From Methylobacterium platani (GTDB taxonomy: Bacteria; Pseudomonadota; Alphaproteobacteria; Rhizobiales; Beijerinckiaceae): DNA of 64,000 nt. Numbering within the stretch: the first letter of the stretch is position 1; each line of letters opens with the position of its first letter. Below the pieces are notes generated by a model. The model saw only the letters and a list, made by a program, of their open reading frames with translations, was not told where the DNA came from and did not search any database. Below are positions 1 to 64,000 of the stretch, piece by piece. The position numbers and the translations under genes are program-made. The stretch covers positions 1 to 64,000 of the forward strand of contig NZ_LWHQ01000022.1 of assembly GCF_001653715.1 (NCBI RefSeq), in the 5' to 3' direction.

Positions 1-60
1 CCCTCTCCCGGCCCCTGCTGACGCAGGGACCACCCTCCCCCGCAGAGGGGGGAGGGTTCG
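1..60. repeat. Intergenic repeat, copy 1 (uninterrupted)
   Basis: C/G-rich spacer sequence upstream of benB. Its first 18 bases are repeated exactly at 3556-3573. The two copies stay nearly identical through the next ~25 bases, with single differences. Here the repeat runs without interruption through CGCAGAGG at 41-48 into a G-rich tail. In the catA-catB spacer the same repeat is split by a 345-base block. The copy number elsewhere in the genome cannot be seen. Confidence 0.6.
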
Positions 61-148
61 GGAGCCCCACTCGTCCACCGAACCGACACACCGACGGCGC
101 CCCCCACCGGGGCCTGAGCGCCCCCGCACGCCCACACGGAGCCCCCCG

Positions 149-640
149 ATGCCCCTCACCCTGGAGCAGGTGCAGCAATTCCTCTACCGCGAGGCGCGCT
201 ATCTCGACGACCGCGACTTCGACGCCTGGCTGGCGCTCTACGCCCCCGACGTCGAGTTCTGGATGCCGTCCTGGGACGACGACGACCAGCTCGTCACCGA
301 TCCGCAGACCGACGTCTCGCTGATCTACTACGACAGCCGCAGCGGCCTGGAAGATCGGGTGTTCCGCATCCGCACCGAGCGCTCCAGCGCCACCAGCCTG
401 CCGGAGCCGCGCACCTCGCACAACATCTCGAACGTCGAGATCCTGGAGCAGGACGAGACGCGCGTGACGCTCCGCTTCAACTGGCTCACCTTCAACTACC
501 GCTACAAGACGGTGGATACGCATTTCGGCACGTCGTTCTACACCCTCGACACCAGCGGCGAGGCTCCGCTGATCAAGACCAAGAAGGTGATCCTCAAGAA
601 CGACTACATCCACCACGTCATCGACGTCTATCACATCTGA
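149..640 (+). CDS. benB: Benzoate 1,2-dioxygenase small (beta) subunit
   Basis: Beta subunit of the two-component ring-hydroxylating dioxygenase that converts benzoate to cis-1,2-dihydroxycyclohexa-3,5-diene-1-carboxylate. At 163 residues it has the usual length of this NTF2-like, cone-shaped subunit, which lacks the Rieske centre and catalytic iron and packs the alpha subunits. The N-terminus (LEQVQQFLYREARYLDDRDF) and the DAWLALYAPDVEFWMP stretch are typical of BenB/XylY. The ATG at 149 follows a GGAG. benA is not in the window and presumably lies just upstream. benC begins 10 bases downstream, so transcription is almost certainly shared. TodC2-type beta subunits are related, but the benC/benD context favours benzoate. 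Confidence 0.95.
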   Translation: MPLTLEQVQQFLYREARYLDDRDFDAWLALYAPDVEFWMPSWDDDDQLVTDPQTDVSLIYYDSRSGLEDRVFRIRTERSSATSLPEPRTSHNISNVEILEQDETRVTLRFNWLTFNYRYKTVDTHFGTSFYTLDTSGEAPLIKTKKVILKNDYIHHVIDVYHI

Positions 641-650
641 GGAGGCCGCC

Positions 651-1664
651 GTGAGCACCGTTGCGCTCAATTTCGAGGACGGGGTCACCCGCTTCGTCGC
701 CTGCCGGCCCGGCGAGACGGTGGCCGACGCCTCCTACCGCCTCGGCATCAACATCCCGCTCGATTGCCGGGACGGCGCCTGCGGCACCTGCCGGGTCCAT
801 TGCGAATCCGGCCGGTTCGATCCGGGCAGCTACATCGAGGACGCGCTCTCCGACGAGGAGGCCGCCCAGGGCTACGGTCTCGCCTGCCAGATGCGGCCGC
901 AGACCGACCTGGTGCTGGCGGTGGCGGCCTCCTCCGAGGTCTGCAAGACGAAGGCCGCCGCCCTCAAGGGCAAGGTCGCGGCTTTGCGGCGGCTCTCCGA
1001 CACCACCTTCGGCCTGAGCGTCGAGACCGAGGCGCCGGTCGGCTTCCTGCCGGGGCAGTACGTCAACATCGCGGTGCCGGGGAGCGGCCAGGCGCGGTCC
1101 TACTCGTTCAGCTCGGTCCCGGGCAGCAGCACGGCCGAGTTCCTGATCCGCAACATCCCGGGCGGGCTGATGAGCACGTTCCTGGCGAAGACCGCGAAGG
1201 CGGGCGCCGCCCTCGACCTGACCGGCCCCTCGGGCAGCTTCTATCTCCGCGAGATCCGCCGCCCGGTGCTGATGCTTGCCGGCGGCACCGGGCTGGCGCC
1301 GTTCCTGTCGATGCTCGCCAAGGTGGCGGAAACCGGCACCGACCAGCCGATCCACCTCGTCTACGGCGTCACCCACGATGCCGACCTCGTCGAGACCGAG
1401 GCGCTGGAGGAGGCCGCCGGAAAAATCTCGGGCTTCAGCTTCGAGACCTGCGTCGCCTCGCCCGAGAGCCGGCACGCCAGGAAGGGCTACGTCACCGAGC
1501 ACCTCGCCGACGCGCACCTGCATGGCGGCGCGATCGACACCTACCTGTGCGGCCCGCCCGCGATGGTGGATGCGGTGCGCAGGACCTTCGTCGAGCGGGG
1601 ATTGAGCCCCGCGAGCTTCCACTACGAGAAGTTCGCGGCGAGCGGCGTCGGGGGTGGGGCATGA
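651..1664 (+). CDS. benC: Benzoate 1,2-dioxygenase electron-transfer component
   Basis: Reductase that passes electrons from NADH through FAD and a plant-type [2Fe-2S] cluster to the BenAB oxygenase. The N-terminal ferredoxin domain carries Cys39, Cys44, Cys47 and Cys79. A ferredoxin-NADP reductase-like FAD domain (RSYSF near 149-153) and an NAD domain (AGGTGLAPFLS at 210-220, CGPPAMV near 302) follow. At 337 residues it is full length. The start is a GTG 10 bases after benB, behind a GAGG ribosome-binding sequence. Its stop overlaps the benD start (ATGA), which indicates translational coupling. Confidence 0.96.
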   Translation: MSTVALNFEDGVTRFVACRPGETVADASYRLGINIPLDCRDGACGTCRVHCESGRFDPGSYIEDALSDEEAAQGYGLACQMRPQTDLVLAVAASSEVCKTKAAALKGKVAALRRLSDTTFGLSVETEAPVGFLPGQYVNIAVPGSGQARSYSFSSVPGSSTAEFLIRNIPGGLMSTFLAKTAKAGAALDLTGPSGSFYLREIRRPVLMLAGGTGLAPFLSMLAKVAETGTDQPIHLVYGVTHDADLVETEALEEAAGKISGFSFETCVASPESRHARKGYVTEHLADAHLHGGAIDTYLCGPPAMVDAVRRTFVERGLSPASFHYEKFAASGVGGGA

Positions 1665-2470
1665 GCGACCTCGGCAAGAGCGGCTTCGTCTCGCCCGGCC
1701 GCTTCGCGGGCAAGGTCGCGGTGGTGACCGGCGCCGCGCAAGGCATCGGCCGCGAGGTGTCCTTGCGGCTCGCCCGCGAGGGCGCCGCCCTCCTCCTCAC
1801 CGACCGCTCGGAGATCGTCGGGGAAACGGCCGCCGAGGCGCGCGACCTCGGCGCGAAGGCCGCGGTGCAGCTCGCCGACGCCGAGAGTTTTGACGGCTGC
1901 GAGAGCGTGATGGCGGCGACGGTCGCCCGGTTCGGCCGGCTCGACGTGCTGGTCAACAATGTCGGCGGCTCGATCTGGTTCAAGCCGTTCGCGCACTACG
2001 CCCCGCACGAGGTCGAGGCCGAGATCCGGCGCTCGCTCTTTCCCACCCTGTGGTGCTGCCGGGCGGCCCTGCCGCACATGCTGGCGGGAGGCGGCGGCAG
2101 CATCGTCAACGTGTCGTCGGTGGCGACGCGGGGCGTCAACCGCGTTCCCTACGCCGCCGCGAAGGGCGGGGTGAACGCGCTCACCGCCTGCCTCGCGGTC
2201 GAATATGCCGAGCACGGCATCCGGGTGAACGCGGTGGCGCCCGGCGGCACCGAGGCGCCGCCCCGGCGCATCGCCCGCAACCCGACCCCGCCGAGCGACC
2301 AGGAGCGGGCCTGGATCGCCGAGGTGGTGGCCCAGACCAAGGCGTCGAGCCTGATGCACCGCTACGGCACCGCCGCCGAGCAGGCCGCCGCCATCCTGTT
2401 CCTCGCCTCCGACGAGGCCTCCTACGTCACCGGCGTCACCCTCCCGGTGGCCGGCGGCGACCTCGGCTGA
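1661..2470 (+). CDS. benD: cis-1,2-dihydroxybenzoate (benzoate diol) dehydrogenase
   Basis: Short-chain dehydrogenase that oxidises and decarboxylates benzoate cis-diol to catechol with NAD+. The Rossmann motif TGAAQGIG lies at residues 23-30, NNVGG at 99-103, and the catalytic set is Ser152/153, Tyr164 and Lys168. The open frame extends far upstream inside benC, but the ATG at 1661 overlaps the benC stop and gives a standard 269-residue SDR, so that start was chosen. It completes the benzoate-to-catechol steps and is followed 34 bases later by catA. Confidence 0.94.
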   Translation: MSDLGKSGFVSPGRFAGKVAVVTGAAQGIGREVSLRLAREGAALLLTDRSEIVGETAAEARDLGAKAAVQLADAESFDGCESVMAATVARFGRLDVLVNNVGGSIWFKPFAHYAPHEVEAEIRRSLFPTLWCCRAALPHMLAGGGGSIVNVSSVATRGVNRVPYAAAKGGVNALTACLAVEYAEHGIRVNAVAPGGTEAPPRRIARNPTPPSDQERAWIAEVVAQTKASSLMHRYGTAAEQAAAILFLASDEASYVTGVTLPVAGGDLG

Positions 2471-2504
2471 CCTGTCCCTGCAACCACAAGAGAGGAAACG
2501 CCCA

Positions 2505-3443
2505 ATGACCACGACGACCTCCAAGATCGCCGATTCCGCCGAGGCCCAGGGCCTGTTCGACAAGGTCGCGGGCCTCTCCACCGAGGCCGGCAATCCGCGC
2601 GTCAAGCAGATCGTGCGCCGCATCGTCGAGGATGCCTGCCGGATCGTCGAGGATCTCGACGTGACCCCGAGCGAGTTCTGGACCGCGATGAGCTACCTGA
2701 CCGAGACCGGCCAGAAGAACGAGTTCGGCCTCCTGATGCCGGGGCTCGGCATCGAGCACTTCATCGACCTGTGCATCGACGCCAAGGAGCGGGCGGCCGG
2801 CATCGCGGGCGGCACGCCGCGCACCATCGAGGGTCCGCTCTACGTCGCCGGCGCGCCGCTGGCGAAGGGCGAGGCGCGCCTCGACGACGACCCGGAGGAC
2901 GGCGAGGTGCTGATCGTCGAGGGGCAAGTCACCGGGGAGGGCGGCGCGCCGGTGGCGGGGGCCGTCGTCGACGTCTGGCACGCCAACACGCTCGGCAACT
3001 ACTCGGTCTTCGACAAGGGCCAGAGCACCTGGAACCTGCGCCGCCGCATCGAGACCGACGGGGAGGGGCGCTACCGCTTCCGCAGCATCCTGCCGAAGGG
3101 CTACGGCTGCCCGCCGCAAGGCCAGACCCAGGCGCTGCTCGACCAGCTCGGCCGCCACGGCCAGCGCCCGGCCCATATCCACTTCTTCGTCTCCGGCCTC
3201 GGCCACCGGCACCTGACGACGCAGATCAACCTCTCGGACGACCCCTACCTGCACGACGACTTCGCCTTCGCCACCCGCGACGGGCTGATCGCCGACGTGG
3301 TGCGGGTCACCGACCCGGCGGCGATCGCGGCGGCCGGGCTGGAGGCACCGTTCTCGACCATCCGGTTCGACTTCGCGCTCAACCCGGAGGTGGCGCACGC
3401 CCCCGACCCGGTGGTGGTGCGGCCGCACGCCGAGGCGGCCTGA
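2505..3443 (+). CDS. catA: Catechol 1,2-dioxygenase
   Basis: Intradiol (ortho) ring-cleavage dioxygenase converting catechol and O2 to cis,cis-muconate using non-haem Fe(III). The iron ligands are visible as Tyr166, Tyr200, His224 and His226 (RPAHIHFF). An N-terminal helical dimerisation domain precedes them (about residues 15-110). The 312-residue length is normal. The ATG lies behind a strong AGAGAGGAAA ribosome-binding site. The position after benD links benzoate oxidation directly to ring cleavage. A GC-rich hairpin follows the stop. Confidence 0.95.
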   Translation: MTTTTSKIADSAEAQGLFDKVAGLSTEAGNPRVKQIVRRIVEDACRIVEDLDVTPSEFWTAMSYLTETGQKNEFGLLMPGLGIEHFIDLCIDAKERAAGIAGGTPRTIEGPLYVAGAPLAKGEARLDDDPEDGEVLIVEGQVTGEGGAPVAGAVVDVWHANTLGNYSVFDKGQSTWNLRRRIETDGEGRYRFRSILPKGYGCPPQGQTQALLDQLGRHGQRPAHIHFFVSGLGHRHLTTQINLSDDPYLHDDFAFATRDGLIADVVRVTDPAAIAAAGLEAPFSTIRFDFALNPEVAHAPDPVVVRPHAEAA

Positions 3444-3463
3444 GGCGCGACGTCCGACCTCTG

Positions 3464-3492
3464 CCCCTCTGCGGAGCCGGGCGGGAGAGGGG
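3464..3492 (+). terminator. GC-rich hairpin after catA
   Basis: Inverted repeat CCCCTCT/AGAGGGG with a 15-base loop, starting 20 bases after the catA stop. There is no following T-run, so it is at best a weak or Rho-assisted terminator or an mRNA-stabilising stem. It belongs to the same C/G-rich repeat vocabulary as the rest of this spacer. Confidence 0.35.
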
Positions 3493-3555
3493 ACGCCGCT
3501 TCCGGAGAGGTCGCGACCATTCTGACGGGCGCCACCTGGATCGGCGTCGCGCTGC

Positions 3556-3603
3556 CCCTCTCCCGGCCCCTGCCGACGCAGGGTCCACCCTCCCTCACAG
3601 AGG
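3556..3603. repeat. Intergenic repeat, copy 2 (left half, interrupted)
   Basis: Matches window positions 1-48 with only a few differences (18 identical bases, then near-identity through CCACCCTCCC and CACAGAGG). The continuation of copy 1, CGCAGAGG plus a G-rich tail ending in GGGTTC, reappears only at 3949-3973. The repeat is therefore split by the block at 3604-3948. Confidence 0.55.
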
Positions 3604-3948
3604 CAGGGCTGTCCGGGAAAACGTCTGAGACGAGAAGAACACGGGTTTCCCCCTCTCCCCGCGGGCGGGGAGAGGCCTGAGCTCCGAAGGGGCTCAGGGA
3701 GCAGCGAACCGCAGGTTCGCCGCGAGGGTGAGGGGGTGTTTCCGGAGGAGCCTCATGCGTTGACACCCCCTCACCCTCGCTCCGGCTTCGCCTCCGCTTG
3801 CTGCGTCTCCTGAACGGAGACACAGCCCTCTCCCCGCAACGAAGTCGGGCAAGCCCGACTTCGTCCGTCACTCGCGGATCCCGGGCAAGCCCGGGATCCG
3901 TCGGGGAGAGGAGAAGACCCGCGCCCTTCTTTCCCCGAACAGCCCTGC
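3604..3948. mobile_element. 345-base MITE-like insertion with inverted ends
   Basis: The block begins CAGGGCTGTCCGGG and ends CCCGAACAGCCCTGC. The ends are inverted over 14 bases with one mismatch. It is flanked by CACAGAGG on the left and CGCAGAGG on the right, which look like an 8-base target duplication with one change. Inside are several near-perfect hairpins at 3652-3675, 3841-3862 and 3875-3900, and a GAGGGTGAGGGGG/CCCCCTCACCCTC pair near 3724-3776. It has no coding capacity. Non-autonomous element status is inferred from this structure and from the unsplit copy at 1-60. Confidence 0.5.
3841..3900. repeat. Two perfect AA-loop hairpins
   Basis: Two consecutive perfect inverted repeats. 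The one at 3841-3862 has 10-base arms and the one at 3875-3900 has 12-base arms; both have the loop sequence GGGC-AA-GCCC. They lie inside the MITE-like block between catA and catB and would fold strongly in RNA as well as DNA. Confidence 0.7.
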
Positions 3949-4027
3949 CGCAGAGGGGGAGGGGGAAGGGTTCAGAGCCCGCGCTTCAAACCCGAACCGA
4001 CCCCACCCCACGCATCCCGAGACCCCC

Positions 4028-5197
4028 ATGCTCGCGAAGACCCAGCGGCACGACGCCGTGCACCACACCCCCGCCCGAGACCTCGCGGTCGCCGGGATCC
4101 GCACCACGATCGTCGACGTGCCGACGGTGCGGAAGCACAAGCTCTCGCAGACATCGGTCACCGCGCAGAGCTACGTCATCGTGCAAGCCCGCCTCGCCAA
4201 CGGCGTCGAGGGCATCGGCGAGGCGGCGACGCTCGGGGGACCGCGCTGGAGCGAGGAGAGCGTCGAGGGCATCAAGGCCACCATCGACACCTACCTCGCC
4301 CCCGCCCTGATCGGCCAGGCCGCCGACCGCTTCGTCACCGCCGGCGAGCGCCTGGACGCGGCGGCCAAGCGCAACAACGCCGCCAAGGCGGCGCTCGAGA
4401 CCGCCCTGTTCGATGCGGTGGGCAAGACCCTCGGCCTGCCGGTCGCGGCCCTGCTCGGCGGCGCCGTGCGCACCCGCTTCCCGGTCCTGTGGACGCTCGC
4501 CTCCGGCGATCCCGACCAGGAGATCGCGGAAGCCGAAGCCAAGCTCGGCGCGCGGCTGCACCGGACCTTCAAGATCAAGATCGGCGCGCAATCACCCGAG
4601 GCCGACCTCGCGCGGCTGACCCGCCTGTCGACGGCGCTCGCCGACCGCGCCACGCTCATCGTCGACGCCAACCAGGCCTGGGACGAGACGGTCGCCCGGC
4701 GCTGCCTGCCGCGGCTGGCCGATCTCGGCATCGCCCTCGTCGAGCAGCCGCTGCCGGCCTGGAACGTCGCCGGGATGGGGCGCCTGCGGGCGCAGGGCGG
4801 GCTGCCGCCGCTGCTCGCCGACGAATGCGTGTTCACCGCCCACGACATGATGGGCGTCGCGCAGGCCGCCGCCGCGGACGCGGTCTCGCTCAAGCTCGTC
4901 AAGCATGGCGGGCTCGTGGGCTTGCGCAAGGTCGCGGCGGTGGCGGAGGCCGCCGGCATCGGGCTCTACGGCGGCTGCCTCCTGGAGAGCTCGGTCGGCG
5001 CCGCGGCGCATCTCCACGCCTTCGCGGGCCTGCGCGAGCTCGCCTGGGGCTGCGAGCATTTCGGGCCGCAGATCCTCACCGGCGACCTCGTCACCGAGCC
5101 GCTCGCCTTCCACGACTTCGCGGTGCACCTGCCCGAGGGTCCCGGCCTCGGCGTGACCCTCGATCCCGACAAGCTGCGCCACTACGCCAGGAGCTGA
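4028..5197 (+). CDS. catB: Muconate cycloisomerase
   Basis: Enolase-superfamily enzyme cyclising cis,cis-muconate to (+)-muconolactone. The family residues are present: Lys182 and Lys184 in FKIKIG, metal ligands Asp213 (VDANQ), Glu239 (VEQPLP) and Asp265 (LADE), and Lys289 in SLKLVKHGG. The length of 389 residues is slightly above the usual ~370 because of the N-terminus. A shorter start is possible, but the ATG at 4028 is the first good one. It is 4 bases upstream of catC and 584 bases after catA. The repeat-filled spacer may separate it transcriptionally from ben-catA. Confidence 0.94.
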   Translation: MLAKTQRHDAVHHTPARDLAVAGIRTTIVDVPTVRKHKLSQTSVTAQSYVIVQARLANGVEGIGEAATLGGPRWSEESVEGIKATIDTYLAPALIGQAADRFVTAGERLDAAAKRNNAAKAALETALFDAVGKTLGLPVAALLGGAVRTRFPVLWTLASGDPDQEIAEAEAKLGARLHRTFKIKIGAQSPEADLARLTRLSTALADRATLIVDANQAWDETVARRCLPRLADLGIALVEQPLPAWNVAGMGRLRAQGGLPPLLADECVFTAHDMMGVAQAAAADAVSLKLVKHGGLVGLRKVAAVAEAAGIGLYGGCLLESSVGAAAHLHAFAGLRELAWGCEHFGPQILTGDLVTEPLAFHDFAVHLPEGPGLGVTLDPDKLRHYARS

Positions 5198-5201
5198 TCC
5201 C

Positions 5202-5480
5202 ATGCTGTACTGCGTCGAGATGGACGTCGCGATCCCGCACGGCCTCGATCCCGAGCACGTCGCCCGGCTGAAGGCCGACGAGAAGGCGCGCGCCCAGGAT
5301 CTCCAGCGCCAGGGCAAGTGGCTGCACCTGTGGCGGGTCGCCGGCCGCTACGCCAATATCAGCGTGTTCGACGTCGCGAGCCACGACGAGCTGCACGACA
5401 TCCTGTCCGGCCTGCCGCTGTTCCCGTTCATGACGATGCGCGTGACGCCGCTCGCGCGCCATCCCTCGGCGATCGAGTGA
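5202..5480 (+). CDS. catC: Muconolactone delta-isomerase
   Basis: Small decameric isomerase converting muconolactone to 3-oxoadipate enol-lactone, the last step before the branches merge at PcaD. At 92 residues it has the exact family length. MLYCVEMDV at the N-terminus and FPFMTMRVTPLARHPS at the C-terminus are typical. The ATG lies 4 bases after the catB stop, behind CCAGGAG at the end of catB, so it is surely cotranscribed. No pcaD/pcaIJF genes follow, so enol-lactone hydrolysis must be encoded elsewhere. Confidence 0.95.
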   Translation: MLYCVEMDVAIPHGLDPEHVARLKADEKARAQDLQRQGKWLHLWRVAGRYANISVFDVASHDELHDILSGLPLFPFMTMRVTPLARHPSAIE

Positions 5481-5533
5481 GCGACGGGACCGTTGCCGGG
5501 CGGCACAGCTCCCCCGGCCGCGGACACCCTCGG

Positions 5534-5674
5534 CGTCATCCCGCGGCCCGTCGAAGACGAGAACCCGGGATCCATCACTGCTGACGAAGAAGAAAAAACA
5601 GATCGCCATTCTCTTCGTCCTGCATCGTCGGCGGTTCTGGATCCCGGTTTCCGCTGCGCGACCCCGGGATGACG
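5534..5674. repeat. MITE/REP-like element between catC and transporter gene
   Basis: A 141-base block bounded by CGTCATCCCG and its exact inverse CGGGATGACG. Nested inside are arms around AACCCGGGATCC and GGATCCCGGTTT, and an A-rich centre (GAAGAAGAAAAAACAG). Dispersed palindromic intergenic units with GTCATCCCG ends and CCGGGATCC cores are common in rhizobial-group genomes. It has no coding potential. Confidence 0.6.
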
Positions 5675-5775
5675 ATGGAGGGCATGAACACTGTCCAGCA
5701 TCTTGGACAGATCGCGGCGCCACCCGGCGCAAGACGAAAAAAATCTCAAAAATCATCCCGGAGGAACCGACGCCC

Positions 5776-7122
5776 ATGCCCACTCCCCGCAGCATCGACG
5801 TCCAGGACGTCATCAACCGCCACGGCGTATCGCGATTCCAGATGCGGATCGTGCTGCTGTGCTTCCTCGTCGTCGCCATCGACGGGTTCGACACCGCCGC
5901 GATCGGCTACATCGCCCCGGCCTTGCGCAGCCAGTGGGGGGTGACGCAGGCCCAGCTGGCGCCGCTGTTCGGGGCCGGGCTGTTCGGCCTGATGATCGGC
6001 GCCTTCCTGTTCGGGCCGCTCGCCGACCGGGTCGGCCGCAAGGCGGTGCTGATCGTCACCACGGCGTTCTTCGGACTCGCCAGCCTCGCCTCGGCCTGGT
6101 CGACCTCGATCGAGATGCTGACGGTGCTGCGCTTCGTCACCGGCCTGGGGCTCGGCGGCGCGATGCCGAACGCCATCACGCTGACCTCGGAATACTGCCC
6201 CGAGCACCGGCGCTCGTTCCTCACCATGGCGATGTTCTGCGGCTTCACCGTCGGCTCGGCGCTCGGCGGCTTCGCGGCGGCGCACCTGATCGCCGATTAC
6301 GGCTGGACCTCGGTGCTGGTGCTCGGCGGCGTGCTGCCGCTCGCCCTCGTGCCGGTGCTGATGCTCGGCCTGCCGGAATCGGTCCGCTTCCTCGTCCTCA
6401 AGCAGGCCCCGGCGGAGAGCGTCGCCAAGCTCCTCCGACACATCGCCCCGGCGGAAGACTTCTCCGGCGCCACCTTCACCGGCATCGCCAAGCCGAAGGG
6501 CTCGCCGATCGGCCAGCTGTTCCGGCCCGGCCTCGTCGCCGGCACGCTGTGCCTGTGGCTCACCTTCTTCATGAGCCTCCTGATCTTCTACCTGCTGTCG
6601 AGCTGGCTCCCGACCATCATCAGCAGCGCCGGCCTGTCGCTCAAGGAGGCCTCCCTCGTCACCGTGATGCTCGCCACCGGCGGCACCGTGGGCGGGCTGG
6701 TGCTCGGGGCGCTGATGGACCGGGCGAACCCGCACGTGGTGCTCGGCCTGTCCTATCTCGCGGCAGCCGGCTTCGTGGCGCTGATCGGCAGCGCCACCGG
6801 CTCGGTGCCCCTGCTGGTGGTCGCGGTGTTCGGCGCCGGGTTCTGCGTCGCCGGCTCGCAGATCGGCATCAACGCCCTCTCGGCGAGCTACTACCCGACC
6901 GCGAACCGCGCCACCGGCGTCGCCTGGGCCAACGCGGTCGGCCGGGTCGGCTCGGTGGTCGGCTCGATGATCGGCGCCTCGCTGATCGGGCTGGGTCTCG
7001 GCCTGCCGGCGACCTTCGGCATCGTCGCCCTGCCGGCCCTGGTCGCCGCCGCGAGCATCGCGCTCAAGGGCCGGCTCGGCACGCCGGCGCCGCGCCTCGC
7101 CCCGGTGCTGCAGAACTCCTGA
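5776..7122 (+). CDS. Aromatic acid:H+ symporter (MFS, AAHS family)
   Basis: 448-residue, 12-helix major facilitator of the BenK/PcaK class. Family signatures are DGFDTAAIGYIAPAL in helix 1 (about residues 35-50, with acidic residues needed for aromatic acid uptake) and the loop 2-3 motif GPLADRVGRKAVLI (about 77-90). The ATG follows GGAGGAACC. Location directly after catC argues for benzoate or a hydroxylated benzoate as substrate. PcaK-type 4-hydroxybenzoate/protocatechuate transport cannot be excluded from sequence alone. The MITE-like repeat separates it from catC. Confidence 0.88.
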   Translation: MPTPRSIDVQDVINRHGVSRFQMRIVLLCFLVVAIDGFDTAAIGYIAPALRSQWGVTQAQLAPLFGAGLFGLMIGAFLFGPLADRVGRKAVLIVTTAFFGLASLASAWSTSIEMLTVLRFVTGLGLGGAMPNAITLTSEYCPEHRRSFLTMAMFCGFTVGSALGGFAAAHLIADYGWTSVLVLGGVLPLALVPVLMLGLPESVRFLVLKQAPAESVAKLLRHIAPAEDFSGATFTGIAKPKGSPIGQLFRPGLVAGTLCLWLTFFMSLLIFYLLSSWLPTIISSAGLSLKEASLVTVMLATGGTVGGLVLGALMDRANPHVVLGLSYLAAAGFVALIGSATGSVPLLVVAVFGAGFCVAGSQIGINALSASYYPTANRATGVAWANAVGRVGSVVGSMIGASLIGLGLGLPATFGIVALPALVAAASIALKGRLGTPAPRLAPVLQNS

Positions 7123-7198
7123 CGCCCTCGTCCCCGCGCGGGGCGCAGAGACCCCGCGCGGGGCTCGATCGAGCCTGCCCTCCAGGGAGATCCGACCC

Positions 7199-8455
7199 GT
7201 GCCAGCGACATCCCCCGCCGACCGGCCCTTGCGCGTCGCCGTGATCGGCGGCGGCATCGGCGGGCTGACCCTCGGCCTCGCGCTCCGCGCCCGGGGCCTG
7301 CGGGCCGAGATCTACGAGCAGGCGGCGGAGCTGGCCGAGATCGGCGCCGCCGTGGCGCTCTCGGCCAACGCGACGCGGGAGCTGGAGCGCCTCGGCCTCG
7401 GGCCGGCGCTGGCCGCCGTCTCGACCGAGCCGACCGAGCTGATCTTTCGCGATGGGCGCAGCGGCGCCCGGGTCGCCGCCCACCCGGTCCGCGACGGCGG
7501 CGCCTACGGCAGGCGGTTCGGGGCGCCGTATTACGGCGTGCACCGGGCCGACCTGCAGACGGTGCTGAGCGGGGCGCTCGCCGGCGAGGGCCTGCATCTC
7601 GGCCACCGCCTTGCCGCCCTCGACCAGCGCGGCGACGTGATGGCGCTCACCTTCGCCAACGGCGTCGAGGTCGAGGCCGACCTCGTCGTCGGCGGCGACG
7701 GCGTTCGCTCGGCCGTGCGGCGCTGGATCACCGGCGGCGAGCGGGTGCGCTACTCCGGCACCAGCGCCTTCCGGGGCGTGGTGCCGATGGGCCTGCTGCC
7801 CTCCCTTCCCGACCCGGAAGCGATCCAGTTCTGGATGGGGCCAGACGCGCATCTCCTGCACTACGCCATCGGCGGCACGGCCGATTCGGTCAACTTCTTC
7901 GCCGTCGTCGAGGGACCGGCGGCCTGGACCGCGGAGCGCTGGCTCTGCGGCATCGGCCCGGGCGAGCACCGCGCCGGCTTCGCCGGCTGGCATCCGGCGG
8001 TGATCGAGATGCTCGACGCCCTGCCCCAGAGCCGGCGTTGGGGCCTGTTCGTCACCGATCCGCTGCGGCGCTGGCATCGCGGCCGGGCGGTGCTGATGGG
8101 CGACAGCGCCCACGCGATGCTGCCCCATCACGGCCAGGGCGCCAACACCACGATCGAGGACGCCGTGACCCTGGCCGAGCTGCTCGCCGCGGGCGGCGCC
8201 CGCGACCTGGGCGGGACGATGCGGCACTATCAGGGCCTGCGGCAGCGGCGCACCCGCACGATCCAGCGCAGCGCCTGGGCGACGAACCGCCTGCTGCACC
8301 TGCCCGATGCCGCGGGTCCCGACGCGCTGGCCGAGCGCGACGCCCGGATGGCGCGCTTCCCCGAGGATTTCGGCTGGATCCACGCCTTCGACGCGCGGGC
8401 CGCCGTGACGGAGGCGATCGACGGCATCCGGGTCGATTTACTGAAAGATCTTTGA
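7199..8455 (+). CDS. FAD-dependent aromatic hydroxylase (salicylate hydroxylase-like)
   Basis: Single-component flavoprotein monooxygenase, 418 residues. It shows the FAD dinucleotide motif VIGGGIGGLTLG (about 15-26), a DG motif (VGGDGVRSAVR, about 164-174) and the second FAD motif GDSAHAMLPHHGQGANTTIE (about 301-320). The GTG start is 7 bases after an AGGGAGA. By family it would hydroxylate a benzoate using NAD(P)H and O2. Salicylate to catechol would feed catA directly and is the most economical guess. 3-hydroxybenzoate 6-hydroxylase and 6-hydroxynicotinate-type enzymes share the same motifs. Confidence 0.8.
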   Translation: MPATSPADRPLRVAVIGGGIGGLTLGLALRARGLRAEIYEQAAELAEIGAAVALSANATRELERLGLGPALAAVSTEPTELIFRDGRSGARVAAHPVRDGGAYGRRFGAPYYGVHRADLQTVLSGALAGEGLHLGHRLAALDQRGDVMALTFANGVEVEADLVVGGDGVRSAVRRWITGGERVRYSGTSAFRGVVPMGLLPSLPDPEAIQFWMGPDAHLLHYAIGGTADSVNFFAVVEGPAAWTAERWLCGIGPGEHRAGFAGWHPAVIEMLDALPQSRRWGLFVTDPLRRWHRGRAVLMGDSAHAMLPHHGQGANTTIEDAVTLAELLAAGGARDLGGTMRHYQGLRQRRTRTIQRSAWATNRLLHLPDAAGPDALAERDARMARFPEDFGWIHAFDARAAVTEAIDGIRVDLLKDL

Positions 8456-8849
8456 ATATCATTCACTTCCCATGCATTAAGCCGAATGACGGCGTACGAG
8501 AGTCCGGGTCTCTGCGGGCCGGCGCCGACCCGCCGGCCCGGGCCCGTCCCGCAAGCTTTCCCGTCTCGGGCCTCAAGTCTGCATCGATCGAGACTGCGCG
8601 GGTGCACCCTGTCGGCGACGCCGAACGAAGAAGCGACAATCGAACCGATTCTCACAACTTTCGATTCTACCGATCGCCGTCTCGCGCGTCCGGAGCCGCA
8701 ATGTCAGGAACTTAACGAAACCGGCCCCGCGATCGGCCGGATCTGCTCTGCGACCGGTGGGGAAGCGACCCCCCGTACGCATTACGCCGTACGGCCTAGG
8801 CTGTAAGTCCGAATGTTTCCAACATAGATCAAGTACTACCTGCGCGGGC
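8456..8849. other. Gene-poor spacer, no clear feature
   Basis: 394 bases between the hydroxylase and the next small gene. It is less GC-rich in two patches (about 8440-8480 and 8630-8670). Open frames here lack codon-bias support and ribosome-binding sites. It may hold a promoter for the small gene at 8850, but I see no convincing -35/-10 pair. Confidence 0.4.
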
Positions 8850-9146
8850 ATGATCCTGGCACACGATGCGACGACGGCCGCCACGAGCCGTCCCCCCACC
8901 CCTCCCCGCGCCGCGGGCCTGCTCGCGCATGTCCTGCGCGACCTCGCCCTGTCCTACGAGGCCGAGTGCCCGGGGGGCTTCGCCCGCTTCCGGCAGGCCC
9001 TGTCGGTCGAGTCGCTCGCCGTCATCGCGCGCTTCTCCGGCGCGGCGACGAGCGACGAGGCCGCCTACGCCCTGGCGCGGCAGGTGCACGAGACGCTGCT
9101 CGACGTCGAGGAAGACGTCTGGGCGCTCCACACCGCCGCGCACTGA
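8850..9146 (+). CDS. Hypothetical small helical protein
   Basis: 98 residues, not recognised. It has a Thr/Pro/Ala-rich N-terminal ~25 residues, then an acidic, mostly helical body with no transmembrane segment or cysteine-rich motif apart from one Cys. The open frame begins at 8757, but the ATG at 8850 is where the codon usage becomes typical, so it was chosen. It converges on the ABC transporter gene. The regular alternation of Ala, Leu, Glu and Arg is consistent with a small cytosolic helical bundle; no function can be assigned. Confidence 0.5.
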   Translation: MILAHDATTAATSRPPTPPRAAGLLAHVLRDLALSYEAECPGGFARFRQALSVESLAVIARFSGAATSDEAAYALARQVHETLLDVEEDVWALHTAAH

Positions 9147-9165
9147 CCCCCCTCCTCCGTCCCCG

Positions 9166-10890
9166 TTACTCCGCCGCGACGATTCCCCCTTGCGCCGCGT
9201 GCAGGCGGCGGTAGGCGCCGTCCGCCGCCACGAGCGCGTCGTGCGAACCCTGCTCCAGGATGCGCCCGTCCGACACCACGGCGATGCGGTCGGCGTGCCG
9301 GATGGTGGCGAGGCGGTGGGCGATGACGAGGGTCGTGCGGCCGACCGTCAGCTCGGACAGGGCCTGCTGGATCTCGCGCTCGGTCTGGGTGTCGAGGGCC
9401 GAGGTCGCCTCGTCGAGGATCAGGATCGGCGGGTTCTTGAGGAAGACCCGGGCGATCGCCAGGCGCTGCTTCTGCCCGCCCGAGAGCTTGACCCCGCGCT
9501 CGCCCACCACCGTGTCGAGGCCGTCCGGCAGCGCCGCGATCAGGGCGTCGAGGCGGGCGCGGTGCGCCGCCTCCCGGATCTCGGCCTCGCTCGCGTCGAG
9601 GCGGCCGTAGGCGATGTTCTCGCGGATCGTGCCGGCGAACAGGAACACGTCCTGCTGCACGATGCCGATCTGGCTGCGCAGCGAGGCGAGCGTCAGGTCG
9701 CGGATGTCGTGGCCGTCGATCGTGATGCGCCCGCCCTCGACGTCGTAGAAGCGCGGCACCAGCGAACACAGGGTGGTCTTGCCGGCCCCCGAGGGCCCGA
9801 CGAAGGCCACGGTCTCGCCTGAGCGGACGACGAGGTCGACCCCGTCGAGCACCCGGCGGCCGTCGCCGTAGCCGAAGCGCACGCCCTCGAAGCGGATCGC
9901 GCCGGTGAGCGGCACCGCCGCCGCGCCGGGGCGGTCGACGATGTCGGGCGCGGTGGCGAGCAGCGCGAGGTAGCGGCGAAAGCCCGCGATGCCCTTCGGG
10001 TAGGTCTCGACCACCGCGCTGATCTTCTCGAGCGGCCGGTAGAACACCCCGACGAGGAGCAGGAAGCCGATGAAGCCGCCCGCGCTGAGATCGCCCCGCA
10101 CCACGAAGGCGGCGCCGCCGAGCAGCACCACGATCTGGACGAGGCGCATGCCGAGATAGTTGAGCGACAGGCTCGCCGCCATGATCCTGTAGGCGTCGAG
10201 CTTGGTGGCGCGGTAGCGCTGGTTGTCGGCGGCGAAGAGGCGCCGCTCGTGGGCCTCGTTGGCGAAGGCCTTCACCACCCGGATGCCGCCGACATTCTCC
10301 TCGATGCGGGCGTTGAAGGCGCCGACCCGGCCGTACTGCGCCTGCCAGTTGCGGGTCATCCGGCCGCCGTAGCGCACGGTGACGAAGGCGATGACCGGCA
10401 GGATCGCGGCGGTCATCAGCGCCAGCGGCGGGTGGACGGTGAGCATCAGCCCGAAGGCGCCGATGAGCGTCATCACGGCGATGAACAGGTCCTCGGGCCC
10501 GTGATGGGCGACCTCGCCGATCTCCTCCAGGTCCTTCGTCACCCGGGCGACGAGGTGGCCGGTCTTCTGGTTGTCGAAGAAGCGGAACGACAGCGTCTGC
10601 AGGTGATCGAAGGCGCGCGCCCGCATCGTCGTCTCGATGTTGATGCCGAGCACGTGACCCCAGTAGGTCACCACCACCATCAGGCCCGCATTGGCGACGT
10701 AGAGCGCCGCGAGCCCGCCCGCGGCGAGCAGGATCAGGCTCCAGTCCTGGCGCGGCAGCAGCACGTCGACGAAGGCCTTCACCGCCATCGGGAAGCCGAG
10801 CTCGAGCAGGCCCGACAGGATGGCGCAGCCGAAATCGACGAGGAACAGGGCCCGGTACGGCCGGTAATAGGCGAGGAAGGCCTTGAGCAT
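9166..10890 (-). CDS. MsbA-like ABC exporter (fused permease/ATPase)
   Basis: 574-residue half-transporter. Six transmembrane helices occupy about residues 1-300, followed by an ABC ATPase with Walker A GPSGAGKTT (about 365), signature LSGGQKQR (about 470) and Walker B LILDEATSALD. The frame is open for 55 more codons upstream, but MLKAFLAYYRPY is the natural beginning and lies just before helix 1. Such homodimers export lipids, lipid A or drugs; the substrate cannot be read from sequence. It is 324 bases downstream of hppD on the same strand and probably has its own promoter. Confidence 0.9.
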   Translation of the reverse strand: MLKAFLAYYRPYRALFLVDFGCAILSGLLELGFPMAVKAFVDVLLPRQDWSLILLAAGGLAALYVANAGLMVVVTYWGHVLGINIETTMRARAFDHLQTLSFRFFDNQKTGHLVARVTKDLEEIGEVAHHGPEDLFIAVMTLIGAFGLMLTVHPPLALMTAAILPVIAFVTVRYGGRMTRNWQAQYGRVGAFNARIEENVGGIRVVKAFANEAHERRLFAADNQRYRATKLDAYRIMAASLSLNYLGMRLVQIVVLLGGAAFVVRGDLSAGGFIGFLLLVGVFYRPLEKISAVVETYPKGIAGFRRYLALLATAPDIVDRPGAAAVPLTGAIRFEGVRFGYGDGRRVLDGVDLVVRSGETVAFVGPSGAGKTTLCSLVPRFYDVEGGRITIDGHDIRDLTLASLRSQIGIVQQDVFLFAGTIRENIAYGRLDASEAEIREAAHRARLDALIAALPDGLDTVVGERGVKLSGGQKQRLAIARVFLKNPPILILDEATSALDTQTEREIQQALSELTVGRTTLVIAHRLATIRHADRIAVVSDGRILEQGSHDALVAADGAYRRLHAAQGGIVAAE

Positions 10891-11214
10891 GTCGGTCCGG
10901 CGGCGATGGGAGGGTCGCGGCCGCTGGCCGCGCGGGCTCCCTGATAGGCGGGAACCCGCACGCGCCACAAGATCAGGCCGCGTGCCAAAGAGCCGCCCCG
11001 GGCGGGAGCGTCGCGGCAGAGGCGGGACAAACGCAGCCGGAACGCCCGGCGCCACCTCGCCCCGTCTTATCTTTGATTTATTCCAGATAAAGCAAGGCGG
11101 CGTTGCCCGGGACCGGATCGCCGAGGAAGACGACGCTCTACTGGAACACAGCTTGCGCGGTGCGAGGCGACCCGGATCGAATCGCCCCGATCGACCGGTC
11201 CGGACCGCAGCCGC
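10891..11214. other. Upstream region of the ABC exporter
   Basis: A 324-base gap between hppD and the exporter gene, both on the minus strand. It contains an AT-rich island at about 11065-11095 with a 6-base inverted repeat TTATCT/AGATAA (11067-11072 and 11085-11090). This could be a promoter/operator for the exporter. No gene is visible. Confidence 0.35.
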
Positions 11215-12342
11215 TCAGGCGGCGTCGCGGGGGCTGTCGGCGGCGAGCACGCCGCGGCGGATCTGGTCCTCCTCGATCGACTCGAACAGCGCCTTGAAGT
11301 TGCCCTCGCCGAAGCCGTCGTCGCCTTTTCGCTGGATGAACTCGAAGAAGATCGGCCCGATCGCGTTGGCCGAGAACAGCTGCAGAAGGATCTTGGTCAT
11401 CCCGCCCTCGACCACGCCCTCGCCGTCGATCAGGATGCCGTTCTTCTCCATCCGCTCCAGCGACTCGCCGTGACCGGGCAGGCGCCTGTCGACCCGGCGA
11501 TAATAGACGGAGGGCGGCGCGGGCATAAAGGCGACCCCGCCGGCCCGCAGCGCCTCGATCGTCGCGTAGATGTCGCGGCAGCCGCAGGCGATGTGCTGGA
11601 TGCCCTCGCCGCTATAGGCGTGCAGGTATTCCTCGATCTGGCTCTTCTCGTCGGCCGATTCGTTGATCGGGATGCGGATCTTGCCGTCGGGCGAGGTCAG
11701 CGCCTTCGAGAACAGACCGGTCTGCTTGCCGGCGATGTCGAAGTAGCGGATCTGCCGGAAGTTGAAGATCGCTTCGTAGAACCCGGCCCAGACGCCCATC
11801 CGGCCGCGATGCACGTTATGCGTCAGGTGGTCCAGGTAGAAGAGGCCGAGGCCCTCCGGCCTGGGGTCGGCGTCGGCCAGCCAGTCGAACGCGGCCGCGT
11901 AGGGCGAGCCCTTCCGCCCGTAGGTCTCGACGAAGTAGAGCAGCGAGCCGCCGATGCCCTTGATCGCCGGCACGTCGAGGGTCTTCGTCCCGTCCGCCGG
12001 GTCGGCCGGCTCGGCGCCGAGGGCGATCGCCCGCGCATAGGCGGCCTGCGCGTCGACCACCCGGAACGCCATCGACGGGGCGCAGGGGCCGTGGGCGGCG
12101 ACGAAGCGGTGGCCGTGGCTGCCGGGCTCCTCGTTGACGAGGTAGTTCACGTCGCCCTGGCGGTAGACGGTGATCGCCTTGGTGCGGTGGCGCGCCACCG
12201 CGGCAAAGCCCATGGCACGGAACAGGTCGTGCAGGGCCTGAGGCTCGGGATGGGCGTATTCCACGAACTCGAACCCGTCCGTGCCCATCGGGTTGGCGGC
12301 GGTGACCTGCGCGGCCGGGGCGTCGTGCGGATAGGGGCCCAT
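11215..12342 (-). CDS. hppD: 4-hydroxyphenylpyruvate dioxygenase
   Basis: Fe(II) dioxygenase turning 4-hydroxyphenylpyruvate into homogentisate in tyrosine degradation. It has two VOC-type domains in 375 residues. The iron ligands are His172 (DHLTHNV), His250 (GIQHIACG) and Glu334 (FFEFIQRKG); the C-terminal IQRKG/GFGEGNF signature is intact. The frame runs on far upstream, but the ATG at 12342 begins a normal-length enzyme. It is divergent from an Lrp/AsnC regulator 132 bases away, which probably controls it. No hmgA/fahA genes are in the window. Confidence 0.95.
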   Translation of the reverse strand: MGPYPHDAPAAQVTAANPMGTDGFEFVEYAHPEPQALHDLFRAMGFAAVARHRTKAITVYRQGDVNYLVNEEPGSHGHRFVAAHGPCAPSMAFRVVDAQAAYARAIALGAEPADPADGTKTLDVPAIKGIGGSLLYFVETYGRKGSPYAAAFDWLADADPRPEGLGLFYLDHLTHNVHRGRMGVWAGFYEAIFNFRQIRYFDIAGKQTGLFSKALTSPDGKIRIPINESADEKSQIEEYLHAYSGEGIQHIACGCRDIYATIEALRAGGVAFMPAPPSVYYRRVDRRLPGHGESLERMEKNGILIDGEGVVEGGMTKILLQLFSANAIGPIFFEFIQRKGDDGFGEGNFKALFESIEEDQIRRGVLAADSPRDAA

Positions 12343-12445
12343 GGTGCGTGCTCCTCGTGGTCGCTGGATCGCGTTCGTTGGGGCCATCACAGCATGGACG
12401 GCGCGCGTGGGGCGTGCGAAATCCGGGCGCCGTCCCGCCCCGCAC

Positions 12446-12458
12446 GCACGGTCCGTGC
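12446..12458. promoter_or_regulatory. Palindrome in hppD/lrp divergent promoter
   Basis: 13-base perfect palindrome GCACGG-T-CCGTGC, 17 bases before the regulator's start and about 100 bases before hppD. The position suits an autoregulatory Lrp/AsnC operator. Nothing further can be said without binding data. Confidence 0.4.
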
Positions 12459-12474
12459 ACGAACACAGCCCCGG

Positions 12475-12966
12475 ATGACCGATCCTCTCACCCTCGACGG
12501 GTTCGACCTGAAGATCCTCGCGGCCCTGCAGGAGGACGGCCGGCTCGGCAACCAGGAGCTCGCCGAGCGGGTGCACCTGTCGCCGAGCCAGTGCTCGCGC
12601 CGGCGCCTGCGGCTCGAGGAGCGCGGCGTGGTGCGGGGCTACCGGGCGGAACTGGCGCCGGGGCCGCTCGGCCTCGCCGTCACGGTGTTCACCAAGGTCG
12701 CGCTCGCCACCCACAACCGCGACAATGCCCGCCGCTTCGCCGAGCTGGTCCGCGGCCTCGACTGCGTGCTGGAAGCCCACGTGATGACCGGCGACAGCGA
12801 CTACCTCCTGAAGGTGATCGTGCCCGACCTGAAGGCGCTCTCGGGCCTGATCAACGACGTGCTCCTGCCGCACGAGAGCGTGGCCCACGTCCATTCCTCG
12901 GTCGTGCTCGACACGCTGAAGGAGGCCGCCGCCCTGCCGCTGCCGCGCGGGCCGGCCGCCGGCTGA
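12475..12966 (+). CDS. Lrp/AsnC family transcriptional regulator
   Basis: 163 residues, the standard length. An N-terminal helix-turn-helix (LDGFDLKILAALQEDGRLGN, about 5-24, with LSPSQCSRRRLRLEERGVV) is followed by an RAM/AsnC ligand-binding domain (about 65-150) containing the typical VMTGDSDYLLKVIVPD. It is divergent from hppD and so probably a local regulator responding to tyrosine, phenylalanine or a related amino acid. The open frame extends upstream antisense to hppD; the ATG at 12475 was chosen by family alignment. Confidence 0.9.
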   Translation: MTDPLTLDGFDLKILAALQEDGRLGNQELAERVHLSPSQCSRRRLRLEERGVVRGYRAELAPGPLGLAVTVFTKVALATHNRDNARRFAELVRGLDCVLEAHVMTGDSDYLLKVIVPDLKALSGLINDVLLPHESVAHVHSSVVLDTLKEAAALPLPRGPAAG

Positions 12967-13093
12967 GCCGCGCCGGCGGGGCCGTTCCCCCCGATCCCCG
13001 ACGAAACGGCGATGCAACCTCCGCCGTTGACGAACGCTTGATGGATCCAGGCCACACTGGGAACCGGGACAGGCCCGGCAGAGGTCAGGCGCC

Positions 13094-14158
13094 ATGATGT
13101 GGGACGGCATCGCACTCTTCTCCGGCGCGCCGGTGCGGCGCTCAGCGGACGGCGTGCTCGGTGCCGCGGGCGTTCCTCCGCTGCGCGAGCCCGAGCGGCC
13201 GCGGCGGGCCAAGGTCGGCCTGGCGCTCGGCGGCGGCGCCGCCCGGGGCTGGTCGCATATCGGGGCGATCGAGGTCCTGCAGGAGGCCGGCATCCCGATC
13301 GACGTGGTCGCCGGCTGCTCGATCGGCGCGGCGGTGGGCGCCTGCCACGCCGCCGGCAAGCTCGGCGAGCTGCGCGACTTCGCCGTGTCGCTGACCAAGC
13401 GGCGGGTGATGGGTCTCCTCGACTTCCACATCAGCGGCTCGGGGCTGATCGCCGGCGAGCGGCTGCGGCGGCTGCTCGAGCGCGACCTCGGCGCCTCCCG
13501 CATCGAGGACCTGCCGCTGACCTTCGCGGCGGTGGCGACCGAACTCGGCACCGGCCACGAGATCTGGCTCACCCGCGGCGGCCTCGTCGAGGCGGTGCGG
13601 GCCTCCTACGCGCTCCCGGGCATCTTCGATCCGGTCAAGATCGCCGGGCGCTGGCTGATGGACGGGGCGCTGGTCAACCCGGTGCCGGTCACGGCGGCCC
13701 GCGCGCTCGGCGCCGACGTGGTCCTGTGCGTGAACCTCAACGGCGACATGCGGGTGCGCGGCACGGTGATCCAGTCGCACGGGGCGGAGGGCGCCGACGC
13801 GGTGATGGAGGCCGCCGCCGAGGCCGCCGGCGCGATGCCCGAGGAGCCGCGGCGCTGGCCGCTGATCGGCGGCCGCCGCAACAAGCCGAAATCCCAGCCG
13901 AAGCCCCGGCCGGAGGCCGGCGCGCCGAGCGGCATCGCCAGCGTGATGGTCGACGCCTTCAACATCACGCAGGACCGGATCTCGCGCTCGCGGCTCGCCG
14001 GCGACCCGCCCGACGTGATGATCAACCCGAAGCTCGCCCAGATGGGCCTGTTCGAGTTCCACCGCGCCGAGGAGTGCATCGAGCTCGGCCGCCAGGCGAC
14101 GCGGCGCCTGCTGCCGGAGATCCACGAGATGATCGCCGCCGCCGTCACGCCGGCGTGA
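13094..14158 (+). CDS. Patatin-like phospholipase (RssA-like)
   Basis: 354-residue serine hydrolase with a Ser-Asp dyad. The oxyanion loop LGGGAARGWSHIG lies at 45-57, nucleophile Ser76 in AGCSIGAA, and Asp190 in LMDGALVNPVP. The family cleaves acyl esters of lipids; bacterial members act on membrane phospholipids or as effectors. An insertion rich in Pro/Lys/Arg (about 255-285) precedes a C-terminal helical part. No signal peptide is seen. It is convergent with the CBS-domain gene. Confidence 0.88.
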   Translation: MMWDGIALFSGAPVRRSADGVLGAAGVPPLREPERPRRAKVGLALGGGAARGWSHIGAIEVLQEAGIPIDVVAGCSIGAAVGACHAAGKLGELRDFAVSLTKRRVMGLLDFHISGSGLIAGERLRRLLERDLGASRIEDLPLTFAAVATELGTGHEIWLTRGGLVEAVRASYALPGIFDPVKIAGRWLMDGALVNPVPVTAARALGADVVLCVNLNGDMRVRGTVIQSHGAEGADAVMEAAAEAAGAMPEEPRRWPLIGGRRNKPKSQPKPRPEAGAPSGIASVMVDAFNITQDRISRSRLAGDPPDVMINPKLAQMGLFEFHRAEECIELGRQATRRLLPEIHEMIAAAVTPA

Positions 14159-14173
14159 CGGGGCGGGCGGGCG

Positions 14174-14605
14174 TCAGGCCGTCGCGATGTACTCGCGCAG
14201 GGCCCGGTGCTCGGCCTCGACCGATTCGATGCGGTGCTTGACCACGTCGCCGATCGACACGAGGCCGACGAGACGGCCGTCCTCGACCACCGGGACGTGG
14301 CGGAAGCGCCCGTCGGTCATCAGCTCCATCACCTCGTCGACGGCGGTGGCGCGGCCGCAGCACACCACCTTGGCGGTCATGTGCCGGGAGACCGGCGCCT
14401 CGAGCGCGGCGCCGCCGCCGCGGACCACCGCCCGGATGATGTCGCGCTCCGACAGCATGCCGAGGACGTTCTGGCCGGCATCGCTCACCACCAGGGCGCC
14501 GATGCCCTTCTCGGTGAGGAGCGCGGCCGCCTCCGCCAGCGTGCGGTGCGGCTGCACGGTCACGACGGTGCGGCCCTTCTGCGACAGGATGCGCGCAACG
14601 GTCAT
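14174..14605 (-). CDS. CBS domain-pair protein
   Basis: 143 residues made of two CBS domains (about 8-60 and 75-130), a stand-alone Bateman module. Such modules bind adenosyl nucleotides (AMP, ATP, NADH) and regulate partners. The C-terminal VEDGRLVGLVSIGDVVKHRI is a classical CBS ending. The ATG at 14605 follows a strong GGGAGGTG, whereas the longer frame has none. Its partner is unknown. The neighbouring rhomboid gene is on the same strand 132 bases upstream. Confidence 0.88.
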   Translation of the reverse strand: MTVARILSQKGRTVVTVQPHRTLAEAAALLTEKGIGALVVSDAGQNVLGMLSERDIIRAVVRGGGAALEAPVSRHMTAKVVCCGRATAVDEVMELMTDGRFRHVPVVEDGRLVGLVSIGDVVKHRIESVEAEHRALREYIATA

Positions 14606-14737
14606 CAACACCTCCCTGCTCGGCCCCCCCGGCCTGAAGCGATCCGGGTGGGACGCTCGTTTGGACGGGGAGTGTGTGACCGCCCGCGGGACGACGCAAG
14701 CACCCCGGAAGTCCAAAGCACTTGATCCGTGCCCGAC

Positions 14738-15556
14738 TCAGCGTCGTCCGAGCCGCTCGACCAGGGGAAGCATCAGGAAACCGACGATGAAGCCGCCGAG
14801 ATGCGCGTCCCAGGCGACCGCCGAATCGCTGAGGCCGAGCGGCAGGGCGGCGAGGCCGAACAGCAGGTTGGTGACGAACCAGATCACCAGGAACACCGCC
14901 GCCGAGCGGTTGCGCAGCAACTCGGGAATGGTCTGCAGCCGGGTCGGCACCGGGCGCTGCCACGGCACGGCGCCGGCGCCGGCGACCTCGGGCGGCTGGA
15001 AGGCGAAGCGCACCGCCGCCGCCATCAGGCCCGACACCCCGGCCGAGGCGCCGATCAGCGGCACGGTGCTCAGGGGATCGATCAGGACGTGCAGGAACCC
15101 GCCCGCGGCGGTCGAGACCAGCGCGATCACCCCGTAGCGCCAGGCTCCGCAGCGCCGCGCCACCGGCGTGCCGAAGGCCGCGAGCCACACGCTGTTGAGG
15201 AGCACGTGGGCCCAGGAGCCGTGCAGGAGCGCGTAGGTGACGAAGGTCCAGGGCATCGCCCCCGGATCGGCCACCAGGTAGGCCGCGAAGGCCTTGCGCG
15301 CCTCGATCTCGAGGGCGGACCCCTCCGAGGCGGCGGCCGCCCGCAGCACGTCGGCGGCGCGGCCGGGATCGAGCGCGAGCGTCCAGCGCGCCGGCACCAG
15401 GGCGAGGTCGAGGAGCGCGGTGATGTCCCAGACGTCCGGCAGCACCTGCCGCACGGCGTGGATCAGCACCAGCACCGCGACCGAGGCGGTGACCACGGCG
15501 GGCATGTTGAAGACCGGCACGCGCGGCGGTCGCGGGAGGTCGGGGGTGGCATCCAT
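14738..15556 (-). CDS. Rhomboid-family intramembrane serine protease
   Basis: 272 residues, about six or seven transmembrane helices. The rhomboid signatures are HGSWAHVLLNSVWL (His117 and Asn121 of the HxxxN oxyanion motif), nucleophile Ser171 in IGASAGVSG, and a late catalytic His in WDAHLGGFIVG (about 250). A large loop (about 60-100) separates helices 1 and 2. It cleaves transmembrane segments; the substrate is unknown. The ATG at 15556 gives the family-like short N-terminus; a longer start would add 43 atypical residues. Confidence 0.88.
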   Translation of the reverse strand: MDATPDLPRPPRVPVFNMPAVVTASVAVLVLIHAVRQVLPDVWDITALLDLALVPARWTLALDPGRAADVLRAAAASEGSALEIEARKAFAAYLVADPGAMPWTFVTYALLHGSWAHVLLNSVWLAAFGTPVARRCGAWRYGVIALVSTAAGGFLHVLIDPLSTVPLIGASAGVSGLMAAAVRFAFQPPEVAGAGAVPWQRPVPTRLQTIPELLRNRSAAVFLVIWFVTNLLFGLAALPLGLSDSAVAWDAHLGGFIVGFLMLPLVERLGRR

Positions 15557-16069
15557 GCGGCACCTTTGCGGGGGCGCGGGCCCGACCGCAAGGGCGGCCG
15601 GCGCCGCGGACGGGCCGCACGCCGAAAGAAAGACGCCGGCCCGGGGAGAAACCGCCCCGGCACCGCGGAGAATCCGGCGCGCCAAAAAAAGAGGGGAGAG
15701 CGTTGCCGCCCTCCCCGAAAGAGGATGAACCGCGCCGGGCCGCTCGTGGGCCCGCGCGAGGACGCCGTCAGGACCGTGACGACGCGGGCCGGACGGCCCT
15801 CACCCCTTTGCACGCGAGCGGGCATAGGGCGCGTCCGCCACCCCAGCCAGCCCGAATTCGCTGTCGCCCGCCACAATCGCGCAGGTGTAGGCCGAACGCA
15901 ACATTCATGATCCGGTAACCTTACCGAAACCTTACGCTCTCGCTGCCCCGCGGTTCGGCATACGGTCTGCTGAACCGAATCAGTTCAGCCGGAATCGGTC
16001 CCGAAACGGGACAGCGTCCGGCGGCACCCTGGACCGCCCGCCCCACGACCCGTGCCAGACCGAGACGCC
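15557..16069. other. Divergent spacer, regulatory only
   Basis: 513 bases between the divergent rhomboid and PAS-protein genes. No credible gene is present. It contains a purine/A-run patch near 15680-15725 and a less GC-rich stretch (15890-15950) likely to hold the promoter of the PAS gene, next to the inverted repeat at 15969-15989. Confidence 0.4.
15969..15989. promoter_or_regulatory. Inverted repeat upstream of PAS-protein gene
   Basis: Exact 7-7-7 inverted repeat GCTGAAC-N7-GTTCAGC about 80 bases before the PAS-protein start. The arm and spacer geometry suits a dimeric helix-turn-helix regulator. Nothing links it to a specific factor. Confidence 0.35.
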
Positions 16070-16675
16070 ATGAAGCACCCGACCAGCCGCCTGCTCCACG
16101 CCTACTGGAACGGCCTGCGCGGCGCCCGCGCGGCGCCGGAGCGGGGCGAGATCGAGCCCGGGGAGATCCGCCACGTGCTCGCCGACAGCCTGATCCTCGA
16201 GATCGACGCGCCCCGGCAGGCCGCCTCCGTCCGCCTCGCCGGCACCCGGCTCTGCGCGCTGTTCGGGGGCGAGTTGCGCGGCCTCTCCTTCGCCGGACTG
16301 TGGGGCGAGGCGCCGGCCGCCGATCCGTGGCGGCTGATCGAGGTGGTGATCCAGGAGACCGCCGGGGTGGTGGTCGGCCTCGTCGGGGTGACCGAGGCGG
16401 GCGAGACGATCGACCTCGAATTGCTGCTCCTGCCGCTGCGCCACCGCGGCAAGACCCAGGTCCGGGTGATCGGCTCGCTCTCGCCCGCGCTGATCCCGAC
16501 CTGGCTCGGCCTGCGCCCGATCGTGGCCCTGCGCACGGTGTCGCTGCGCATCCTCACGCCGGAGGCGAACGCCGCCGCGGCCGCGAGCCCGGGCATGCCC
16601 CCGCCGGCCGCCAACGACGAGCCCGGCCTCGAGCGGCGCAAGCGCTTCGTGGTGCATCGCGGCGGGCGGGCCTGA
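16070..16675 (+). CDS. PAS-fold regulatory protein (alphaproteobacterial PAS_5 type)
   Basis: 201 residues if started at the ATG 16070; a GTG at 16052 would add six. The first ~140 residues resemble the PAS_5 family widespread in alphaproteobacteria: HAYWNGLRGARAAPERGEI, a buried strand-rich core, then LLLPLRHRGKTQVRVIGSLS. The C-terminal ~50 residues are Ala/Pro-rich and end in basic residues. The function of this family is unknown; it is thought to sense a small ligand. It sits 77 bases upstream of a PilZ gene on the same strand. Confidence 0.7.
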   Translation: MKHPTSRLLHAYWNGLRGARAAPERGEIEPGEIRHVLADSLILEIDAPRQAASVRLAGTRLCALFGGELRGLSFAGLWGEAPAADPWRLIEVVIQETAGVVVGLVGVTEAGETIDLELLLLPLRHRGKTQVRVIGSLSPALIPTWLGLRPIVALRTVSLRILTPEANAAAAASPGMPPPAANDEPGLERRKRFVVHRGGRA

Positions 16676-16752
16676 GGCGTCGGCGGTTCCTTAACCATTC
16701 GGGCGCACGCTCTGCCGGAGCGGTCGTTTTCGCACCGGGAGAGGCGCGCGTC

Positions 16753-17472
16753 ATGGCGAGCGGGGTGGGCAGCGGCTTGCGCAATGGCCCGGCGAACGGC
16801 ATGGGCGGGACACTTGGCGGTACCCTTGGCGGTACCCTCGGCAGCGTCCTGGGTCAGTCCGCCCTGTCGAGCGTGCGGCCCCTCGCCCTGCGGGCGGCGG
16901 CGGACCAGCGCCGGCATCGCCGCGTGGCCGTCGCGCTGCTCGGGCGCTACATGCTGGCCGACCGCCAGGAATATCCCTGCCAGACCGTCGACATGTCCCC
17001 GGGCGGGGTGCGGCTGATCTGCGCGGTCGGCGGCGAGGTCGGCGAGCGCATCGTGATCTACCTCGAACATGTCGGGCGGATCGAGGGCACCATCTCGCGG
17101 CTCTTGCCGGACGGCGTCGCGGTGGCGATCAGCGCCACGGCGCGCAAGCGCGACAAGATCGCCTCGCAGCTGACCTGGCTCGCCAACCGGGCGGTGCTCG
17201 GCCTGCCGGAGGACCGCCGGCACGAGCGCGTGGTGCCGCGCCAGGCCCTCACCACCCTGCGCCTCGAGGGCGGGCGCGAGGTCGCCGCCCGCATCGTCGA
17301 CATCTCGCTGTCGGGCGCCGCGCTCGCCTGCGAGACCGAGCTGCCGCTCGATACCGGCCTCGTCATCGGGCGCACGCCGGCCCGGGTGGTGCGCCAGTTC
17401 AAGGGCGGCGTCGCGGTCGAGTTCCGGCTGCCGCTGTCGCCGGACCGGTTCGACGAGAACCTGGTGCTGTAG
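16753..17472 (+). CDS. Tandem PilZ-domain protein
   Basis: 239 residues with two PilZ-like units. Unit 1 (about 50-140) has RRHRRVAVALLGRYML and DMSPGGVRL; unit 2 (about 155-235) has DRRHERVVPRQAL and DISLSGAAL. These are forms of the RxxxR and D/NxSxxG c-di-GMP-binding motifs. The N-terminus carries GGTLGGTLGGTL, encoded by a near-perfect 12-base tandem repeat (16804-16839). It probably binds c-di-GMP and affects motility or polysaccharide output. GGDEF proteins at 22.4 and 41.5 kb could supply the ligand. The ATG at 16753 was chosen over a long upstream frame overlapping the previous gene. Confidence 0.82.
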   Translation: MASGVGSGLRNGPANGMGGTLGGTLGGTLGSVLGQSALSSVRPLALRAAADQRRHRRVAVALLGRYMLADRQEYPCQTVDMSPGGVRLICAVGGEVGERIVIYLEHVGRIEGTISRLLPDGVAVAISATARKRDKIASQLTWLANRAVLGLPEDRRHERVVPRQALTTLRLEGGREVAARIVDISLSGAALACETELPLDTGLVIGRTPARVVRQFKGGVAVEFRLPLSPDRFDENLVL

Positions 17473-17476
17473 CGTC

Positions 17477-17959
17477 CTACAGCGCCCCCTCGCGGATCGA
17501 GCCCGGATCGGCGAGCGCGTGGAGCAGCCCCGCCGCCGCATGGGCGAAGCGCAGGGTCACGGCCTTGCGGCGGGCGCCGGCCAGGGGGTGCTCGGGCGGC
17601 GGCCGCAGGATCGCGGCGCCGAAGGCGTCGGCGACGATGAGCCCGGTGTCGTCGGGCAGGATCTCCACCGGCAGGGTCTCCGGCACCGCGAAGTAGAACC
17701 GGTCGCAATAGTCGCGGTAGTCCGGCCATTTCCGGTCGGCGCGGAAATCGGCGACGCTCGACTTGATCTCGACGATCGTCAGCTTGCCGCAAGCCCCGAG
17801 CGCGATCAGGTCGGCGCGCCGGCCGTTGGCCAGGGTGAATTCCGGAATCGTGACGTGCCCGAGTTCGGCGAACAGGCGCCGCACGCCGCGCTGGACGCCG
17901 AGCGCGGTCGGCGATTGGCGGCGGTCGACGGGGAGCGAGAGGGCGAGGGCGGCGGACAA
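17477..17959 (-). CDS. mmcB: MmcB family DNA repair protein
   Basis: 160 residues, matching the alphaproteobacterial MmcB/DUF1052 family of PD-(D/E)xK nuclease-like proteins associated with DNA damage tolerance in Caulobacter. The core is visible: RRADLIALG (Asp), then LTIVEIKSSVADFRAD (ExK), then WPDYRDYCDRFYFAVP. It converges on the PilZ gene with a 4-base gap. LexA control is common for this family, but I found no clear SOS box upstream. Confidence 0.88.
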   Translation of the reverse strand: MSAALALSLPVDRRQSPTALGVQRGVRRLFAELGHVTIPEFTLANGRRADLIALGACGKLTIVEIKSSVADFRADRKWPDYRDYCDRFYFAVPETLPVEILPDDTGLIVADAFGAAILRPPPEHPLAGARRKAVTLRFAHAAAGLLHALADPGSIREGAL

Positions 17960-18127
17960 GGCTGTGGACGGACGCTGATCGAGGGATTGCCAAAGGATCG
18001 AATCGGGAACGCCATCGGACCAGCTTCACCCCCCGTTGTCACCTGCAACCCGTGTCGCAGGCCGCGCACCCTTGCGTACGGCCGCGCCAGCCTCTAGCCA
18101 CCGGTCCGGAAATCCGAAGCGGAATCA

Positions 18128-18152
18128 GCAGTTTATTCTCATTCAAAACTGC
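18128..18152. promoter_or_regulatory. Inverted repeat upstream of PepSY gene
   Basis: Perfect 7-base arms GCAGTTT/AAACTGC separated by 11 bases in an AT-rich pocket, ending 32 bases before the PepSY ATG. It lies where a repressor would block transcription. PepSY membrane proteins are often iron-regulated, but the sequence does not match the Fur or Irr consensus well. Confidence 0.4.
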
Positions 18153-18184
18153 CCCGCGCCCACATCCCCGGGGAGGAGAACCGG

Positions 18185-19312
18185 ATGAGAGCGTCCAGCG
18201 TCCGCGCCTGGGCCTTCGTGCATACGTGGTCGAGCCTGATCTCGACGCTGTTCATGCTGCTCCTGTGCCTCACCGGCCTGCCGCTGATCTTCCACCACGA
18301 GATCGATGGGTGGCTCGGGATCGGCGACGCGCCCGCCGCCCTCGCCGGGCAGGCTCCGGACCTTGCGCCCGCCCCCGCCGACCGGATCGCCGGGAACGCC
18401 CTGCGCGACCATCCGGGCCAGGTGATCCAGTACATCGGCTGGGACCAGCACGAGCCCGACACGGTCTTCGTCATCCTCAACGCCGCCGCGGACGCCCCGC
18501 CGAACGACGCCGCGGTGACGCTCTACGACGCGACCCGCGGCACCAGGCTCGGTCCGTCGGGCAGCGCGTTCATGCAGGTGATGCTGCGGCTCCACGTCGA
18601 CATGTATGCCGGCTTGCCCGGCAAGCTCTTCCTCGGGGCGATGGGCCTGCTCCTCGTCGCGGCGATCGTCTCGGGGGTGGTGCTGTACTGGCCGTTCACC
18701 CGGCGGCTCGCCTTCGGCACCCTGCGCCCCGGGCGGTCGCGGCGGGTGGCCTGGCTCGACCTGCACAACCTCCTCGGCATCGTCACGGTGGCCTGGCTCG
18801 CGGTCGTGGGCCTCACCGGGGCGATCAACACCCTGTCCGAGCCGATGATCGGGATGTGGAAGGCCGAGACCCTGGGCCGGATGATCGCCGCCAGCCCGGC
18901 CGGCCCGCCGGCGGAGCGGCCCGCCTCCCTCGACACCATCGTGGCGCACGCGAAGGCGGCGGCGCCCGGGATGGTGCCGGGCTTCATCGCCTTCCCGGGC
19001 ACGCCCTTCGCCACGCCCCGGCATTTCGGCGTCTTCCTGCGCGGCACCGCGCCGCTCACCGCGCGGCTGCTGCAGCCGGTGCTGCTCGATGCCGGCACCG
19101 GCGCGGTGGCCGATACGCAGCGCCTGCCCTGGTACCTGACCGCGCTCCTCGTCTCGCAGCCGCTGCATTTCGGCGATTACGGCGGGATGCCCATGAAGGT
19201 GCTGTGGGCGCTGCTCGACCTCGTCGCCATCGCGGTCCTGGGCAGCGGGCTCTACCTGTGGTGGGCGCGCCGCCGCCGCCCGGTGCCGGCGCTGCGGGTG
19301 CGGCCGGCATGA
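18185..19312 (+). CDS. PepSY-associated membrane protein
   Basis: 375 residues with four transmembrane helices in the PepSY_TM arrangement. Helix 1 is followed by FHHEIDGWLGI, a periplasmic domain follows (about 50-135), and helix pairs lie around 150-175 and 195-220. The last helix is near 345-368, before an Arg-rich tail. Such proteins act at the inner membrane, often next to siderophore receptors, and some are ferric reductases; no receptor gene is nearby. The ATG at 18185 follows GGGGAGGAGAACCGG. The stop overlaps the next small gene (ATGA). Confidence 0.85.
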   Translation: MRASSVRAWAFVHTWSSLISTLFMLLLCLTGLPLIFHHEIDGWLGIGDAPAALAGQAPDLAPAPADRIAGNALRDHPGQVIQYIGWDQHEPDTVFVILNAAADAPPNDAAVTLYDATRGTRLGPSGSAFMQVMLRLHVDMYAGLPGKLFLGAMGLLLVAAIVSGVVLYWPFTRRLAFGTLRPGRSRRVAWLDLHNLLGIVTVAWLAVVGLTGAINTLSEPMIGMWKAETLGRMIAASPAGPPAERPASLDTIVAHAKAAAPGMVPGFIAFPGTPFATPRHFGVFLRGTAPLTARLLQPVLLDAGTGAVADTQRLPWYLTALLVSQPLHFGDYGGMPMKVLWALLDLVAIAVLGSGLYLWWARRRRPVPALRVRPA

Positions 19313-19530
19313 GGGGCGGGAGAACGAAGGGCCGGGATGGCTGGCGCGCGGTGTTCGGCGTGCCGCTCGCCGTCGGCGCCGCCACCCTGGCCGGCCTCGT
19401 GGCGGCGCTCCTCCACGAGGGCGCCGGCTGGGTCGCGGCCTGGGCGGCCCTCGGCCTGCCCCTGGCCCTGATCGCCTGGCATGCCGGCAAGGCCTGCCTG
19501 CCCCGAAACCGGCCGGCGCGACGGACGTAG
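19309..19530 (+). CDS. Small two-helix membrane protein
   Basis: 73 residues with two hydrophobic segments (about 14-34 and 40-60) between basic ends. The start overlaps the PepSY stop in an ATGA, so it is probably translationally coupled. It resembles in size and place the tiny membrane proteins often found with PepSY_TM proteins, but I cannot match a family. Confidence 0.65.
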   Translation: MRGGRTKGRDGWRAVFGVPLAVGAATLAGLVAALLHEGAGWVAAWAALGLPLALIAWHAGKACLPRNRPARRT

Positions 19531-19689
19531 CGGTTGATCTCACGCGCCCGCTCGCCGATGGTCGCCGCCCCGGGAGCCCCGCGGAACGGCAAGGCCGTCC
19601 AGGGGAGCGACGGGCAAGGACGCCGGGAGGGAGCGAGGGGCATGGTGGGGCAGCGCGCCGCCGAGGGACGAAAAGGGGGACGGGCCGGC

Positions 19690-20520
19690 ATGCGCCTGGT
19701 CGGCGGCACGGCGCTCGCCCACGACGATGCCGCGGTGCGCCTCGACGGGGTCGGCATCGCCTTCACCCTCAAGGGCGGCAAACGCTACGTCGCGGTCGAG
19801 GGCATCGATCTCGGGGTGATGCCGGGCGAGTTCGTGGCGGTGGTCGGGCCGACCGGCTCCGGCAAGTCGACGCTCCTCAACGCCGCCGCCGGCCTGCTGA
19901 AGCCCGCCGCCGGTTCGGTCACGGTGTTCTCCTCGGCCCTGTCGGGCCTCAACGCCCGGGCCGGCTACCTCTTCCAGGCCGACGCGCTGATGCCGTGGAA
20001 GACGGCGCTCGACAACGTCGCGGTGGCGCTGGAGCCGCAGAAGGTGCCCCGCGCCGAGGCGCTGGTGCGCGCCCGCGAGTGGCTGGCCAGAGTCGGGCTC
20101 GCGGCCTTCGCCGACCGCTACCCGCACATGCTCTCGGGCGGCCAGCGCAAGCGCGTGGCGCTCGCCCAGATGCTGATCCGCGATCCCGAGATCCTCCTGA
20201 TGGACGAGCCGTTCGGGCCGCTCGACGCGCAGACCCGGCAGATCATGGGCAACCTGCTGCTGGAGCTATGGGCGGCCAACCGCAAGGCGGTGATGTTCGT
20301 CACCCACGACCTCGAGGAGGCGATCGCGCTCGCCGACCGGGTGGTGGTGCTCTCCGCCGGCCCGGCGGCTGGAATCGTCGGCGAGTTCAAGGTCGATCTC
20401 GCCCGCCCGCGCGACATCAGCGAGATCCGCCTCGAGCCGCAATTCCACGCCCTCTACAAGGAGATCTGGTCCTGCCTGCGGGTCGAGGTCTCCCGCGCCT
20501 ATGCGGGCGGCCCGGCGTGA
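19690..20520 (+). CDS. NitT/TauT-type ABC transporter ATP-binding protein
   Basis: 276-residue ATPase. It has Walker A GPTGSGKST (about 54-62), Q-loop FQADALMPWKT, signature LSGGQRKRVALAQ, Walker B ILLMDEPFGPLDAQT and switch His in VMFVTHDLEEA. This is the SsuB/TauB/NrtD lineage serving importers of sulfonates, nitrate or nucleobase-like compounds. The frame is open from 19534, but ATG 19690 sits behind an AAGGGGGAC and matches family length. The permease begins 22 bases downstream. Confidence 0.9.
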   Translation: MRLVGGTALAHDDAAVRLDGVGIAFTLKGGKRYVAVEGIDLGVMPGEFVAVVGPTGSGKSTLLNAAAGLLKPAAGSVTVFSSALSGLNARAGYLFQADALMPWKTALDNVAVALEPQKVPRAEALVRAREWLARVGLAAFADRYPHMLSGGQRKRVALAQMLIRDPEILLMDEPFGPLDAQTRQIMGNLLLELWAANRKAVMFVTHDLEEAIALADRVVVLSAGPAAGIVGEFKVDLARPRDISEIRLEPQFHALYKEIWSCLRVEVSRAYAGGPA

Positions 20521-20542
20521 CGATGAACCGGAGATCCCTCTC

Positions 20543-21328
20543 GTGAACCGCTTCGGCCTCCTCGCCCTGCAGATCCTCGTCGGCCTCGTCGGCTTCGCGA
20601 TCTGGCACGTCCTCACCGTCTACCCGATCCTCGGCGCGCCCAAGCAGATCCAGTTCTTCTTCTCGACCCCGGTCGAGGTGCTCAAGCGCACCTGGACCGA
20701 GATGGCGAGCCCCGAGATCTGGGGCCACCTGTGGATCACCCTGCAGGAGACGGTGCTGGCCTTCGTCTTCGGCGCGGCGGGCGGCATCGCCTTCGGGTTC
20801 CTGTTCGCCCGCAACGCGCTGCTGGCTGCCGTGTTCGACCCCTACATCAAGGCGGCGAACGCCCTGCCCCGGGTGGTGCTGGCGCCGATCTTCGCCCTGT
20901 GGTTCGGGCTCGGCATCTGGTCGAAGGTGGCGCTCGGCTTCACGCTGGTGTTCTTCATCGTGTTCTTCAACGTCTACCAGGGCGTGCGCGAGGTGAGCCC
21001 GGTGGTGCTCAACAACGCCCGGATGCTCGGCATGAGCGAGCGCGGCCTGCTGCGCCACGTCTACTGGCCCTCGGCGCTGACCTGGATGTTCTCCTCGCTG
21101 CACACCGCGGTCGGCTTCGCGCTCGTCGGTGCCGTGGTGGGCGAGTATCTCGGCTCCTCGGCCGGCCTCGGCTACAAGATCCACGAGGCCGAGAGCGTGT
21201 TCGACGTCACCGGTGTCTTCGCCGGGATGCTGATCCTGACCGTGTTCGTCATCGTGATCGACACGGTCGTCACCCTGATCGAGAACCGCCTCCTGGTCTG
21301 GCGCCCGCAAGCCGGCGGCCAGAGCTGA
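20543..21328 (+). CDS. NitT/TauT-type ABC transporter permease
   Basis: Inner-membrane permease of about 261 residues with six predicted helices. The cytoplasmic EAA loop (VSPVVLNNARMLGMSERGLLRHVYWPS region) contacts the ATPase. The GTG at 20543 follows GGAG at a sensible distance; an ATG at 20501 overlapping the ATPase gene is an alternative adding 14 residues. It forms a transporter with the preceding ATPase and the following binding protein. Confidence 0.88.
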   Translation: MNRFGLLALQILVGLVGFAIWHVLTVYPILGAPKQIQFFFSTPVEVLKRTWTEMASPEIWGHLWITLQETVLAFVFGAAGGIAFGFLFARNALLAAVFDPYIKAANALPRVVLAPIFALWFGLGIWSKVALGFTLVFFIVFFNVYQGVREVSPVVLNNARMLGMSERGLLRHVYWPSALTWMFSSLHTAVGFALVGAVVGEYLGSSAGLGYKIHEAESVFDVTGVFAGMLILTVFVIVIDTVVTLIENRLLVWRPQAGGQS

Positions 21329-21351
21329 GAGACGAAGGGAGGAACCACCCC

Positions 21352-22353
21352 ATGCAACGCCGCAGCTTCCTCGCCGGGGCCGCCGCCCTGGCGCTCGCGC
21401 CGGTTCCCGCCCGGGCCGACACCGTGAAGGTGCGCATCGGCGTCGGCGGCAAGCCCCTGCTCTACTACCTGCCGCTGACGATCGCCGAGCGGAAGGGCTT
21501 CTTCAAGGAGGAGGGCGTCGAGGCCGAGATCAACGATTTCGGCGGCGGCGCGCGCTCGCTCCAGGCGCTGATCGGCGGCTCGGTCGACGTGGTGACGGGG
21601 GCCTACGAGCACACGATCCGGATGCAGGCCAAGGGCCAGGACGTGCGCGCGGTGTGCGAGCTCGGCCGCTTCCCCGCCATCGTCATCGCGGTGCGCAAGG
21701 ATCTCGCCGACACGGTGAAGTCCGCCGCCGACTTCAAGGGCCGCAAGATCGGCGTGACGGCGCCCGGCTCCTCGACGGCGCTGACCGCCCAGTACGCGAT
21801 GCTCAAGGCCGGGCTGAAGGCGAGCGACGCGCCGCTGATCGGGGTCGGCGGCGGGGCCGGCGCCATCGCGGCGATGAAGAAGGGCGAGATCGACGTCATC
21901 TCCCACCTCGATCCGGTGATCGCCAAGCTGGAGGCCGACGGCGACATCAAGGTGCTGATCGACACCCGCACCGAGGCCGGCACGCGCGCGCTCTTCGGCG
22001 GGCCGAACCCGGCGGCGGTCGTCTACACCAAGCAGGACTGGATCGAGCACCACGCCGCCGCGACCCAGAAGGTCGTCAACGCCTTCGCCAAGTCGCTGAA
22101 GTGGATCGTCGCCGCCTCGGCCGAGGAGATCGCCGACACGGTGCCGCCGGCCTACCATTTCGGCGACAAGGCGCTCTACGTGCAGGCGGTGAAGAACTCG
22201 CTCGAGAGCTATTCCCGCACCGGCATCCCGACGCAGGAGGGCATGGCGAGCGTGCTGGAACTGGTGCGCACCCTCGATCCCGACCTGCAGGGCGCCAAGA
22301 TCGACCTCGCGACGACGGTCGAGGACCGGTTCATCAAGCGGGCGATGGGCTGA
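21352..22353 (+). CDS. NitT/TauT-type ABC transporter substrate-binding protein
   Basis: 333 residues with a secretion signal (MQRRSFLAGAAALALAPVPA, cleavage near ARA-D at 23). A two-lobed periplasmic binding fold follows, containing KGFFKEEGVEAEINDFGGG and VYTKQDWIEHH typical of the SsuA/THI5-like class. Twin arginines (QRRSFL) hint at Tat export. The ATG lies behind AAGGGAGGAACC. The ligand is not evident: sulfonates, taurine, nitrate and pyrimidine precursors are all transported by this class. Confidence 0.88.
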   Translation: MQRRSFLAGAAALALAPVPARADTVKVRIGVGGKPLLYYLPLTIAERKGFFKEEGVEAEINDFGGGARSLQALIGGSVDVVTGAYEHTIRMQAKGQDVRAVCELGRFPAIVIAVRKDLADTVKSAADFKGRKIGVTAPGSSTALTAQYAMLKAGLKASDAPLIGVGGGAGAIAAMKKGEIDVISHLDPVIAKLEADGDIKVLIDTRTEAGTRALFGGPNPAAVVYTKQDWIEHHAAATQKVVNAFAKSLKWIVAASAEEIADTVPPAYHFGDKALYVQAVKNSLESYSRTGIPTQEGMASVLELVRTLDPDLQGAKIDLATTVEDRFIKRAMG

Positions 22354-22356
22354 CCC

Positions 22357-23538
22357 TCACGCCCATCCGGTCCGGGTCGCGCCGCGCGGCCCGGGCGCCG
22401 CAGCAGGCTCGATCGTGACGCCCGACGTCGCCAGGCGGCCCTTGCCGGCGGCCTTGGCGCGGTAGAGCGCCGCGTCGGCCTCGGCCAGCAGCGCCTCCGG
22501 GGTCATCCCCGGGGTCGCCCAGCCGATTCCGACGCTCAAGCCCACGCCGATCCCGATCGCGTAGGGCGCCTTCACGGCCTCGATCAGGCGCACCGCCACC
22601 ACCGCGGCCTCGTGCGCCCGCCCGCCGCAGGCCAGGATCACGAACTCGTCGCCGCCGAACCGGGCCGCCTGCCACTCCTTCGGGATCGCGGCGGCGATCC
22701 GCCGGGCGATCTCCACCAGCAGGGCGTCGCCGGCGGCGTGGCCGAGGCCGTCGTTGACCGCCTTGAAGCCGTCGAGGTCGAGGTAGAGCAGGGCGAGGTC
22801 GTCGGTCCCGCCCCGCAGCCGCCCGGCGAGTTCCTCCATCAGCCCGGTGCGGTTGCGCAGGCCGGTCAGGGGGTCGTGGGTGGCCCGGCGCTGGTTCTCG
22901 CGCTTCGCCAGCATCACCTCGACGTAGTTGCGGTTGAGCCGCCCCAGGGTGCCGACGATCGCGACCACGAACAGCAGGCCCAGGAGCGTGCCGATCAGGT
23001 ACCAGGGATCCCGGAAGTGGATCGGCATCATCGTCTTCAGCGGCAGGTCGCACAAGGCGACCATCGTGACGGCGAGGCGCGGCGCGCCGTAATTGCGGGT
23101 GACGATCCCGCTGACGACTCCCATCATGGTGAGAGTCGCCAGGAACTGCAGCAGCGGGTCGCCGCTGACGAAGCACAGGACGGTCGAGGCGCCGACGAGG
23201 CCGGCCCAGACGACGCTGGTGGCGAGCAGGAGGTCCGTCGGGACCGGCTCTCCCCGGGCGAGGACCCGGCCGGCGCGCAGGAACAGCCCGATCCGGAGGA
23301 CGAGCAGCCCGGCATCCGCGAGCAGCAGGCCGAGGAAGAGCGGCCCCGGATGCCGGATCGCGGCCGCGGCCTCGACGAGCAGCATCGCCATGGCGCCCAG
23401 CACCAGCGAGGAGACGGAGGGCAGGAACGTCGCCAGCAGGCGGCTCCGCAGGTCCGCCGGCAGGTCGAGACCCGGATCCGCCAGCCAGCGCAGGGGCGCC
23501 ACCTTCGGCAACAGGTAGGTCGGTGGGGCGTCGGACAT
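22357..23538 (-). CDS. Membrane-bound diguanylate cyclase
   Basis: 393 residues. Six or so transmembrane helices (about 35-205) lead into a GGDEF domain (about 215-375) with an intact GGDEF at 295-299 and the usual LYLDLDGFKAVND. The inhibitory I-site RxxD before the active site is absent (KEWQ there), so product inhibition may be weak. It synthesises c-di-GMP from GTP in response to an unknown membrane signal. It converges within 3 bases on the ABC binding-protein gene. Confidence 0.9.
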   Translation of the reverse strand: MSDAPPTYLLPKVAPLRWLADPGLDLPADLRSRLLATFLPSVSSLVLGAMAMLLVEAAAAIRHPGPLFLGLLLADAGLLVLRIGLFLRAGRVLARGEPVPTDLLLATSVVWAGLVGASTVLCFVSGDPLLQFLATLTMMGVVSGIVTRNYGAPRLAVTMVALCDLPLKTMMPIHFRDPWYLIGTLLGLLFVVAIVGTLGRLNRNYVEVMLAKRENQRRATHDPLTGLRNRTGLMEELAGRLRGGTDDLALLYLDLDGFKAVNDGLGHAAGDALLVEIARRIAAAIPKEWQAARFGGDEFVILACGGRAHEAAVVAVRLIEAVKAPYAIGIGVGLSVGIGWATPGMTPEALLAEADAALYRAKAAGKGRLATSGVTIEPAAAPGPRGATRTGWA

Positions 23539-23702
23539 GGAACCGCTTCCGGGCGCAGGCCCGATCAGGGGCGCACGACTCCACTGTGCAGCCCCGGCTT
23601 AACAATCGATGATGGTGCCCGATACGGATGCACCGAATAGGATCAATGTCTCATCGAACGAAGTCTCGCCCCTGTCTTTCGGCAGGCGCGGTTACCGCTT
23701 CG

Positions 23703-24227
23703 TCACGCACGCCGGAACCAGTCGATCAAGCCCGCGCCGGGCGCCAGCCAGACGAAGGCCCATAGGAAGGCCGAGGAGAGATTGGCGAGCTGGAACGGCA
23801 GCCGCGGCAGCAGCGCGATGCCGGCGACGAGCGGCACCACCGCCCGGGCCGGGCCGATGAAGCGGCCGACGACGATCGCCCAGGCGCCCCAGCGCCGGCA
23901 GAAGCTCTCGCCCTTCTGCACCATCTCCGGGTAGCGGCTGAGCGGCCACATCCGCTTGGCGCCGTCCTTGTAGTAGCGGCCGATCTCGTAGGAGATCCAG
24001 TCGCCCAGGATCGCCCCGATCGCCGCGCCGACCATCACCGGCAGGAAGGGAATCGCCCCCGAGCCGATGAGCGCCCCGATCCCGATCAGGATCACGGTCG
24101 CCGGCACCAGGAGCGAGAGCACCGCCAGCGACTCGCAGAACGCGATGATCCCGGTGATCACCGGCGCCCAGGACTGGTGGTCGCGCACGAAGTCGAGGAC
24201 CGTGGTGCGTAAGCTCTCGAAATCCAT
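23703..24227 (-). CDS. DedA-family membrane protein
   Basis: 174 residues from the ATG at 24227 (12 more if 24263 is used). The DedA/SNARE-associated fold is shown by FCESLAVLSLLVPATVILIG (about 28-47), GAILGDWISYEIGRYYKDG and VGRFIGPARAVVPLVAG with its conserved glycine and arginine. DedA proteins are undecaprenyl-phosphate or phospholipid flippases, often needed for envelope integrity. It is a single gene, divergent from pdxY. Confidence 0.88.
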   Translation of the reverse strand: MDFESLRTTVLDFVRDHQSWAPVITGIIAFCESLAVLSLLVPATVILIGIGALIGSGAIPFLPVMVGAAIGAILGDWISYEIGRYYKDGAKRMWPLSRYPEMVQKGESFCRRWGAWAIVVGRFIGPARAVVPLVAGIALLPRLPFQLANLSSAFLWAFVWLAPGAGLIDWFRRA

Positions 24228-24435
24228 GGAACCTTGACCTGGGAATGCCGGATGGCGGGACAAGTCGGGGATCGGGCCGGACGTTCCCCCGCCGCCGCCA
24301 TCCCTGACCCGGAACCGGTGAGCGCCGCGTGACGGCGCTCCGGCGCGGTTTCGGGCCCGCAGGCGGTTGCCAGACGCGCCCGGTTCCGGGAATCGTGGGG
24401 GCCCGGATCCCCCCCGCGCGAGGCCTCGTGTCGCG

Positions 24436-25284
24436 ATGAACGTCCTGTCGATCCAGTCCCACGTCGCCTACGGCCATGTCGGCAACGCCTCGGCGGTCTT
24501 CCCGATGCAGCGCCTCGGGGTCGAGGTCTGGGCGGTGCACACGGTGCAGTTCTCCAACCACACCGGCTACGGCGCCTGGCGCGGCCGGGTGTTCGACGGC
24601 CCGGCGATCGAGGAACTGGTCGAGGGCATCGCCGAGCGCGGGGTGCTGCCGTCCTGCGACGGGGTGCTGTCGGGCTACATGGGCTCGGCCGATATCGGCA
24701 CCGCGATCCTGCGGGCGGTCGCGCGGGTGCGGGCGGCCAATCCGGCGGCGCTCTATTGCTGCGACCCGGTGATCGGCGATGTCGGCCGCGGGGTGTTCGT
24801 GCGGCCCGGCATCCCGGAATTCATGCGCGACCACGCGGTGCCGGCGGCCGACCTCATCACCCCGAACCAGTTCGAGCTCGACTACCTGAGCGGGATCGAG
24901 ACCCGGACGCTCGCCGAGGCCAAGGCCGCGGTCGCCGCCGTGCAGGCGAGCGGGCCGAAGGTCGTGCTCGTGACCTCGCTCCACACGAAGGAGACGCCGG
25001 ACGACAGCATCGACATGCTCGCCGGCGAGGGCGGACGGTTCTGGCGCCTGCGCACCCCGCGGCTGTCGCTCAGCGTCAACGGCGCGGGCGACGCCACCGC
25101 GGCCCTGTTCCTGGTGCACTACGCCCGCAGCCGCTCGGCCGGCGAGGCCCTGGGGGCCGCCGCCGCCTCGGTCTTCGGCCTCCTGCGCCGCACCGCGGAG
25201 GCCGGCGCGCGGGAGATCCTGACCGTGGCGGCGCAGGACGAGTTCGTGGCGCCGAGCCGCACCTTCCCGGTCGAGGCGGTGTGA
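24436..25284 (+). CDS. pdxY: Pyridoxal kinase
   Basis: 282-residue ribokinase-fold enzyme of vitamin B6 salvage, phosphorylating pyridoxal with ATP. The start motif [20 protein letters not shown] (about 5-24) and NHTGYG are typical of PdxY/PdxK. The catalytic [11 protein letters not shown] holds the base Asp near 218. The upstream 23 codons of the open frame look non-coding, so ATG 24436 was chosen. It converges on opgH. Confidence 0.92.
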
Positions 25285-25299
25285 CGGATCGGTGCTCCC

Positions 25300-27084
25300 T
25301 CAGGAGACCGTCCGCCCGCCGAGCCGGGCGATCTCCCAGGGCGGCGCGATCTCCTCGCGGGTCGCGCAGAGCCCGGACCGGACCATCGCCCGCCCCGCCG
25401 CGGGCGACGCCGTGACGACGCAGAACGGCACGGCGAGGAGGCTGCCGAGGGTGAGCGGCAGGCTCCAGACGAGCAGCGCCGGCGAGACGACGGCCAGCGC
25501 CCCGCAGACGGCGAGCCCGAACAGCGTGACGCCGCGCAGGGCCGCCAGCGCCTCGCCCCAGCCGAGCGTCCGGGCGTCCCGGTCCTGCGCCGTCCACAGC
25601 CCGGCGCGCCCGAGACCGAGCCCGATCAGTACCGCGGTAAGCCGCACCGACGACGCAGCCAGCAGCAGGAACGAGGCCGCGACCTCGGCCAGCATCCCGG
25701 CAAGGAAGCGGGCGCCGCCGCCATGGGCCGCCCGCACCTCGCGGTCGGAGAGCGCCGCGGCGTAGCCGGCGAGCTTCGGGGCGAGGGAGAGCAGGAGCCA
25801 GGCGAGGTAGAGCGCGGCGGCGCCCGCGGCCGGGCCGCCTTGCGTCGCGGCCCGCCAGGGCAGCAGCAGCAGGGCCAGCGTCAGGGCCGGCGGGTTGAGG
25901 AACATCATCACCGCCCAGGCGAGTTGGAAGCGGCTCATCGGCAGGAGCCCGGGCATCGCCGGCAGGCGCAGGTACTGCATGTTGCCCCGGCACCAGCGGG
26001 CGTCGCGGACGAGGTGGTCGAGGAGGGTCGGCGGGTTGTCCTCGAAGCTGCCCTCCTCGAGCGGCAGCACCCGGACCTCGTAGCCGGCCCGGCGCATCAG
26101 CACCGCCTCGACCTGGTCGTGCGAGAGCACCGACCCGCCGCCGCGCAACCGCGGCAGCCGGCAATGGGCCGCGAAGGGCGCGATGCGCACGACCGCGTTG
26201 TGGCCCCAGAACGGGCCGCATTCCGCCCCCCACCAGGCCGCACCCAGCGTGTAGGGCAGCATGCCGTGGCGCATGCCGAACTGGAACAGCCGCGAAAAGG
26301 CGCTGCCCGCCGGCGCGCCCACCGCCAGGCTCTGCAGGATGCCGAGGCGGGGATGCGCCTGCATGATCCGCACGAGGCGCAGGATCGCCGGGCCGGTCAT
26401 CAGGCTGTCGGCGTCGAGGGGCAGCATCAGGTCGGCGTCGCTGCCGGCGCAGAAATCCTGCAGGTTGCCGGCCTTGTAGCCGGTATTCTCGCTCCGGCGC
26501 CGGTAGCGGATCCGGGCGGCCGCGTCCGGGGCCAGCCCGGCGCGCCAGGCGGCGACCCACGCCTCCTCGGCCCGGATCACGCCCGGATCGTCGCTGTCGC
26601 TCAGGACATGGTAGCCGAAGGCGGACCCGAAGCCGGTGCGCTCCAGGCTCTCGCGCACCAGGGCGAGGCGGGCGAGCGCCCGGGCCGGGTCCTCGTTGCG
26701 CAGCGTCATCACGACGGCGGTCGTCAGGTGGAGGGGAATGTCCCCCTCCCCCGCCGCGGCGTGGGGCGCCGCCGCCATCAGCCCGGCGCGGCCGGCCCGC
26801 AGCAGCACGAAGCCGATCGCGGCGTTCCAGAATCCGAGCACCGTCCAGGGCAGGGTGGCGAGGCCGCAGGCGAGGAGCGCGAGGTCGAGCCCGTCGAACC
26901 CGTCCGCCGCCAGGACGCCCCACAGGCAGGCCGCGAGTCCCGCGATGGTCGCGAGAGTGAGCCCGAGCACCAGGAGACGGCGGCGACGCAGGGTGACCGA
27001 GGCTTGCAGGCCCGTCGGCGTCGTGAGAGGAGCGCGGGCGGGCCCCTCCGCGAGGGTGACCACCGAGGAGTCGGTTTGCGGCAT
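25300..27084 (-). CDS. opgH: Glucans biosynthesis glucosyltransferase H
   Basis: 594-residue inner-membrane GT2 enzyme that polymerises UDP-glucose into osmoregulated periplasmic glucan. Transmembrane segments flank a large cytosolic domain with SDSDDPGV, LPLDADSLMTG (metal-binding DxD), ECGPFWGHNAVVR, SHDQVEA and ARWCRGN (QxxRW-like). It is shorter than gamma-proteobacterial OpgH (~850) because both termini are reduced, as in other alphaproteobacteria. No opgG is adjacent. It is divergent from the MDR dehydrogenase with only 33 bases between the starts. Confidence 0.9.
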   Translation of the reverse strand: MPQTDSSVVTLAEGPARAPLTTPTGLQASVTLRRRRLLVLGLTLATIAGLAACLWGVLAADGFDGLDLALLACGLATLPWTVLGFWNAAIGFVLLRAGRAGLMAAAPHAAAGEGDIPLHLTTAVVMTLRNEDPARALARLALVRESLERTGFGSAFGYHVLSDSDDPGVIRAEEAWVAAWRAGLAPDAAARIRYRRRSENTGYKAGNLQDFCAGSDADLMLPLDADSLMTGPAILRLVRIMQAHPRLGILQSLAVGAPAGSAFSRLFQFGMRHGMLPYTLGAAWWGAECGPFWGHNAVVRIAPFAAHCRLPRLRGGGSVLSHDQVEAVLMRRAGYEVRVLPLEEGSFEDNPPTLLDHLVRDARWCRGNMQYLRLPAMPGLLPMSRFQLAWAVMMFLNPPALTLALLLLPWRAATQGGPAAGAAALYLAWLLLSLAPKLAGYAAALSDREVRAAHGGGARFLAGMLAEVAASFLLLAASSVRLTAVLIGLGLGRAGLWTAQDRDARTLGWGEALAALRGVTLFGLAVCGALAVVSPALLVWSLPLTLGSLLAVPFCVVTASPAAGRAMVRSGLCATREEIAPPWEIARLGGRTVS

Positions 27085-27117
27085 CGTCAGGCATCCGGGA
27101 GCGGCACGGCGGACGCC

Positions 27118-28065
27118 GTGCGGGCGCTCTGGTATAGCGCAGCCGGACAAGCGGAGCTGCGGCAAGAGCGCCTGCCCGCGCCCGGCCCGGACGAGGTCCG
27201 GGTACGCACCCTGTGGACGGCCCTGAGCCGCGGCACCGAGCGGCTGGTCTTCGAGGGCCGCGTGCCCGACGCGGTGGCCGACCGGATGCGGGCCCCGGCG
27301 CAAGGCGGCGCCTTCTCGTTTCCGGTCAAGTACGGCTACTGCGCCGTCGGCGAGACGCAGGACGGCACGCCCGTCTTCGCGCTCCGGCCGCACCAGGAGG
27401 CCTTCAACGCCCCCCTGGCGGCGCTCTGTCCGCTGCCGGCCGGCCTGCCGCCGCGTCGCGCGGTGCTCGCCGCCAACATGGAGACGGCGCTGAACGCCCT
27501 GTGGGATTCCGGCGCCGGCCCCGGCGACCGGATCGCCGTGGTCGGCGGCGGCGTGGTCGGGCTCTTCGTCGCCCATCTCTGCGCCGGGCTGCCGGGGGCG
27601 GAGGTTCTCGTCATCGACCGCGATCCGGCCCGGGCCGCGACCGCGCGGGCCCTGGATCTTGCATTCGCGCTGCCGGAGGAGGCGGAGCCGGAGGCCGACA
27701 TCGTGTTCCATGCCAGCGCCAGCGCGGCGGGTCTCGCCCTCGCCCTGTCGCTCGCCGGCGAGGAAGCGGCGATCGTCGAGCTGAGCTGGTACGGCGACGC
27801 GCCGGTCGCGAGCCCCCTCGGCCTCGCCTTCCACGCCCGGCGCCTGCGCCTCGTCGCGAGCCAGGTCGGGGCGGTGGCGGCCTCGCGCCGCCCGCGCTGG
27901 AGCCACCGGCGGCGCCTCCTCAAGGCCCTCGACCTGCTCGCCGATCCCCGCCTCGACGCCCTCCTCACCGAGGAGATCGCCTTCGACGCCCTCCCCGCCG
28001 CCCTCCCGCGCCTGCTCGCGCCCGGCGCGCCGGGCCTGTGCACCGTGATCCGCTACGACGGCTAG
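27118..28065 (+). CDS. MDR-superfamily dehydrogenase (BchC-like)
   Basis: 315 residues, medium-chain dehydrogenase fold. The N-terminal motif LSRGTERLVFEGRVP (about 39-53) and FPVKYGYCAVG are those of the BchC/threonine-dehydrogenase-like subgroup. The NAD(P) Rossmann motif is VVGGGVVGLFVAHL (about 141-154). The usual GHE catalytic-zinc motif is missing, so zinc catalysis is doubtful. The GTG at 27118 fits; the long upstream frame is antisense to opgH. It heads the group containing a QueD-like protein, a glycosyltransferase and a methyltransferase. The substrate is unknown. Confidence 0.8.
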   Translation: MRALWYSAAGQAELRQERLPAPGPDEVRVRTLWTALSRGTERLVFEGRVPDAVADRMRAPAQGGAFSFPVKYGYCAVGETQDGTPVFALRPHQEAFNAPLAALCPLPAGLPPRRAVLAANMETALNALWDSGAGPGDRIAVVGGGVVGLFVAHLCAGLPGAEVLVIDRDPARAATARALDLAFALPEEAEPEADIVFHASASAAGLALALSLAGEEAAIVELSWYGDAPVASPLGLAFHARRLRLVASQVGAVAASRRPRWSHRRRLLKALDLLADPRLDALLTEEIAFDALPAALPRLLAPGAPGLCTVIRYDG

Positions 28066-28101
28066 AGCCGCGCCCGATCGCGGCGCGATCGGGCGCGGCT
28101 C
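28065..28101 (+). terminator. 17-bp perfect hairpin after dehydrogenase gene
   Basis: Two exact 17-base arms with a 3-base loop, beginning at the last base of the dehydrogenase stop codon. There is no T-run, so it may be a Rho-assisted terminator, a processing stem or an attenuator. It separates the dehydrogenase from the tightly packed three-gene unit that follows. Confidence 0.5.
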
Positions 28102-28179
28102 CGGGCCGTTGAAACTGCTGCATCTCCGTCGACGAACCGGTATCCGCCGCGTCGGACAATGCTCTGGAAGGAAGCCGCC

Positions 28180-28581
28180 ATGTACGCCGTCGAGGTCCGC
28201 GAGCACGTGATGATCGCCCACAGCTTCCGCGGGGCGCTGTTCGGGCCGGCGCAGGGCCTGCACGGGGCGACCTTCGTGGTCGACGTGGCGTTCTTCCGCG
28301 AGAGCCTGACCGCCGACGGGGTGGTGGTCGATATCGGCCGGGCGGGCGAGGCGCTCAAGGCCGTGCTGGCGCCGCTCAACTACCGCAACCTCGACGACCT
28401 GCCGGACTTCGCCGGCACGAACACCACCACCGAGTTCCTGTGCGGGCACATCCACGGGGCGATGGCGGCGGCGGCCCGGGCCGGCGCCCTCGGCCCCGGC
28501 GGCGAGGGCGTGAGCCGCATCCGCGTCACCCTGCACGAATCCCACCTCGCCCGCGCCTGGTTCGAGGCGCCGCTCGCCTGA
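28180..28581 (+). CDS. 6-carboxytetrahydropterin synthase-like protein, catalytic residues replaced
   Basis: 133 residues with the QueD/PTPS T-fold (tunnelling fold). Alignment by eye with E. coli QueD pairs its AAH with IAH (His14) and its CGRLHGH with AQGLHGA. The catalytic Cys is therefore Ala24, one zinc His is retained (His28) and the third zinc His is Ala30. The DHH segment is NYR (67-69), while the pterin-anchoring Glu is kept (Glu120). It is unlikely to do classical QueD chemistry but may bind a pterin-like ligand. The ATG at 28180 follows AAGGAAG; a start 21 bases upstream is less likely. Its stop overlaps the glycosyltransferase start. Confidence 0.8.
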   Translation: MYAVEVREHVMIAHSFRGALFGPAQGLHGATFVVDVAFFRESLTADGVVVDIGRAGEALKAVLAPLNYRNLDDLPDFAGTNTTTEFLCGHIHGAMAAAARAGALGPGGEGVSRIRVTLHESHLARAWFEAPLA

Positions 28582-29636
28582 TGCGCCTCGTCCTCGCCGT
28601 CCCGGGCGACCTCGCGGCCCCGACCGGGGGCTACGCCTATGCCCGCGCGCTCCTGGAGCACCTGCCGGCCCAGGGCGTCGAGGCCGTGCACCTCGCCCTG
28701 CCGGCCGGATTTCCGGATCCGGATGCCGACGACGTCGCCCGCACCGCCGCCCTCCTGGCGGCGGTCCCGGCCGAGGCCGCGCTCCTCGTCGACGGCCTCG
28801 CCTACGGGGCGCTGCCGCCCGAGGCGATCCGCGCGACCGGCCGGCCGGTCTGCGCCCTGGTGCACCATCCCCTCGGCCACGAGACCGGGCTGACGCCGGA
28901 GCGCGCGGCGGCCCTCATCGCGGGCGAGCGCGCGGCCTTGGCGCTGGCCGCCCGGGTGATCGCCTCGAGCCGGTTCACCGCCCGGATGCTCGCCGGCGAG
29001 TTCGGCGTGGCCCCGGAGCGGATCGCCGTCGCCGAGCCCGGAACGCCCCCGAGGCCCCGGGTGGCGCCGCGGCCGGGTCCCCACGTGCGCCTCCTCGCCG
29101 TCGGCACGGTGACGCCGCGCAAGGGCTACCCGGTGCTGGTGGACGCGCTCGCGGGGCTCGCCGGCCTCGACTGGTCGCTCACCGTCGCGGGCACCCTCGA
29201 CCGGGCGCCGGATTGCGCGGCGAACCTGCGCGACCGGATCGCCGCCGCGGGTCTGACCGACCGCATCACGCTCGCCGGGGCGGTGACGCAGGCGGAGCTG
29301 GAGCGGCTCGCGGCCGAGGCCGACATCGCGGTCTCGGCCTCGCTGTTCGAGGGCTACGGCATGGCGCTGACGGAGGCCCTGGCCCGGGGCCTGCCGCTCG
29401 TCGCCGCCGCCGGCGGCGCCGCGGCCGAGACGGTGCCGCCGGGCGCCGGCCTCGCGGTGCCGCCCGGCGACGCGGCCGCGCTCGCGGCCGCGCTTGGCGC
29501 CCTGATCGCCGATCCCGCCCGCCGGGCCGAGGCCGCCGCCGCGTCCTTCGCGGCGGGACGCCACCTGCCGGACTGGCCCGACACCGCCGCGGCGGTCGCC
29601 GCTTCCCTGAGGACAGACTGCCCGAGGACAGCATGA
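28581..29636 (+). CDS. GT4-family glycosyltransferase
   Basis: 351 residues, GT-B fold. The N-terminal glycine loop is PTGGYAYARALL (about 14-25). The C-terminal nucleotide-sugar domain has GTVTPRKGYPVLVDAL (about 175-190) and the retaining-enzyme motif SLFEGYGMALTEAL (about 255-268). No transmembrane helix, so it is cytosolic. The start shares one base with the QueD-like gene's stop (TGATG) and its own stop overlaps the methyltransferase start. The acceptor is unknown; its coupling to a pterin-fold protein suggests a small heterocycle rather than a polysaccharide. Confidence 0.87.
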   Translation: MRLVLAVPGDLAAPTGGYAYARALLEHLPAQGVEAVHLALPAGFPDPDADDVARTAALLAAVPAEAALLVDGLAYGALPPEAIRATGRPVCALVHHPLGHETGLTPERAAALIAGERAALALAARVIASSRFTARMLAGEFGVAPERIAVAEPGTPPRPRVAPRPGPHVRLLAVGTVTPRKGYPVLVDALAGLAGLDWSLTVAGTLDRAPDCAANLRDRIAAAGLTDRITLAGAVTQAELERLAAEADIAVSASLFEGYGMALTEALARGLPLVAAAGGAAAETVPPGAGLAVPPGDAAALAAALGALIADPARRAEAAAASFAAGRHLPDWPDTAAAVAASLRTDCPRTA

Positions 29637-30469
29637 CCGGCTTCAGCCCCGACTGGCTCGCCCTGCGCGAGCCCGCCGACCGCGCGGCGCGCGACCCCGG
29701 CCTCGTCGCCGCCCTGGCCCGGGCGCTGCCGCGCCCGGTGCGGGCGGTCGATCTCGGCTGCGGCACCGGCTCGAACCTGCGGGCGCTGGCGCCGCGTCTC
29801 GGGCCGGCGCAGGACTGGCTCCTCGTCGACCACGATCCCGCCCTGCTCGCCGCGGCGCGGGACCGCCTCGCGGCCTGGGCCGAGGATGCGGAGGCGGACG
29901 GGGACGGGCTGGTCCTGCGCAGCGGCAAGGCCCGGATCGCGGTGCGGTTTCGCGCCCTCGACCTCGCCGCCGATCCGGGCGCGGCCCTGACCGAAGCGCC
30001 CGACCTCGTCACCGCGGCGGCGCTGTTCGACCTGACCTCGGAGGCCTGGATCGCCGCCCTGGCGCGCGCGGTCGCCGCGGCCGGCGCCGCCTTCTACACC
30101 GCGCTGACCTATGACGGGCACGAGGCCTGGACGCCGCCGCATCCGGCCGACGCCGCGATCCACGCCGCGTTCCTCGCCCATCAGGCCGGCGACAAGGGCT
30201 TCGGGCCCGCCGCCGGCCCGGGGGCGACGGCGGCGCTGGCAAGGGCCTTCGGCAGCCGCGGCTACCGGGTCGAGACCGCGGAGAGCCCCTGGCGCCTCGG
30301 CCCGGACGACGCCGCGCTGCTGCACCCGCTCGCCGAGGGCACGGCGCGGGCGGCGCGGGAGACCGGGCGGGTCGCGGCGGACGCGGCCGCGTCCTGGGCG
30401 GCCTTGCGGCGCGCGCCCGGCACGGGGGCGGTGATCGGGCACCGGGACCTGCTGGCGCTGCCGGGCTGA
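29633..30469 (+). CDS. Class I SAM-dependent methyltransferase
   Basis: 278 residues. The SAM-binding motif I AVDLGCGTGSNLRAL lies at about 36-50 and the acidic end of strand 2 (LLVDHDPALL) at about 63-72. The rest is Ala-rich and less conserved. It overlaps the glycosyltransferase stop by four bases (ATGA). Likely the last step of the three-gene unit, methylating oxygen or nitrogen on the glycosylated product. The target is unknown. Confidence 0.82.
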   Translation: MTGFSPDWLALREPADRAARDPGLVAALARALPRPVRAVDLGCGTGSNLRALAPRLGPAQDWLLVDHDPALLAAARDRLAAWAEDAEADGDGLVLRSGKARIAVRFRALDLAADPGAALTEAPDLVTAAALFDLTSEAWIAALARAVAAAGAAFYTALTYDGHEAWTPPHPADAAIHAAFLAHQAGDKGFGPAAGPGATAALARAFGSRGYRVETAESPWRLGPDDAALLHPLAEGTARAARETGRVAADAAASWAALRRAPGTGAVIGHRDLLALPG

Positions 30470-30548
30470 GCCGCGCCGGCCAAGGGAAAGGGAACCTTGC
30501 AGGCCTGCCCGTCGCCTTCGACCGGGGCCGTTCGACGGCGCTGCGGCG

Positions 30549-32000
30549 TCAGGCGCTGTCGCGCCCGTAGACGTCCTCGATGCGGATGATGTCGTCCTCG
30601 CCGGTATAGCTGCCGACCTGGACCTCGATCAGCTCGAGCGGGATCTTGCCCGGATTGGCCAGCCGGTGGACGCACCCGATCGGCAGATAGGCCGCCTCGT
30701 TCTCGTGGACGAGGCGCACCACCCCGTCCACCGTCACCTCGGCGGTGCCGCGCACCACCACCCAGTGCTCGGCCCGGTGGTAGTGCTTCTGCAGCGACAG
30801 CCGGCCGCCCGGCTTCACGGTGATCCGCTTCACCTGGAAGCGCCCGCCGATGTCGATGCGCTGGTAGGAGCCCCACGGGCGGTACATCAGCCGGTGGGCG
30901 TCCGCCTCCGGCTCGGCCCGCCGCCGCAGGGCCTCGACCAGGCCCTTCACCTCCGCCCCGGCGGTGCGGCTCGTCACCAGCACCGCGTCGTCCGTCGTCA
31001 CCACCACCACGTCGTCGAGGCCGACCACCGTGGTCAGGATCTCGCCGGAGGAATGGACCAGGCTGTTGCGGGTGCCCTGCACCGCCACGCGGCCGCGCAG
31101 GGCGTTGCCGTCGCCGTCCCGGGGCGAGACCTCCCACAGCGCCCCCCAGGTGCCGATATCCGACCACGGGAAGCTCACCGGCAGCACGCCGGCCCGCTCG
31201 GTCCGCTCCATCACGGCGTAGTCGATCGAGATCTGCGGCGCCTGCGCGAAGGCCGCCTCGCCGAGGCGCACGAAATCGAGGTCGCGGGCGGCGGTCGCGA
31301 CGGCGGCGCGGGCGGCCGCCAGCACCGCCGGGGCGTAGGCCTCGAGCTCGTCCAGCATCACGTCGGCGCGGAACAGGAAGTAGCCGCCGTTCCACAGCGC
31401 GCCCTCGGCGATCAGGCCGGCGGCGCGGGCGGCGTCGGGCTTCTCGAGGAAGCGGGCGACCGCGCGGGCGCCGGCCTCGCCCGCCGCGCCCGGCAGGGCG
31501 GCGCCGGGCTGGATGTAGCCGTAGGCGGTGGAGGGCTGCGTCGGCGCGAGGCCGAGCGTCATGATGCGCCCGGCCCGCGCCCCGGCGCGGGCGGCACGCG
31601 CCGCCGCCACGAAGGCCGCGTCGTCGCCGACGGCGTGGTCGGCCGGCAGGATCAGCACCAGGGCCTGGGGGTCGCGGGCGGCGGCGGTGAGCGTCGCGAC
31701 GGCGACGGCCGGGGCGGAATCGCGCCGGCACGGTTCGAGCAGGATGTCGGCGGCGACCCCGCCCTGGGCGAGTTGCTCGGCGACGAGGAAGCGGGCGTCG
31801 TTGGCGGTGACGACCGCCGGGCGCGCGAACACGGCAGGGTCGGCGAGGCGCGCGGCGGTGGCCTGGAACGACGAGCGGCCGGGCTCGGCGAGGGGGATGA
31901 ACTGCTTGGGAAAGCTCTCGCGGGAGGCCGGCCACAGCCGCGTCCCGGACCCGCCGCACAGGATCACCGGGTGGATCAGACCATCCTGCTCGGAATGCAT
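30549..32000 (-). CDS. manC: Mannose-1-phosphate guanylyltransferase / mannose-6-phosphate isomerase
   Basis: 483-residue bifunctional enzyme. The N-terminal nucleotidyltransferase has ILCGGSGTRLWPASRE and FPKQF (about 13-35); the C-terminal type II isomerase is a cupin (LSLQKHYHRAEHWVVVRG, about 408-425). It makes GDP-mannose for exopolysaccharide or lipopolysaccharide. The phosphomannomutase at 44.4-45.9 kb could supply mannose-1-phosphate. The ATG at 32000 follows GAGAGGGG. It converges on the methyltransferase gene. Confidence 0.93.
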   Translation of the reverse strand: MHSEQDGLIHPVILCGGSGTRLWPASRESFPKQFIPLAEPGRSSFQATAARLADPAVFARPAVVTANDARFLVAEQLAQGGVAADILLEPCRRDSAPAVAVATLTAAARDPQALVLILPADHAVGDDAAFVAAARAARAGARAGRIMTLGLAPTQPSTAYGYIQPGAALPGAAGEAGARAVARFLEKPDAARAAGLIAEGALWNGGYFLFRADVMLDELEAYAPAVLAAARAAVATAARDLDFVRLGEAAFAQAPQISIDYAVMERTERAGVLPVSFPWSDIGTWGALWEVSPRDGDGNALRGRVAVQGTRNSLVHSSGEILTTVVGLDDVVVVTTDDAVLVTSRTAGAEVKGLVEALRRRAEPEADAHRLMYRPWGSYQRIDIGGRFQVKRITVKPGGRLSLQKHYHRAEHWVVVRGTAEVTVDGVVRLVHENEAAYLPIGCVHRLANPGKIPLELIEVQVGSYTGEDDIIRIEDVYGRDSA

Positions 32001-32321
32001 CTCGGCCCCTCTCGAAGGATGCGGGCGAAACCGCCGCGTCGACCGTCGCTCCCGCCGGCGCATGGTCGGGGTTCCATGTTCTGGATTCCCGGGGGATCGC
32101 CAACACCCGATCTCGTCGGACCGGACCCGGCCGAAGGGAGGGGTCTACCGCCAAAGCATGTACACCGGCCGCGATCCCGAGGCCAGGATCGGAGCCTCCC
32201 GCGCCCGCACGGGCTCGGCGCGTCGTTAATCGAAACCGCGGGCGCCCGCCGGGAGCGGAGGTCTCACTTGTCCCTCCACCCCGTCACCCCTCCCCCACCC
32301 CATCACCCCGTCCCCACCCCG
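32001..32321. other. Spacer upstream of manC with C-rich repeats
   Basis: 321 bases between two minus-strand genes. No gene is seen. Near the cytochrome end (32279-32347, partly inside that gene) is a degenerate repeat of CACCCCGTCACCCCTCCCC-like units, a simple-sequence tract. The manC promoter probably lies within 32010-32250. Confidence 0.4.
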
Positions 32322-32867
32322 TCACCCCTCCCCCTGCCCCCGCCCCGGCAGCATCCGCCGCAGGGTCCCGTCGCGGCGCACCCAATGGTGGTGCAGGGCG
32401 GCGCCCGCGTGCAGGGCCACGAGGGCGACGAGCGTGAAGGCCGCGACCTGGTGTACCCGGAGGATCGCCTCGCCCACCGGCATGCCGCCGGAGACCGGCA
32501 GGGTGAGGGGGAGCGTGAAGTACAGCATCACCGGCGCACAGCAGGCCGAGGTGCCGGCCCAGCCGAGGAGCGGCACCAGGACGATCAGGGCGTAGAGCGC
32601 GAGGTGCGAGGCCTGCGCCGCCCGGCGCTGCCAGGCCGGCAGGCCCGCCGCCAGCGGCGGGGCGCCGCGAGCGGCCCGCACCAGGAGGCGGGCCAGCGCC
32701 AGCGCCAGCACCGTGAGACCGAACGACTTGTGCCATTCGTAGAGGGCGTTCTTCACCGGCCCGTCCGGCAGGTTGGCCATGGCGAGCGCGATCGGCACCA
32801 GGGCGAAGACCAGGGCGGCGACCGCCCAGTGCAGCGCCTTCTGGGACGGGGCGTAGCGACGCGGCAT
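32322..32867 (-). CDS. Cytochrome b561-type membrane protein
   Basis: 181 residues, four transmembrane helices. Histidines placed as haem ligands occur in KALHWAV (His13), YEWHKSFG (about 45), QASHLALYAL (about 91) and near HAGAALHHHWV (about 153-160). This is the YceJ/CybB quinol oxidase or superoxide-linked di-haem family of the inner membrane. Two Cys in TSACCAPV are unusual. It is divergent from ribA (starts about 210 bases apart). Confidence 0.87.
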   Translation of the reverse strand: MPRRYAPSQKALHWAVAALVFALVPIALAMANLPDGPVKNALYEWHKSFGLTVLALALARLLVRAARGAPPLAAGLPAWQRRAAQASHLALYALIVLVPLLGWAGTSACCAPVMLYFTLPLTLPVSGGMPVGEAILRVHQVAAFTLVALVALHAGAALHHHWVRRDGTLRRMLPGRGQGEG

Positions 32868-33077
32868 GATCTGGCCTCACTCCCGGGGTGTATGGACGGC
32901 CTGGACAATCGCGAAAGGTTGATGAAGGGATCCGCAGCAAAGCGGGGCCGCAGGCCCCACATGGCGGCGGGCGTCCGGGCGTCGATCCTTGGCCGATCCT
33001 CGGCCGATCCCCGCCGGTCCGTCCGCATCCGGTTTCCGGCCCGCCGCGACAGCGCCGGGCCCTCTCTCTCAGGGTCG

Positions 33078-34196
33078 ATGATGTCGGTCACGATGCAGAG
33101 CAGCAGCAGTCTAGACCCGGCCGCGGGCCGGGACCAGATCGACGTCGAGCGGGCGCTGGCGGAGATCCGCGCCGGCCGGCCCGTGAGCCTGCGCGGCGAC
33201 GATCCGGTGCTCGCCCTCTCCGCCGAGGCGCTCGACGAGGGCACCGTCGCGACCCTGACGGCGCTCGCCGGCACCGGCGCCCGCCTCGTCCTGCCGGCGC
33301 CGCGCCTGCGCCGCCTCGGCCTGCCCGAGCGCCGGGAGGCCGGCGCGGTGGCGCTGCCGGCGATCGATCCCGCCCGGATCGAGGCCCTGGCCCTGCGGCT
33401 CGACGGCCGCATCGACGCGCCGGTGGCGCCCGCCTCGCCCGGCGACGAGGCGGCGCTCGCCCTGATGGCGCTCGCCCAGGTGCTGCCGGCGGTCGTCGTC
33501 GTGCCCGGCGAGGCGGCGCCGCCCGGGACCCTCTGCGTCGCCGCCGGGGCCGTCGCGCGCTATCCGGGCCGGCAGGCCGCCGCCTTACGTCCGGTGAGCC
33601 GGGCGCCGGTGCCGCTCGCGGGCGCGCCGGACAGCGAGTTCGTGGTCTTCCGCGGCGGCGAGGGCCTGCGCGACCAGGTGGCGGTGGTGATCGGCAAGCC
33701 GGACCTCTCCGGGCCGGTGGCGGTGCGGCTGCACTCGGCCTGCCTGACCGGCGACCTGTTCGACTCGCTCAAATGCGATTGCGGCGACCAGTTGCGCGGC
33801 ACCGCCGGCTGGATGGCCCAGCACGGCGGCGGCATCGTGCTCTACCTCGACCAGGAGGGCCGCGGGAACGGGCTGGCCAACAAGATCCGCGCCTACGACC
33901 TCCAGGCCCGCGGGCTCGACACCTACGAGGCCGACGAGGCCCTCGGCTTCGGCCTCGACCAGCGCCGGTTCGACTTCGCGGCGGCGATGCTGAAGGCGCT
34001 CGGCGTCACCGCGGTCCGCCTCGTCAGCAACAACCCCGAGAAGGCCGCGAGCCTGGAAGCCGCCGGCCTGACCGTGGCCGAGACCCAGCGGGCGCTCGGC
34101 CGGGTGACGCCGGAGAACATCCGCTACCTCACCGCCAAGCGCGACCGGGCCGGGCACGCCCTCGACCTCGACGCCTTCGCCTGCATCGACGTGTAA
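33078..34196 (+). CDS. ribA: GTP cyclohydrolase II with degenerate RibB-like N-terminus
   Basis: 372 residues. The C-terminal ~190 residues are a full GTP cyclohydrolase II opening GTP to 2,5-diamino-6-ribosylamino-pyrimidinone phosphate. The zinc Cys222, Cys233 and Cys235 lie in HSACLTGDLFDSLKCDCG, and YLDQEGRGNGL holds the catalytic region. The first ~170 residues align weakly with 3,4-dihydroxybutanone-phosphate synthase (VERALAEIRAGRPV) but lack its acidic DDEDRENEGD motif, so that half is probably inactive. Role: riboflavin, or the pterin-like gene group 3-5 kb upstream. Two adjacent ATGs start it, at 33078 and 33081. Confidence 0.88.
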   Translation: MMSVTMQSSSSLDPAAGRDQIDVERALAEIRAGRPVSLRGDDPVLALSAEALDEGTVATLTALAGTGARLVLPAPRLRRLGLPERREAGAVALPAIDPARIEALALRLDGRIDAPVAPASPGDEAALALMALAQVLPAVVVVPGEAAPPGTLCVAAGAVARYPGRQAAALRPVSRAPVPLAGAPDSEFVVFRGGEGLRDQVAVVIGKPDLSGPVAVRLHSACLTGDLFDSLKCDCGDQLRGTAGWMAQHGGGIVLYLDQEGRGNGLANKIRAYDLQARGLDTYEADEALGFGLDQRRFDFAAAMLKALGVTAVRLVSNNPEKAASLEAAGLTVAETQRALGRVTPENIRYLTAKRDRAGHALDLDAFACIDV

Positions 34197-34322
34197 TCGC
34201 CGGATCGCGGGCTGTGAGCGCCTGGCCGCTGTGGCCCTGGGGCACGTTCGCTGCTAGCTAGGGCCCCGGTTGGGCCGGCACCCGCCCGGCCCCGACGGAC
34301 CATCGATACGGGAGATCGAGCG

Positions 34323-34820
34323 ATGAAGGGTGACGCCAAGGTCGTCGAGTACCTCAACCGCGGCCTGCGCAGCGAGCTGACCGCGGTGAGCCAGTACTGG
34401 CTCCACTTCCGGATGCTGAACGACTGGGGTTACATCGATCTCGCCAAGTTCTGGCGTAAGGAATCGATCGAGGAGATGAACCACGCCGATCGCTTCGTCG
34501 ATCGGATCCTGTTCCTCGAAGGCTTCCCGAACCTGCAGGAGCTCGATCCGCTGCGGATCGGCCAGAACGTGCAGGAGATCATCGAGTGCGACCTCGCCGC
34601 CGAGGTCGAGGCCCGCAGCCTCTACCTCGAGGCCGCGAAGTACTGCGACTCGATCAACGACCGGGTGTCGAAGCAGCTGTTCGAGGACCTGGCCGCCGAC
34701 GAGGAGGGCCATATCGACTTCCTGGAGACCCAGCAGGAGCTGATCCGCCAGGTCGGCCTGCCGCTCTACGCCCAGCGCCACATCGGCGGCCTGGAGAAGA
34801 TCGAGCCCGAGGTCGAGTAA
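34323..34820 (+). CDS. bfr: Bacterioferritin
   Basis: 165-residue haem-containing ferritin subunit forming 24-mers that oxidise and store iron. All canonical residues are present: ferroxidase ligands Glu18, Glu51, His54, Glu94, Glu127 and His130, and the haem ligand Met52. The ATG follows GGGAGATCGAGCG. The gene converges on bfd, whose product releases the stored iron. Confidence 0.96.
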   Translation: MKGDAKVVEYLNRGLRSELTAVSQYWLHFRMLNDWGYIDLAKFWRKESIEEMNHADRFVDRILFLEGFPNLQELDPLRIGQNVQEIIECDLAAEVEARSLYLEAAKYCDSINDRVSKQLFEDLAADEEGHIDFLETQQELIRQVGLPLYAQRHIGGLEKIEPEVE

Positions 34821-34844
34821 CGCCCCGGCCGGAGCGGGGCCGCC

Positions 34845-35090
34845 TCAGGCGGCCTCCTCCTTCAGTTCCTTCAGCGTGCAGGCCGCGCCGCAGGTCGTGG
34901 TGCAGGCCGCATGCGCGTCGGCCAGCGCCCGGTCGAGGATGCCGCGGATCGTTCGGGCACAGCGGCCGCATTTCGGGCTGCAGCCGAGACAGGCATAGAC
35001 CTGGGCGGGCGTGCGCGGGCAGCCCGGGCCGGGATTGAGGCACGCGCGCACCTGGCCGTCGGAGAGCACGTTGCAGGAACAGACGATCAT
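34845..35090 (-). CDS. bfd: Bacterioferritin-associated ferredoxin
   Basis: 81 residues. The [2Fe-2S] Cys pattern is visible as CSC near the N-terminus (4 and 6) and CGRC (about 41-44). The C-terminal half has four further Cys (ACTTTCGAACTL), more than the family needs. Bfd docks on bacterioferritin and reduces its iron core for release under iron shortage. ATG 35090 gives the typical MIVCSCN start. A candidate Irr box lies 62 bases upstream. Confidence 0.9.
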   Translation of the reverse strand: MIVCSCNVLSDGQVRACLNPGPGCPRTPAQVYACLGCSPKCGRCARTIRGILDRALADAHAACTTTCGAACTLKELKEEAA

Positions 35091-35407
35091 GCTGGAATCA
35101 GGCACCCGGTGCGCGGGGCGCCGCGGAATCGCTCCCGCCGGCCGCCCGTAGATTAGAACTCTTGAAAACTACAGCATAATCAACAAGTTACCGGTCCGGG
35201 GCGGTTTCCGCAACCGGCCCGCACCGGTCATCGCGCCGCAGGCCGGCGGGTGCGGCGCGCGCGGCTGGGGATGCGCGGAAACCCTGGGGCGTCTCGCCGG
35301 TTGCCTGCGGGATGTCCTGCGTCTATCGCCGGCCGTTCCGCAGGGTCCGGCGACAAGCCGGGCGCGCCGCATCGATCGTCCAAGGTCGTTTTCGTCCAAG
35401 ATCGTTC
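35091..35407. other. bfd / hybrid-kinase divergent spacer
   Basis: 317 bases between divergent genes. The AT-rich core (about 35150-35195) holds the candidate iron box and likely the bfd promoter. The remainder is GC-rich and without recognisable signals. An in-frame ATG at 35312 for the kinase exists, but the sequence up to 35408 is Arg-rich and not family-like. Confidence 0.5.
35152..35168 (-). promoter_or_regulatory. Candidate Irr iron-control (ICE) box
   Basis: 17 bases ATTAGAACTCTTGAAAA, matching 11 of the 14 defined positions of the rhizobial Irr box TTTAGAA-N3-TTCTAAA. It sits 62 bases before the bfd start in an otherwise GC-rich region. Irr is the haem-responsive iron regulator of this bacterial order, and iron-storage genes are classical targets. 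Confidence 0.5.
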
Positions 35408-37900
<2,493 letters not shown>

Positions 37901-38019
37901 CGGGGACGTTCGCCGTCGCGTACCGCGAGGCTTCCTCCCGCCGCCGGCTTTGGGGTAGGATCGGTGCGCGCCGGGAGGGAGCCGCCTTCCCTTGCGTCCC
38001 CGAAGACCCGGATCGCCCC

Positions 38020-39744
38020 TTGCCCCAGCCGCCGCTCCGCGTCTTCCTGGCTCTCGGTCTCGGGGCCGCGAGCCTCGTGGCGACCCTGGTCCTCGCCCTG
38101 GTGGCGTCGCGGGTGGCGAGCCAGCGGCTCGAGGCGCGCATCGAGAGCGAGCTCGCGGACGTCGCCGTCACCCTGGCCGGCCGGCTCGACCGTGGGCTGT
38201 TCGAGCGCTGGCGCGACATGGTCATCCTGGCCGAGAACGACACGATCCGCGATCCCGCCGTCCCGGTCGAGCGCAAGCGCCGGGTGCTGCGCCGCGCGCA
38301 GGAGACCTATCCGGACTACGCCATCATCGGGCTGGTCGGCGCCGACGGACGGATCGAGGCGACGAGCACCGGGGCGCTCGAGGGGATCGACGTCGCGCAC
38401 CGGGAGTACTTCACGCAGGGCCGCACCGGGCCGTTCGTCGGCGACGTGCACGACGCCAAGCTGCTCGCCACCCTGCAGCCGGACCGCGATCCGACCGACC
38501 CGCCGCGGGTCCTCGACATCGCCGCCCCGGTGCGGGGCGACGACGGCCGCTTCCTCGGCATCGTCTCGGGCCACCTCGACTGGGCCTGGGCGCGGGCGGC
38601 GGAGGCCTCCCTGCGCGAGACCTCGTCGGGGCTTCGCGACGTCACCCCGGTGGTGCTCGCCCGGGACGGCACGGTGCTGCTCGGCCCCCGGTCGCTCAAC
38701 CGCACGGTCCTGCCGGCGGACCTGCCGAGCGTCGCCGCGGCGCGGGCGGGCGGCTCCGGCACCGCGACGGAGACCTGGGCCGACGGGCGGCGCTACCTCA
38801 CCGGCTACCGGCAGACCAAGGGCTACCGCGACTTCCCGGGCCTCGGCTGGACCGTGCTGGTGCGCCAGGATGCCGCCACGGCCTTCGCGGCGGTGGCGGA
38901 CCTGCGCCGGCAGATCCTGCTCTGGGGCCTCGTCGTCGCCACGCTGTCGGCCGGCATCGGCTGGTTCGCCGCCGGCCTGCTCGCCCGGCCCCTGCGCCGC
39001 CTCGCGATCGCCGCCGCGGCGCTCGGCCGGGGCGAGCCGGTCGCGGTGCCGGCCTCGGCCGTGCGGGAGGCGCAGGCGATCAGCCACGCCCTGACGGCGG
39101 CGTCCTCCGCCCTGCAGCGGCAGGACGAGGAGCGCCGGGCGGCCGATGCGCGCCAGGACCTGCTGATCCACGAGCTGAACCACCGGGTGAAGAACACCCT
39201 CGCCACCGTGCAGTCGATGGCGCGCCAGACCGCCCGCAGCGCCGCCTCCCTGGGCGACTTCACCGGCAGCTTCGAGGCCCGGCTGCTGGCGATGTCCCAG
39301 ACCCACAACGTGCTCACCGCCAACCACTGGGAGGGGGCGGGCCTGCGCGGCATCCTGTCGGCCGAGCTCGAGCCCTATGCCGGCGGCCGGGACGACCGCA
39401 TCCGCCTCGAGGGACCGCCGGTCTCCCTCACCCCCGCGGTGGCCCTGCCCCTCGGGATGGCGATCCACGAGCTCGCCACCAACGCGGCGAAGTACGGCGC
39501 GCTCTCGGCCGAGGCGGGACAGGTGGCGGTGGAATGGGGCGTGCGCGCCGGGATGCTGCGCCTGCGCTGGCACGAGAGCGGCGGTCCCCGGGTGGCGCCG
39601 CCGGCCCGCACCGGCTTCGGCACCCGGCTGATCCGCGCCAGCCTGGAGCGGGAACTCGCCGGCGAGGTCCGGCTCGACTTCGCGGCCGGCGGCCTCGCCT
39701 GCCTGATCGCCGTGCCGCTCGCGGCCCGCACGGAGGCCGCGTGA
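38020..39744 (+). CDS. HWE-family sensor histidine kinase with periplasmic cache domain
   Basis: About 574 residues from a TTG at 38020; the true start is uncertain because no ATG or GTG lies in frame before the first helix. Helix 1 (about 8-28) is followed by a double-cache periplasmic domain (about 30-290, with TYPDYAIIGLVGADG and REYFTQGRTG), helix 2 (about 305-328) and a HAMP-like linker. The kinase has His384 in HELNHRVKNTLAT, N-box HELATNAAKYGALS and the diagnostic WHE of HWE kinases. Such kinases often feed PhyR-type general stress or chemotaxis-like outputs. Confidence 0.82.
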   Translation: MPQPPLRVFLALGLGAASLVATLVLALVASRVASQRLEARIESELADVAVTLAGRLDRGLFERWRDMVILAENDTIRDPAVPVERKRRVLRRAQETYPDYAIIGLVGADGRIEATSTGALEGIDVAHREYFTQGRTGPFVGDVHDAKLLATLQPDRDPTDPPRVLDIAAPVRGDDGRFLGIVSGHLDWAWARAAEASLRETSSGLRDVTPVVLARDGTVLLGPRSLNRTVLPADLPSVAAARAGGSGTATETWADGRRYLTGYRQTKGYRDFPGLGWTVLVRQDAATAFAAVADLRRQILLWGLVVATLSAGIGWFAAGLLARPLRRLAIAAAALGRGEPVAVPASAVREAQAISHALTAASSALQRQDEERRAADARQDLLIHELNHRVKNTLATVQSMARQTARSAASLGDFTGSFEARLLAMSQTHNVLTANHWEGAGLRGILSAELEPYAGGRDDRIRLEGPPVSLTPAVALPLGMAIHELATNAAKYGALSAEAGQVAVEWGVRAGMLRLRWHESGGPRVAPPARTGFGTRLIRASLERELAGEVRLDFAAGGLACLIAVPLAARTEAA

Positions 39745-39747
39745 CCG

Positions 39748-40206
39748 TCACCGCCCGTAAGGGTAGCAGCGGCTGCGCTCCAGCGGGATGCCGAGATGCG
39801 TCGCCAGCACGCGGATCGCCTCGGCATGCTCGACATAGGGGTCGCGGTTGCCGATTCCGACGATGATCGGGCAGCCGGCGCCCGACGGCACCATCGCGGT
39901 GGCGAGCCCGTTGCCCTCCGGATCGCGCAGGGTGAAGAAGCGCGGCATCGTGCGGCGCAGATGCGCCTTGAGGCCGATCTGCTGCTCGATGAACGGGCCG
40001 GAGGGCGGCACGTAGGAGGCCTCGGCCCGGGCCATGGCCTGGCGGAAGTGCTTCTCGACGGCGTGGCCCATCAGGGCCGATTCCCGGATCGCCTCCGCCT
40101 CGGTCTCGATCAGGAACCAGGTCTTGCTGCTGCAGGTCTTGCCGCTGGCCGAGGTCGTCGCGCCCGGCAGGGACGTCGCGCCAGGAACGTCGCAGACGTA
40201 GTCCAT
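39748..40206 (-). CDS. Hypothetical protein
   Basis: 152 residues, not recognised. It has no signal peptide or membrane helix. The N-terminal ~25 residues are Gly/Ser/Thr/Ala-rich with two Cys; the rest looks like a compact alpha/beta domain (TWFLIETEAEAIRESALMGH, then RFFTLRDPEGNGLATAMV, then a Cys/Arg/Tyr-rich C-terminus). It converges on the HWE kinase gene with a 3-base gap. Codon usage is like its neighbours, so I take it as a real gene. Confidence 0.65.
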   Translation of the reverse strand: MDYVCDVPGATSLPGATTSASGKTCSSKTWFLIETEAEAIRESALMGHAVEKHFRQAMARAEASYVPPSGPFIEQQIGLKAHLRRTMPRFFTLRDPEGNGLATAMVPSGAGCPIIVGIGNRDPYVEHAEAIRVLATHLGIPLERSRCYPYGR

Positions 40207-40307
40207 CGCTCACCTCGCGCTCACCGCGGCGGCCTGTCCGGGCCGCGGACCGGTCCCTCTCAGTGTAGGAGCGAACAGGCCGGTTTTGAAGCGCGGGTGC
40301 GGCGCCA

Positions 40308-40355
40308 AGTCCTTGTGGCACCGAGTCCTTGTGGCACCGAGTCCTTGTGGTACCG
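40308..40355. repeat. Three tandem 16-base repeats
   Basis: Three head-to-tail copies of AGTCCTTGTGGCACCG at 40308, 40324 and 40340; the third has T for C at position 12. They lie in the spacer between two minus-strand hypothetical genes. Function unknown; slippage or a short satellite is likely. Confidence 0.85.
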
Positions 40356-40401
40356 GCTCCCGGTGCGATCGGGGTCCGGACGCGGTCGCCCGGCGACGGC
40401 G

Positions 40402-40635
40402 TCAGGCGTCGCCCAGGGCCTCGCGGCCCTGCGCGGTGATGCGCCAGGCCGCCGAGGTGCCGCCCGGATGCGGGCCGGGCTCCTCGCCCAGGAACAGCAG
40501 GTGGCCGTCGTTCTCCAGGGCGCAGAGACGGCTGTGATCGCCGGGCCAGGCCCGGTCCGGCTCGCGCAGGACGGTGATGCGGCCCTCCTCGGCGAGGGCG
40601 GCGCGGCTCAGGAGGCGGCGGCGGTGATCGATCAT
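40402..40635 (-). CDS. Hypothetical small protein
   Basis: 77 residues, Arg/Ala/Gly-rich, with no known motif. The sequence SRLCALENDGHLLFLGEE and AAWRITAQGREALGDA looks like a degenerate winged-helix or restriction-system-type N-terminal fold, but this is only an impression. The ATG at 40635 follows GAGAGGA, supporting translation. The frame continues upstream without bias support. Confidence 0.5.
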   Translation of the reverse strand: MIDHRRRLLSRAALAEEGRITVLREPDRAWPGDHSRLCALENDGHLLFLGEEPGPHPGGTSAAWRITAQGREALGDA

Positions 40636-41094
40636 CGCGTCGGGTCCTCTCGACAGGATCGGCCGCGCACGACGGAGCCCGGCGGGGAACCGACGGGTCA
40701 CCCGGCGACGCGGCGGGCGGGACGCGGACGGGGCCGCGTCCGGATGGGATCGGGATCGCCCGCGCCCGGACGCGGCGATCCGCGGCGCGAGGGATGAGCG
40801 CCGCCACCGGGGGCGGCGCAGGACGGCCGGGCACGCGCTGGCGCGCCGGGGCGGCACGGCCAAGCTTAACATCCGGGCCCGGGGAATCAATCCGGATGGT
40901 TTCGAGACCGTCTCCGGTCCCCCGACCGGCACCCGCCGACGCAGTCCGGCCCGCCGCGGCACACGGCTTCGATGCGAGGACGTCACGGATCGGCAGCGCC
41001 CCGCCGGCCGTTGCACGAGGGATGGATCTCGTCCTTCGCGGGCACGGTCGTCGCCGTCCGTTTTCAGCGGCGGAGCGTGTCTTGCGGGGCGAGT
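40636..41094. other. Spacer without clear feature
   Basis: 459 bases between two small minus-strand genes. It is GC-rich; the overlapping open frames here are Arg/Pro-rich shadows without ribosome-binding sites. A slightly AT-richer patch near 40862-40890 may be promoter DNA. Confidence 0.35.
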
Positions 41095-41250
41095 TCAGCC
41101 GCCGGTGAGGAGCAGGCCGGCCGCCCGCCAGCCGCCGAGGAGGTCCGCGCCGGCGCAGGCGAGACCGAGTCCCAGCAGGGCGATGGCGAGGGCGACGTGG
41201 CCGACCGCCTCGAGGGGGCGCCAACCGGTGCGACGAAGCTGTGAGTACAT
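41095..41250 (-). CDS. Possible 51-residue membrane protein
   Basis: Short frame with a basic N-terminus (MYSQLRRTGWR), one hydrophobic helix (VGHVALAIALLGLGLACAGA, about 16-35) and a Gly/Leu-rich end. Composition and topology resemble single-pass small membrane proteins, but there is no strong ribosome-binding site. It was below the usual length cut-off for ORF calling. Confidence 0.4.
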   Translation of the reverse strand: MYSQLRRTGWRPLEAVGHVALAIALLGLGLACAGADLLGGWRAAGLLLTGG

Positions 41251-41547
41251 CGCCGGCTCACTGGACCGCAATGGTTAACAAATCGTTACCCATTGCCGCT
41301 TCGTGACCGGTCGTTCCGGAGCGCCGGCACCCGTGGGCCTCCCTGCCCGGGGACCGGCCGCCCTCCCCGGCATCAATCGAGCCGCAGTCGTCGCGCGGAT
41401 GACGTTCGCTATTGCCGGGCTATCCGCAGGTGATGCGACGGTGCCGCCGGGCCCGGGCGGGATTCAGGCCCGCCTCCGATCCGTCACCTTTGTTAAGTGT
41501 CGCCGATGCATGTTGGCCGGCATCGTCGCGTGTCGCAGCAGGACACC

Positions 41548-44394
41548 ATGTATCGTGCGTTTATGTGCCTGACGGCCGAGCATGCAGCCTGGGCGGTGCC
41601 CCTGGCGGGGCTGGTCTGCTGGCTCTCCTGCCATACCGCGCTGCACCTGCTGGAGCAGGCCCGGGTCGAGCGCGGCGGGCGGGCGTTCGGCTGGCTCGCC
41701 GGTGCGGCCTTCTCGGCCGGCGCCGGGATCTGGAGCACGCACTTCATCGCCATGCTCGGCTACGATCCGGGCGTGGGCGTCAGCTACGATCCGGCGATCA
41801 CCCTGGCCTCCCTCGCCGTCGGCGTCGCCGGCGCCTTCGCGGCCCTGGCCGTCCTGCGTCGCGCCCGCCTCGTCCGCGGGGTCGTCGCGGGCGGCGTGCT
41901 CCTCGGCCTCGGCATCACCGCGATGCACGTCACCGGCATGCACGGCGTGCAGGCGCCGGGCACCTTCGCGTGGGATCCGGCGCTCGCCGCCGCCGCGATC
42001 CTGACCGGGACCGTCCTGGTCTGCCTCGCCCTCCTGGCGCTGCCGCGGACGGAGCGCGGCGGCCTGATCCTGTCGGCGACCCTGCTGTCGGCGGGCATCG
42101 CGGCGATGCATTTCCTCTCCATGGCCGCGACCCGGCTCGTCCCGGACCCGCGCGCCGACCTCGCCGCCGACAGCCTGCCGCGCGCCGCGCTCGCCGCCGG
42201 CATCGCCGTCGTCACCCTGGCGGTGCTCGCCTGCGCGGCGATGGCGCTCGCCGCCGACCGCCTGCGTCGCTTGAACCGCGTGCTGAGCGAGCAGACGACC
42301 GCCCTCGCGGCGAGCGAGGAGCGCATGCGGGCGCTCACCGACGCGCTGCCCCAGATGGTCTGGGTCGCGCCGGCGGACGGCGACAGCGTCTACACCAACC
42401 GCCGCTACCAGGCGCTGTTCGGCGCGGGCGCCACCTCCCGCACGCAGCGCTTCGCCTCCCACCATCCGGACACCCGGGAGCGCATGGAGGCGGCCTGGCG
42501 GGACGCGCAGGCCGCGGCACGCCCCCTCGAGACCGAGGCGCGCCTGAGGGACCTGTCGGGCGAGTACCGCTGGTACAAGATCGTCATGGTGCCGGTCCTG
42601 CGCGCGGGGGCGGTCGCCGAGTGGATCGGCACGGCGCTCGACATCGACGACATCGTGCGCGCCCGCGAGGCGCTGCGGACGAGCGAGGAGCGCCTGGCCT
42701 TCGCCCTCGAGGCCGGCAGCGACGGCCTGTGGGATTGCGACCTCGCCACCGGGGAGGCCTGGACCTCGGACCGCTGGTGGGACCTGCTCGGCTACGCGCC
42801 GGGGGAATTGGCCTCCCATACCCTGACCTGGCGGGCGCTGGTCCATCCGGACGACCGGGGGCGGGTCTTCGCGATGCTCGACGAGCACCTCGCCGGCGCC
42901 ACCCCGGTCTTCGAGTGCGAGCACCGGCTGCGGCGCAAGGACGGCGCCTGGGGCTGGTTCCTCACCCGCGCGAAGGTCGTCGGGCGCGCTCCCGACGGGC
43001 GGGCGCTCCGGCTGGTCGGCACCCACGTCGATATCGGCGTGCGCAAGGAGGCCGAGGGACGGATCGCCCACATGGCGGCCCACGACGCCCTCACCGACCT
43101 GCCGAACCGCACCCTGTTCCGCGAGCGGCTGCGGCGGCGCCTGGCCGAGGTCGCGGGCGAGGGGGGCTCCTGCGCGGTGCTGTGCCTCGACCTCGACCGC
43201 TTCAAGGAGGTCAACGACGCCCTCGGCCACCTCGCGGGCGACGCGCTCCTGCGCGCGGTGGCCGCGCGCCTGCAGGCGGGGCTCGGCCCCGGCGACAGCG
43301 CGGCGCGGCTCGGCGGCGACGAGTTCGCGGTGCTGGTCGGCTCGGTCGCGGGCCCGGAGGCGGCGCTGGCGCGGGCCCAGGCGCTCATCCGCGAGATCGG
43401 CCGGCCGGTCCAGCTCGGCGGCCAGCCGACCGAGATCGGCGCGAGCATCGGCATCGCCGTCGCGCCCGCCCACGGGACCGACGAGGAGGCGATCTTCCGC
43501 CGCGCCGACCTCGCGCTCTACAAGGCGAAGGCGGAGGGCCGGAACGCCGCCCGCGCCTTCGAGCCGGCGATGGATGCCGCGCTCGCGGAGCGGCGCCGGC
43601 TCGAGACCGACCTGCGCCGGGCGCTCGCACGCGACGAGCTGACCCTGCACTACCAGCCGCAGGTCCAGCCCGCCCGCGGCCGGCTCGCCGGGTTCGAGGC
43701 GCTGGTGCGCTGGCGGCACCCGTCGCGCGGCCTCGTGCCGCCCTGCGCCTTCATCCCGCTCGCCGAGGAGACCGGCCTCATCGTGCCCCTCGGCGAGTGG
43801 GTCCTGCGGGCGGCTTGCCGCGAGGCGGCGGGCTGGGCGCGCCCGCTCAAGGTCGCCGTCAACCTGTCGCCGCGCCAGTTCCAGCAGGCCGACCTGCCCG
43901 AGCGGGTGCTGGCGATCCTGACCGAGACCGGGCTGTCGCCGGACCGGCTGGAGATCGAGATCACCGAGACCGTCATCGTCAACGACATGGCCCGCGCGCT
44001 GACGGTCCTGCGGCGCCTGAAGGCGCTCGGGATCCAGATCGCCATGGACGATTTCGGCACCGGCTACTCGTCGCTGGCGACCCTGCAGGCCTTCCCGTTC
44101 GACAAGATCAAGATCGACCGCTCCTTCGTCAGCCAGCTCGAGGAGCGGCCCTCCGCCGCCGTGATCGTCCGCGCCGTGCTCGGCCTCGGCCGCTCCCTGC
44201 GGATCGGCGTGGTGGCCGAGGGCGTGGAGACCGACGGGCAGGTGCGCTTCCTCGTCGAGGAGGGCTGCGAGGAGATGCAGGGCTACCTGTTCGGCAAGCC
44301 GCAGCCCGCCGACCGCCTCGCCGGCCTGATGGACGAGGCGACGATCTGGACCGGCGCGACGGCGCGGGAGGAGCGGCGCGCGGCGCGCGCCTGA
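41548..44394 (+). CDS. MHYT-PAS-PAS-GGDEF-EAL bifunctional c-di-GMP protein
   Basis: 948 residues. The N-terminal MHYT-type seven-helix sensor has its repeated His/Met motifs (WSTHFIAMLGY at 62-72, AMHVTGMHG, AMHFLSM), proposed to bind copper and sense O2, CO or NO. Two PAS domains follow (about 265-375 and 385-505), then GGDEF (motif at 589-593, intact, no RxxD I-site) and EAL (717-719, with DDFGTGYSS and EGVET intact). Both catalytic halves look active, so its net effect on c-di-GMP is unknown. ATG 41548 was chosen over 41497. Confidence 0.92.
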   Translation: MYRAFMCLTAEHAAWAVPLAGLVCWLSCHTALHLLEQARVERGGRAFGWLAGAAFSAGAGIWSTHFIAMLGYDPGVGVSYDPAITLASLAVGVAGAFAALAVLRRARLVRGVVAGGVLLGLGITAMHVTGMHGVQAPGTFAWDPALAAAAILTGTVLVCLALLALPRTERGGLILSATLLSAGIAAMHFLSMAATRLVPDPRADLAADSLPRAALAAGIAVVTLAVLACAAMALAADRLRRLNRVLSEQTTALAASEERMRALTDALPQMVWVAPADGDSVYTNRRYQALFGAGATSRTQRFASHHPDTRERMEAAWRDAQAAARPLETEARLRDLSGEYRWYKIVMVPVLRAGAVAEWIGTALDIDDIVRAREALRTSEERLAFALEAGSDGLWDCDLATGEAWTSDRWWDLLGYAPGELASHTLTWRALVHPDDRGRVFAMLDEHLAGATPVFECEHRLRRKDGAWGWFLTRAKVVGRAPDGRALRLVGTHVDIGVRKEAEGRIAHMAAHDALTDLPNRTLFRERLRRRLAEVAGEGGSCAVLCLDLDRFKEVNDALGHLAGDALLRAVAARLQAGLGPGDSAARLGGDEFAVLVGSVAGPEAALARAQALIREIGRPVQLGGQPTEIGASIGIAVAPAHGTDEEAIFRRADLALYKAKAEGRNAARAFEPAMDAALAERRRLETDLRRALARDELTLHYQPQVQPARGRLAGFEALVRWRHPSRGLVPPCAFIPLAEETGLIVPLGEWVLRAACREAAGWARPLKVAVNLSPRQFQQADLPERVLAILTETGLSPDRLEIEITETVIVNDMARALTVLRRLKALGIQIAMDDFGTGYSSLATLQAFPFDKIKIDRSFVSQLEERPSAAVIVRAVLGLGRSLRIGVVAEGVETDGQVRFLVEEGCEEMQGYLFGKPQPADRLAGLMDEATIWTGATAREERRAARA

Positions 44395-44436
44395 CGGCGC
44401 CCGGGACCCGCCCCGCGGGCGCCCGCGCGCCCCGGA

Positions 44437-45891
44437 TCAGGCGGCCCCGCCCGGCCCCGCCGTCCCGTCCATGGCCGCCGCCGCCGCGGCCAGCCCCCAC
44501 CGGACCAGGTCCTCGGCCTCGCGCTCCGACTTCGCCTCCGCGTAGCACCGCAGCTCCGGGGCATTGCCGGAGGCGCGGAAGTGGATCGTCCGCTCGCCGT
44601 CGAGCACGATCCGGACCCCGTCCTGCTCGTCGACCGCCTGCGGCGATCCGACGGGCCGCAGGAAATCCCGGCGGAACGCCGCGTCCCGGAGCCGGCCGAG
44701 CAGGGCGCCGCTGCGCTCGGCGGCGACGTCGCCCAGGCGGTCGCTCGCCGTCTGCCCCGCATCGAGCGCGGCGACGAGATCGGCGAGGCTCAGGCCCTGC
44801 GCCTGCGCGGCGGCCAGGGTCGCGAGGATCGGCAGCATCGCGTCGCGCGTCGGCAGCGCCGGCAGGATCCTCCCGCCGATCGCCACGTCCGATCCGAGCA
44901 GGAACCCGCCATTGGCCTCGAAGCCGCAGACGACGGTTGCCCCCTCCCGCCGCGCCTGCTCCATCCCGGCGATGACGAAGGGCGAACCGACCCGGGTGCG
45001 CAGCACGCGCGGGAAGCCGGTGCGCTCGATGGCGGAACCGGCCGTCACCGGCACGACGACGGCATCGGCCCCGAGATACCGGGCGGTGATCAACCCGAGC
45101 ACGTCGCCGCGCAGGATGCGGCCGTCGGCATCCGCGACCAGGGGGCGATCCGCGTCGCCGTCGGTCGTCACCAGGGCGTCGAAGCGGCCGGAGGCCATGA
45201 CGTCGCGGATGAACGCCACGTCCTGCGGGCGGTGCGCCTCGGTGTCGATCGGCACGAACGTGTCGGACCGGCCGATCGGGACCGCCCGGGCGCCGCAGGA
45301 GGCCAGCACGTCGGCGAGCAGGTCGCGCGCCACCGAGCTCTGCTGGTAGACGGCGACCGTCCGGCCCGCCAGGAGATCCGGGCCGAAGGCGTCGAGGGAG
45401 CGCCGGCGGTACCGCGCGATCGCGTCCGGCTCCGGCGCGGCCGGGACCGCCGGCGGAGGGGGAGCGTCGCCGGCGGCGCCGAGGGCCGCCAGGATCGCGG
45501 CCTCGTCGGCCTTGGTGATCTCGTCGCCGCCGGGGCGATAGAATTTTAGGCCGTTGCGATCCTCCGGGATGTGGCTGCCGGTGACCATGACGGCGCAGGC
45601 GCCGCGCCGCCGCGCCTCGAGCGCGAGGGCCGGGGTCGGCAGCGCGCCGCAATCGATCGCGGTCACGCCGGCCGCCGCCGCGGCCGCGGCGACCGTCGCG
45701 GCGATTCCCGCGCTGCTGTCGCGCAGGTCGCGCCCGACCACGACCTCGCGGCGGGCCCCCGCCTCCGTGCCGATCGCGGCGAGGAACGCCGCCGCGTAGG
45801 CGAAGCTCGGCCCCCCCTCGAGATCCGTGACCAGGCCGCGCAGTCCGGAGGTGCCGAATTTCAAGCTGCTCATGGATTTCAAGCTGCTCAT
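44437..45891 (-). CDS. Phosphomannomutase / phosphohexomutase
   Basis: 484 residues, alpha-D-phosphohexomutase fold. The phosphoserine loop VTGSHIPEDRNG holds Ser106; the metal loop is TTDGDADRP (242-250), the sugar loop FEANGGF (about 317), and the phosphate loop FRASGNAPE is near the C-terminus. It interconverts mannose-6-P and mannose-1-P, matching manC at 30.5 kb; glucose phosphates are possible. The N-terminus MSSLKSMSSLKFGTSG arises from an 18-base tandem duplication giving two in-frame start codons (45891 and 45873). Confidence 0.9.
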   Translation of the reverse strand: MSSLKSMSSLKFGTSGLRGLVTDLEGGPSFAYAAAFLAAIGTEAGARREVVVGRDLRDSSAGIAATVAAAAAAAGVTAIDCGALPTPALALEARRRGACAVMVTGSHIPEDRNGLKFYRPGGDEITKADEAAILAALGAAGDAPPPPAVPAAPEPDAIARYRRRSLDAFGPDLLAGRTVAVYQQSSVARDLLADVLASCGARAVPIGRSDTFVPIDTEAHRPQDVAFIRDVMASGRFDALVTTDGDADRPLVADADGRILRGDVLGLITARYLGADAVVVPVTAGSAIERTGFPRVLRTRVGSPFVIAGMEQARREGATVVCGFEANGGFLLGSDVAIGGRILPALPTRDAMLPILATLAAAQAQGLSLADLVAALDAGQTASDRLGDVAAERSGALLGRLRDAAFRRDFLRPVGSPQAVDEQDGVRIVLDGERTIHFRASGNAPELRCYAEAKSEREAEDLVRWGLAAAAAAMDGTAGPGGAA

Positions 45892-46111
45892 GGGATGCCA
45901 CTCGTGGATGGGGTGACGACGCGCCGGGCCGGGGCGGATCGTTGCCTGAAGCGATACCGCGCTCGGAAGCGTCCTTGCCGACACGGTATCACACGCCCGT
46001 GCGGTGGCACCGACGGCCGGATCTCTGATGAGGCCGGCGGATTCGGGCCGGCGCTGCGCTCCGGTCGACGAGCGACGACGGGATCGGGAATGACGAAGTC
46101 CGGAGAGGGGA

Positions 46112-46186
46112 TGGTGCCGCTGGGGAGGATTGAACTCCCGACCTCGTCATTACCAATGACGCGCTCTACCACTGAGCTACAACGGC
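46112..46186 (-). tRNA. tRNA-Thr(GGT), copy 1
   Basis: Cloverleaf on the minus strand with 7-bp acceptor stem GCCGTTG/CAGCGGC (one G-T pair), anticodon stem CGTCA/TGACG and loop TTGGTAA giving anticodon GGT, and T-loop TTCAATC. The 3' CCA is encoded (TGG at 46112-46114 on the plus strand). Reads ACC/ACU threonine codons. Confidence 0.96.
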
Positions 46187-46271
46187 GCGCCGGCTCGTGC
46201 TGCGGCCGCCCCTTCGGGCAGACCTGCGATCACACGCGCCGAGCGAAATCTCCGACTCTCACGCTTGAGGA

Positions 46272-46346
46272 TGGTGCCGCTGGGGAGGATTGAACTCCCG
46301 ACCTCGTCATTACCAATGACGCGCTCTACCACTGAGCTACAACGGC
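46272..46346 (-). tRNA. tRNA-Thr(GGT), copy 2
   Basis: Identical in sequence to the tRNA at 46112-46186, including the encoded CCA and anticodon GGT, 85 bases away on the same strand. The two were probably produced by tandem duplication and are likely cotranscribed, this copy first. Confidence 0.96.
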
Positions 46347-46610
46347 CCGTCGACCCAACCCGTCCCGCACGCGGCCTCGTGGCCGGGCGGTCCGTGGAGC
46401 GCCGAAGACGAGCGGGGGGATAACGGATCGCCCGGCGCATTGCAACAGCTTCGCGGACAGGAATCGTCCCGCGGGATCGGCCCTGCGGGGCTCCCTGCCC
46501 TGCCGGGTGCGCCGCGCGGGCCGGCGCCGGGTTCCGGGTCCGCGAGCCCCGACCCCTGGCCCGCCCCTTGCTTTGCCCCCTGCCAAGACGAGCCGCCGAG
46601 GGGAGCGCGC

Positions 46611-47600
<990 letters not shown>

Positions 47601-47629
47601 CGACGACCTCGACAAGGGAGATTCTCGCC

Positions 47630-48913
47630 ATGACCGAATCCAAGACACCCCGCCTGTCGCGCCGCACGCTGCTCCAAGGGGCCGGCGCCGCCGCCGGCCT
47701 CGCCGCCGGCTCGGGCGCCATCACGGGCTTTCCGGCGATCATCGCGGCCGAGCCGGTGACCCTGCGCTACCTCGGCACCGCCGTGAACCAGAGCGGCGAC
47801 ATCGCCCGCAAGGTGAAGGAGGATCTCGGCATCACGATCGAGTACATCCCGGTCGTGACCGACGAGGTCTCGAAGCGCGTCGTCACCCAGCCGAACTCGT
47901 TCGACATCGTCGATTCGGAGTATTTCAGCCTCAAGAAGCTGATGCCGTCGGGCAACCTCGTCGGCATGGATGCGCGCCGGATCAAGAACGCCGACAAGAT
48001 CACCCCGGTCTTCACCAAGGGCGAGGTCGGGGGGAAGAAGATCGGCGACCAGGGCACGGCGCCCAAGAAGGTGTTCTACCTCGAGGGCCCGACCTCGACC
48101 AAGTTCGCCGCGTCGCCAACCGAGTGGATCACCCTGATCCCGACCACCTACAATGCCGACACGCTCGGCATCCGCCCCGACCTGATCAAGCGCCCGGTCA
48201 CGAGCTGGAAGGAGCTGCTCAATCCCGAGTTCAAGGGCAAGGCCTCGATCCTCAACATCCCGTCGATCGGCATCATGGACGCCGCGATGGTGGTGGAGGC
48301 GACCGGCGACTACACCTATCCCGACAAGGGCAACATGACGAAGGCCGAGATCGACCGCACCATGAAGGTGCTGATCGAGGCCAAGCGCGCCGGGCAGTTC
48401 CGCGCCTTCTGGCAGGACTTCAACGAATCCGTGAACCTGATGGCGTCGGGCGAGACGGTGATCCAGTCGATGTGGTCGCCCGCCGTCACCAAGGTGCGCT
48501 CGCAGGGCGTCGCCTGCACCTACCAGCCGCTCAAGGAGGGCTACCGCGCCTGGGCCTCCGGCTTCGGCCTGCCCAAGACCCTGACCGGAAAGAAGCTCGA
48601 CGCTGCCTACGATTTCATCAACTGGTTCCTGTCGGGCTGGGCCGGTGCCTACTTGAATCGCCAGGGCTACTACTCGGCGGTGCTGGAGACGGCAAAGGCC
48701 AACATGGAGCCCTACGAATGGGCATTCTGGATGGAGGGCAAGCCGGCCGAGAAGGACATCAAGGCCCCGGACGGCACCATCATGGAGAAGGCCGGCGCGG
48801 TGCGCGACGGCGGCTCGTTCGAGAACCGCATGGGCGCCGTCGCCTGCTGGAACTCGGTGATGGACGAGAACACCTACATGGTGCGCAAGTGGAACGAGTT
48901 CATCGCCGCATGA
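47630..48913 (+). CDS. ABC transporter substrate-binding protein (PotD-like, Tat signal)
   Basis: 427 residues with a twin-arginine signal (LSRRTLLQGAGAAAGLAAG, about 9-27; cleavage near residue 40). The mature part is a class of spermidine/putrescine-like binding proteins with ITIEYIPVVTDEV and a C-terminal NWFLSGWAGAYLNRQGYYS region. The ligand is unclear: polyamines, amino acids or a modified polyamine. The ATG follows AAGGGAGATTCT. It overlaps the first permease start (ATGA). Confidence 0.87.
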   Translation: MTESKTPRLSRRTLLQGAGAAAGLAAGSGAITGFPAIIAAEPVTLRYLGTAVNQSGDIARKVKEDLGITIEYIPVVTDEVSKRVVTQPNSFDIVDSEYFSLKKLMPSGNLVGMDARRIKNADKITPVFTKGEVGGKKIGDQGTAPKKVFYLEGPTSTKFAASPTEWITLIPTTYNADTLGIRPDLIKRPVTSWKELLNPEFKGKASILNIPSIGIMDAAMVVEATGDYTYPDKGNMTKAEIDRTMKVLIEAKRAGQFRAFWQDFNESVNLMASGETVIQSMWSPAVTKVRSQGVACTYQPLKEGYRAWASGFGLPKTLTGKKLDAAYDFINWFLSGWAGAYLNRQGYYSAVLETAKANMEPYEWAFWMEGKPAEKDIKAPDGTIMEKAGAVRDGGSFENRMGAVACWNSVMDENTYMVRKWNEFIAA

Positions 48914-49857
48914 GCACGGTCGCGGTCCCTGCACTCCCGGAGGCGGTCTCCGCCGCCTCCCCCCTCCCGGGGCTCGCAGCAGCGACGCGGCGCCAGCGCC
49001 GCCTCGCCTACTGGCAGGCGATGCCGCTGGGGCTGGTCTTCCTCGTCTTCTTCCTTGTGCCGCTGGCGCTCACCCTGATCGTCAGCTTCTGGGAGTACAA
49101 CGAGTACGAGATCATCCCGGCCTTCACGCTCCAGAACTACGCCGACGTGTTCGAGGGCTGCCTGTCGGGGGCCGACCTCTGCACCACCTTCCGGACCTAC
49201 CTGTCGACGCTGAAGTTCTGCCTGCTCGGCTGGGCCGCGACGCTCGGCATCGGCTTCACCGTGGCCTACTTCGTCGCCTTCCACGTCCGCTCGACGGCGA
49301 TGCAGACGGTGCTGTTCCTCGTCTGCACCATCCCGTTCTGGACCTCGAACGTGATCCGGATGATCGCCTGGGTGCCGCTGCTCGGCCGCAACGGCCTCGT
49401 CAACGACACGCTGATGGGCCTGCGGCTGATCAGCAGCCCGATCGAGGGGCTGCTCTACTCCGACTTCTCGGTCGTGCTGGCCTTCATCCACCTCGACACG
49501 GTGTTCATGATCGTGCCGATCTTCAACTCGATGATGCGGATCGACCGGTCCCTGATCGAGGCCGCGACGGATGCCGGCGCCACGCCCTGGCAGACGCTGT
49601 GGACCGTCATCGTGCCGCTATGCAAGCCCGGCATCGCCATCGGGTCGATCTTCGTCCTGACGCTGATCATGGGCGACTTCGTCACGGTGGGCGTCATGGG
49701 CGGCCAGCAGATCGCCTCGGTCGGCAAGGTGATCCAGGTGCAGATGGCCTACCTGCAATTCCCCGCGGCGGCCGCCAACGCGGTGGTGCTGCTCGGCGCC
49801 GTGATGGTGCTGATCGCGGCGCTGACCCGCCTGATCGACCTGCGCCGGGAGCTGTGA
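48910..49857 (+). CDS. PotB-type ABC transporter permease
   Basis: 315 residues with six transmembrane helices. The first (about 37-60) follows a 30-residue Ala/Pro-rich leader. The EAA coupling loop is RSLIEAATDAGATPWQTLWT (about 217-236). The loop after helix 1 (EYNEYEIIPAFTLQNY) is longer than usual. ATG 48910 overlaps the stop of the binding-protein gene. It pairs with the next permease. Confidence 0.9.
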   Translation: MSTVAVPALPEAVSAASPLPGLAAATRRQRRLAYWQAMPLGLVFLVFFLVPLALTLIVSFWEYNEYEIIPAFTLQNYADVFEGCLSGADLCTTFRTYLSTLKFCLLGWAATLGIGFTVAYFVAFHVRSTAMQTVLFLVCTIPFWTSNVIRMIAWVPLLGRNGLVNDTLMGLRLISSPIEGLLYSDFSVVLAFIHLDTVFMIVPIFNSMMRIDRSLIEAATDAGATPWQTLWTVIVPLCKPGIAIGSIFVLTLIMGDFVTVGVMGGQQIASVGKVIQVQMAYLQFPAAAANAVVLLGAVMVLIAALTRLIDLRREL

Positions 49858-49860
49858 GCC

Positions 49861-50757
49861 ATGCGCCGCGACGGGCCCCGCCCCTTCTCGTTCTACGTGC
49901 TGGCGGCCTTCTTCGGGCTGTTCGTGCTCTTCCTCTACGGGCCGACCCTGACGATCCTGGCGCTGAGCTTCCAGGGCCCGCAGGGCGGCCTCACCTTCCC
50001 GATGAACGGGGTCTCGACCTTCTGGTTCTCGCGCCTCTGGGCCGGGCTCGGCGTCGTCGACATCTGGGCGGCGTTCCGGCGCTCGCTGGCCCTCGGCCTC
50101 GTGGTGATGGGCCTCACCGTCACCCTGGCGTTCTTCGCGGGGCTGGCCTTCCGCAAGGGCTTCTTCGGCCAGACGCCGCTGTTCTACGTCGCGGTGGCGA
50201 GCCTGATCGTGCCCTCGATCGTGGTCTCGCTCGGCATCGGCCTCGAGTTCCGGCTGATCGACGAGGGTATCAAGGCGCTGGCCGCCTGGACCGGCTGGGG
50301 CGTCCTCCAGGACCACGGCACCGTGATGGGGCTGTTCACCTCCGCGCTCGGCGCCCACCTGACCTGGACCCTGCCCTTCGGCCTCCTCATCATGTTCGCG
50401 GTGTTCAACCGCTTCAACCCGGCCTACGAGGAGGCGGCGCGCGACCTCGGCGCCACCGGGCCGCAATCCCTGCGCCACGTCGTGGTGCCGATCATCCTGC
50501 CCTCCCTCGTCGGGGTGGCCTTGTTCGGCTTCACCCTGTCCTGGGACGAGCTCGCCCGCACCAGCCAGGCGATCGGCGGGCGCAACACCCTGCCGCTGGA
50601 GCTCCAGGGCCTCACCACCACGGTGACGACGCCGGAGATCTACGCGCTCGGCACCGTGACGACCGGGGTCTCGCTCCTCGTCATCGGGCTCGCCTTCGGC
50701 AGCTTCCTGGCGATCCAGCGCCGGCGGGCGCGGCGGGTGACGCTGCCCGGGACCTGA
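49861..50757 (+). CDS. PotC-type ABC transporter permease
   Basis: 298 residues, six helices. The EAA loop is YEEAARDLGATGPQSLRHVV (about 190-209). It starts 3 bases after the previous stop and closes the four-gene importer operon. Ends with an Arg-rich cytoplasmic tail. It converges on the mgtC-like gene, leaving 6 bases between stops. Confidence 0.9.
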   Translation: MRRDGPRPFSFYVLAAFFGLFVLFLYGPTLTILALSFQGPQGGLTFPMNGVSTFWFSRLWAGLGVVDIWAAFRRSLALGLVVMGLTVTLAFFAGLAFRKGFFGQTPLFYVAVASLIVPSIVVSLGIGLEFRLIDEGIKALAAWTGWGVLQDHGTVMGLFTSALGAHLTWTLPFGLLIMFAVFNRFNPAYEEAARDLGATGPQSLRHVVVPIILPSLVGVALFGFTLSWDELARTSQAIGGRNTLPLELQGLTTTVTTPEIYALGTVTTGVSLLVIGLAFGSFLAIQRRRARRVTLPGT

Positions 50758-50763
50758 TGTCCT

Positions 50764-51480
50764 TCAATCCGTCGTCCGCACCGTCCAGGTCGCCCGGCGG
50801 ATTCCCTCGGCGGCGCCGAGACGCGCGATCACCGCGTCGATCTCCTCCGGCTCGATCGCGGTGCTGACCAGGGTGGCGACGACCTCGACGTCGTCGTCGC
50901 CGCGCTCCTCGACGTCGACCTCGCTCACCGGGTAGTGGGCCGCCTCCAGGCGCTCGACCAGGAGGTCGCGCACCTCGGAGAGCCGGTCGGTGTCGGTGGT
51001 GGCGCGGACCTCGTAGGTCGCCTCCGAGTCGCGCTCGTCGATCGGGATGCGGTTGATCGCGTTGACGAGGGGCCGCAGCAGGGTGTTGCCGGCGAGCACC
51101 GCGACGGTGACGAGGGCGGCCTCCGCCGCGAGATCGACCCCCGACAGCGCCCCGACCGCGGCCGAGCACCACAGGGTCGCGGCGGTGTTGAGGCCGCGGA
51201 CGTTCATCCCCTCCTTCATGATCACGCCGGCGCCGAGGAAGCCGACGCCCGAGACCACGTAGGCGACGATGCGGATCGCGCCGTCGCCGTGGCCGATGCG
51301 CATGCCCAGATCGACGAAGGCCGCGGCCCCCACCGCCACCAGCACGTTGGTGCGCAGGCCAGCCGTCCGCTGGCGGTACTGGCGCTCGGCCCCGATCAGG
51401 GTGCCGAGCACGAAGGCGCAGAGCAGGCTCAGGGCCGAGTTCAGAAATTCGCCGGCCTGGAAGGCCTGGATGATCGCCAT
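50764..51480 (-). CDS. MgtC/SapB family membrane protein
   Basis: 238 residues. The N-terminal membrane domain has the family signature [20 protein letters not shown] (about 18-37), helices near 45-60 and 70-90, and [14 protein letters not shown] (about 77-90). The C-terminal cytosolic ACT-like domain (about 150-235) is a regulatory module. MgtC proteins help survival at low Mg2+ and modulate the F1Fo ATPase in pathogens. The gene appears monocistronic. No Mg2+ riboswitch was recognised. Confidence 0.9.
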
Positions 51481-51575
51481 CGCGTCGCCGCTCGTGAGGG
51501 GAATGCGGATCCGTCCGGGTCCGGCCGAACCCCGCGCCTATAGCGGGGCCGTGTGACGGATGGATAGCGCCGGGG

Positions 51576-52217
51576 TCACGAGGCCTTGCCGGCGGACGGC
51601 TTGCCCGAGGCCCCCTTGTCGGAGGGCGATCCCTTGCCCGAGGGTTCCTTGCCGGAGGGTTCCTTGCCCGTGGAGGCGTCCTTGCCCGTGGGCGGGCCCT
51701 TGGGCGGGATCTTGACCGTGGCCTTGGCCTTGGCCTTGCGGGCCTTGGCGCCCTCGGCCCCGGCGGCCCGGATCAGGGCGGCGAGGCCGGCCTCGGTCAC
51801 GGCCTCGGCGGCTTCCGGGACGCTGAACCAGTGGCCTTCGCGCTCGTGCTGCTCGGGCCAGGTCTTGAGCTGCTTGCGGACGTCGAGGCGGAAGACCTGG
51901 ACCTGGCACAGGACCGTGTCGCGGCTCTTCAGGCGCTTGTGGTAGAAGTAGCTGCCGAGCGCGCGCCGGCCGACCCGGCCGATCAGGCCCGCCTCCTCGT
52001 AGGCCTCGCGAGCGGCGGCCTCGTAGTTCTTCAGGCCCTTCATCGGCCAGCCCTTGGGCACCACCCAGCGCCGGGTCTCGCGGGAGGTGATGAGCATGAC
52101 CTGCAGGGCGCCGTCCGGTCCGAGCCGGACCGGCAGCACCGCGACCTGGCGGCGCGGCTCGCCCGCGCGCTCCGACCAGCCGGTGAGGAGGCCCGCGAGG
52201 GACCGCAGGCTCTTCAT
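51576..52217 (-). CDS. NUDIX hydrolase with Lys/Gly-rich tail
   Basis: 213 residues. The NUDIX fold (about 20-145) has the helix REAYEEAGL (about 75-83). The first Glu of the NUDIX box (Gx5E) is replaced by Leu, as in other PKGWPMKG-type alphaproteobacterial members. The GWPMKGLKNYEAA loop is typical of this diphosphoinositol/polyphosphate-like subgroup. The last ~60 residues are a low-complexity tail of SGKEPSGK-like units coded by 15-base repeats. It presumably hydrolyses a nucleotide or polyphosphate diphosphate; substrate unknown. Confidence 0.85.
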   Translation of the reverse strand: MKSLRSLAGLLTGWSERAGEPRRQVAVLPVRLGPDGALQVMLITSRETRRWVVPKGWPMKGLKNYEAAAREAYEEAGLIGRVGRRALGSYFYHKRLKSRDTVLCQVQVFRLDVRKQLKTWPEQHEREGHWFSVPEAAEAVTEAGLAALIRAAGAEGAKARKAKAKATVKIPPKGPPTGKDASTGKEPSGKEPSGKGSPSDKGASGKPSAGKAS

Positions 52218-52511
52218 GACCCCGCCCGGCCCGCCACGATGGCCCGACGCGGCAAGGCTCGACCCGATATGGCCCGACCCGACATGGCCCGGCCTCCCGG
52301 GAGGCCGGCTCGAACGCTGGGACGGGTCTCGGATGTCACGGCGGCGCGCACTCGCTGGGTCCGGGCTCGGGCGGGAGGCGCCCGCCTCCCGTCGTGCGAA
52401 TCCGCGATCCGTCCGCCTCGCGGCGGACGACGCACCTCGCCCGTCCCTTTAAGCGGGATGGGCCGCGGCGCTCAAGCAGGATTTGTTAACCGGCAAACGA
52501 TCTCGGCCGGT

Positions 52512-52973
52512 TCAGGCCTCGCTGCCCAGGGTGGCGATGAGCGCATCGAGGCGGTTGCGCAGGTCGGCGATCTCGCCCTCCGACATCTGCAGGGTGTGCA
52601 CGACCGACCGGCGCACCTCGACCGCCTCGGCCTGGAGGGCCCGTCCCTCGTCGGTGAGGCTGATCTCGACCTCGCGCTCGTCGGCCTGGCGCCGGGTGCG
52701 GCGCACGAAGCCAGCCGCTTCGAGGCGCTTGAGCACAGGGGTCAGCGTCCCGGAATCGAGGCGCAGGCGACGGCCGATATCGGACACCGTCAGCCCGTCA
52801 TGCTCCCACAGCACGATCAGCACGAGGTATTGCGGATAGGTGAGGCCCAGCCGCTCGAGCAGCGGCCGATAGCACTTCGTCATGCGGTGGGAGGCCGCGT
52901 AGAGCGCGTAGCAGAGCTGATTGTCGAGCCGCAACGCATCCACGCCTGTCGCGACAGGCTCGAGAGAGTTCAT
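52512..52973 (-). CDS. ohrR: OhrR-type MarR regulator (organic peroxide sensor)
   Basis: 153 residues. [20 protein letters not shown] at about 16-35 places the peroxide-sensing Cys21 exactly as in OhrR, with a second Cys34. [14 protein letters not shown] and a winged helix ([30 protein letters not shown]) follow. Oxidation releases the repressor from ohr promoters. No ohr gene is adjacent, so its target is elsewhere or it is autoregulated. ATG 52973; the frame runs far upstream without family match. Confidence 0.9.
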
Positions 52974-53152
52974 GTGCACACCATACCGACGGCAACCGGA
53001 CGCCGCCCTCGCCGCAGGATCCCCATCCGGCCAGTCTAGCACGGGCCGGTACGCCGCCGAAATCGCACGGAGGCGTTCGATGGTGAACAATACTCTCTCG
53101 AATGCGGCCGGGAGCGCAACACCATATGATGGGTGAACGGATCGTGTGCGCT

Positions 53153-53515
53153 TCAGCGACGCCCGTCCAGGGGCGGGCGGATGCGGCGCTCGACGAGGGG
53201 GCGGCCGGCCCGGCGCTCGACGATGACCGTGCGCGGGGCGCGCAGGCCGCTGCCGGCGCTGATGATCCGCTCGGGCGCCCTCTCCCTCGGCTTGGCGGCC
53301 AGGACCTGGGCGGCCTGCAGGACGTGCGGGCGCACCTCCTCGGGCGGCAGGCCGATCAGGCCGGCGGCGATCTCGACCTGCTGCTCGACGTCGTCGGCCA
53401 GGTCCTGCGCCGCGGCCACCGCCTCGGAGACGGTAGGGGGCTCCTTGCGCACCCGGATCGGCGGCAGGTTGCGGGGCTTGTCGGTCGGCTTCTTCACGGT
53501 GCGGCTCATCATCAT
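53153..53515 (-). CDS. Hypothetical basic protein
   Basis: 120 residues, Arg/Pro/Val-rich (RNLPPIRVRKEPPTVSEAV, then a helical middle EAVAAAQDLADDVEQQVEIA, then an Arg-rich C-terminus ending RRIRPPLDGRR). No signal peptide or known domain. Three ATGs (53515, 53512, 53509) open the gene. The helical core with flanking basic, proline-rich ends is suggestive of a small regulatory or DNA-associated protein, but there is no motif to prove it. Confidence 0.55.
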   Translation of the reverse strand: MMMSRTVKKPTDKPRNLPPIRVRKEPPTVSEAVAAAQDLADDVEQQVEIAAGLIGLPPEEVRPHVLQAAQVLAAKPRERAPERIISAGSGLRAPRTVIVERRAGRPLVERRIRPPLDGRR

Positions 53516-53543
53516 GGGCTGACCATAGCGCAGGCACGGCGAT

Positions 53544-53558
53544 TGTTGCAGTGCAACA
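53544..53558. promoter_or_regulatory. 15-base palindrome upstream of hypothetical gene
   Basis: Exact palindrome TGTTGCA-G-TGCAACA, 29 bases before the minus-strand gene's first ATG. An unpaired centre base and 7-base arms fit a homodimeric helix-turn-helix operator. Confidence 0.4.
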
Positions 53559-53705
53559 CGCGCATGTCCAACCCGGCGGCGCTGGAATGGTTGCGCCGTG
53601 TTTCCGGGTAGGATGCGGCGCCGCCAGCGGAATTCGGTCCACGGCCGCCGCTGCCCGCGATCTATGGCATAAGGTCGCAGGCGCCGCTGGACGCCGACCG
53701 GGTCG

Positions 53706-53770
53706 GGGCCGGCCGATCCTCTCAGGCCGGCTTGCCGGGACGTCGCCGGCCTGAGAGGATCGGCCGGCCC
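53706..53770. repeat. 26-bp perfect inverted repeat
   Basis: Left arm 53706-53731 and right arm 53745-53770 are exact reverse complements with a 13-base loop. It would form an extremely stable hairpin or cruciform. It lies in a divergent spacer, upstream of both neighbours, so it is not their terminator. It may be a remnant of a palindromic element. Confidence 0.85.
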
Positions 53771-53848
53771 GCCCGTCCCCGCCGGCCACCGCCCGGCGGT
53801 CCGCAGCCCTCCGACGGCCCCCTCGTCGCGCGTGACCGATCTGTTCCG

Positions 53849-54739
53849 ATGACCGACCTGCCCCGCCTCGACCCGCGCCTCACCCCGGCCCGGCCGGACC
53901 TCGCCGACGAGCGCCTGCGCGGGCGGGTCGAGGCGGCGCGCTTCGTCGCCGGACGGACGCAGCGGATCGTCGCCCCCGTCGCCCCCTTGCGCCGCGCGCC
54001 CGACCCGCAGGCCGCCCTCGACAGCGAGGCGCTGTTCGGCGAGGCGGCGACGGTCTACGAGCTGCGCGACGGCTGGGCCTTCGCGCAGCTCGCCGCGGAC
54101 GGCTATGTCGGCTACCTCCCGGCCGAGGCCCTCGGCCCGGTCGATCCGGCCCCGACCCACAAGGTCGCGGCCCTGCGCACCTTCCTCTACCCCGCCGCCG
54201 ACCTGAAGCGCCCGGCCCTCGCCGCCCTCGACCTCGGCGCCCTGGTGGCGGTGGCGGCGCAGGAGGGACAGTACGCCCGCCTCGCCGACGGCCGCTTCGT
54301 CTGGGCCGGCCACCTCGCGCCCCGCGACGCGGTCGAGCCGGACATCGCCGCGACGGCCCTGCGCTTCCTCGGCACGCCCTACCTGTGGGGCGGGCGCAGC
54401 AGCCTCGGGCTCGACTGCTCCGGGCTGGTCCAGGCCGCGCTCGCCGCCGCCGGCATCCCGGCCCCGCGCGACAGCGACCAGCAGGAGGCGGCGCTGGGCG
54501 AGCCGGTCGCCTTCGGGCCGGATCTCGCGGGCCTGCGGCGCGGCGACCTGGTGTATTGGCGCGGCCATACCGGGATGATGCTCGACGCCACGCGGCTGAT
54601 CCACGCCAACGGCCACCACATGGCGGTGGCGGTCGAGCCCCTGGCCGAAGCGGAAGGCCGCATCCGGGCCGGCGCGACCGGTCCGGGCACCGGGGACGGG
54701 GCGATCCGGTCGATCCGGCGCCTGCCCGCCCTCGCCTGA
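53849..54739 (+). CDS. NlpC/P60 (C40) cell-wall hydrolase with SH3 domains
   Basis: 296 residues. Two bacterial SH3-like segments (about 30-90 and 100-165) precede a C-terminal NlpC/P60 papain-like domain with nucleophile Cys190 (GLDCSGLVQ) and His240 (WRGHTGMML). HANGHHMAVAVE follows and supplies the third polar residue. It resembles dipeptidyl-peptidase VI-type enzymes cutting gamma-D-Glu-diamino acid bonds of peptidoglycan fragments. No signal peptide is seen, so it may act on recycled cytosolic muropeptides. ATG 53849 was selected over a Pro-rich extension. Confidence 0.88.
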   Translation: MTDLPRLDPRLTPARPDLADERLRGRVEAARFVAGRTQRIVAPVAPLRRAPDPQAALDSEALFGEAATVYELRDGWAFAQLAADGYVGYLPAEALGPVDPAPTHKVAALRTFLYPAADLKRPALAALDLGALVAVAAQEGQYARLADGRFVWAGHLAPRDAVEPDIAATALRFLGTPYLWGGRSSLGLDCSGLVQAALAAAGIPAPRDSDQQEAALGEPVAFGPDLAGLRRGDLVYWRGHTGMMLDATRLIHANGHHMAVAVEPLAEAEGRIRAGATGPGTGDGAIRSIRRLPALA

Positions 54740-54982
54740 GCGGCCGACGACCGTCGAGACCCGGCGCGCGGGCGATGTTTCGCGGTGGTTCTCGCCCCGC
54801 GACGCTGGGGAACCGGACCCGGCCGGACGGATAACCGGCGCGTGAAACCGTGGACATCTCGCAGAAGACCGGCCGCGGGCCTGCGCTCCTGCCTCGCCCC
54901 GGCCATAACCTGCTGTAGACTGGCGCCGAATGCCGCCCTCGGCGGGCGCCCCGTCTCGCACCCTCAAGGACACCTGCCCGCG

Positions 54983-55621
54983 ATGCTGACCGGTTCGGCC
55001 ATCACCCGCGCCCTCGTCATCGTCGTGCTGGCGGCCGGCCTCGCCGGGCTGTGGCAGTTCCTGATGCCGCGCACCGGCACGCACCTGTCGGAGCCGCCCA
55101 AGGTGGAGTCGTCCAGGAGGGCGGAGCCCGGCAGGCAGACCGAGCCGGGAAGAAGCGGGGCGTCCCTGGCGCCGCCCGCGCCGACGAGCGAGAGCGGGGA
55201 TCCGGTGCGCTCGGTCTATCCCGGCCCGCGCGCGGCCGATCCTCCGGCCCCGCGCCAGCCGCCGGTGGCGGAGGTGACGCCGGCCCCGAACTCTGCTCCG
55301 ATTCCTTCCCCGATTCCTGCCCCGAGCGCGGCTCCGGCGCCCGTGCCGGCGCCCTCCCCTCCCCCGGTCTTCACCCCGGCCGCCCCCTCCGCGCCGCTGC
55401 CGGCCGACCCCGCCGAAGCCGCCGCCGAGGCGCCGCCCTCGACCGGGACGGTCGACCTCAACACCGCCAGCGTGGCCGAGCTGAACGGGCTGGGCGGCGG
55501 CATGATCGGCAAGGCGATCGTCGCCCGGCGTCCCTACGCCTCGCCGGGCGAACTGCTGTCGAAGCGGGTGCTGAGCCGGGCGACCTACGACAAGATCAAG
55601 GGCCAGGTCACGGTGCGGTGA
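54983..55621 (+). CDS. Membrane-anchored helix-hairpin-helix (ComEA-like) protein
   Basis: 212 residues. The N-terminal transmembrane helix (about 8-26) is followed by a Pro/Ala/Ser-rich linker of roughly 110 residues and a C-terminal helix-hairpin-helix domain (VDLNTASVAELNGLGGGMIG, about 153-172, to the end). In competence protein ComEA the same module binds dsDNA in the periplasm; here the long linker and lone position make that role uncertain. The ATG follows CAAGGACACC. It converges on dadA. Confidence 0.75.
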   Translation: MLTGSAITRALVIVVLAAGLAGLWQFLMPRTGTHLSEPPKVESSRRAEPGRQTEPGRSGASLAPPAPTSESGDPVRSVYPGPRAADPPAPRQPPVAEVTPAPNSAPIPSPIPAPSAAPAPVPAPSPPPVFTPAAPSAPLPADPAEAAAEAPPSTGTVDLNTASVAELNGLGGGMIGKAIVARRPYASPGELLSKRVLSRATYDKIKGQVTVR

Positions 55622-55660
55622 ACGGGCCTCCCGGCGCCTCGCGCCGGGGGCCGGTCCGGA

Positions 55661-56938
55661 TCACGCCGCCAGCGGCGCCGGGATCTCGGTCTCGCGCTCG
55701 GTCACGAGGTCGGCGGCGATGCGGCCGGAGCCGGCCGCCATGGTCCAGCCCAGCGTGCCGTGGCCGGTATTGAGCACGAGGCCGCGGATGCGGGTGCGGC
55801 CGAGATAGGGCACGTTCGAGGGCGTGGTCGGGCGCAGCCCGCTCCAGGCGGTGGCGGCGGCGAAGTTGCCGGCATTCGGGAAGGTGCGCCGGGCGTTCTC
55901 CAGGATCGCCGCGACCCGCTCGGCGTCGAGGTGGCGGGTATAGCCCGACAACTCGGCGGTACCGGCGACCCGCAGGTGGGTGCCGAGGTTGGAATAGACC
56001 AGCTTGTACTCGTCGTCGGTCAGGCTGACCTGCGGCGCGCCGTTATGGCCCTCGATCGGGATCGAGACCGAGTAGCCCTTGGCCGGGTAGATCGCCAGGT
56101 TGACGCCGTAGCGGCGCAGGAACGGCGCCGACCACGCGCCGAGCGACACCACGACGTTCGGCGCGGTGAGCCGCTGGTGCCCGCCCGCCACCATCACCTC
56201 GACGCCGGCGACCCGGTCGCCCGAGGGGGAGAGCAGCAGCCGCGTCGCCTCCGAGCCGTACAGGAAGGTCGCCCCCATCGCGGCGGTGCGGGCGGCGAGC
56301 GCCTGGGTGAAGGCGCGGGCGTCGCCGCTCTCGTCCTCCGCCGTGTAGGTGGCGCCGACCACGTCGTCGATGGCGTCGGCGAAGGCCGGCTCGAGCGCCA
56401 GCACCTCGTCGCGGGAGACCACCCGGCGCTCGCAGCCGTGCCGGCGCATCAGCTCGGCGACCGGCTTGGCGGCCTCGAACTCCTTGATGTCGCGGTAGAA
56501 ATGCAGGATCCCGAGGGTCTTCTCGGCATAGGCCAGGTTCTCGGCGGCGCGGATCTCCTGCAGCTTGGCGCGGCTGTAGGCGCCGAGCCGCACGATCTCG
56601 ACGGTGTTGCGGCGCGCCCGCTCGGGGGTGCAGTTGCGCAGGAAGCCGGCGATCCACGACCATTGGTGCCGGTCGAGGCGGGGGGTGAAGAGCAGCGGCG
56701 CACGCGCATCGAACAGCCACTTCATCACCTTGAGCGGCGCGCCCGGATTGGCCCACGGCTCGGCGTGGCTGACCGAGATCTGGCCGCCATTGGCGTAGCT
56801 GGTCTCGAGCCCCGCGCCGCCCTGGCGGTCGACCACGCAGACCGACAGGCCGGCCTTGGCCGCCCAGTAGGCGGTGGCGGTGCCGACGACGCCGGCGCCG
56901 AGCACGATGAGATCGTAGGAGGTCTGTTGTCCCGACAT
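55661..56938 (-). CDS. dadA: D-amino acid dehydrogenase
   Basis: 425-residue FAD oxidoreductase. The N-terminal VLGAGVVGTATAYWAAKAG (about 11-29), ETSYANGGQISVSHAEPWAN region and late GHGTLGWTMAAGSGRI are the DadA signatures. It deaminates D-amino acids to 2-oxo acids and feeds electrons to the respiratory chain; DAO-family relatives oxidise glycine or sarcosine. A tandem glycine riboswitch upstream suggests glycine is the inducer or substrate. ATG 56938 has GGGAAGG nine bases ahead; an ATG at 56947 immediately follows the same site. Confidence 0.92.
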   Translation of the reverse strand: MSGQQTSYDLIVLGAGVVGTATAYWAAKAGLSVCVVDRQGGAGLETSYANGGQISVSHAEPWANPGAPLKVMKWLFDARAPLLFTPRLDRHQWSWIAGFLRNCTPERARRNTVEIVRLGAYSRAKLQEIRAAENLAYAEKTLGILHFYRDIKEFEAAKPVAELMRRHGCERRVVSRDEVLALEPAFADAIDDVVGATYTAEDESGDARAFTQALAARTAAMGATFLYGSEATRLLLSPSGDRVAGVEVMVAGGHQRLTAPNVVVSLGAWSAPFLRRYGVNLAIYPAKGYSVSIPIEGHNGAPQVSLTDDEYKLVYSNLGTHLRVAGTAELSGYTRHLDAERVAAILENARRTFPNAGNFAAATAWSGLRPTTPSNVPYLGRTRIRGLVLNTGHGTLGWTMAAGSGRIAADLVTERETEIPAPLAA

Positions 56939-56940
56939 GC

Positions 56941-56984
56941 GTTCCATCCTTCCCGCCGGTTCGGCGGGCGACAGGGTTTGGAAC
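56941..56984 (-). promoter_or_regulatory. Likely riboswitch expression platform of dadA
   Basis: Between riboswitch and dadA. An outer stem GTTCCA/TGGAAC (56979-56984 with 56941-56946) encloses a perfect 7-bp hairpin (56952-56968, loop of three) whose 3' arm ends in the GGG of the ribosome-binding GGGAAGG. The first ATG (56947) lies in the outer stem region. Folding would hide the initiation region, so control is probably translational. Confidence 0.55.
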
Positions 56985-57166
56985 TCTGTTCGGGTGGCCT
57001 GAGAGATTCGCCGGCACGAAGGCCGGCTTGCTCCATCGGCGGGCGTCGTGGCGCCCTCTCCAGAGTGTCCTCTCGATCGCGGTCCTTTGACCTGAGAGCT
57101 TCGGCGCGCAGCACGGCTGGCGCACCTTTCCCCTTCGGTGCCGGCGCGAAGCCGGTCTCTCCCGCG
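56985..57166 (-). promoter_or_regulatory. Tandem glycine riboswitch (gcvT motif)
   Basis: Two consecutive aptamers on the minus strand. Aptamer 1 (about 57066-57166): GGGAGAG, CACCGAAGGGG, then CTCTCAGGTCAAAGGACCG. A linker GAGAGGACACTCTGGAGAG joins aptamer 2 (about 56985-57075) with CCGATGGAGCAA and AATCTCTCAGGCC followed by AACAGAG. These are the conserved glycine-binding core strings. In this class glycine binding turns expression on. It directly precedes dadA. Confidence 0.93.
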
Positions 57167-57282
57167 ACCATCAACGGACGGCCAAGCCTGTACCATGGCC
57201 GTCCGCGGCGCAAAAGCGCAAACCGTCGCGAAAGCGACAGGATCGGTCGCTTCCGCTCAAGCGCGGGACCGCTCGCGGCCCG

Positions 57283-58245
57283 TCAGGCCCGGCAGGCCTC
57301 GAACCCCTTGCGGATCGCCTCCGGGTCGAGGTGGCGGCCGATGAAGACGACGCGGGACTCGCGCGGGTCGCCGGGCTTCCACTCGTCCTGCAGGTCGCCG
57401 TCGAGGATCATGTGGACGCCCTGGAAGACGAAGCGGCGCGGCTCGTCGGGGAAGCTGACGATGCCCTTGCAGCGCAGGATGTCCGGCCCCTGGACCTGGG
57501 TCAGGTCGGAGATCCACGGCATGAACTTGTTGGGATCGACCGCCCCGGGAAGCCTCGCCGAGACCGACTGGATCTCGTCGGAATGGTGGTGGTGGTGTCC
57601 CTCCTCGAGGAACTCGGGCTCGACCTCGATGATGCGGGCGAGGTCGAAGGCCTTGCGGTCGAGCACCGTCGCGAGCGGCACCGCGCAATGCTCGGTGCGG
57701 TGGATCTCGGCCGACGGGTTGATGGCGCGGATCTGGCGCTCGACCGCGTCGAGGCCGGCCTCGTCGACGAGGTCGGCCTTGTTGAGCAGGATCACGTCCG
57801 CGAAGGCGACCTGGTTCTTGGCCTCGGGGGCGTCCTTCAGGCGCTCGGACAGCCACTTGGCGTCGGCCACCGTCACCACCGCGTCGAGGCGGGCGGCCTC
57901 GCCGACATCCTGGTCGACGAAGAAGGTCTGGGCGACCGGCGCCGGGTCGGCGAGGCCGGTGGTCTCGACGATGATCGCGTCGAACTTGCCCTTGCGCTTC
58001 ATCAGCCCGTCCATGATGCGGATCAGGTCGCCGCGCACGGTGCAGCAGATGCAGCCGTTGTTCATCTCGAACACTTCCTCGTCGGCGCCGACGACGAGGT
58101 CGTTGTCGATGCCGATCTCGCCGAACTCGTTGACGATCACGGCGTAGCGCTTGCCGTGCGGCTCGGTGAGGATGCGGTTGAGGAGCGTGGTCTTGCCGGC
58201 GCCGAGATAGCCGGTGAGCACCGTGACGGGGATCTTGTCGGACAT
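57283..58245 (-). CDS. CobW/COG0523-family metal-chaperone GTPase
   Basis: 320 residues. Walker [11 protein letters not shown] (11-20), the metal-binding GCICC (Cys65, Cys67, Cys68), Walker B ETTGLADP, and NKAD near 165 identify a G3E P-loop GTPase. A His stretch ([10 protein letters not shown], about 216-225) marks the zinc/cobalt/nickel subgroup. The C-terminal CobW_C domain ([14 protein letters not shown]) is intact. No Zur box was recognised. It is followed upstream by a creatininase-family gene on the same strand, whose metal it might load. Confidence 0.9.
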
Positions 58246-58321
58246 GCGGGGGCGTCTTCTTGCAGCGAAACCGGTCGCGGGGGCGCCGCCGGGGCGGCGC
58301 GGCGAAGAGTGATATAGTGTG

Positions 58322-59125
58322 TCACTCGCCCGGGCGGGAGGCCGGTTCCGGCAAGGGGAAGCGGGCGACGTCGTGCAGCAGCTCGACGAAGGCCGCCGCG
58401 CCGTGGTCGAGGAGGGCGCGGCCGGCCTCGGCGGTGCCCAGCCGCGCGTCGCCGATCGCGCCCGCCGGGTTGAGGTCCTGGGCGTGCCAGGCGAAGGCGG
58501 CGGGCCGGCCGGCGCGCAGATGGGTGTAGGTGCGGGCGATCGCGCGCGTCGCCGGCACGAAGTCGCGGATCGCCGCATCCCGCACCAGGTCGGGCCGCAG
58601 CGCCAGCATCAGGGCGGTTTCGATCCCGCCGCCATGGATGCCGTGGCGCACCTCGTCGTCGGGAAACAGGCCCGGCGGGGTGCCGAAGCGGCTCCAGGCG
58701 GTGGTGACCGCCACCATCCCGTGCCGGCCCCGCAGCCCCAGGGCGACGAGGTCGATCAGCGCGCTGTTGCCGCCGTGCGACGACACGATGACGAGCCGCG
58801 AGCAGCCCGCCCGCGCCACCCCGTCGCCGATCCCGCCCCAGGCCGCGAGCGCGGTCTCGGGGGAGAGTGTCAGGGTGCCGGGAAAATCCGCGTGCTCGGG
58901 CGACAGGCCGACCGCCTGCACCGGCAGGATCCGCACGTCGAGCCCGGCGGGGACGCGCGCCACGACCCGGGCGAGGTAGCCCTCGGCGATGACGACGTCG
59001 GTGGAGAGCGGCAGGTGCGGCCCGTGCTGCTCCACGGCCGCGACCGGCAGCACCGCCACGGCGGCGCGCAGGGCGCCGCCGCGGCATTCCTCGGTGGTCA
59101 GGTCGCCCCAGGGCCGGGCCGGCAT
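58322..59125 (-). CDS. Creatininase-family metal-dependent amidohydrolase
   Basis: 267 residues from ATG 59125 (12 more from 59161). The metal-binding motifs are EQHGPHLPL (Glu32, His34), Asp43, SSHGGN (His117) and GGIETALM (Glu169). The family includes creatininase, the pyrimidine deformylase ArfB of archaeal flavin/F420 synthesis and mycofactocin peptidase MftE, so the real substrate is open. It lies one gene away from a CobW-type GTPase and on the same strand. Confidence 0.87.
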
Positions 59126-59333
59126 CCGCGTCGCTCCGCACTCGTTGCGCCGCGCCAGCATAGGCCGCCGGCGAGGGGACCGGAACCGGCAAGCCTCATC
59201 CAGAGGTCCGTCATCCAGGCGTCACAGGCCCGCTGCCATGTGCGCTCGGGGCGCCACCGGGCGCCCGGTCCGCCGCCCTTGCACTCACAGGGCCTGCGCG
59301 GCAGATTTGTCTCGAGGACGGGGGCGTGACGCC

Positions 59334-59927
59334 ATGGCAGCGGTCGAGCAGGCAGTGGCCGCGGACACGCCGCGTCGCGCGGCCAAGCGTCTCCGCCCCC
59401 CCGGCGCCAAGAGCGTCGGCTGGGCCCTGATGCAGGCGGCCCGGCTCCATCGCGGCCGCATCGGCGACCGTCTGGCCGAGCTCGACCTGTTCGCCGGCCA
59501 GGAGCAGGTGGTGCAGGCGCTGGCGGAGGCCGGCACCATGACCATGGGCGACCTCGCCGCCACCCTGCGGGTGCGCCCGCCCACCGCCTCGAAGACCATC
59601 ACCCGGCTCGCCGCCATGGGGGTGGTCGAGCGCCGGACCGAGGCCGGGGACGGCCGCATCGTCCGGGTGCGCCTGACCGAGACCGGCCTCGCCAAGGCGA
59701 AGGCGATCGCCGGCATCTGGGACGAGGTCGAGGCCGAGATGCTGGACGGCTTCGACAACAAGGAGCGCCGGCGCCTGCGTAAGCTCCTGCGCCGCGCCGC
59801 CCGCAACCTCGCCGAGGCCGCCGGCCTCGAGGCGCACGAATCCGATTCCGAGGCCGAGGACGACCTCGACGGGATCAATCTGGACGGCGGGCTCGATGCC
59901 GGGGATTCGAGCCGGGACATGGATTGA
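59334..59927 (+). CDS. MarR-family transcriptional regulator
   Basis: 197 residues. A Lys/Arg-rich N-terminus, then the winged helix (about 65-130): LAATLRVRPPTASKTITRLA as recognition part and RTEAGDGRIVRVRLTE as wing. An acidic C-terminal tail (ESDSEAEDDLDGINLDGG) is unusual. ATG 59334 follows GAGGACGGGGG. Divergent from the creatininase gene, which it may regulate. The signal is unknown. Confidence 0.85.
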   Translation: MAAVEQAVAADTPRRAAKRLRPPGAKSVGWALMQAARLHRGRIGDRLAELDLFAGQEQVVQALAEAGTMTMGDLAATLRVRPPTASKTITRLAAMGVVERRTEAGDGRIVRVRLTETGLAKAKAIAGIWDEVEAEMLDGFDNKERRRLRKLLRRAARNLAEAAGLEAHESDSEAEDDLDGINLDGGLDAGDSSRDMD

Positions 59928-60134
59928 GCGGGGCCGGATCGCCGGGGACATGGATGAGCCATGATCCCGGATGAACCCGCATCGACCATGCCGAATGGAC
60001 TAGTTCGACTGATCATTGACCTGTAGTCACATGCCGGGCGCCATATAACCGTTATCGCCTTACCAAGACCGAGAATTTTCATTCTTGTACCGGACAGTCG
60101 ACCGACCTGCGGCGGGCGCGAGGTCGTCGGGCCG

Positions 60135-62870
60135 GTGGAACAGTTGTCGGATCACCATCAGAGCAGCGCAGGCGCGGGGATGGCCCCCGGCTTCCGCGCG
60201 CGTCCGCTCCGGATGCATGTCACGGCGCTGGCCCTCGCCCTGCTGGTTCCGGCGCTCCTGATCATCGGGCTGATCGCCCAGCGCTGGGTCCAGGCCGAGC
60301 AGGCGCGGATGGAGGAGCGGACCGCGACGCTCAACGCCCACGCGGTCGAGCAGATCGACCGCTTCCTGAGCGGCCAGGTCGCGATGCTGCAGGCGCTCGC
60401 CACCTCGCCGGCCCTGGAGGCGGGCGACTTCGCCCGTTTCGACCGCCAGGCGCGGGAGCTCCTGAACCTGCAGGGCACCAACATCGTCCTGCGCGACCTC
60501 GACGGCCGGCAGCGCGTCAACACCCGGCTGCCCTGGGGGGCGCCGCTGCCCGGGGCGGTCCTCCCCCACGACCGGGCGGTGCGCGAGACCGGCCTGCCTG
60601 CGATCTCCGACTTCCTCACCGGCACCACGACCGGCAAGCCCCTCGTCGTCGTCACGGTGCCGGTGCTGCGCGAGGGCGCGCCGGCCTACCTTCTCAATGC
60701 CAGCCTGCCGGCGGCCTTGTTCGGCGAGATCCTGCGGCAGGCCGGCGTCACCGCGCCCTATTCCGGCTCGGTCACCGATCGGGCCGGGACCATCATCGGC
60801 CGCTCGGTCGACACCGAGTCCGCGGCCGGCCGGCCGCTGCCGGGCTTCGACGCGGTCACCGGGACGACCGGCCGGTGGTCGGGCCGCAACCTGAGCGGCA
60901 TCCCGGTCTTCGGCACCCATCACCGGTCGGGCCTCTCGGGCTGGACGGTGACGATCGGCATCGAGCAGGCCGCCCTGCGGGCGCCCTTCGTCACCTCCGT
61001 CCTGGTGCTGGCGCCGGTGATCCTCGGCCTCGGGCTGATCGCGCTCGTCGCCTCGCTCCTCGTCGGCCGGCGGATCCTGCTCGCCAAGGCGCTGCTGTCG
61101 CAGGCCGCGGACGACCTCAGCCGGGGCATCCTGCTGGCGAGCCCGGTCACGCCGATCCGCGAGGTGAACGAGGTCGGGGCGGTGCTGGCGCAGACCTCCG
61201 CCACCCTGCACCGGCAGGCGGACGCCCTGCGCGAGAGCAACGCCGACCTCGAGGCGCGCATCGCCGCGCGCACGGGCGAGCTCGTCGAGAAGAAGGCGCT
61301 CCTCGACGCCACCCTCGCCAACATGGACCAGGGGGTACTGCTGATCGACGCCGCCGGCCTCGTCCGGCTCTGCAACGAGCGGGCGATCGACCTCCTCGGC
61401 CTGCCGCCCGGCTCCCGGCAGGGCGGGCGTACCCTCGCCGACCTCGTGGCCTGGCAGCGGGCGAGCGGCGAGTTCGGCGATGCGCGGCCGGAGCGCGAGA
61501 CCTGGCTCAAGCTCCGGGGCGACCTCCTCGGCGCGCCCCCGGTCTACGAGCGCACGCGCCCGAACGGCACCGTGCTCGAGGTGCGCACCGTCCGCCTCGC
61601 GGAAGGGGGCGCGATCCGCACCTTCTCGGACGTGACCGAGCGCAAGCGGCGCGAGCTCGCGGTGCTGGAGGCCAACCGCGTCGCCGAGGCGGCGCGGTGC
61701 CAGGCGGAAGCCGCGCAAGCCCAGGCCGAGGCCGCGAGCGCGGCCAAGACCGAGTTCCTGGCGACCATGTCGCACGAGATCCGCACGCCGCTCAACGGCG
61801 TGATCGGCTACGCCGAGCTGCTGCTGCGCGACGCCACCCTGTCGCCGGCGCAGGGCCGCAGCGCCGGGCGGATCCAGGAGGCGGGCCAGGCCCTGCTGAC
61901 GGTGGTCAACGACGTCCTCGACTTCTCGAAGATCGAGGCCGGGCAGATCGACCTCGACCCGCAGCCCTTCGCCCCGGCGGCGCTCGCCGACACCGCGGTG
62001 TCGATCGTCCGGACGGCGGCCGACGCCAAGCGCCTGGTCCTGTCGGTCGAGGCCGAGGCGACCCTGGCGCCCCGGCTCGTCGGCGACCCCGACCGGCTGC
62101 GCCAGGTGCTGCTCAACCTCCTCAACAACGCGATCAAGTTCACGCCGGCGGGCGGCGTGAGCCTGCGGCTGGCCAGCACGCCGCTCGCCGGCGGGCGCCA
62201 CGTCCTGCAGGTCGCGGTCAGCGATACCGGGATCGGCATCCCGGCCGAGCGGCTCGGGCGCCTGTTCCAGCGCTTCTCCCAGGTCGACGGCTCGATCCAG
62301 CGCCGCTTCGGCGGCACCGGCCTCGGCCTGGCGATCAGCCGCCGCCTGATCGAGACCATGGGCGGGGAGATCGGGGTCGAGAGCCGGCCCGGCCGCGGCT
62401 CGACCTTCTGGTTCACCGTGCCCCTGGCGGACGGCCCCGACGAGGCGACGGCGCGGCCGCGCCCCGAGGCGCCTCCGCTCGAGCGGCCGGCCCGGATCCT
62501 CCTCGTCGAGGACAGCCCGATCAACCAGGACATCGCCCGCGCCATCCTGGAGCGGCGCGGCCACCGGGTGACGGTGGTGGGCGACGGCGCCGAGGCGATC
62601 TCGGCCGTGCAGACGAACGCCCACGACCTCGTGCTGATGGACGTGCAGATGCCCGGCATGGACGGCCTGACGGCGACGCGCCACATCCGCGAGCTCGGCG
62701 CCCCGGCCGGCCGCCTGCCGATCGTCGCGCTCACCGCCAACGTGCTGCCGCAGCAGGTCGCACAGTTCCGCGCTGCCGGGATGGACGACCACGTCGGCAA
62801 GCCGTTCCGGCCCGACGAGCTGCTGGCGACGGTGGAGCGCTGGAGCGCGGCCCGCGCCGCCGCGGCCTGA
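60135..62870 (+). CDS. Membrane hybrid sensor histidine kinase
   Basis: 911 residues (GTG 60135; ATG 60180 is an alternative). A transmembrane helix (about 28-48), a cache-like periplasmic sensor (about 50-285) and helix 2 (about 293-318) precede a HAMP region. Then come a PAS_7-type segment (LLDATLANMDQGVLLIDAAG), HisKA with His547 (MSHEIRTPLNGVIG), an HATPase domain (NLLNNAIKFTPAGG; GTGLGLAISRRL) and a C-terminal receiver with Asp836 (LMDVQMPGMDG). Phosphorelay partner unknown; no Hpt gene is near. Confidence 0.9.
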   Translation: MEQLSDHHQSSAGAGMAPGFRARPLRMHVTALALALLVPALLIIGLIAQRWVQAEQARMEERTATLNAHAVEQIDRFLSGQVAMLQALATSPALEAGDFARFDRQARELLNLQGTNIVLRDLDGRQRVNTRLPWGAPLPGAVLPHDRAVRETGLPAISDFLTGTTTGKPLVVVTVPVLREGAPAYLLNASLPAALFGEILRQAGVTAPYSGSVTDRAGTIIGRSVDTESAAGRPLPGFDAVTGTTGRWSGRNLSGIPVFGTHHRSGLSGWTVTIGIEQAALRAPFVTSVLVLAPVILGLGLIALVASLLVGRRILLAKALLSQAADDLSRGILLASPVTPIREVNEVGAVLAQTSATLHRQADALRESNADLEARIAARTGELVEKKALLDATLANMDQGVLLIDAAGLVRLCNERAIDLLGLPPGSRQGGRTLADLVAWQRASGEFGDARPERETWLKLRGDLLGAPPVYERTRPNGTVLEVRTVRLAEGGAIRTFSDVTERKRRELAVLEANRVAEAARCQAEAAQAQAEAASAAKTEFLATMSHEIRTPLNGVIGYAELLLRDATLSPAQGRSAGRIQEAGQALLTVVNDVLDFSKIEAGQIDLDPQPFAPAALADTAVSIVRTAADAKRLVLSVEAEATLAPRLVGDPDRLRQVLLNLLNNAIKFTPAGGVSLRLASTPLAGGRHVLQVAVSDTGIGIPAERLGRLFQRFSQVDGSIQRRFGGTGLGLAISRRLIETMGGEIGVESRPGRGSTFWFTVPLADGPDEATARPRPEAPPLERPARILLVEDSPINQDIARAILERRGHRVTVVGDGAEAISAVQTNAHDLVLMDVQMPGMDGLTATRHIRELGAPAGRLPIVALTANVLPQQVAQFRAAGMDDHVGKPFRPDELLATVERWSAARAAAA

Positions 62871-62961
62871 CGCCTCTTACCTACGCCGCTTGCCGGTACG
62901 CCGCTTGCCGCCGCGGTGCGGGCGCTATTTCCCGGCAGGAATCGACCGAAAGGAGACCGCC

Positions 62962-63648
62962 ATGGCCCAGCAGGACCGTCACGCCCTGATCGTCGGGGCC
63001 TCGCGCGGCTTGGGGTTGGGGCTGGTCCGGGCCTTCCTCGCCCGCGGCTGGGCCGTCACCGCCACCGTCCGGGGCGAGGCGCCGGCGCTCGCCGCCCTGA
63101 GCCCGGTCGCGCCCGAGATCCTGCGCGTCGACATCGACGACGACGCGGCCGTGGCGCGCCTCCGCGACACCCTCGCCGGGCGCAGCTTCGACGCGGTGTT
63201 CGTCGTCGCAGGGATCGCCGACGGCGCCCACGTGCCGCTGCCGCAGGGCGACCGGGCGAGCGCGCTCAAGGTCTACGAGACCAACGCGGTGAGCCCGGTC
63301 CGCTTCGCCGAGACCTTCGCCGGGACGGTCGCCCCCGGCGGCCTGATGGTGCTGATGAGCTCGATCCTCGGCAGCGTCTCGCTCAACGAGGGCGGCACCT
63401 GGGAGAGCTACCGGGCGAGCAAGGCCGCCCTCAATACGCTCGCCCGCTCCTTCGCCGCCCGCCACCGCGACGCGCCCTTCGGCACGGTGCTGATGCATCC
63501 GGGCTGGGTGCGCACCGACATGGGCGGGCCCGAGGCCGACATCGACGTGGCGACCAGCGCCGAGGGGATGGTCGAGGTGGTGGAAGGACGGCTCGGGCAG
63601 CGGGGCTGCGCGTACCTGGATTACCGGGGGGAGACGGTGGCGTGGTAG
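62962..63648 (+). CDS. Short-chain dehydrogenase/reductase
   Basis: 228 residues. NAD(P) motif GASRGLGLG (12-20), the first strand's basic Arg (TVRGE) favouring NADPH, and catalytic Ser in MSSILGS with YRASK as Tyr-x-x-x-Lys. The C-terminal GWVRTDMGG is common in the CsgA/YbbO-like subgroup. The substrate is unknown. The ATG follows AAAGGAGACCGCC; the upstream frame is not family-like. Confidence 0.88.
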   Translation: MAQQDRHALIVGASRGLGLGLVRAFLARGWAVTATVRGEAPALAALSPVAPEILRVDIDDDAAVARLRDTLAGRSFDAVFVVAGIADGAHVPLPQGDRASALKVYETNAVSPVRFAETFAGTVAPGGLMVLMSSILGSVSLNEGGTWESYRASKAALNTLARSFAARHRDAPFGTVLMHPGWVRTDMGGPEADIDVATSAEGMVEVVEGRLGQRGCAYLDYRGETVAW

Positions 63649-63719
63649 GGCTCTCCGCAGCGCTTGCCGGCAATTTCGAAAGGCGTGAGCCGACATTGCC
63701 TCGGCACCCCTGGTCGATG

Positions 63720-63738
63720 CACCATTATGGTGTATGAT
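63720..63738 (+). promoter_or_regulatory. mqsR operator overlapping -10 box
   Basis: 13-base perfect palindrome CACCAT-T-ATGGTG (63720-63732), immediately followed by TATGAT (63733-63738), a near-consensus -10. The mqsR ATG is only five bases later. No strong -35 is seen at the matching distance. It suggests autorepression by MqsA and a leaderless transcript. Confidence 0.55.
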
Positions 63739-63743
63739 TATCC

Positions 63744-64000
63744 ATGACAGAGAAGCGGAAGCCGACTTACGACCTGGATAGTTTTCGAGCCTGGGCAAGT
63801 GGCGCCCAATTTCGCGTAGCGGGATCGGCTATCCGGACCGCGGCAGAATTCGGCTTCGGCGCGACTGACATGATTGACACCATTCAGACCATGCAGAGAC
63901 GACATTTCAGCAAATCGGTGACATCGCATCGCAATCCGCGCGAGTGGCAAGACGTGTACCACGTTCCATGCAATCTCGGCACACTCTATATTAAGTTCAG
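63744..64000 (+). CDS. mqsR: MqsR-family mRNA interferase toxin (truncated by window end)
   Basis: 85 codons visible of an expected ~98-110. MTEKRKPTYDL and the C-terminal half FSKSVTSHRNPREWQDVYHV match MqsR (E. coli: DFYKSMTTYSDHTIWQDVY). MqsR is a ribosome-independent RNase cutting at GCU, neutralised by the DNA-binding antitoxin MqsA, which should follow outside the window. This stretch is clearly lower in GC than its surroundings, a sign of recent acquisition. The full 3' end cannot be seen. Confidence 0.85.
   Translation, partial: MTEKRKPTYDLDSFRAWASGAQFRVAGSAIRTAAEFGFGATDMIDTIQTMQRRHFSKSVTSHRNPREWQDVYHVPCNLGTLYIKF

Follow-up and report, generated by a model that had tools for sequence, protein, structure and literature searches.

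The window, a 64,000-nucleotide stretch of a Methylobacterium platani contig (NZ_LWHQ01000022.1), encodes on its forward strand a medium-chain dehydrogenase (MDR; 27118..28065, GTG start), a QueD-like T-fold protein of the SCO6650 (PDB 3d7j) type (28180..28581), a GT4 glycosyltransferase (28581..29636), and a class I SAM methyltransferase (29633..30469). The first-pass annotation had described this order and the overlaps of the last three genes, and both are confirmed: the stop codon of the QueD-like gene has one base in common with the GT4 gene (TGATG), and the end of the GT4 gene has four bases in common with the methyltransferase gene (ATGA). The downstream GTP cyclohydrolase II (GCH II) that it had named is also present, that is, a canonical RibA of the long PRK08815 type (33078..34196, start codon provisional, forward strand) begins 2.6 kb 3′ of the methyltransferase gene. 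Two reverse-strand genes lie between the methyltransferase and RibA: a ManC-type mannose-1-phosphate guanylyltransferase/isomerase (30549..32063), which occupies the position of a RibD-type reductase gene in relatives and is probably outside the pathway proposed below, and a cytochrome b561 (32322..32867), which is found at the same position and on the same strand in many relatives. An MdoH (OpgH)-type glucosyltransferase gene (25300..27084, reverse strand) diverges from the dehydrogenase gene, with the start codons 33 bases apart, and is itself a conserved neighbor.

The arrangement is more than chance because it recurs in other loci; the conservation of the neighborhood, suggested earlier as a check, extends far beyond the window. 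Among 80 named loci, which span the alpha-, beta-, and gammaproteobacteria and one actinobacterial MAG, the glycosyltransferase is found within 9 kb in 75, the dehydrogenase in 71, the methyltransferase in 65, MdoH in 61, the RibD-type reductase in 47, and RibA and cytochrome b561 in 33 each, with several contigs ending early. The corresponding numbers for 53 loci of the order are 52, 52, 43, 42, 27, 21, and 24; the two sets share genomes, and the search models were derived from the order loci. The QueD-like protein has at least 585 relatives in the alpha-, beta-, and gammaproteobacteria and the Actinomycetota, some on plasmids, and the cluster likewise occurs on plasmids of Streptomyces and others. 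A second architecture additionally encodes a CDP-alcohol phosphatidyltransferase and a protein resembling flippases. These genes, and the frequency of MdoH (61 of the 80 loci), could be explained if GT4, the methyltransferase, MdoH, FkbM, and the CDP-alcohol transferase build or decorate an envelope glycan or glycolipid, with the QueD-like protein, RibA, and RibD present by chance or as cofactor suppliers. However, MdoH is absent from architecture A, and the QueD-like, RibD-type, and RibA proteins associate across phyla, also when their genes are not adjacent (vide infra), so we regard a glycan cluster as very unlikely.

The QueD-like protein is a member of the PTPS family (PF01242, E 3e−19 in a family scan); it scores 31.8 bits against the QueD model TIGR03367 (cut-off 89.25), and the catalytic residues of QueD are missing. 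The CxxxHGH motif that defines QueD by its catalytic Cys and zinc His residues (given in the review PMC5041015) is replaced by FGPAQxxHGA in 140 of 142 loci, the other two being one FGPAR variant and one unread; thus, the Cys and one zinc His are lost, and the Glu and two His are kept. The window protein matches Streptomyces coelicolor SCO6650 (3d7j) with an E-value of 5.3e−44 over residues 1–130 of 133. By these sequence tests, it is not QueD and is grouped with SCO6650. SCO6650 has been described as lacking zinc, the catalytic triad, and PTPS activity; its family has a solved structure labeled ‘uncharacterized’ and is annotated as a queuosine enzyme without the key motif. The review PMC5041015 includes a ‘PTPS-V’ subfamily without clear function. 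In all six annotated plasmid regions, the QueD-like gene is labeled 6-carboxytetrahydropterin synthase, as would be fitting for a second QueD that acts with its own glycosyltransferase in a queuosine-related tRNA modification. That function is extremely improbable: for the most part, the motif and score tests already refute it, a canonical QueD is encoded elsewhere in the window genome (C20, 8e−37), and further queuosine genes are unlisted in the six plasmid regions.

RibA exceeds the cut-off of NF006456 (486.6 vs 464 bits), and its zinc motif (CLTGDLFDSLKCDC) and the Tyr in KIRAYDLQ are intact, as is characteristic of GTP cyclohydrolase II; we take these to be the zinc cysteines and the active-site Tyr. 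Because the RibBA of the window genome (C13) is without the zinc cysteines and the Cys motif is altered in a third, divergent GCH II homolog (C34), we considered that RibA is a housekeeping riboflavin enzyme. This reading is weakened by three sampled cluster-free genomes of the same genus, in which the sole RibBA is without the zinc motif and no canonical ribA is found, and by a creatininase-family gene, possibly serving riboflavin, in all eight genomes tested. The relatives thus speak against a purely housekeeping role for ribA in this genus, and with the neighborhood conserved as well, the refuting conditions that the first-pass annotation had set did not overturn its proposal; the window RibA may also serve riboflavin.

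We next consider association in whole genomes, which comprise 54 with the QueD-like gene (55 matches less G112, E 8e−4 and 32% identity; G083, with 55 residues matched, was retained) and 145 others. Long RibA (threshold 240 bits, set after the lists were seen and without a clean gap, the next genome scoring 209.5) is found in 30 of the 54 and 6 of the 145 (p 3e−15), and a stand-alone RibD-type reductase (at least 200 bits, also chosen after the lists were seen) in 40 of the 54 and 1 of the 145 (p 7e−29); both p-values overstate independence because the genomes are related. Genus-level counts are fairer, and by genus the RibD-type paralog is found in 24 of 30 with the cluster and 0 of 69 others. 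At most 9 candidates per genome were scored for long RibA, 12 for the RibD-type reductase, and 14 for one further search. The sole non-cluster genome with the RibD-type paralog is 56% complete, and G111, another genome without the QueD-like gene, combines a long RibA with an incomplete RibD-type match (92 bits over 98 positions). Long RibA is missing from 24 and the RibD-type paralog from 14 of the 54 cluster genomes. Where present, they are often not adjacent to the cluster, defined here as a separate contig or a distance above 15 kb. This applies to long RibA in 13 of 30 genomes (same contig in five, a different one in eight) and to the RibD-type gene in 12 of 40. Of these 12, five share a contig with the cluster at distances of 57 kb to 4.4 Mb, two of the five belonging to one genus, and seven lie on separate contigs; some of those contigs are short, and the true distance is there open to doubt. 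In a GCH II tree, from which nine unmatched RibBA sequences dropped out, the cluster RibAs are separate recruitments; by this tree, ribA genes of distinct lineages were apparently each brought into the cluster on their own, and in three cluster-proximal loci Leu is found at the Tyr site. The link to GTP and to one conserved pathway, as first proposed, is well supported because the gene order is conserved, the genes co-occur when not adjacent, and GTP cyclohydrolase II has been recruited repeatedly.

The RibD-type protein of relatives differs from bacterial RibD, which has a deaminase domain and Lys151 (Bacillus subtilis numbering): the one protein scanned with Pfam contains RibD_C alone, and the residue aligned with Lys151 is Gln in 44 of 47 and in 27 of 28 copies from clusters, with no reading for the remainder. 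Exceptions are His in Thiodictyon and Ser in one actinobacterial cluster copy; Ser is also found in three non-cluster actinobacterial copies, and Lys in four non-cluster copies. In the PDB, the RibD-type profile scores best with 6p8c and 2azn (116.9 and 113.4 bits, vs 97 or less for RibD-like chains), which are reductases of the non-deaminated substrate; a representative scores below the cut-offs of both TIGR01508, the archaeal reductase (99.7 bits, cut-off 186), and TIGR00227, generic RibD_C (129.5 bits). In yeast RIB7, the T35K substitution moves the preference to the deaminated substrate (PMC3631187). Because Gln replaces the selectivity Lys of RibD, the RibD-type reductase probably acts before deamination, which would therefore keep the 2-amino group of the pterin-type 2-amino-4-oxo head. 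This order would resemble early riboflavin synthesis in archaea and fungi (GCH III/ArfA, ArfB, Rib7/ArfC); however, the cluster enzymes have Gln rather than Asn or Thr at the site, the cluster adds the QueD-like, MDR, GT4, and methyltransferase proteins, and later riboflavin enzymes are unlisted near it in the six annotated plasmid regions. In the window genome, no PF01872 match, no recognizable full RibD, and no match to the cluster profile were found (12 of 59 candidates scored), so the reductase step is unplaceable there.

Membership of RibA and the RibD-type protein in riboflavin families might indicate instead that the extra copies boost riboflavin and that GT4 and the methyltransferase decorate a secreted flavin; PMC9478397 reports that RibBA of Sinorhizobium meliloti serves secreted, not internal, flavin. 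Against this, the position at which Lys confers selectivity for the deaminated substrate carries Gln, and RibB, RibE, and RibH are unlisted in the six plasmid regions, with none spotted by eye among the commonest neighbor groups. In addition, QueD-like proteins are not known to act in flavin synthesis, and we judge a flavin branch distinctly unlikely.

The remaining enzymes are assigned by family. GT4 belongs to PF00534 (E 1e−24) and the methyltransferase to PF13649 (E 9e−8), both by family scan; the structure model of the methyltransferase (pLDDT 96.1) matches class I methyltransferases broadly, and that of the dehydrogenase (pLDDT 90.6) has the MDR fold, generic matches that give no clue to substrate. 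Profiles of the methyltransferase, of GT4, and of the dehydrogenase found no informative relative when the PDB was searched by sequence. The ‘BchC-like’ label given to the dehydrogenase is not borne out (36.7 bits against TIGR01202, cut-off 291, best stretch 88 residues); its relatives are annotated as ‘zinc-binding alcohol dehydrogenase’, but it is apparently without zinc ligands, and no Cys column is conserved in at least 70% of 19 sequences. A defense function, suggested by a PADLOC match of the methyltransferase to the MADS methyltransferase, was rejected because the match (35 bits) looks generic.

On balance, we consider it rather probable that the cluster is a dedicated branch from early riboflavin synthesis that leads to a glycosylated, methylated 2-amino-pyrimidine or pterin. 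RibA, by its family and intact residues, would open GTP to 2,5-diamino-6-ribosylamino-4(3H)-pyrimidinone 5′-phosphate; in most cluster genomes, the deaminase-less RibD-type protein, with Gln at the Lys151 site, would reduce the ribose to ribityl before deamination, retaining the 2-amino-4-oxo head typical of pterins. The QueD-like protein may then bind the intermediate, with the retained Glu thought to anchor the head, and perform a ring or side-chain step; judged by their families, the MDR dehydrogenase would adjust a side-chain alcohol or carbonyl, and glycosylation would fall to GT4 and methylation to the methyltransferase. The product, as to its glycoside, methyl group, and pterin or pyrimidine nature, is inferred from these enzymes. 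Where the CDP-alcohol phosphatidyltransferase and flippase-like protein are present, it may perhaps be linked to lipid or transported through the membrane. A more specific product, a membrane-anchored pterin-like redox or signaling lipid that is GTP-derived, ribityl-bearing, glycosylated, methylated, joined to lipid by the CDP-alcohol phosphatidyltransferase, flipped outward, and served by the neighboring cytochrome b561 in many lineages, is conceivable but unlikely.

Cyanobacterial pterin glycosides, which begin from GTP cyclohydrolase I and reportedly involve a GT4-type biopterin glucosyltransferase, offer an analogy, a glycosyltransferase acting on a pterin-like aglycone as proposed for the cluster product; in contrast, the entry enzyme linked to the cluster is GCH II. 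With a QueD-like T-fold protein, GT4, and a methyltransferase present, and with pterin glycosides found in cyanobacteria (PMC13259868), the cluster could also decorate dihydroneopterin products as a biopterin- or monapterin-type glycoside, with RibA a bystander. This is unlikely: GTP cyclohydrolase I is unlisted in the six plasmid regions and none was spotted by eye among recurrent neighbors, the QueD residues are replaced, and the RibD-type paralog and long RibA follow the cluster even when non-adjacent.

The gene set, common to many unrelated bacteria, thus looks by its sequences like an undescribed assembly line from GTP to a sugar-bearing, methylated, vitamin-like molecule; if so, this GTP-derived metabolite is common and overlooked, and the 3d7j family gains a pathway context (GTP cyclohydrolase II, a predicted pre-deamination reductase, and tailoring enzymes). 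In the openly licensed literature that we searched, we found no description of the cluster as a whole, which could exist outside it, and SCO6650 is unnamed; PMC9478397, whose terms partially overlap with the cluster, is about riboflavin.

The actinobacterial loci (ten retrieved, the short L208 left out of analysis) include six with RibA, five of which have Met for Tyr and an adjoining creatininase-family gene; the sixth keeps Tyr and is without the creatininase-family gene. The Streptomyces fungicidicus locus resembles the five. The same substitution is reported for the S. coelicolor GCH II homolog SCO6655, which is said to release the formyl intermediate; the proteobacterial clusters have mostly Tyr-type RibA and no creatininase gene close by. 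PMC3509567 cites the S. coelicolor GCH II work, and PMC9478397 describes a bacterial creatininase-family enzyme that deformylates the formyl intermediate and a distant Methylobacterium extorquens homolog that does not complement an S. meliloti formamidase mutant. The actinomycete creatininase scores 131.9 bits with MftE vs 37.1 with ArfB.

The first-pass annotation had proposed an undescribed pathway for a run of coupled genes in this window. Gene calling and family searches place a dehydrogenase gene on the + strand at 27118-28065, followed on that strand by QueD-like (28180-28581), GT4 glycosyltransferase (28581-29636) and SAM methyltransferase (29633-30469) genes; RibA (33078-34196, + strand) comes 2.6 kb after the methyltransferase, with two - strand genes in between, one for a ManC-type enzyme and one for a cytochrome b561. 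The gene order, the stop/start overlaps (TGATG for QueD-like/GT4, ATGA for GT4/methyltransferase) and the position of RibA are all as that annotation described. The families are also those it named; however, by family model score the dehydrogenase bears no more than a distant resemblance to BchC, and the QueD-like protein misses the cut-off of the QueD model widely. The same core recurs across the 80 best across-species loci (named loci) and 53 loci from a sample of the order (order loci), and the pathway is real and conserved, and apparently uncharacterised; the proposed link to GTP is upheld.

Neighbors were counted up to 9 kb from the QueD-like gene, and several named-locus contigs end early. 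The named loci contain the glycosyltransferase in 75/80, the dehydrogenase in 71/80, the methyltransferase in 65/80, MdoH in 61/80, a stand-alone RibD-type reductase in 47/80, and RibA and cytochrome b561 in 33/80 each; the corresponding counts for the order loci are 52/53, 52/53, 43/53, 42/53, 27/53, 21/53 and 24/53. Two architectures are found. Type B, the window's kind, has a divergent MdoH, then the dehydrogenase, QueD-like, glycosyltransferase and methyltransferase genes, followed by the RibD-type reductase and cytochrome b561 on the opposite strand and then RibA. Type A has a CDP-alcohol phosphatidyltransferase, usually divergent, then the same core, followed by a flippase-like protein, the RibD-type reductase, RibA and, in some loci, a creatininase-family gene. 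The divergent place held in the window by the MdoH-type gene (25300-27084, - strand; its start codon is 33 bases from that of the dehydrogenase) is that of the CDP-alcohol phosphatidyltransferase in type A. The nine actinobacterial loci analysed include the CDP-alcohol transferase in seven, the flippase-like protein in eight, RibA in six, the creatininase in five and the RibD-type reductase in two, with a third revealed by a separate check. Further type A loci occur in Thauera (L142), Alkalisalibacterium (L159) and two genomes of the order (L062, L067).

In the order sample, 55/199 genomes have QueD-like matches, of which 54 are counted after one weak match was dropped; the protein is absent from three sampled relatives in the same genus. 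A pattern scan of 84,980 species (one genome per species) identified at least 585 relatives, the best 80 of which include Methylobacterium, Microvirga, Xanthobacter, Roseibium, Azospirillum, Rhodobacter, Polynucleobacter, Xanthomonas, a Thauera MAG and an actinobacterial MAG. The profile matches 64/296 genomes in an Actinomycetota sample, exceeding 100 bits in only ten places in nine genomes; the remaining matches (≤78 bits) may be ordinary PTPS-family proteins. One genome (G167) has two QueD-like copies (L084 and L090), one without any of the usual neighbors searched for. Twenty plasmid records match; the six that were read, from Methylosinus, Streptomyces, Thiodictyon, Agrobacterium, a Rhodobacteraceae bacterium and Microbacterium (L285-L290), carry the cluster, and its presence on plasmids of six different bacteria suggests spread by transfer. 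The plasmid pOB3b1 of Methylosinus trichosporium OB3b has the type B arrangement, with RibA and cytochrome b561 absent from the stretch read; the Agrobacterium pAt and Thiodictyon plasmids are mixtures. The S. fungicidicus plasmid is near type A, its annotation listing neither RibD nor a flippase, as is the Microbacterium plasmid, with the CDP-alcohol transferase on the + strand and a stretch without RibA. The Rhodobacteraceae plasmid has no glycosyltransferase directly 3' of the QueD-like gene.

The association of the RibD-type reductase with the QueD-like protein extends beyond adjacency. In the 199-genome order sample, 41 genomes score at least 200 bits with the RibD-type profile (the next scores 109.5 bits), and 40 of these belong to the 54 with the QueD-like gene; the one that does not is a genome 56% complete. 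G111, also without the QueD-like gene, has a partial RibD-type match (98 positions, 92 bits) and a long RibA (GTP cyclohydrolase II, GCH II), which are perhaps a decayed gene set. The RibD-type gene is on another contig or at least 57 kb from the QueD-like gene in 12/40. When adjacent cases are excluded, it occurs in 12/26 QueD-like genomes vs 1/145 others; five of those twelve share a contig with the QueD-like gene, and the other seven sit on separate contigs and may be near it or far from it. Counted by genus, the paralog is found in 24/30 with the QueD-like gene vs 0/69 without. Long RibA follows the same trend (30/54 QueD-like genomes vs 6/145 others, four of the six being one genus) and is not adjacent to the cluster in 13/30.

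PMC3631187 reports that Lys151 of the B. subtilis enzyme, carried by bacterial RibD reductases, favours the deaminated substrate, that the site is Thr in fungi and Asn in archaea, and that a Thr to Lys change shifts the substrate preference of the yeast enzyme. Cluster copies have Gln at this site in 44/47 named loci and 27/28 order loci (the others are unreadable by pattern) and in four of five named plasmid copies, with His in Thiodictyon; the actinobacterial cluster copy of G405 has Ser. Four non-cluster copies (G405, G200, G201, G082) have Lys, the pattern failing on some others, and actinobacterial non-cluster paralogs have Ser (three), Thr, Asn or Asp (one each). The best solved relatives, 6p8c and 2azn, are reductases of the non-deaminated substrate and come ahead of RibD-like chains; against this, a representative scores closer in NCBIfam to generic RibD_C than to the archaeal reductase model and reaches neither cut-off. 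We infer that the branch would depart from riboflavin synthesis before deamination, keeping the pterin 2-amino-4-oxo head.

The active-site Tyr is present by pattern in proteobacterial cluster RibAs of 27/33 named loci, with two more typed separately; three loci have Leu and Alkalisalibacterium has Trp. Of the six RibA-bearing actinobacterial loci, five have Met for Tyr and a creatininase-family gene next to RibA, as does Streptomyces fungicidicus; the sixth has Tyr and no creatininase-family gene. A creatininase is near a Tyr-type RibA in 4/80 named loci (L127, L142, L145, L161). SCO6655, the Met-type homolog in S. coelicolor, reportedly goes no further than the formylated intermediate. According to PMC9478397, one creatininase-family enzyme from bacteria is a proven formamidase for this intermediate. 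Because the actinobacterial creatininase scores nearer MftE than ArfB, we assign it only by analogy a putative formamidase role on the cluster's formyl intermediate; two routes, Tyr-type RibA and Met-type RibA plus creatininase, would lead to the same intermediate. A tree of GCH II domains (~180 residues, local support values) unites 49 proteobacterial RibAs in one group (0.977; two are not adjacent to the cluster). The Met-type copies share a group with actinobacterial RibBA (0.81), which also holds four Hyphomicrobium-type copies, and a further actinobacterial copy pairs with a stand-alone RibA of one actinobacterium (0.90). Since cluster RibAs fall in separate groups, GCH II seems to have been recruited more than once. 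Leu-type RibA-like genes beside the cluster (L045, L047, L150) form their own branch and may differ in activity.

The QueD-like protein has a 5e-44 match to PDB 3d7j (S. coelicolor SCO6650), and all six plasmid records read annotate it as 6-carboxytetrahydropterin synthase. Compared with the genome's own canonical QueD, however, the Cys and second His of CxxxHGH are replaced by Ala and the Asp-His pair is Asn-Tyr, whereas two His and the Glu are kept. The changed site is so strictly conserved (FGPAQxxHGA in 140/142 loci) that it suggests the gain of a new role, in binding or catalysis, and not decay. A membrane-linked pterin-type lipid is a rather improbable product, proposed solely because CDP-alcohol transferase, flippase-like and cytochrome b561 genes neighbor the cluster.

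Profile and family searches of the window's own genome found neither a RibD-type paralog nor a full RibD; the ManC gene holds the place usual for the RibD-type reductase. The RibD reductase domain was also not found, despite 100% stated completeness, the only matches being short and deaminase-like. The absence is possibly an assembly gap; alternatively, the pathway here either borrows a step or has lost one. The genome's RibBA (contig C13, 163526-163975) lacks the GCH II zinc cysteines, and the long RibA may help riboflavin synthesis here; the RibBAs of three cluster-free relatives in the genus (L220, L222, L223) lack them too, so the genus as a whole does not need long RibA to make riboflavin. 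RibBA of this kind is a candidate for the GTP-opening enzyme missing from BrbF-type riboflavin synthesis. A single creatininase-family (PF02633) gene was found in the genome; it lies in the window (58376-59104, - strand) and could be the riboflavin formamidase BrbF. The three relatives have one or two PF02633 genes each. Against the BrbF assignment, a distant M. extorquens homolog failed to complement S. meliloti (PMC9478397). The window also has a tandem pair of tRNA-Thr(GGT) genes (46112-46346, - strand).
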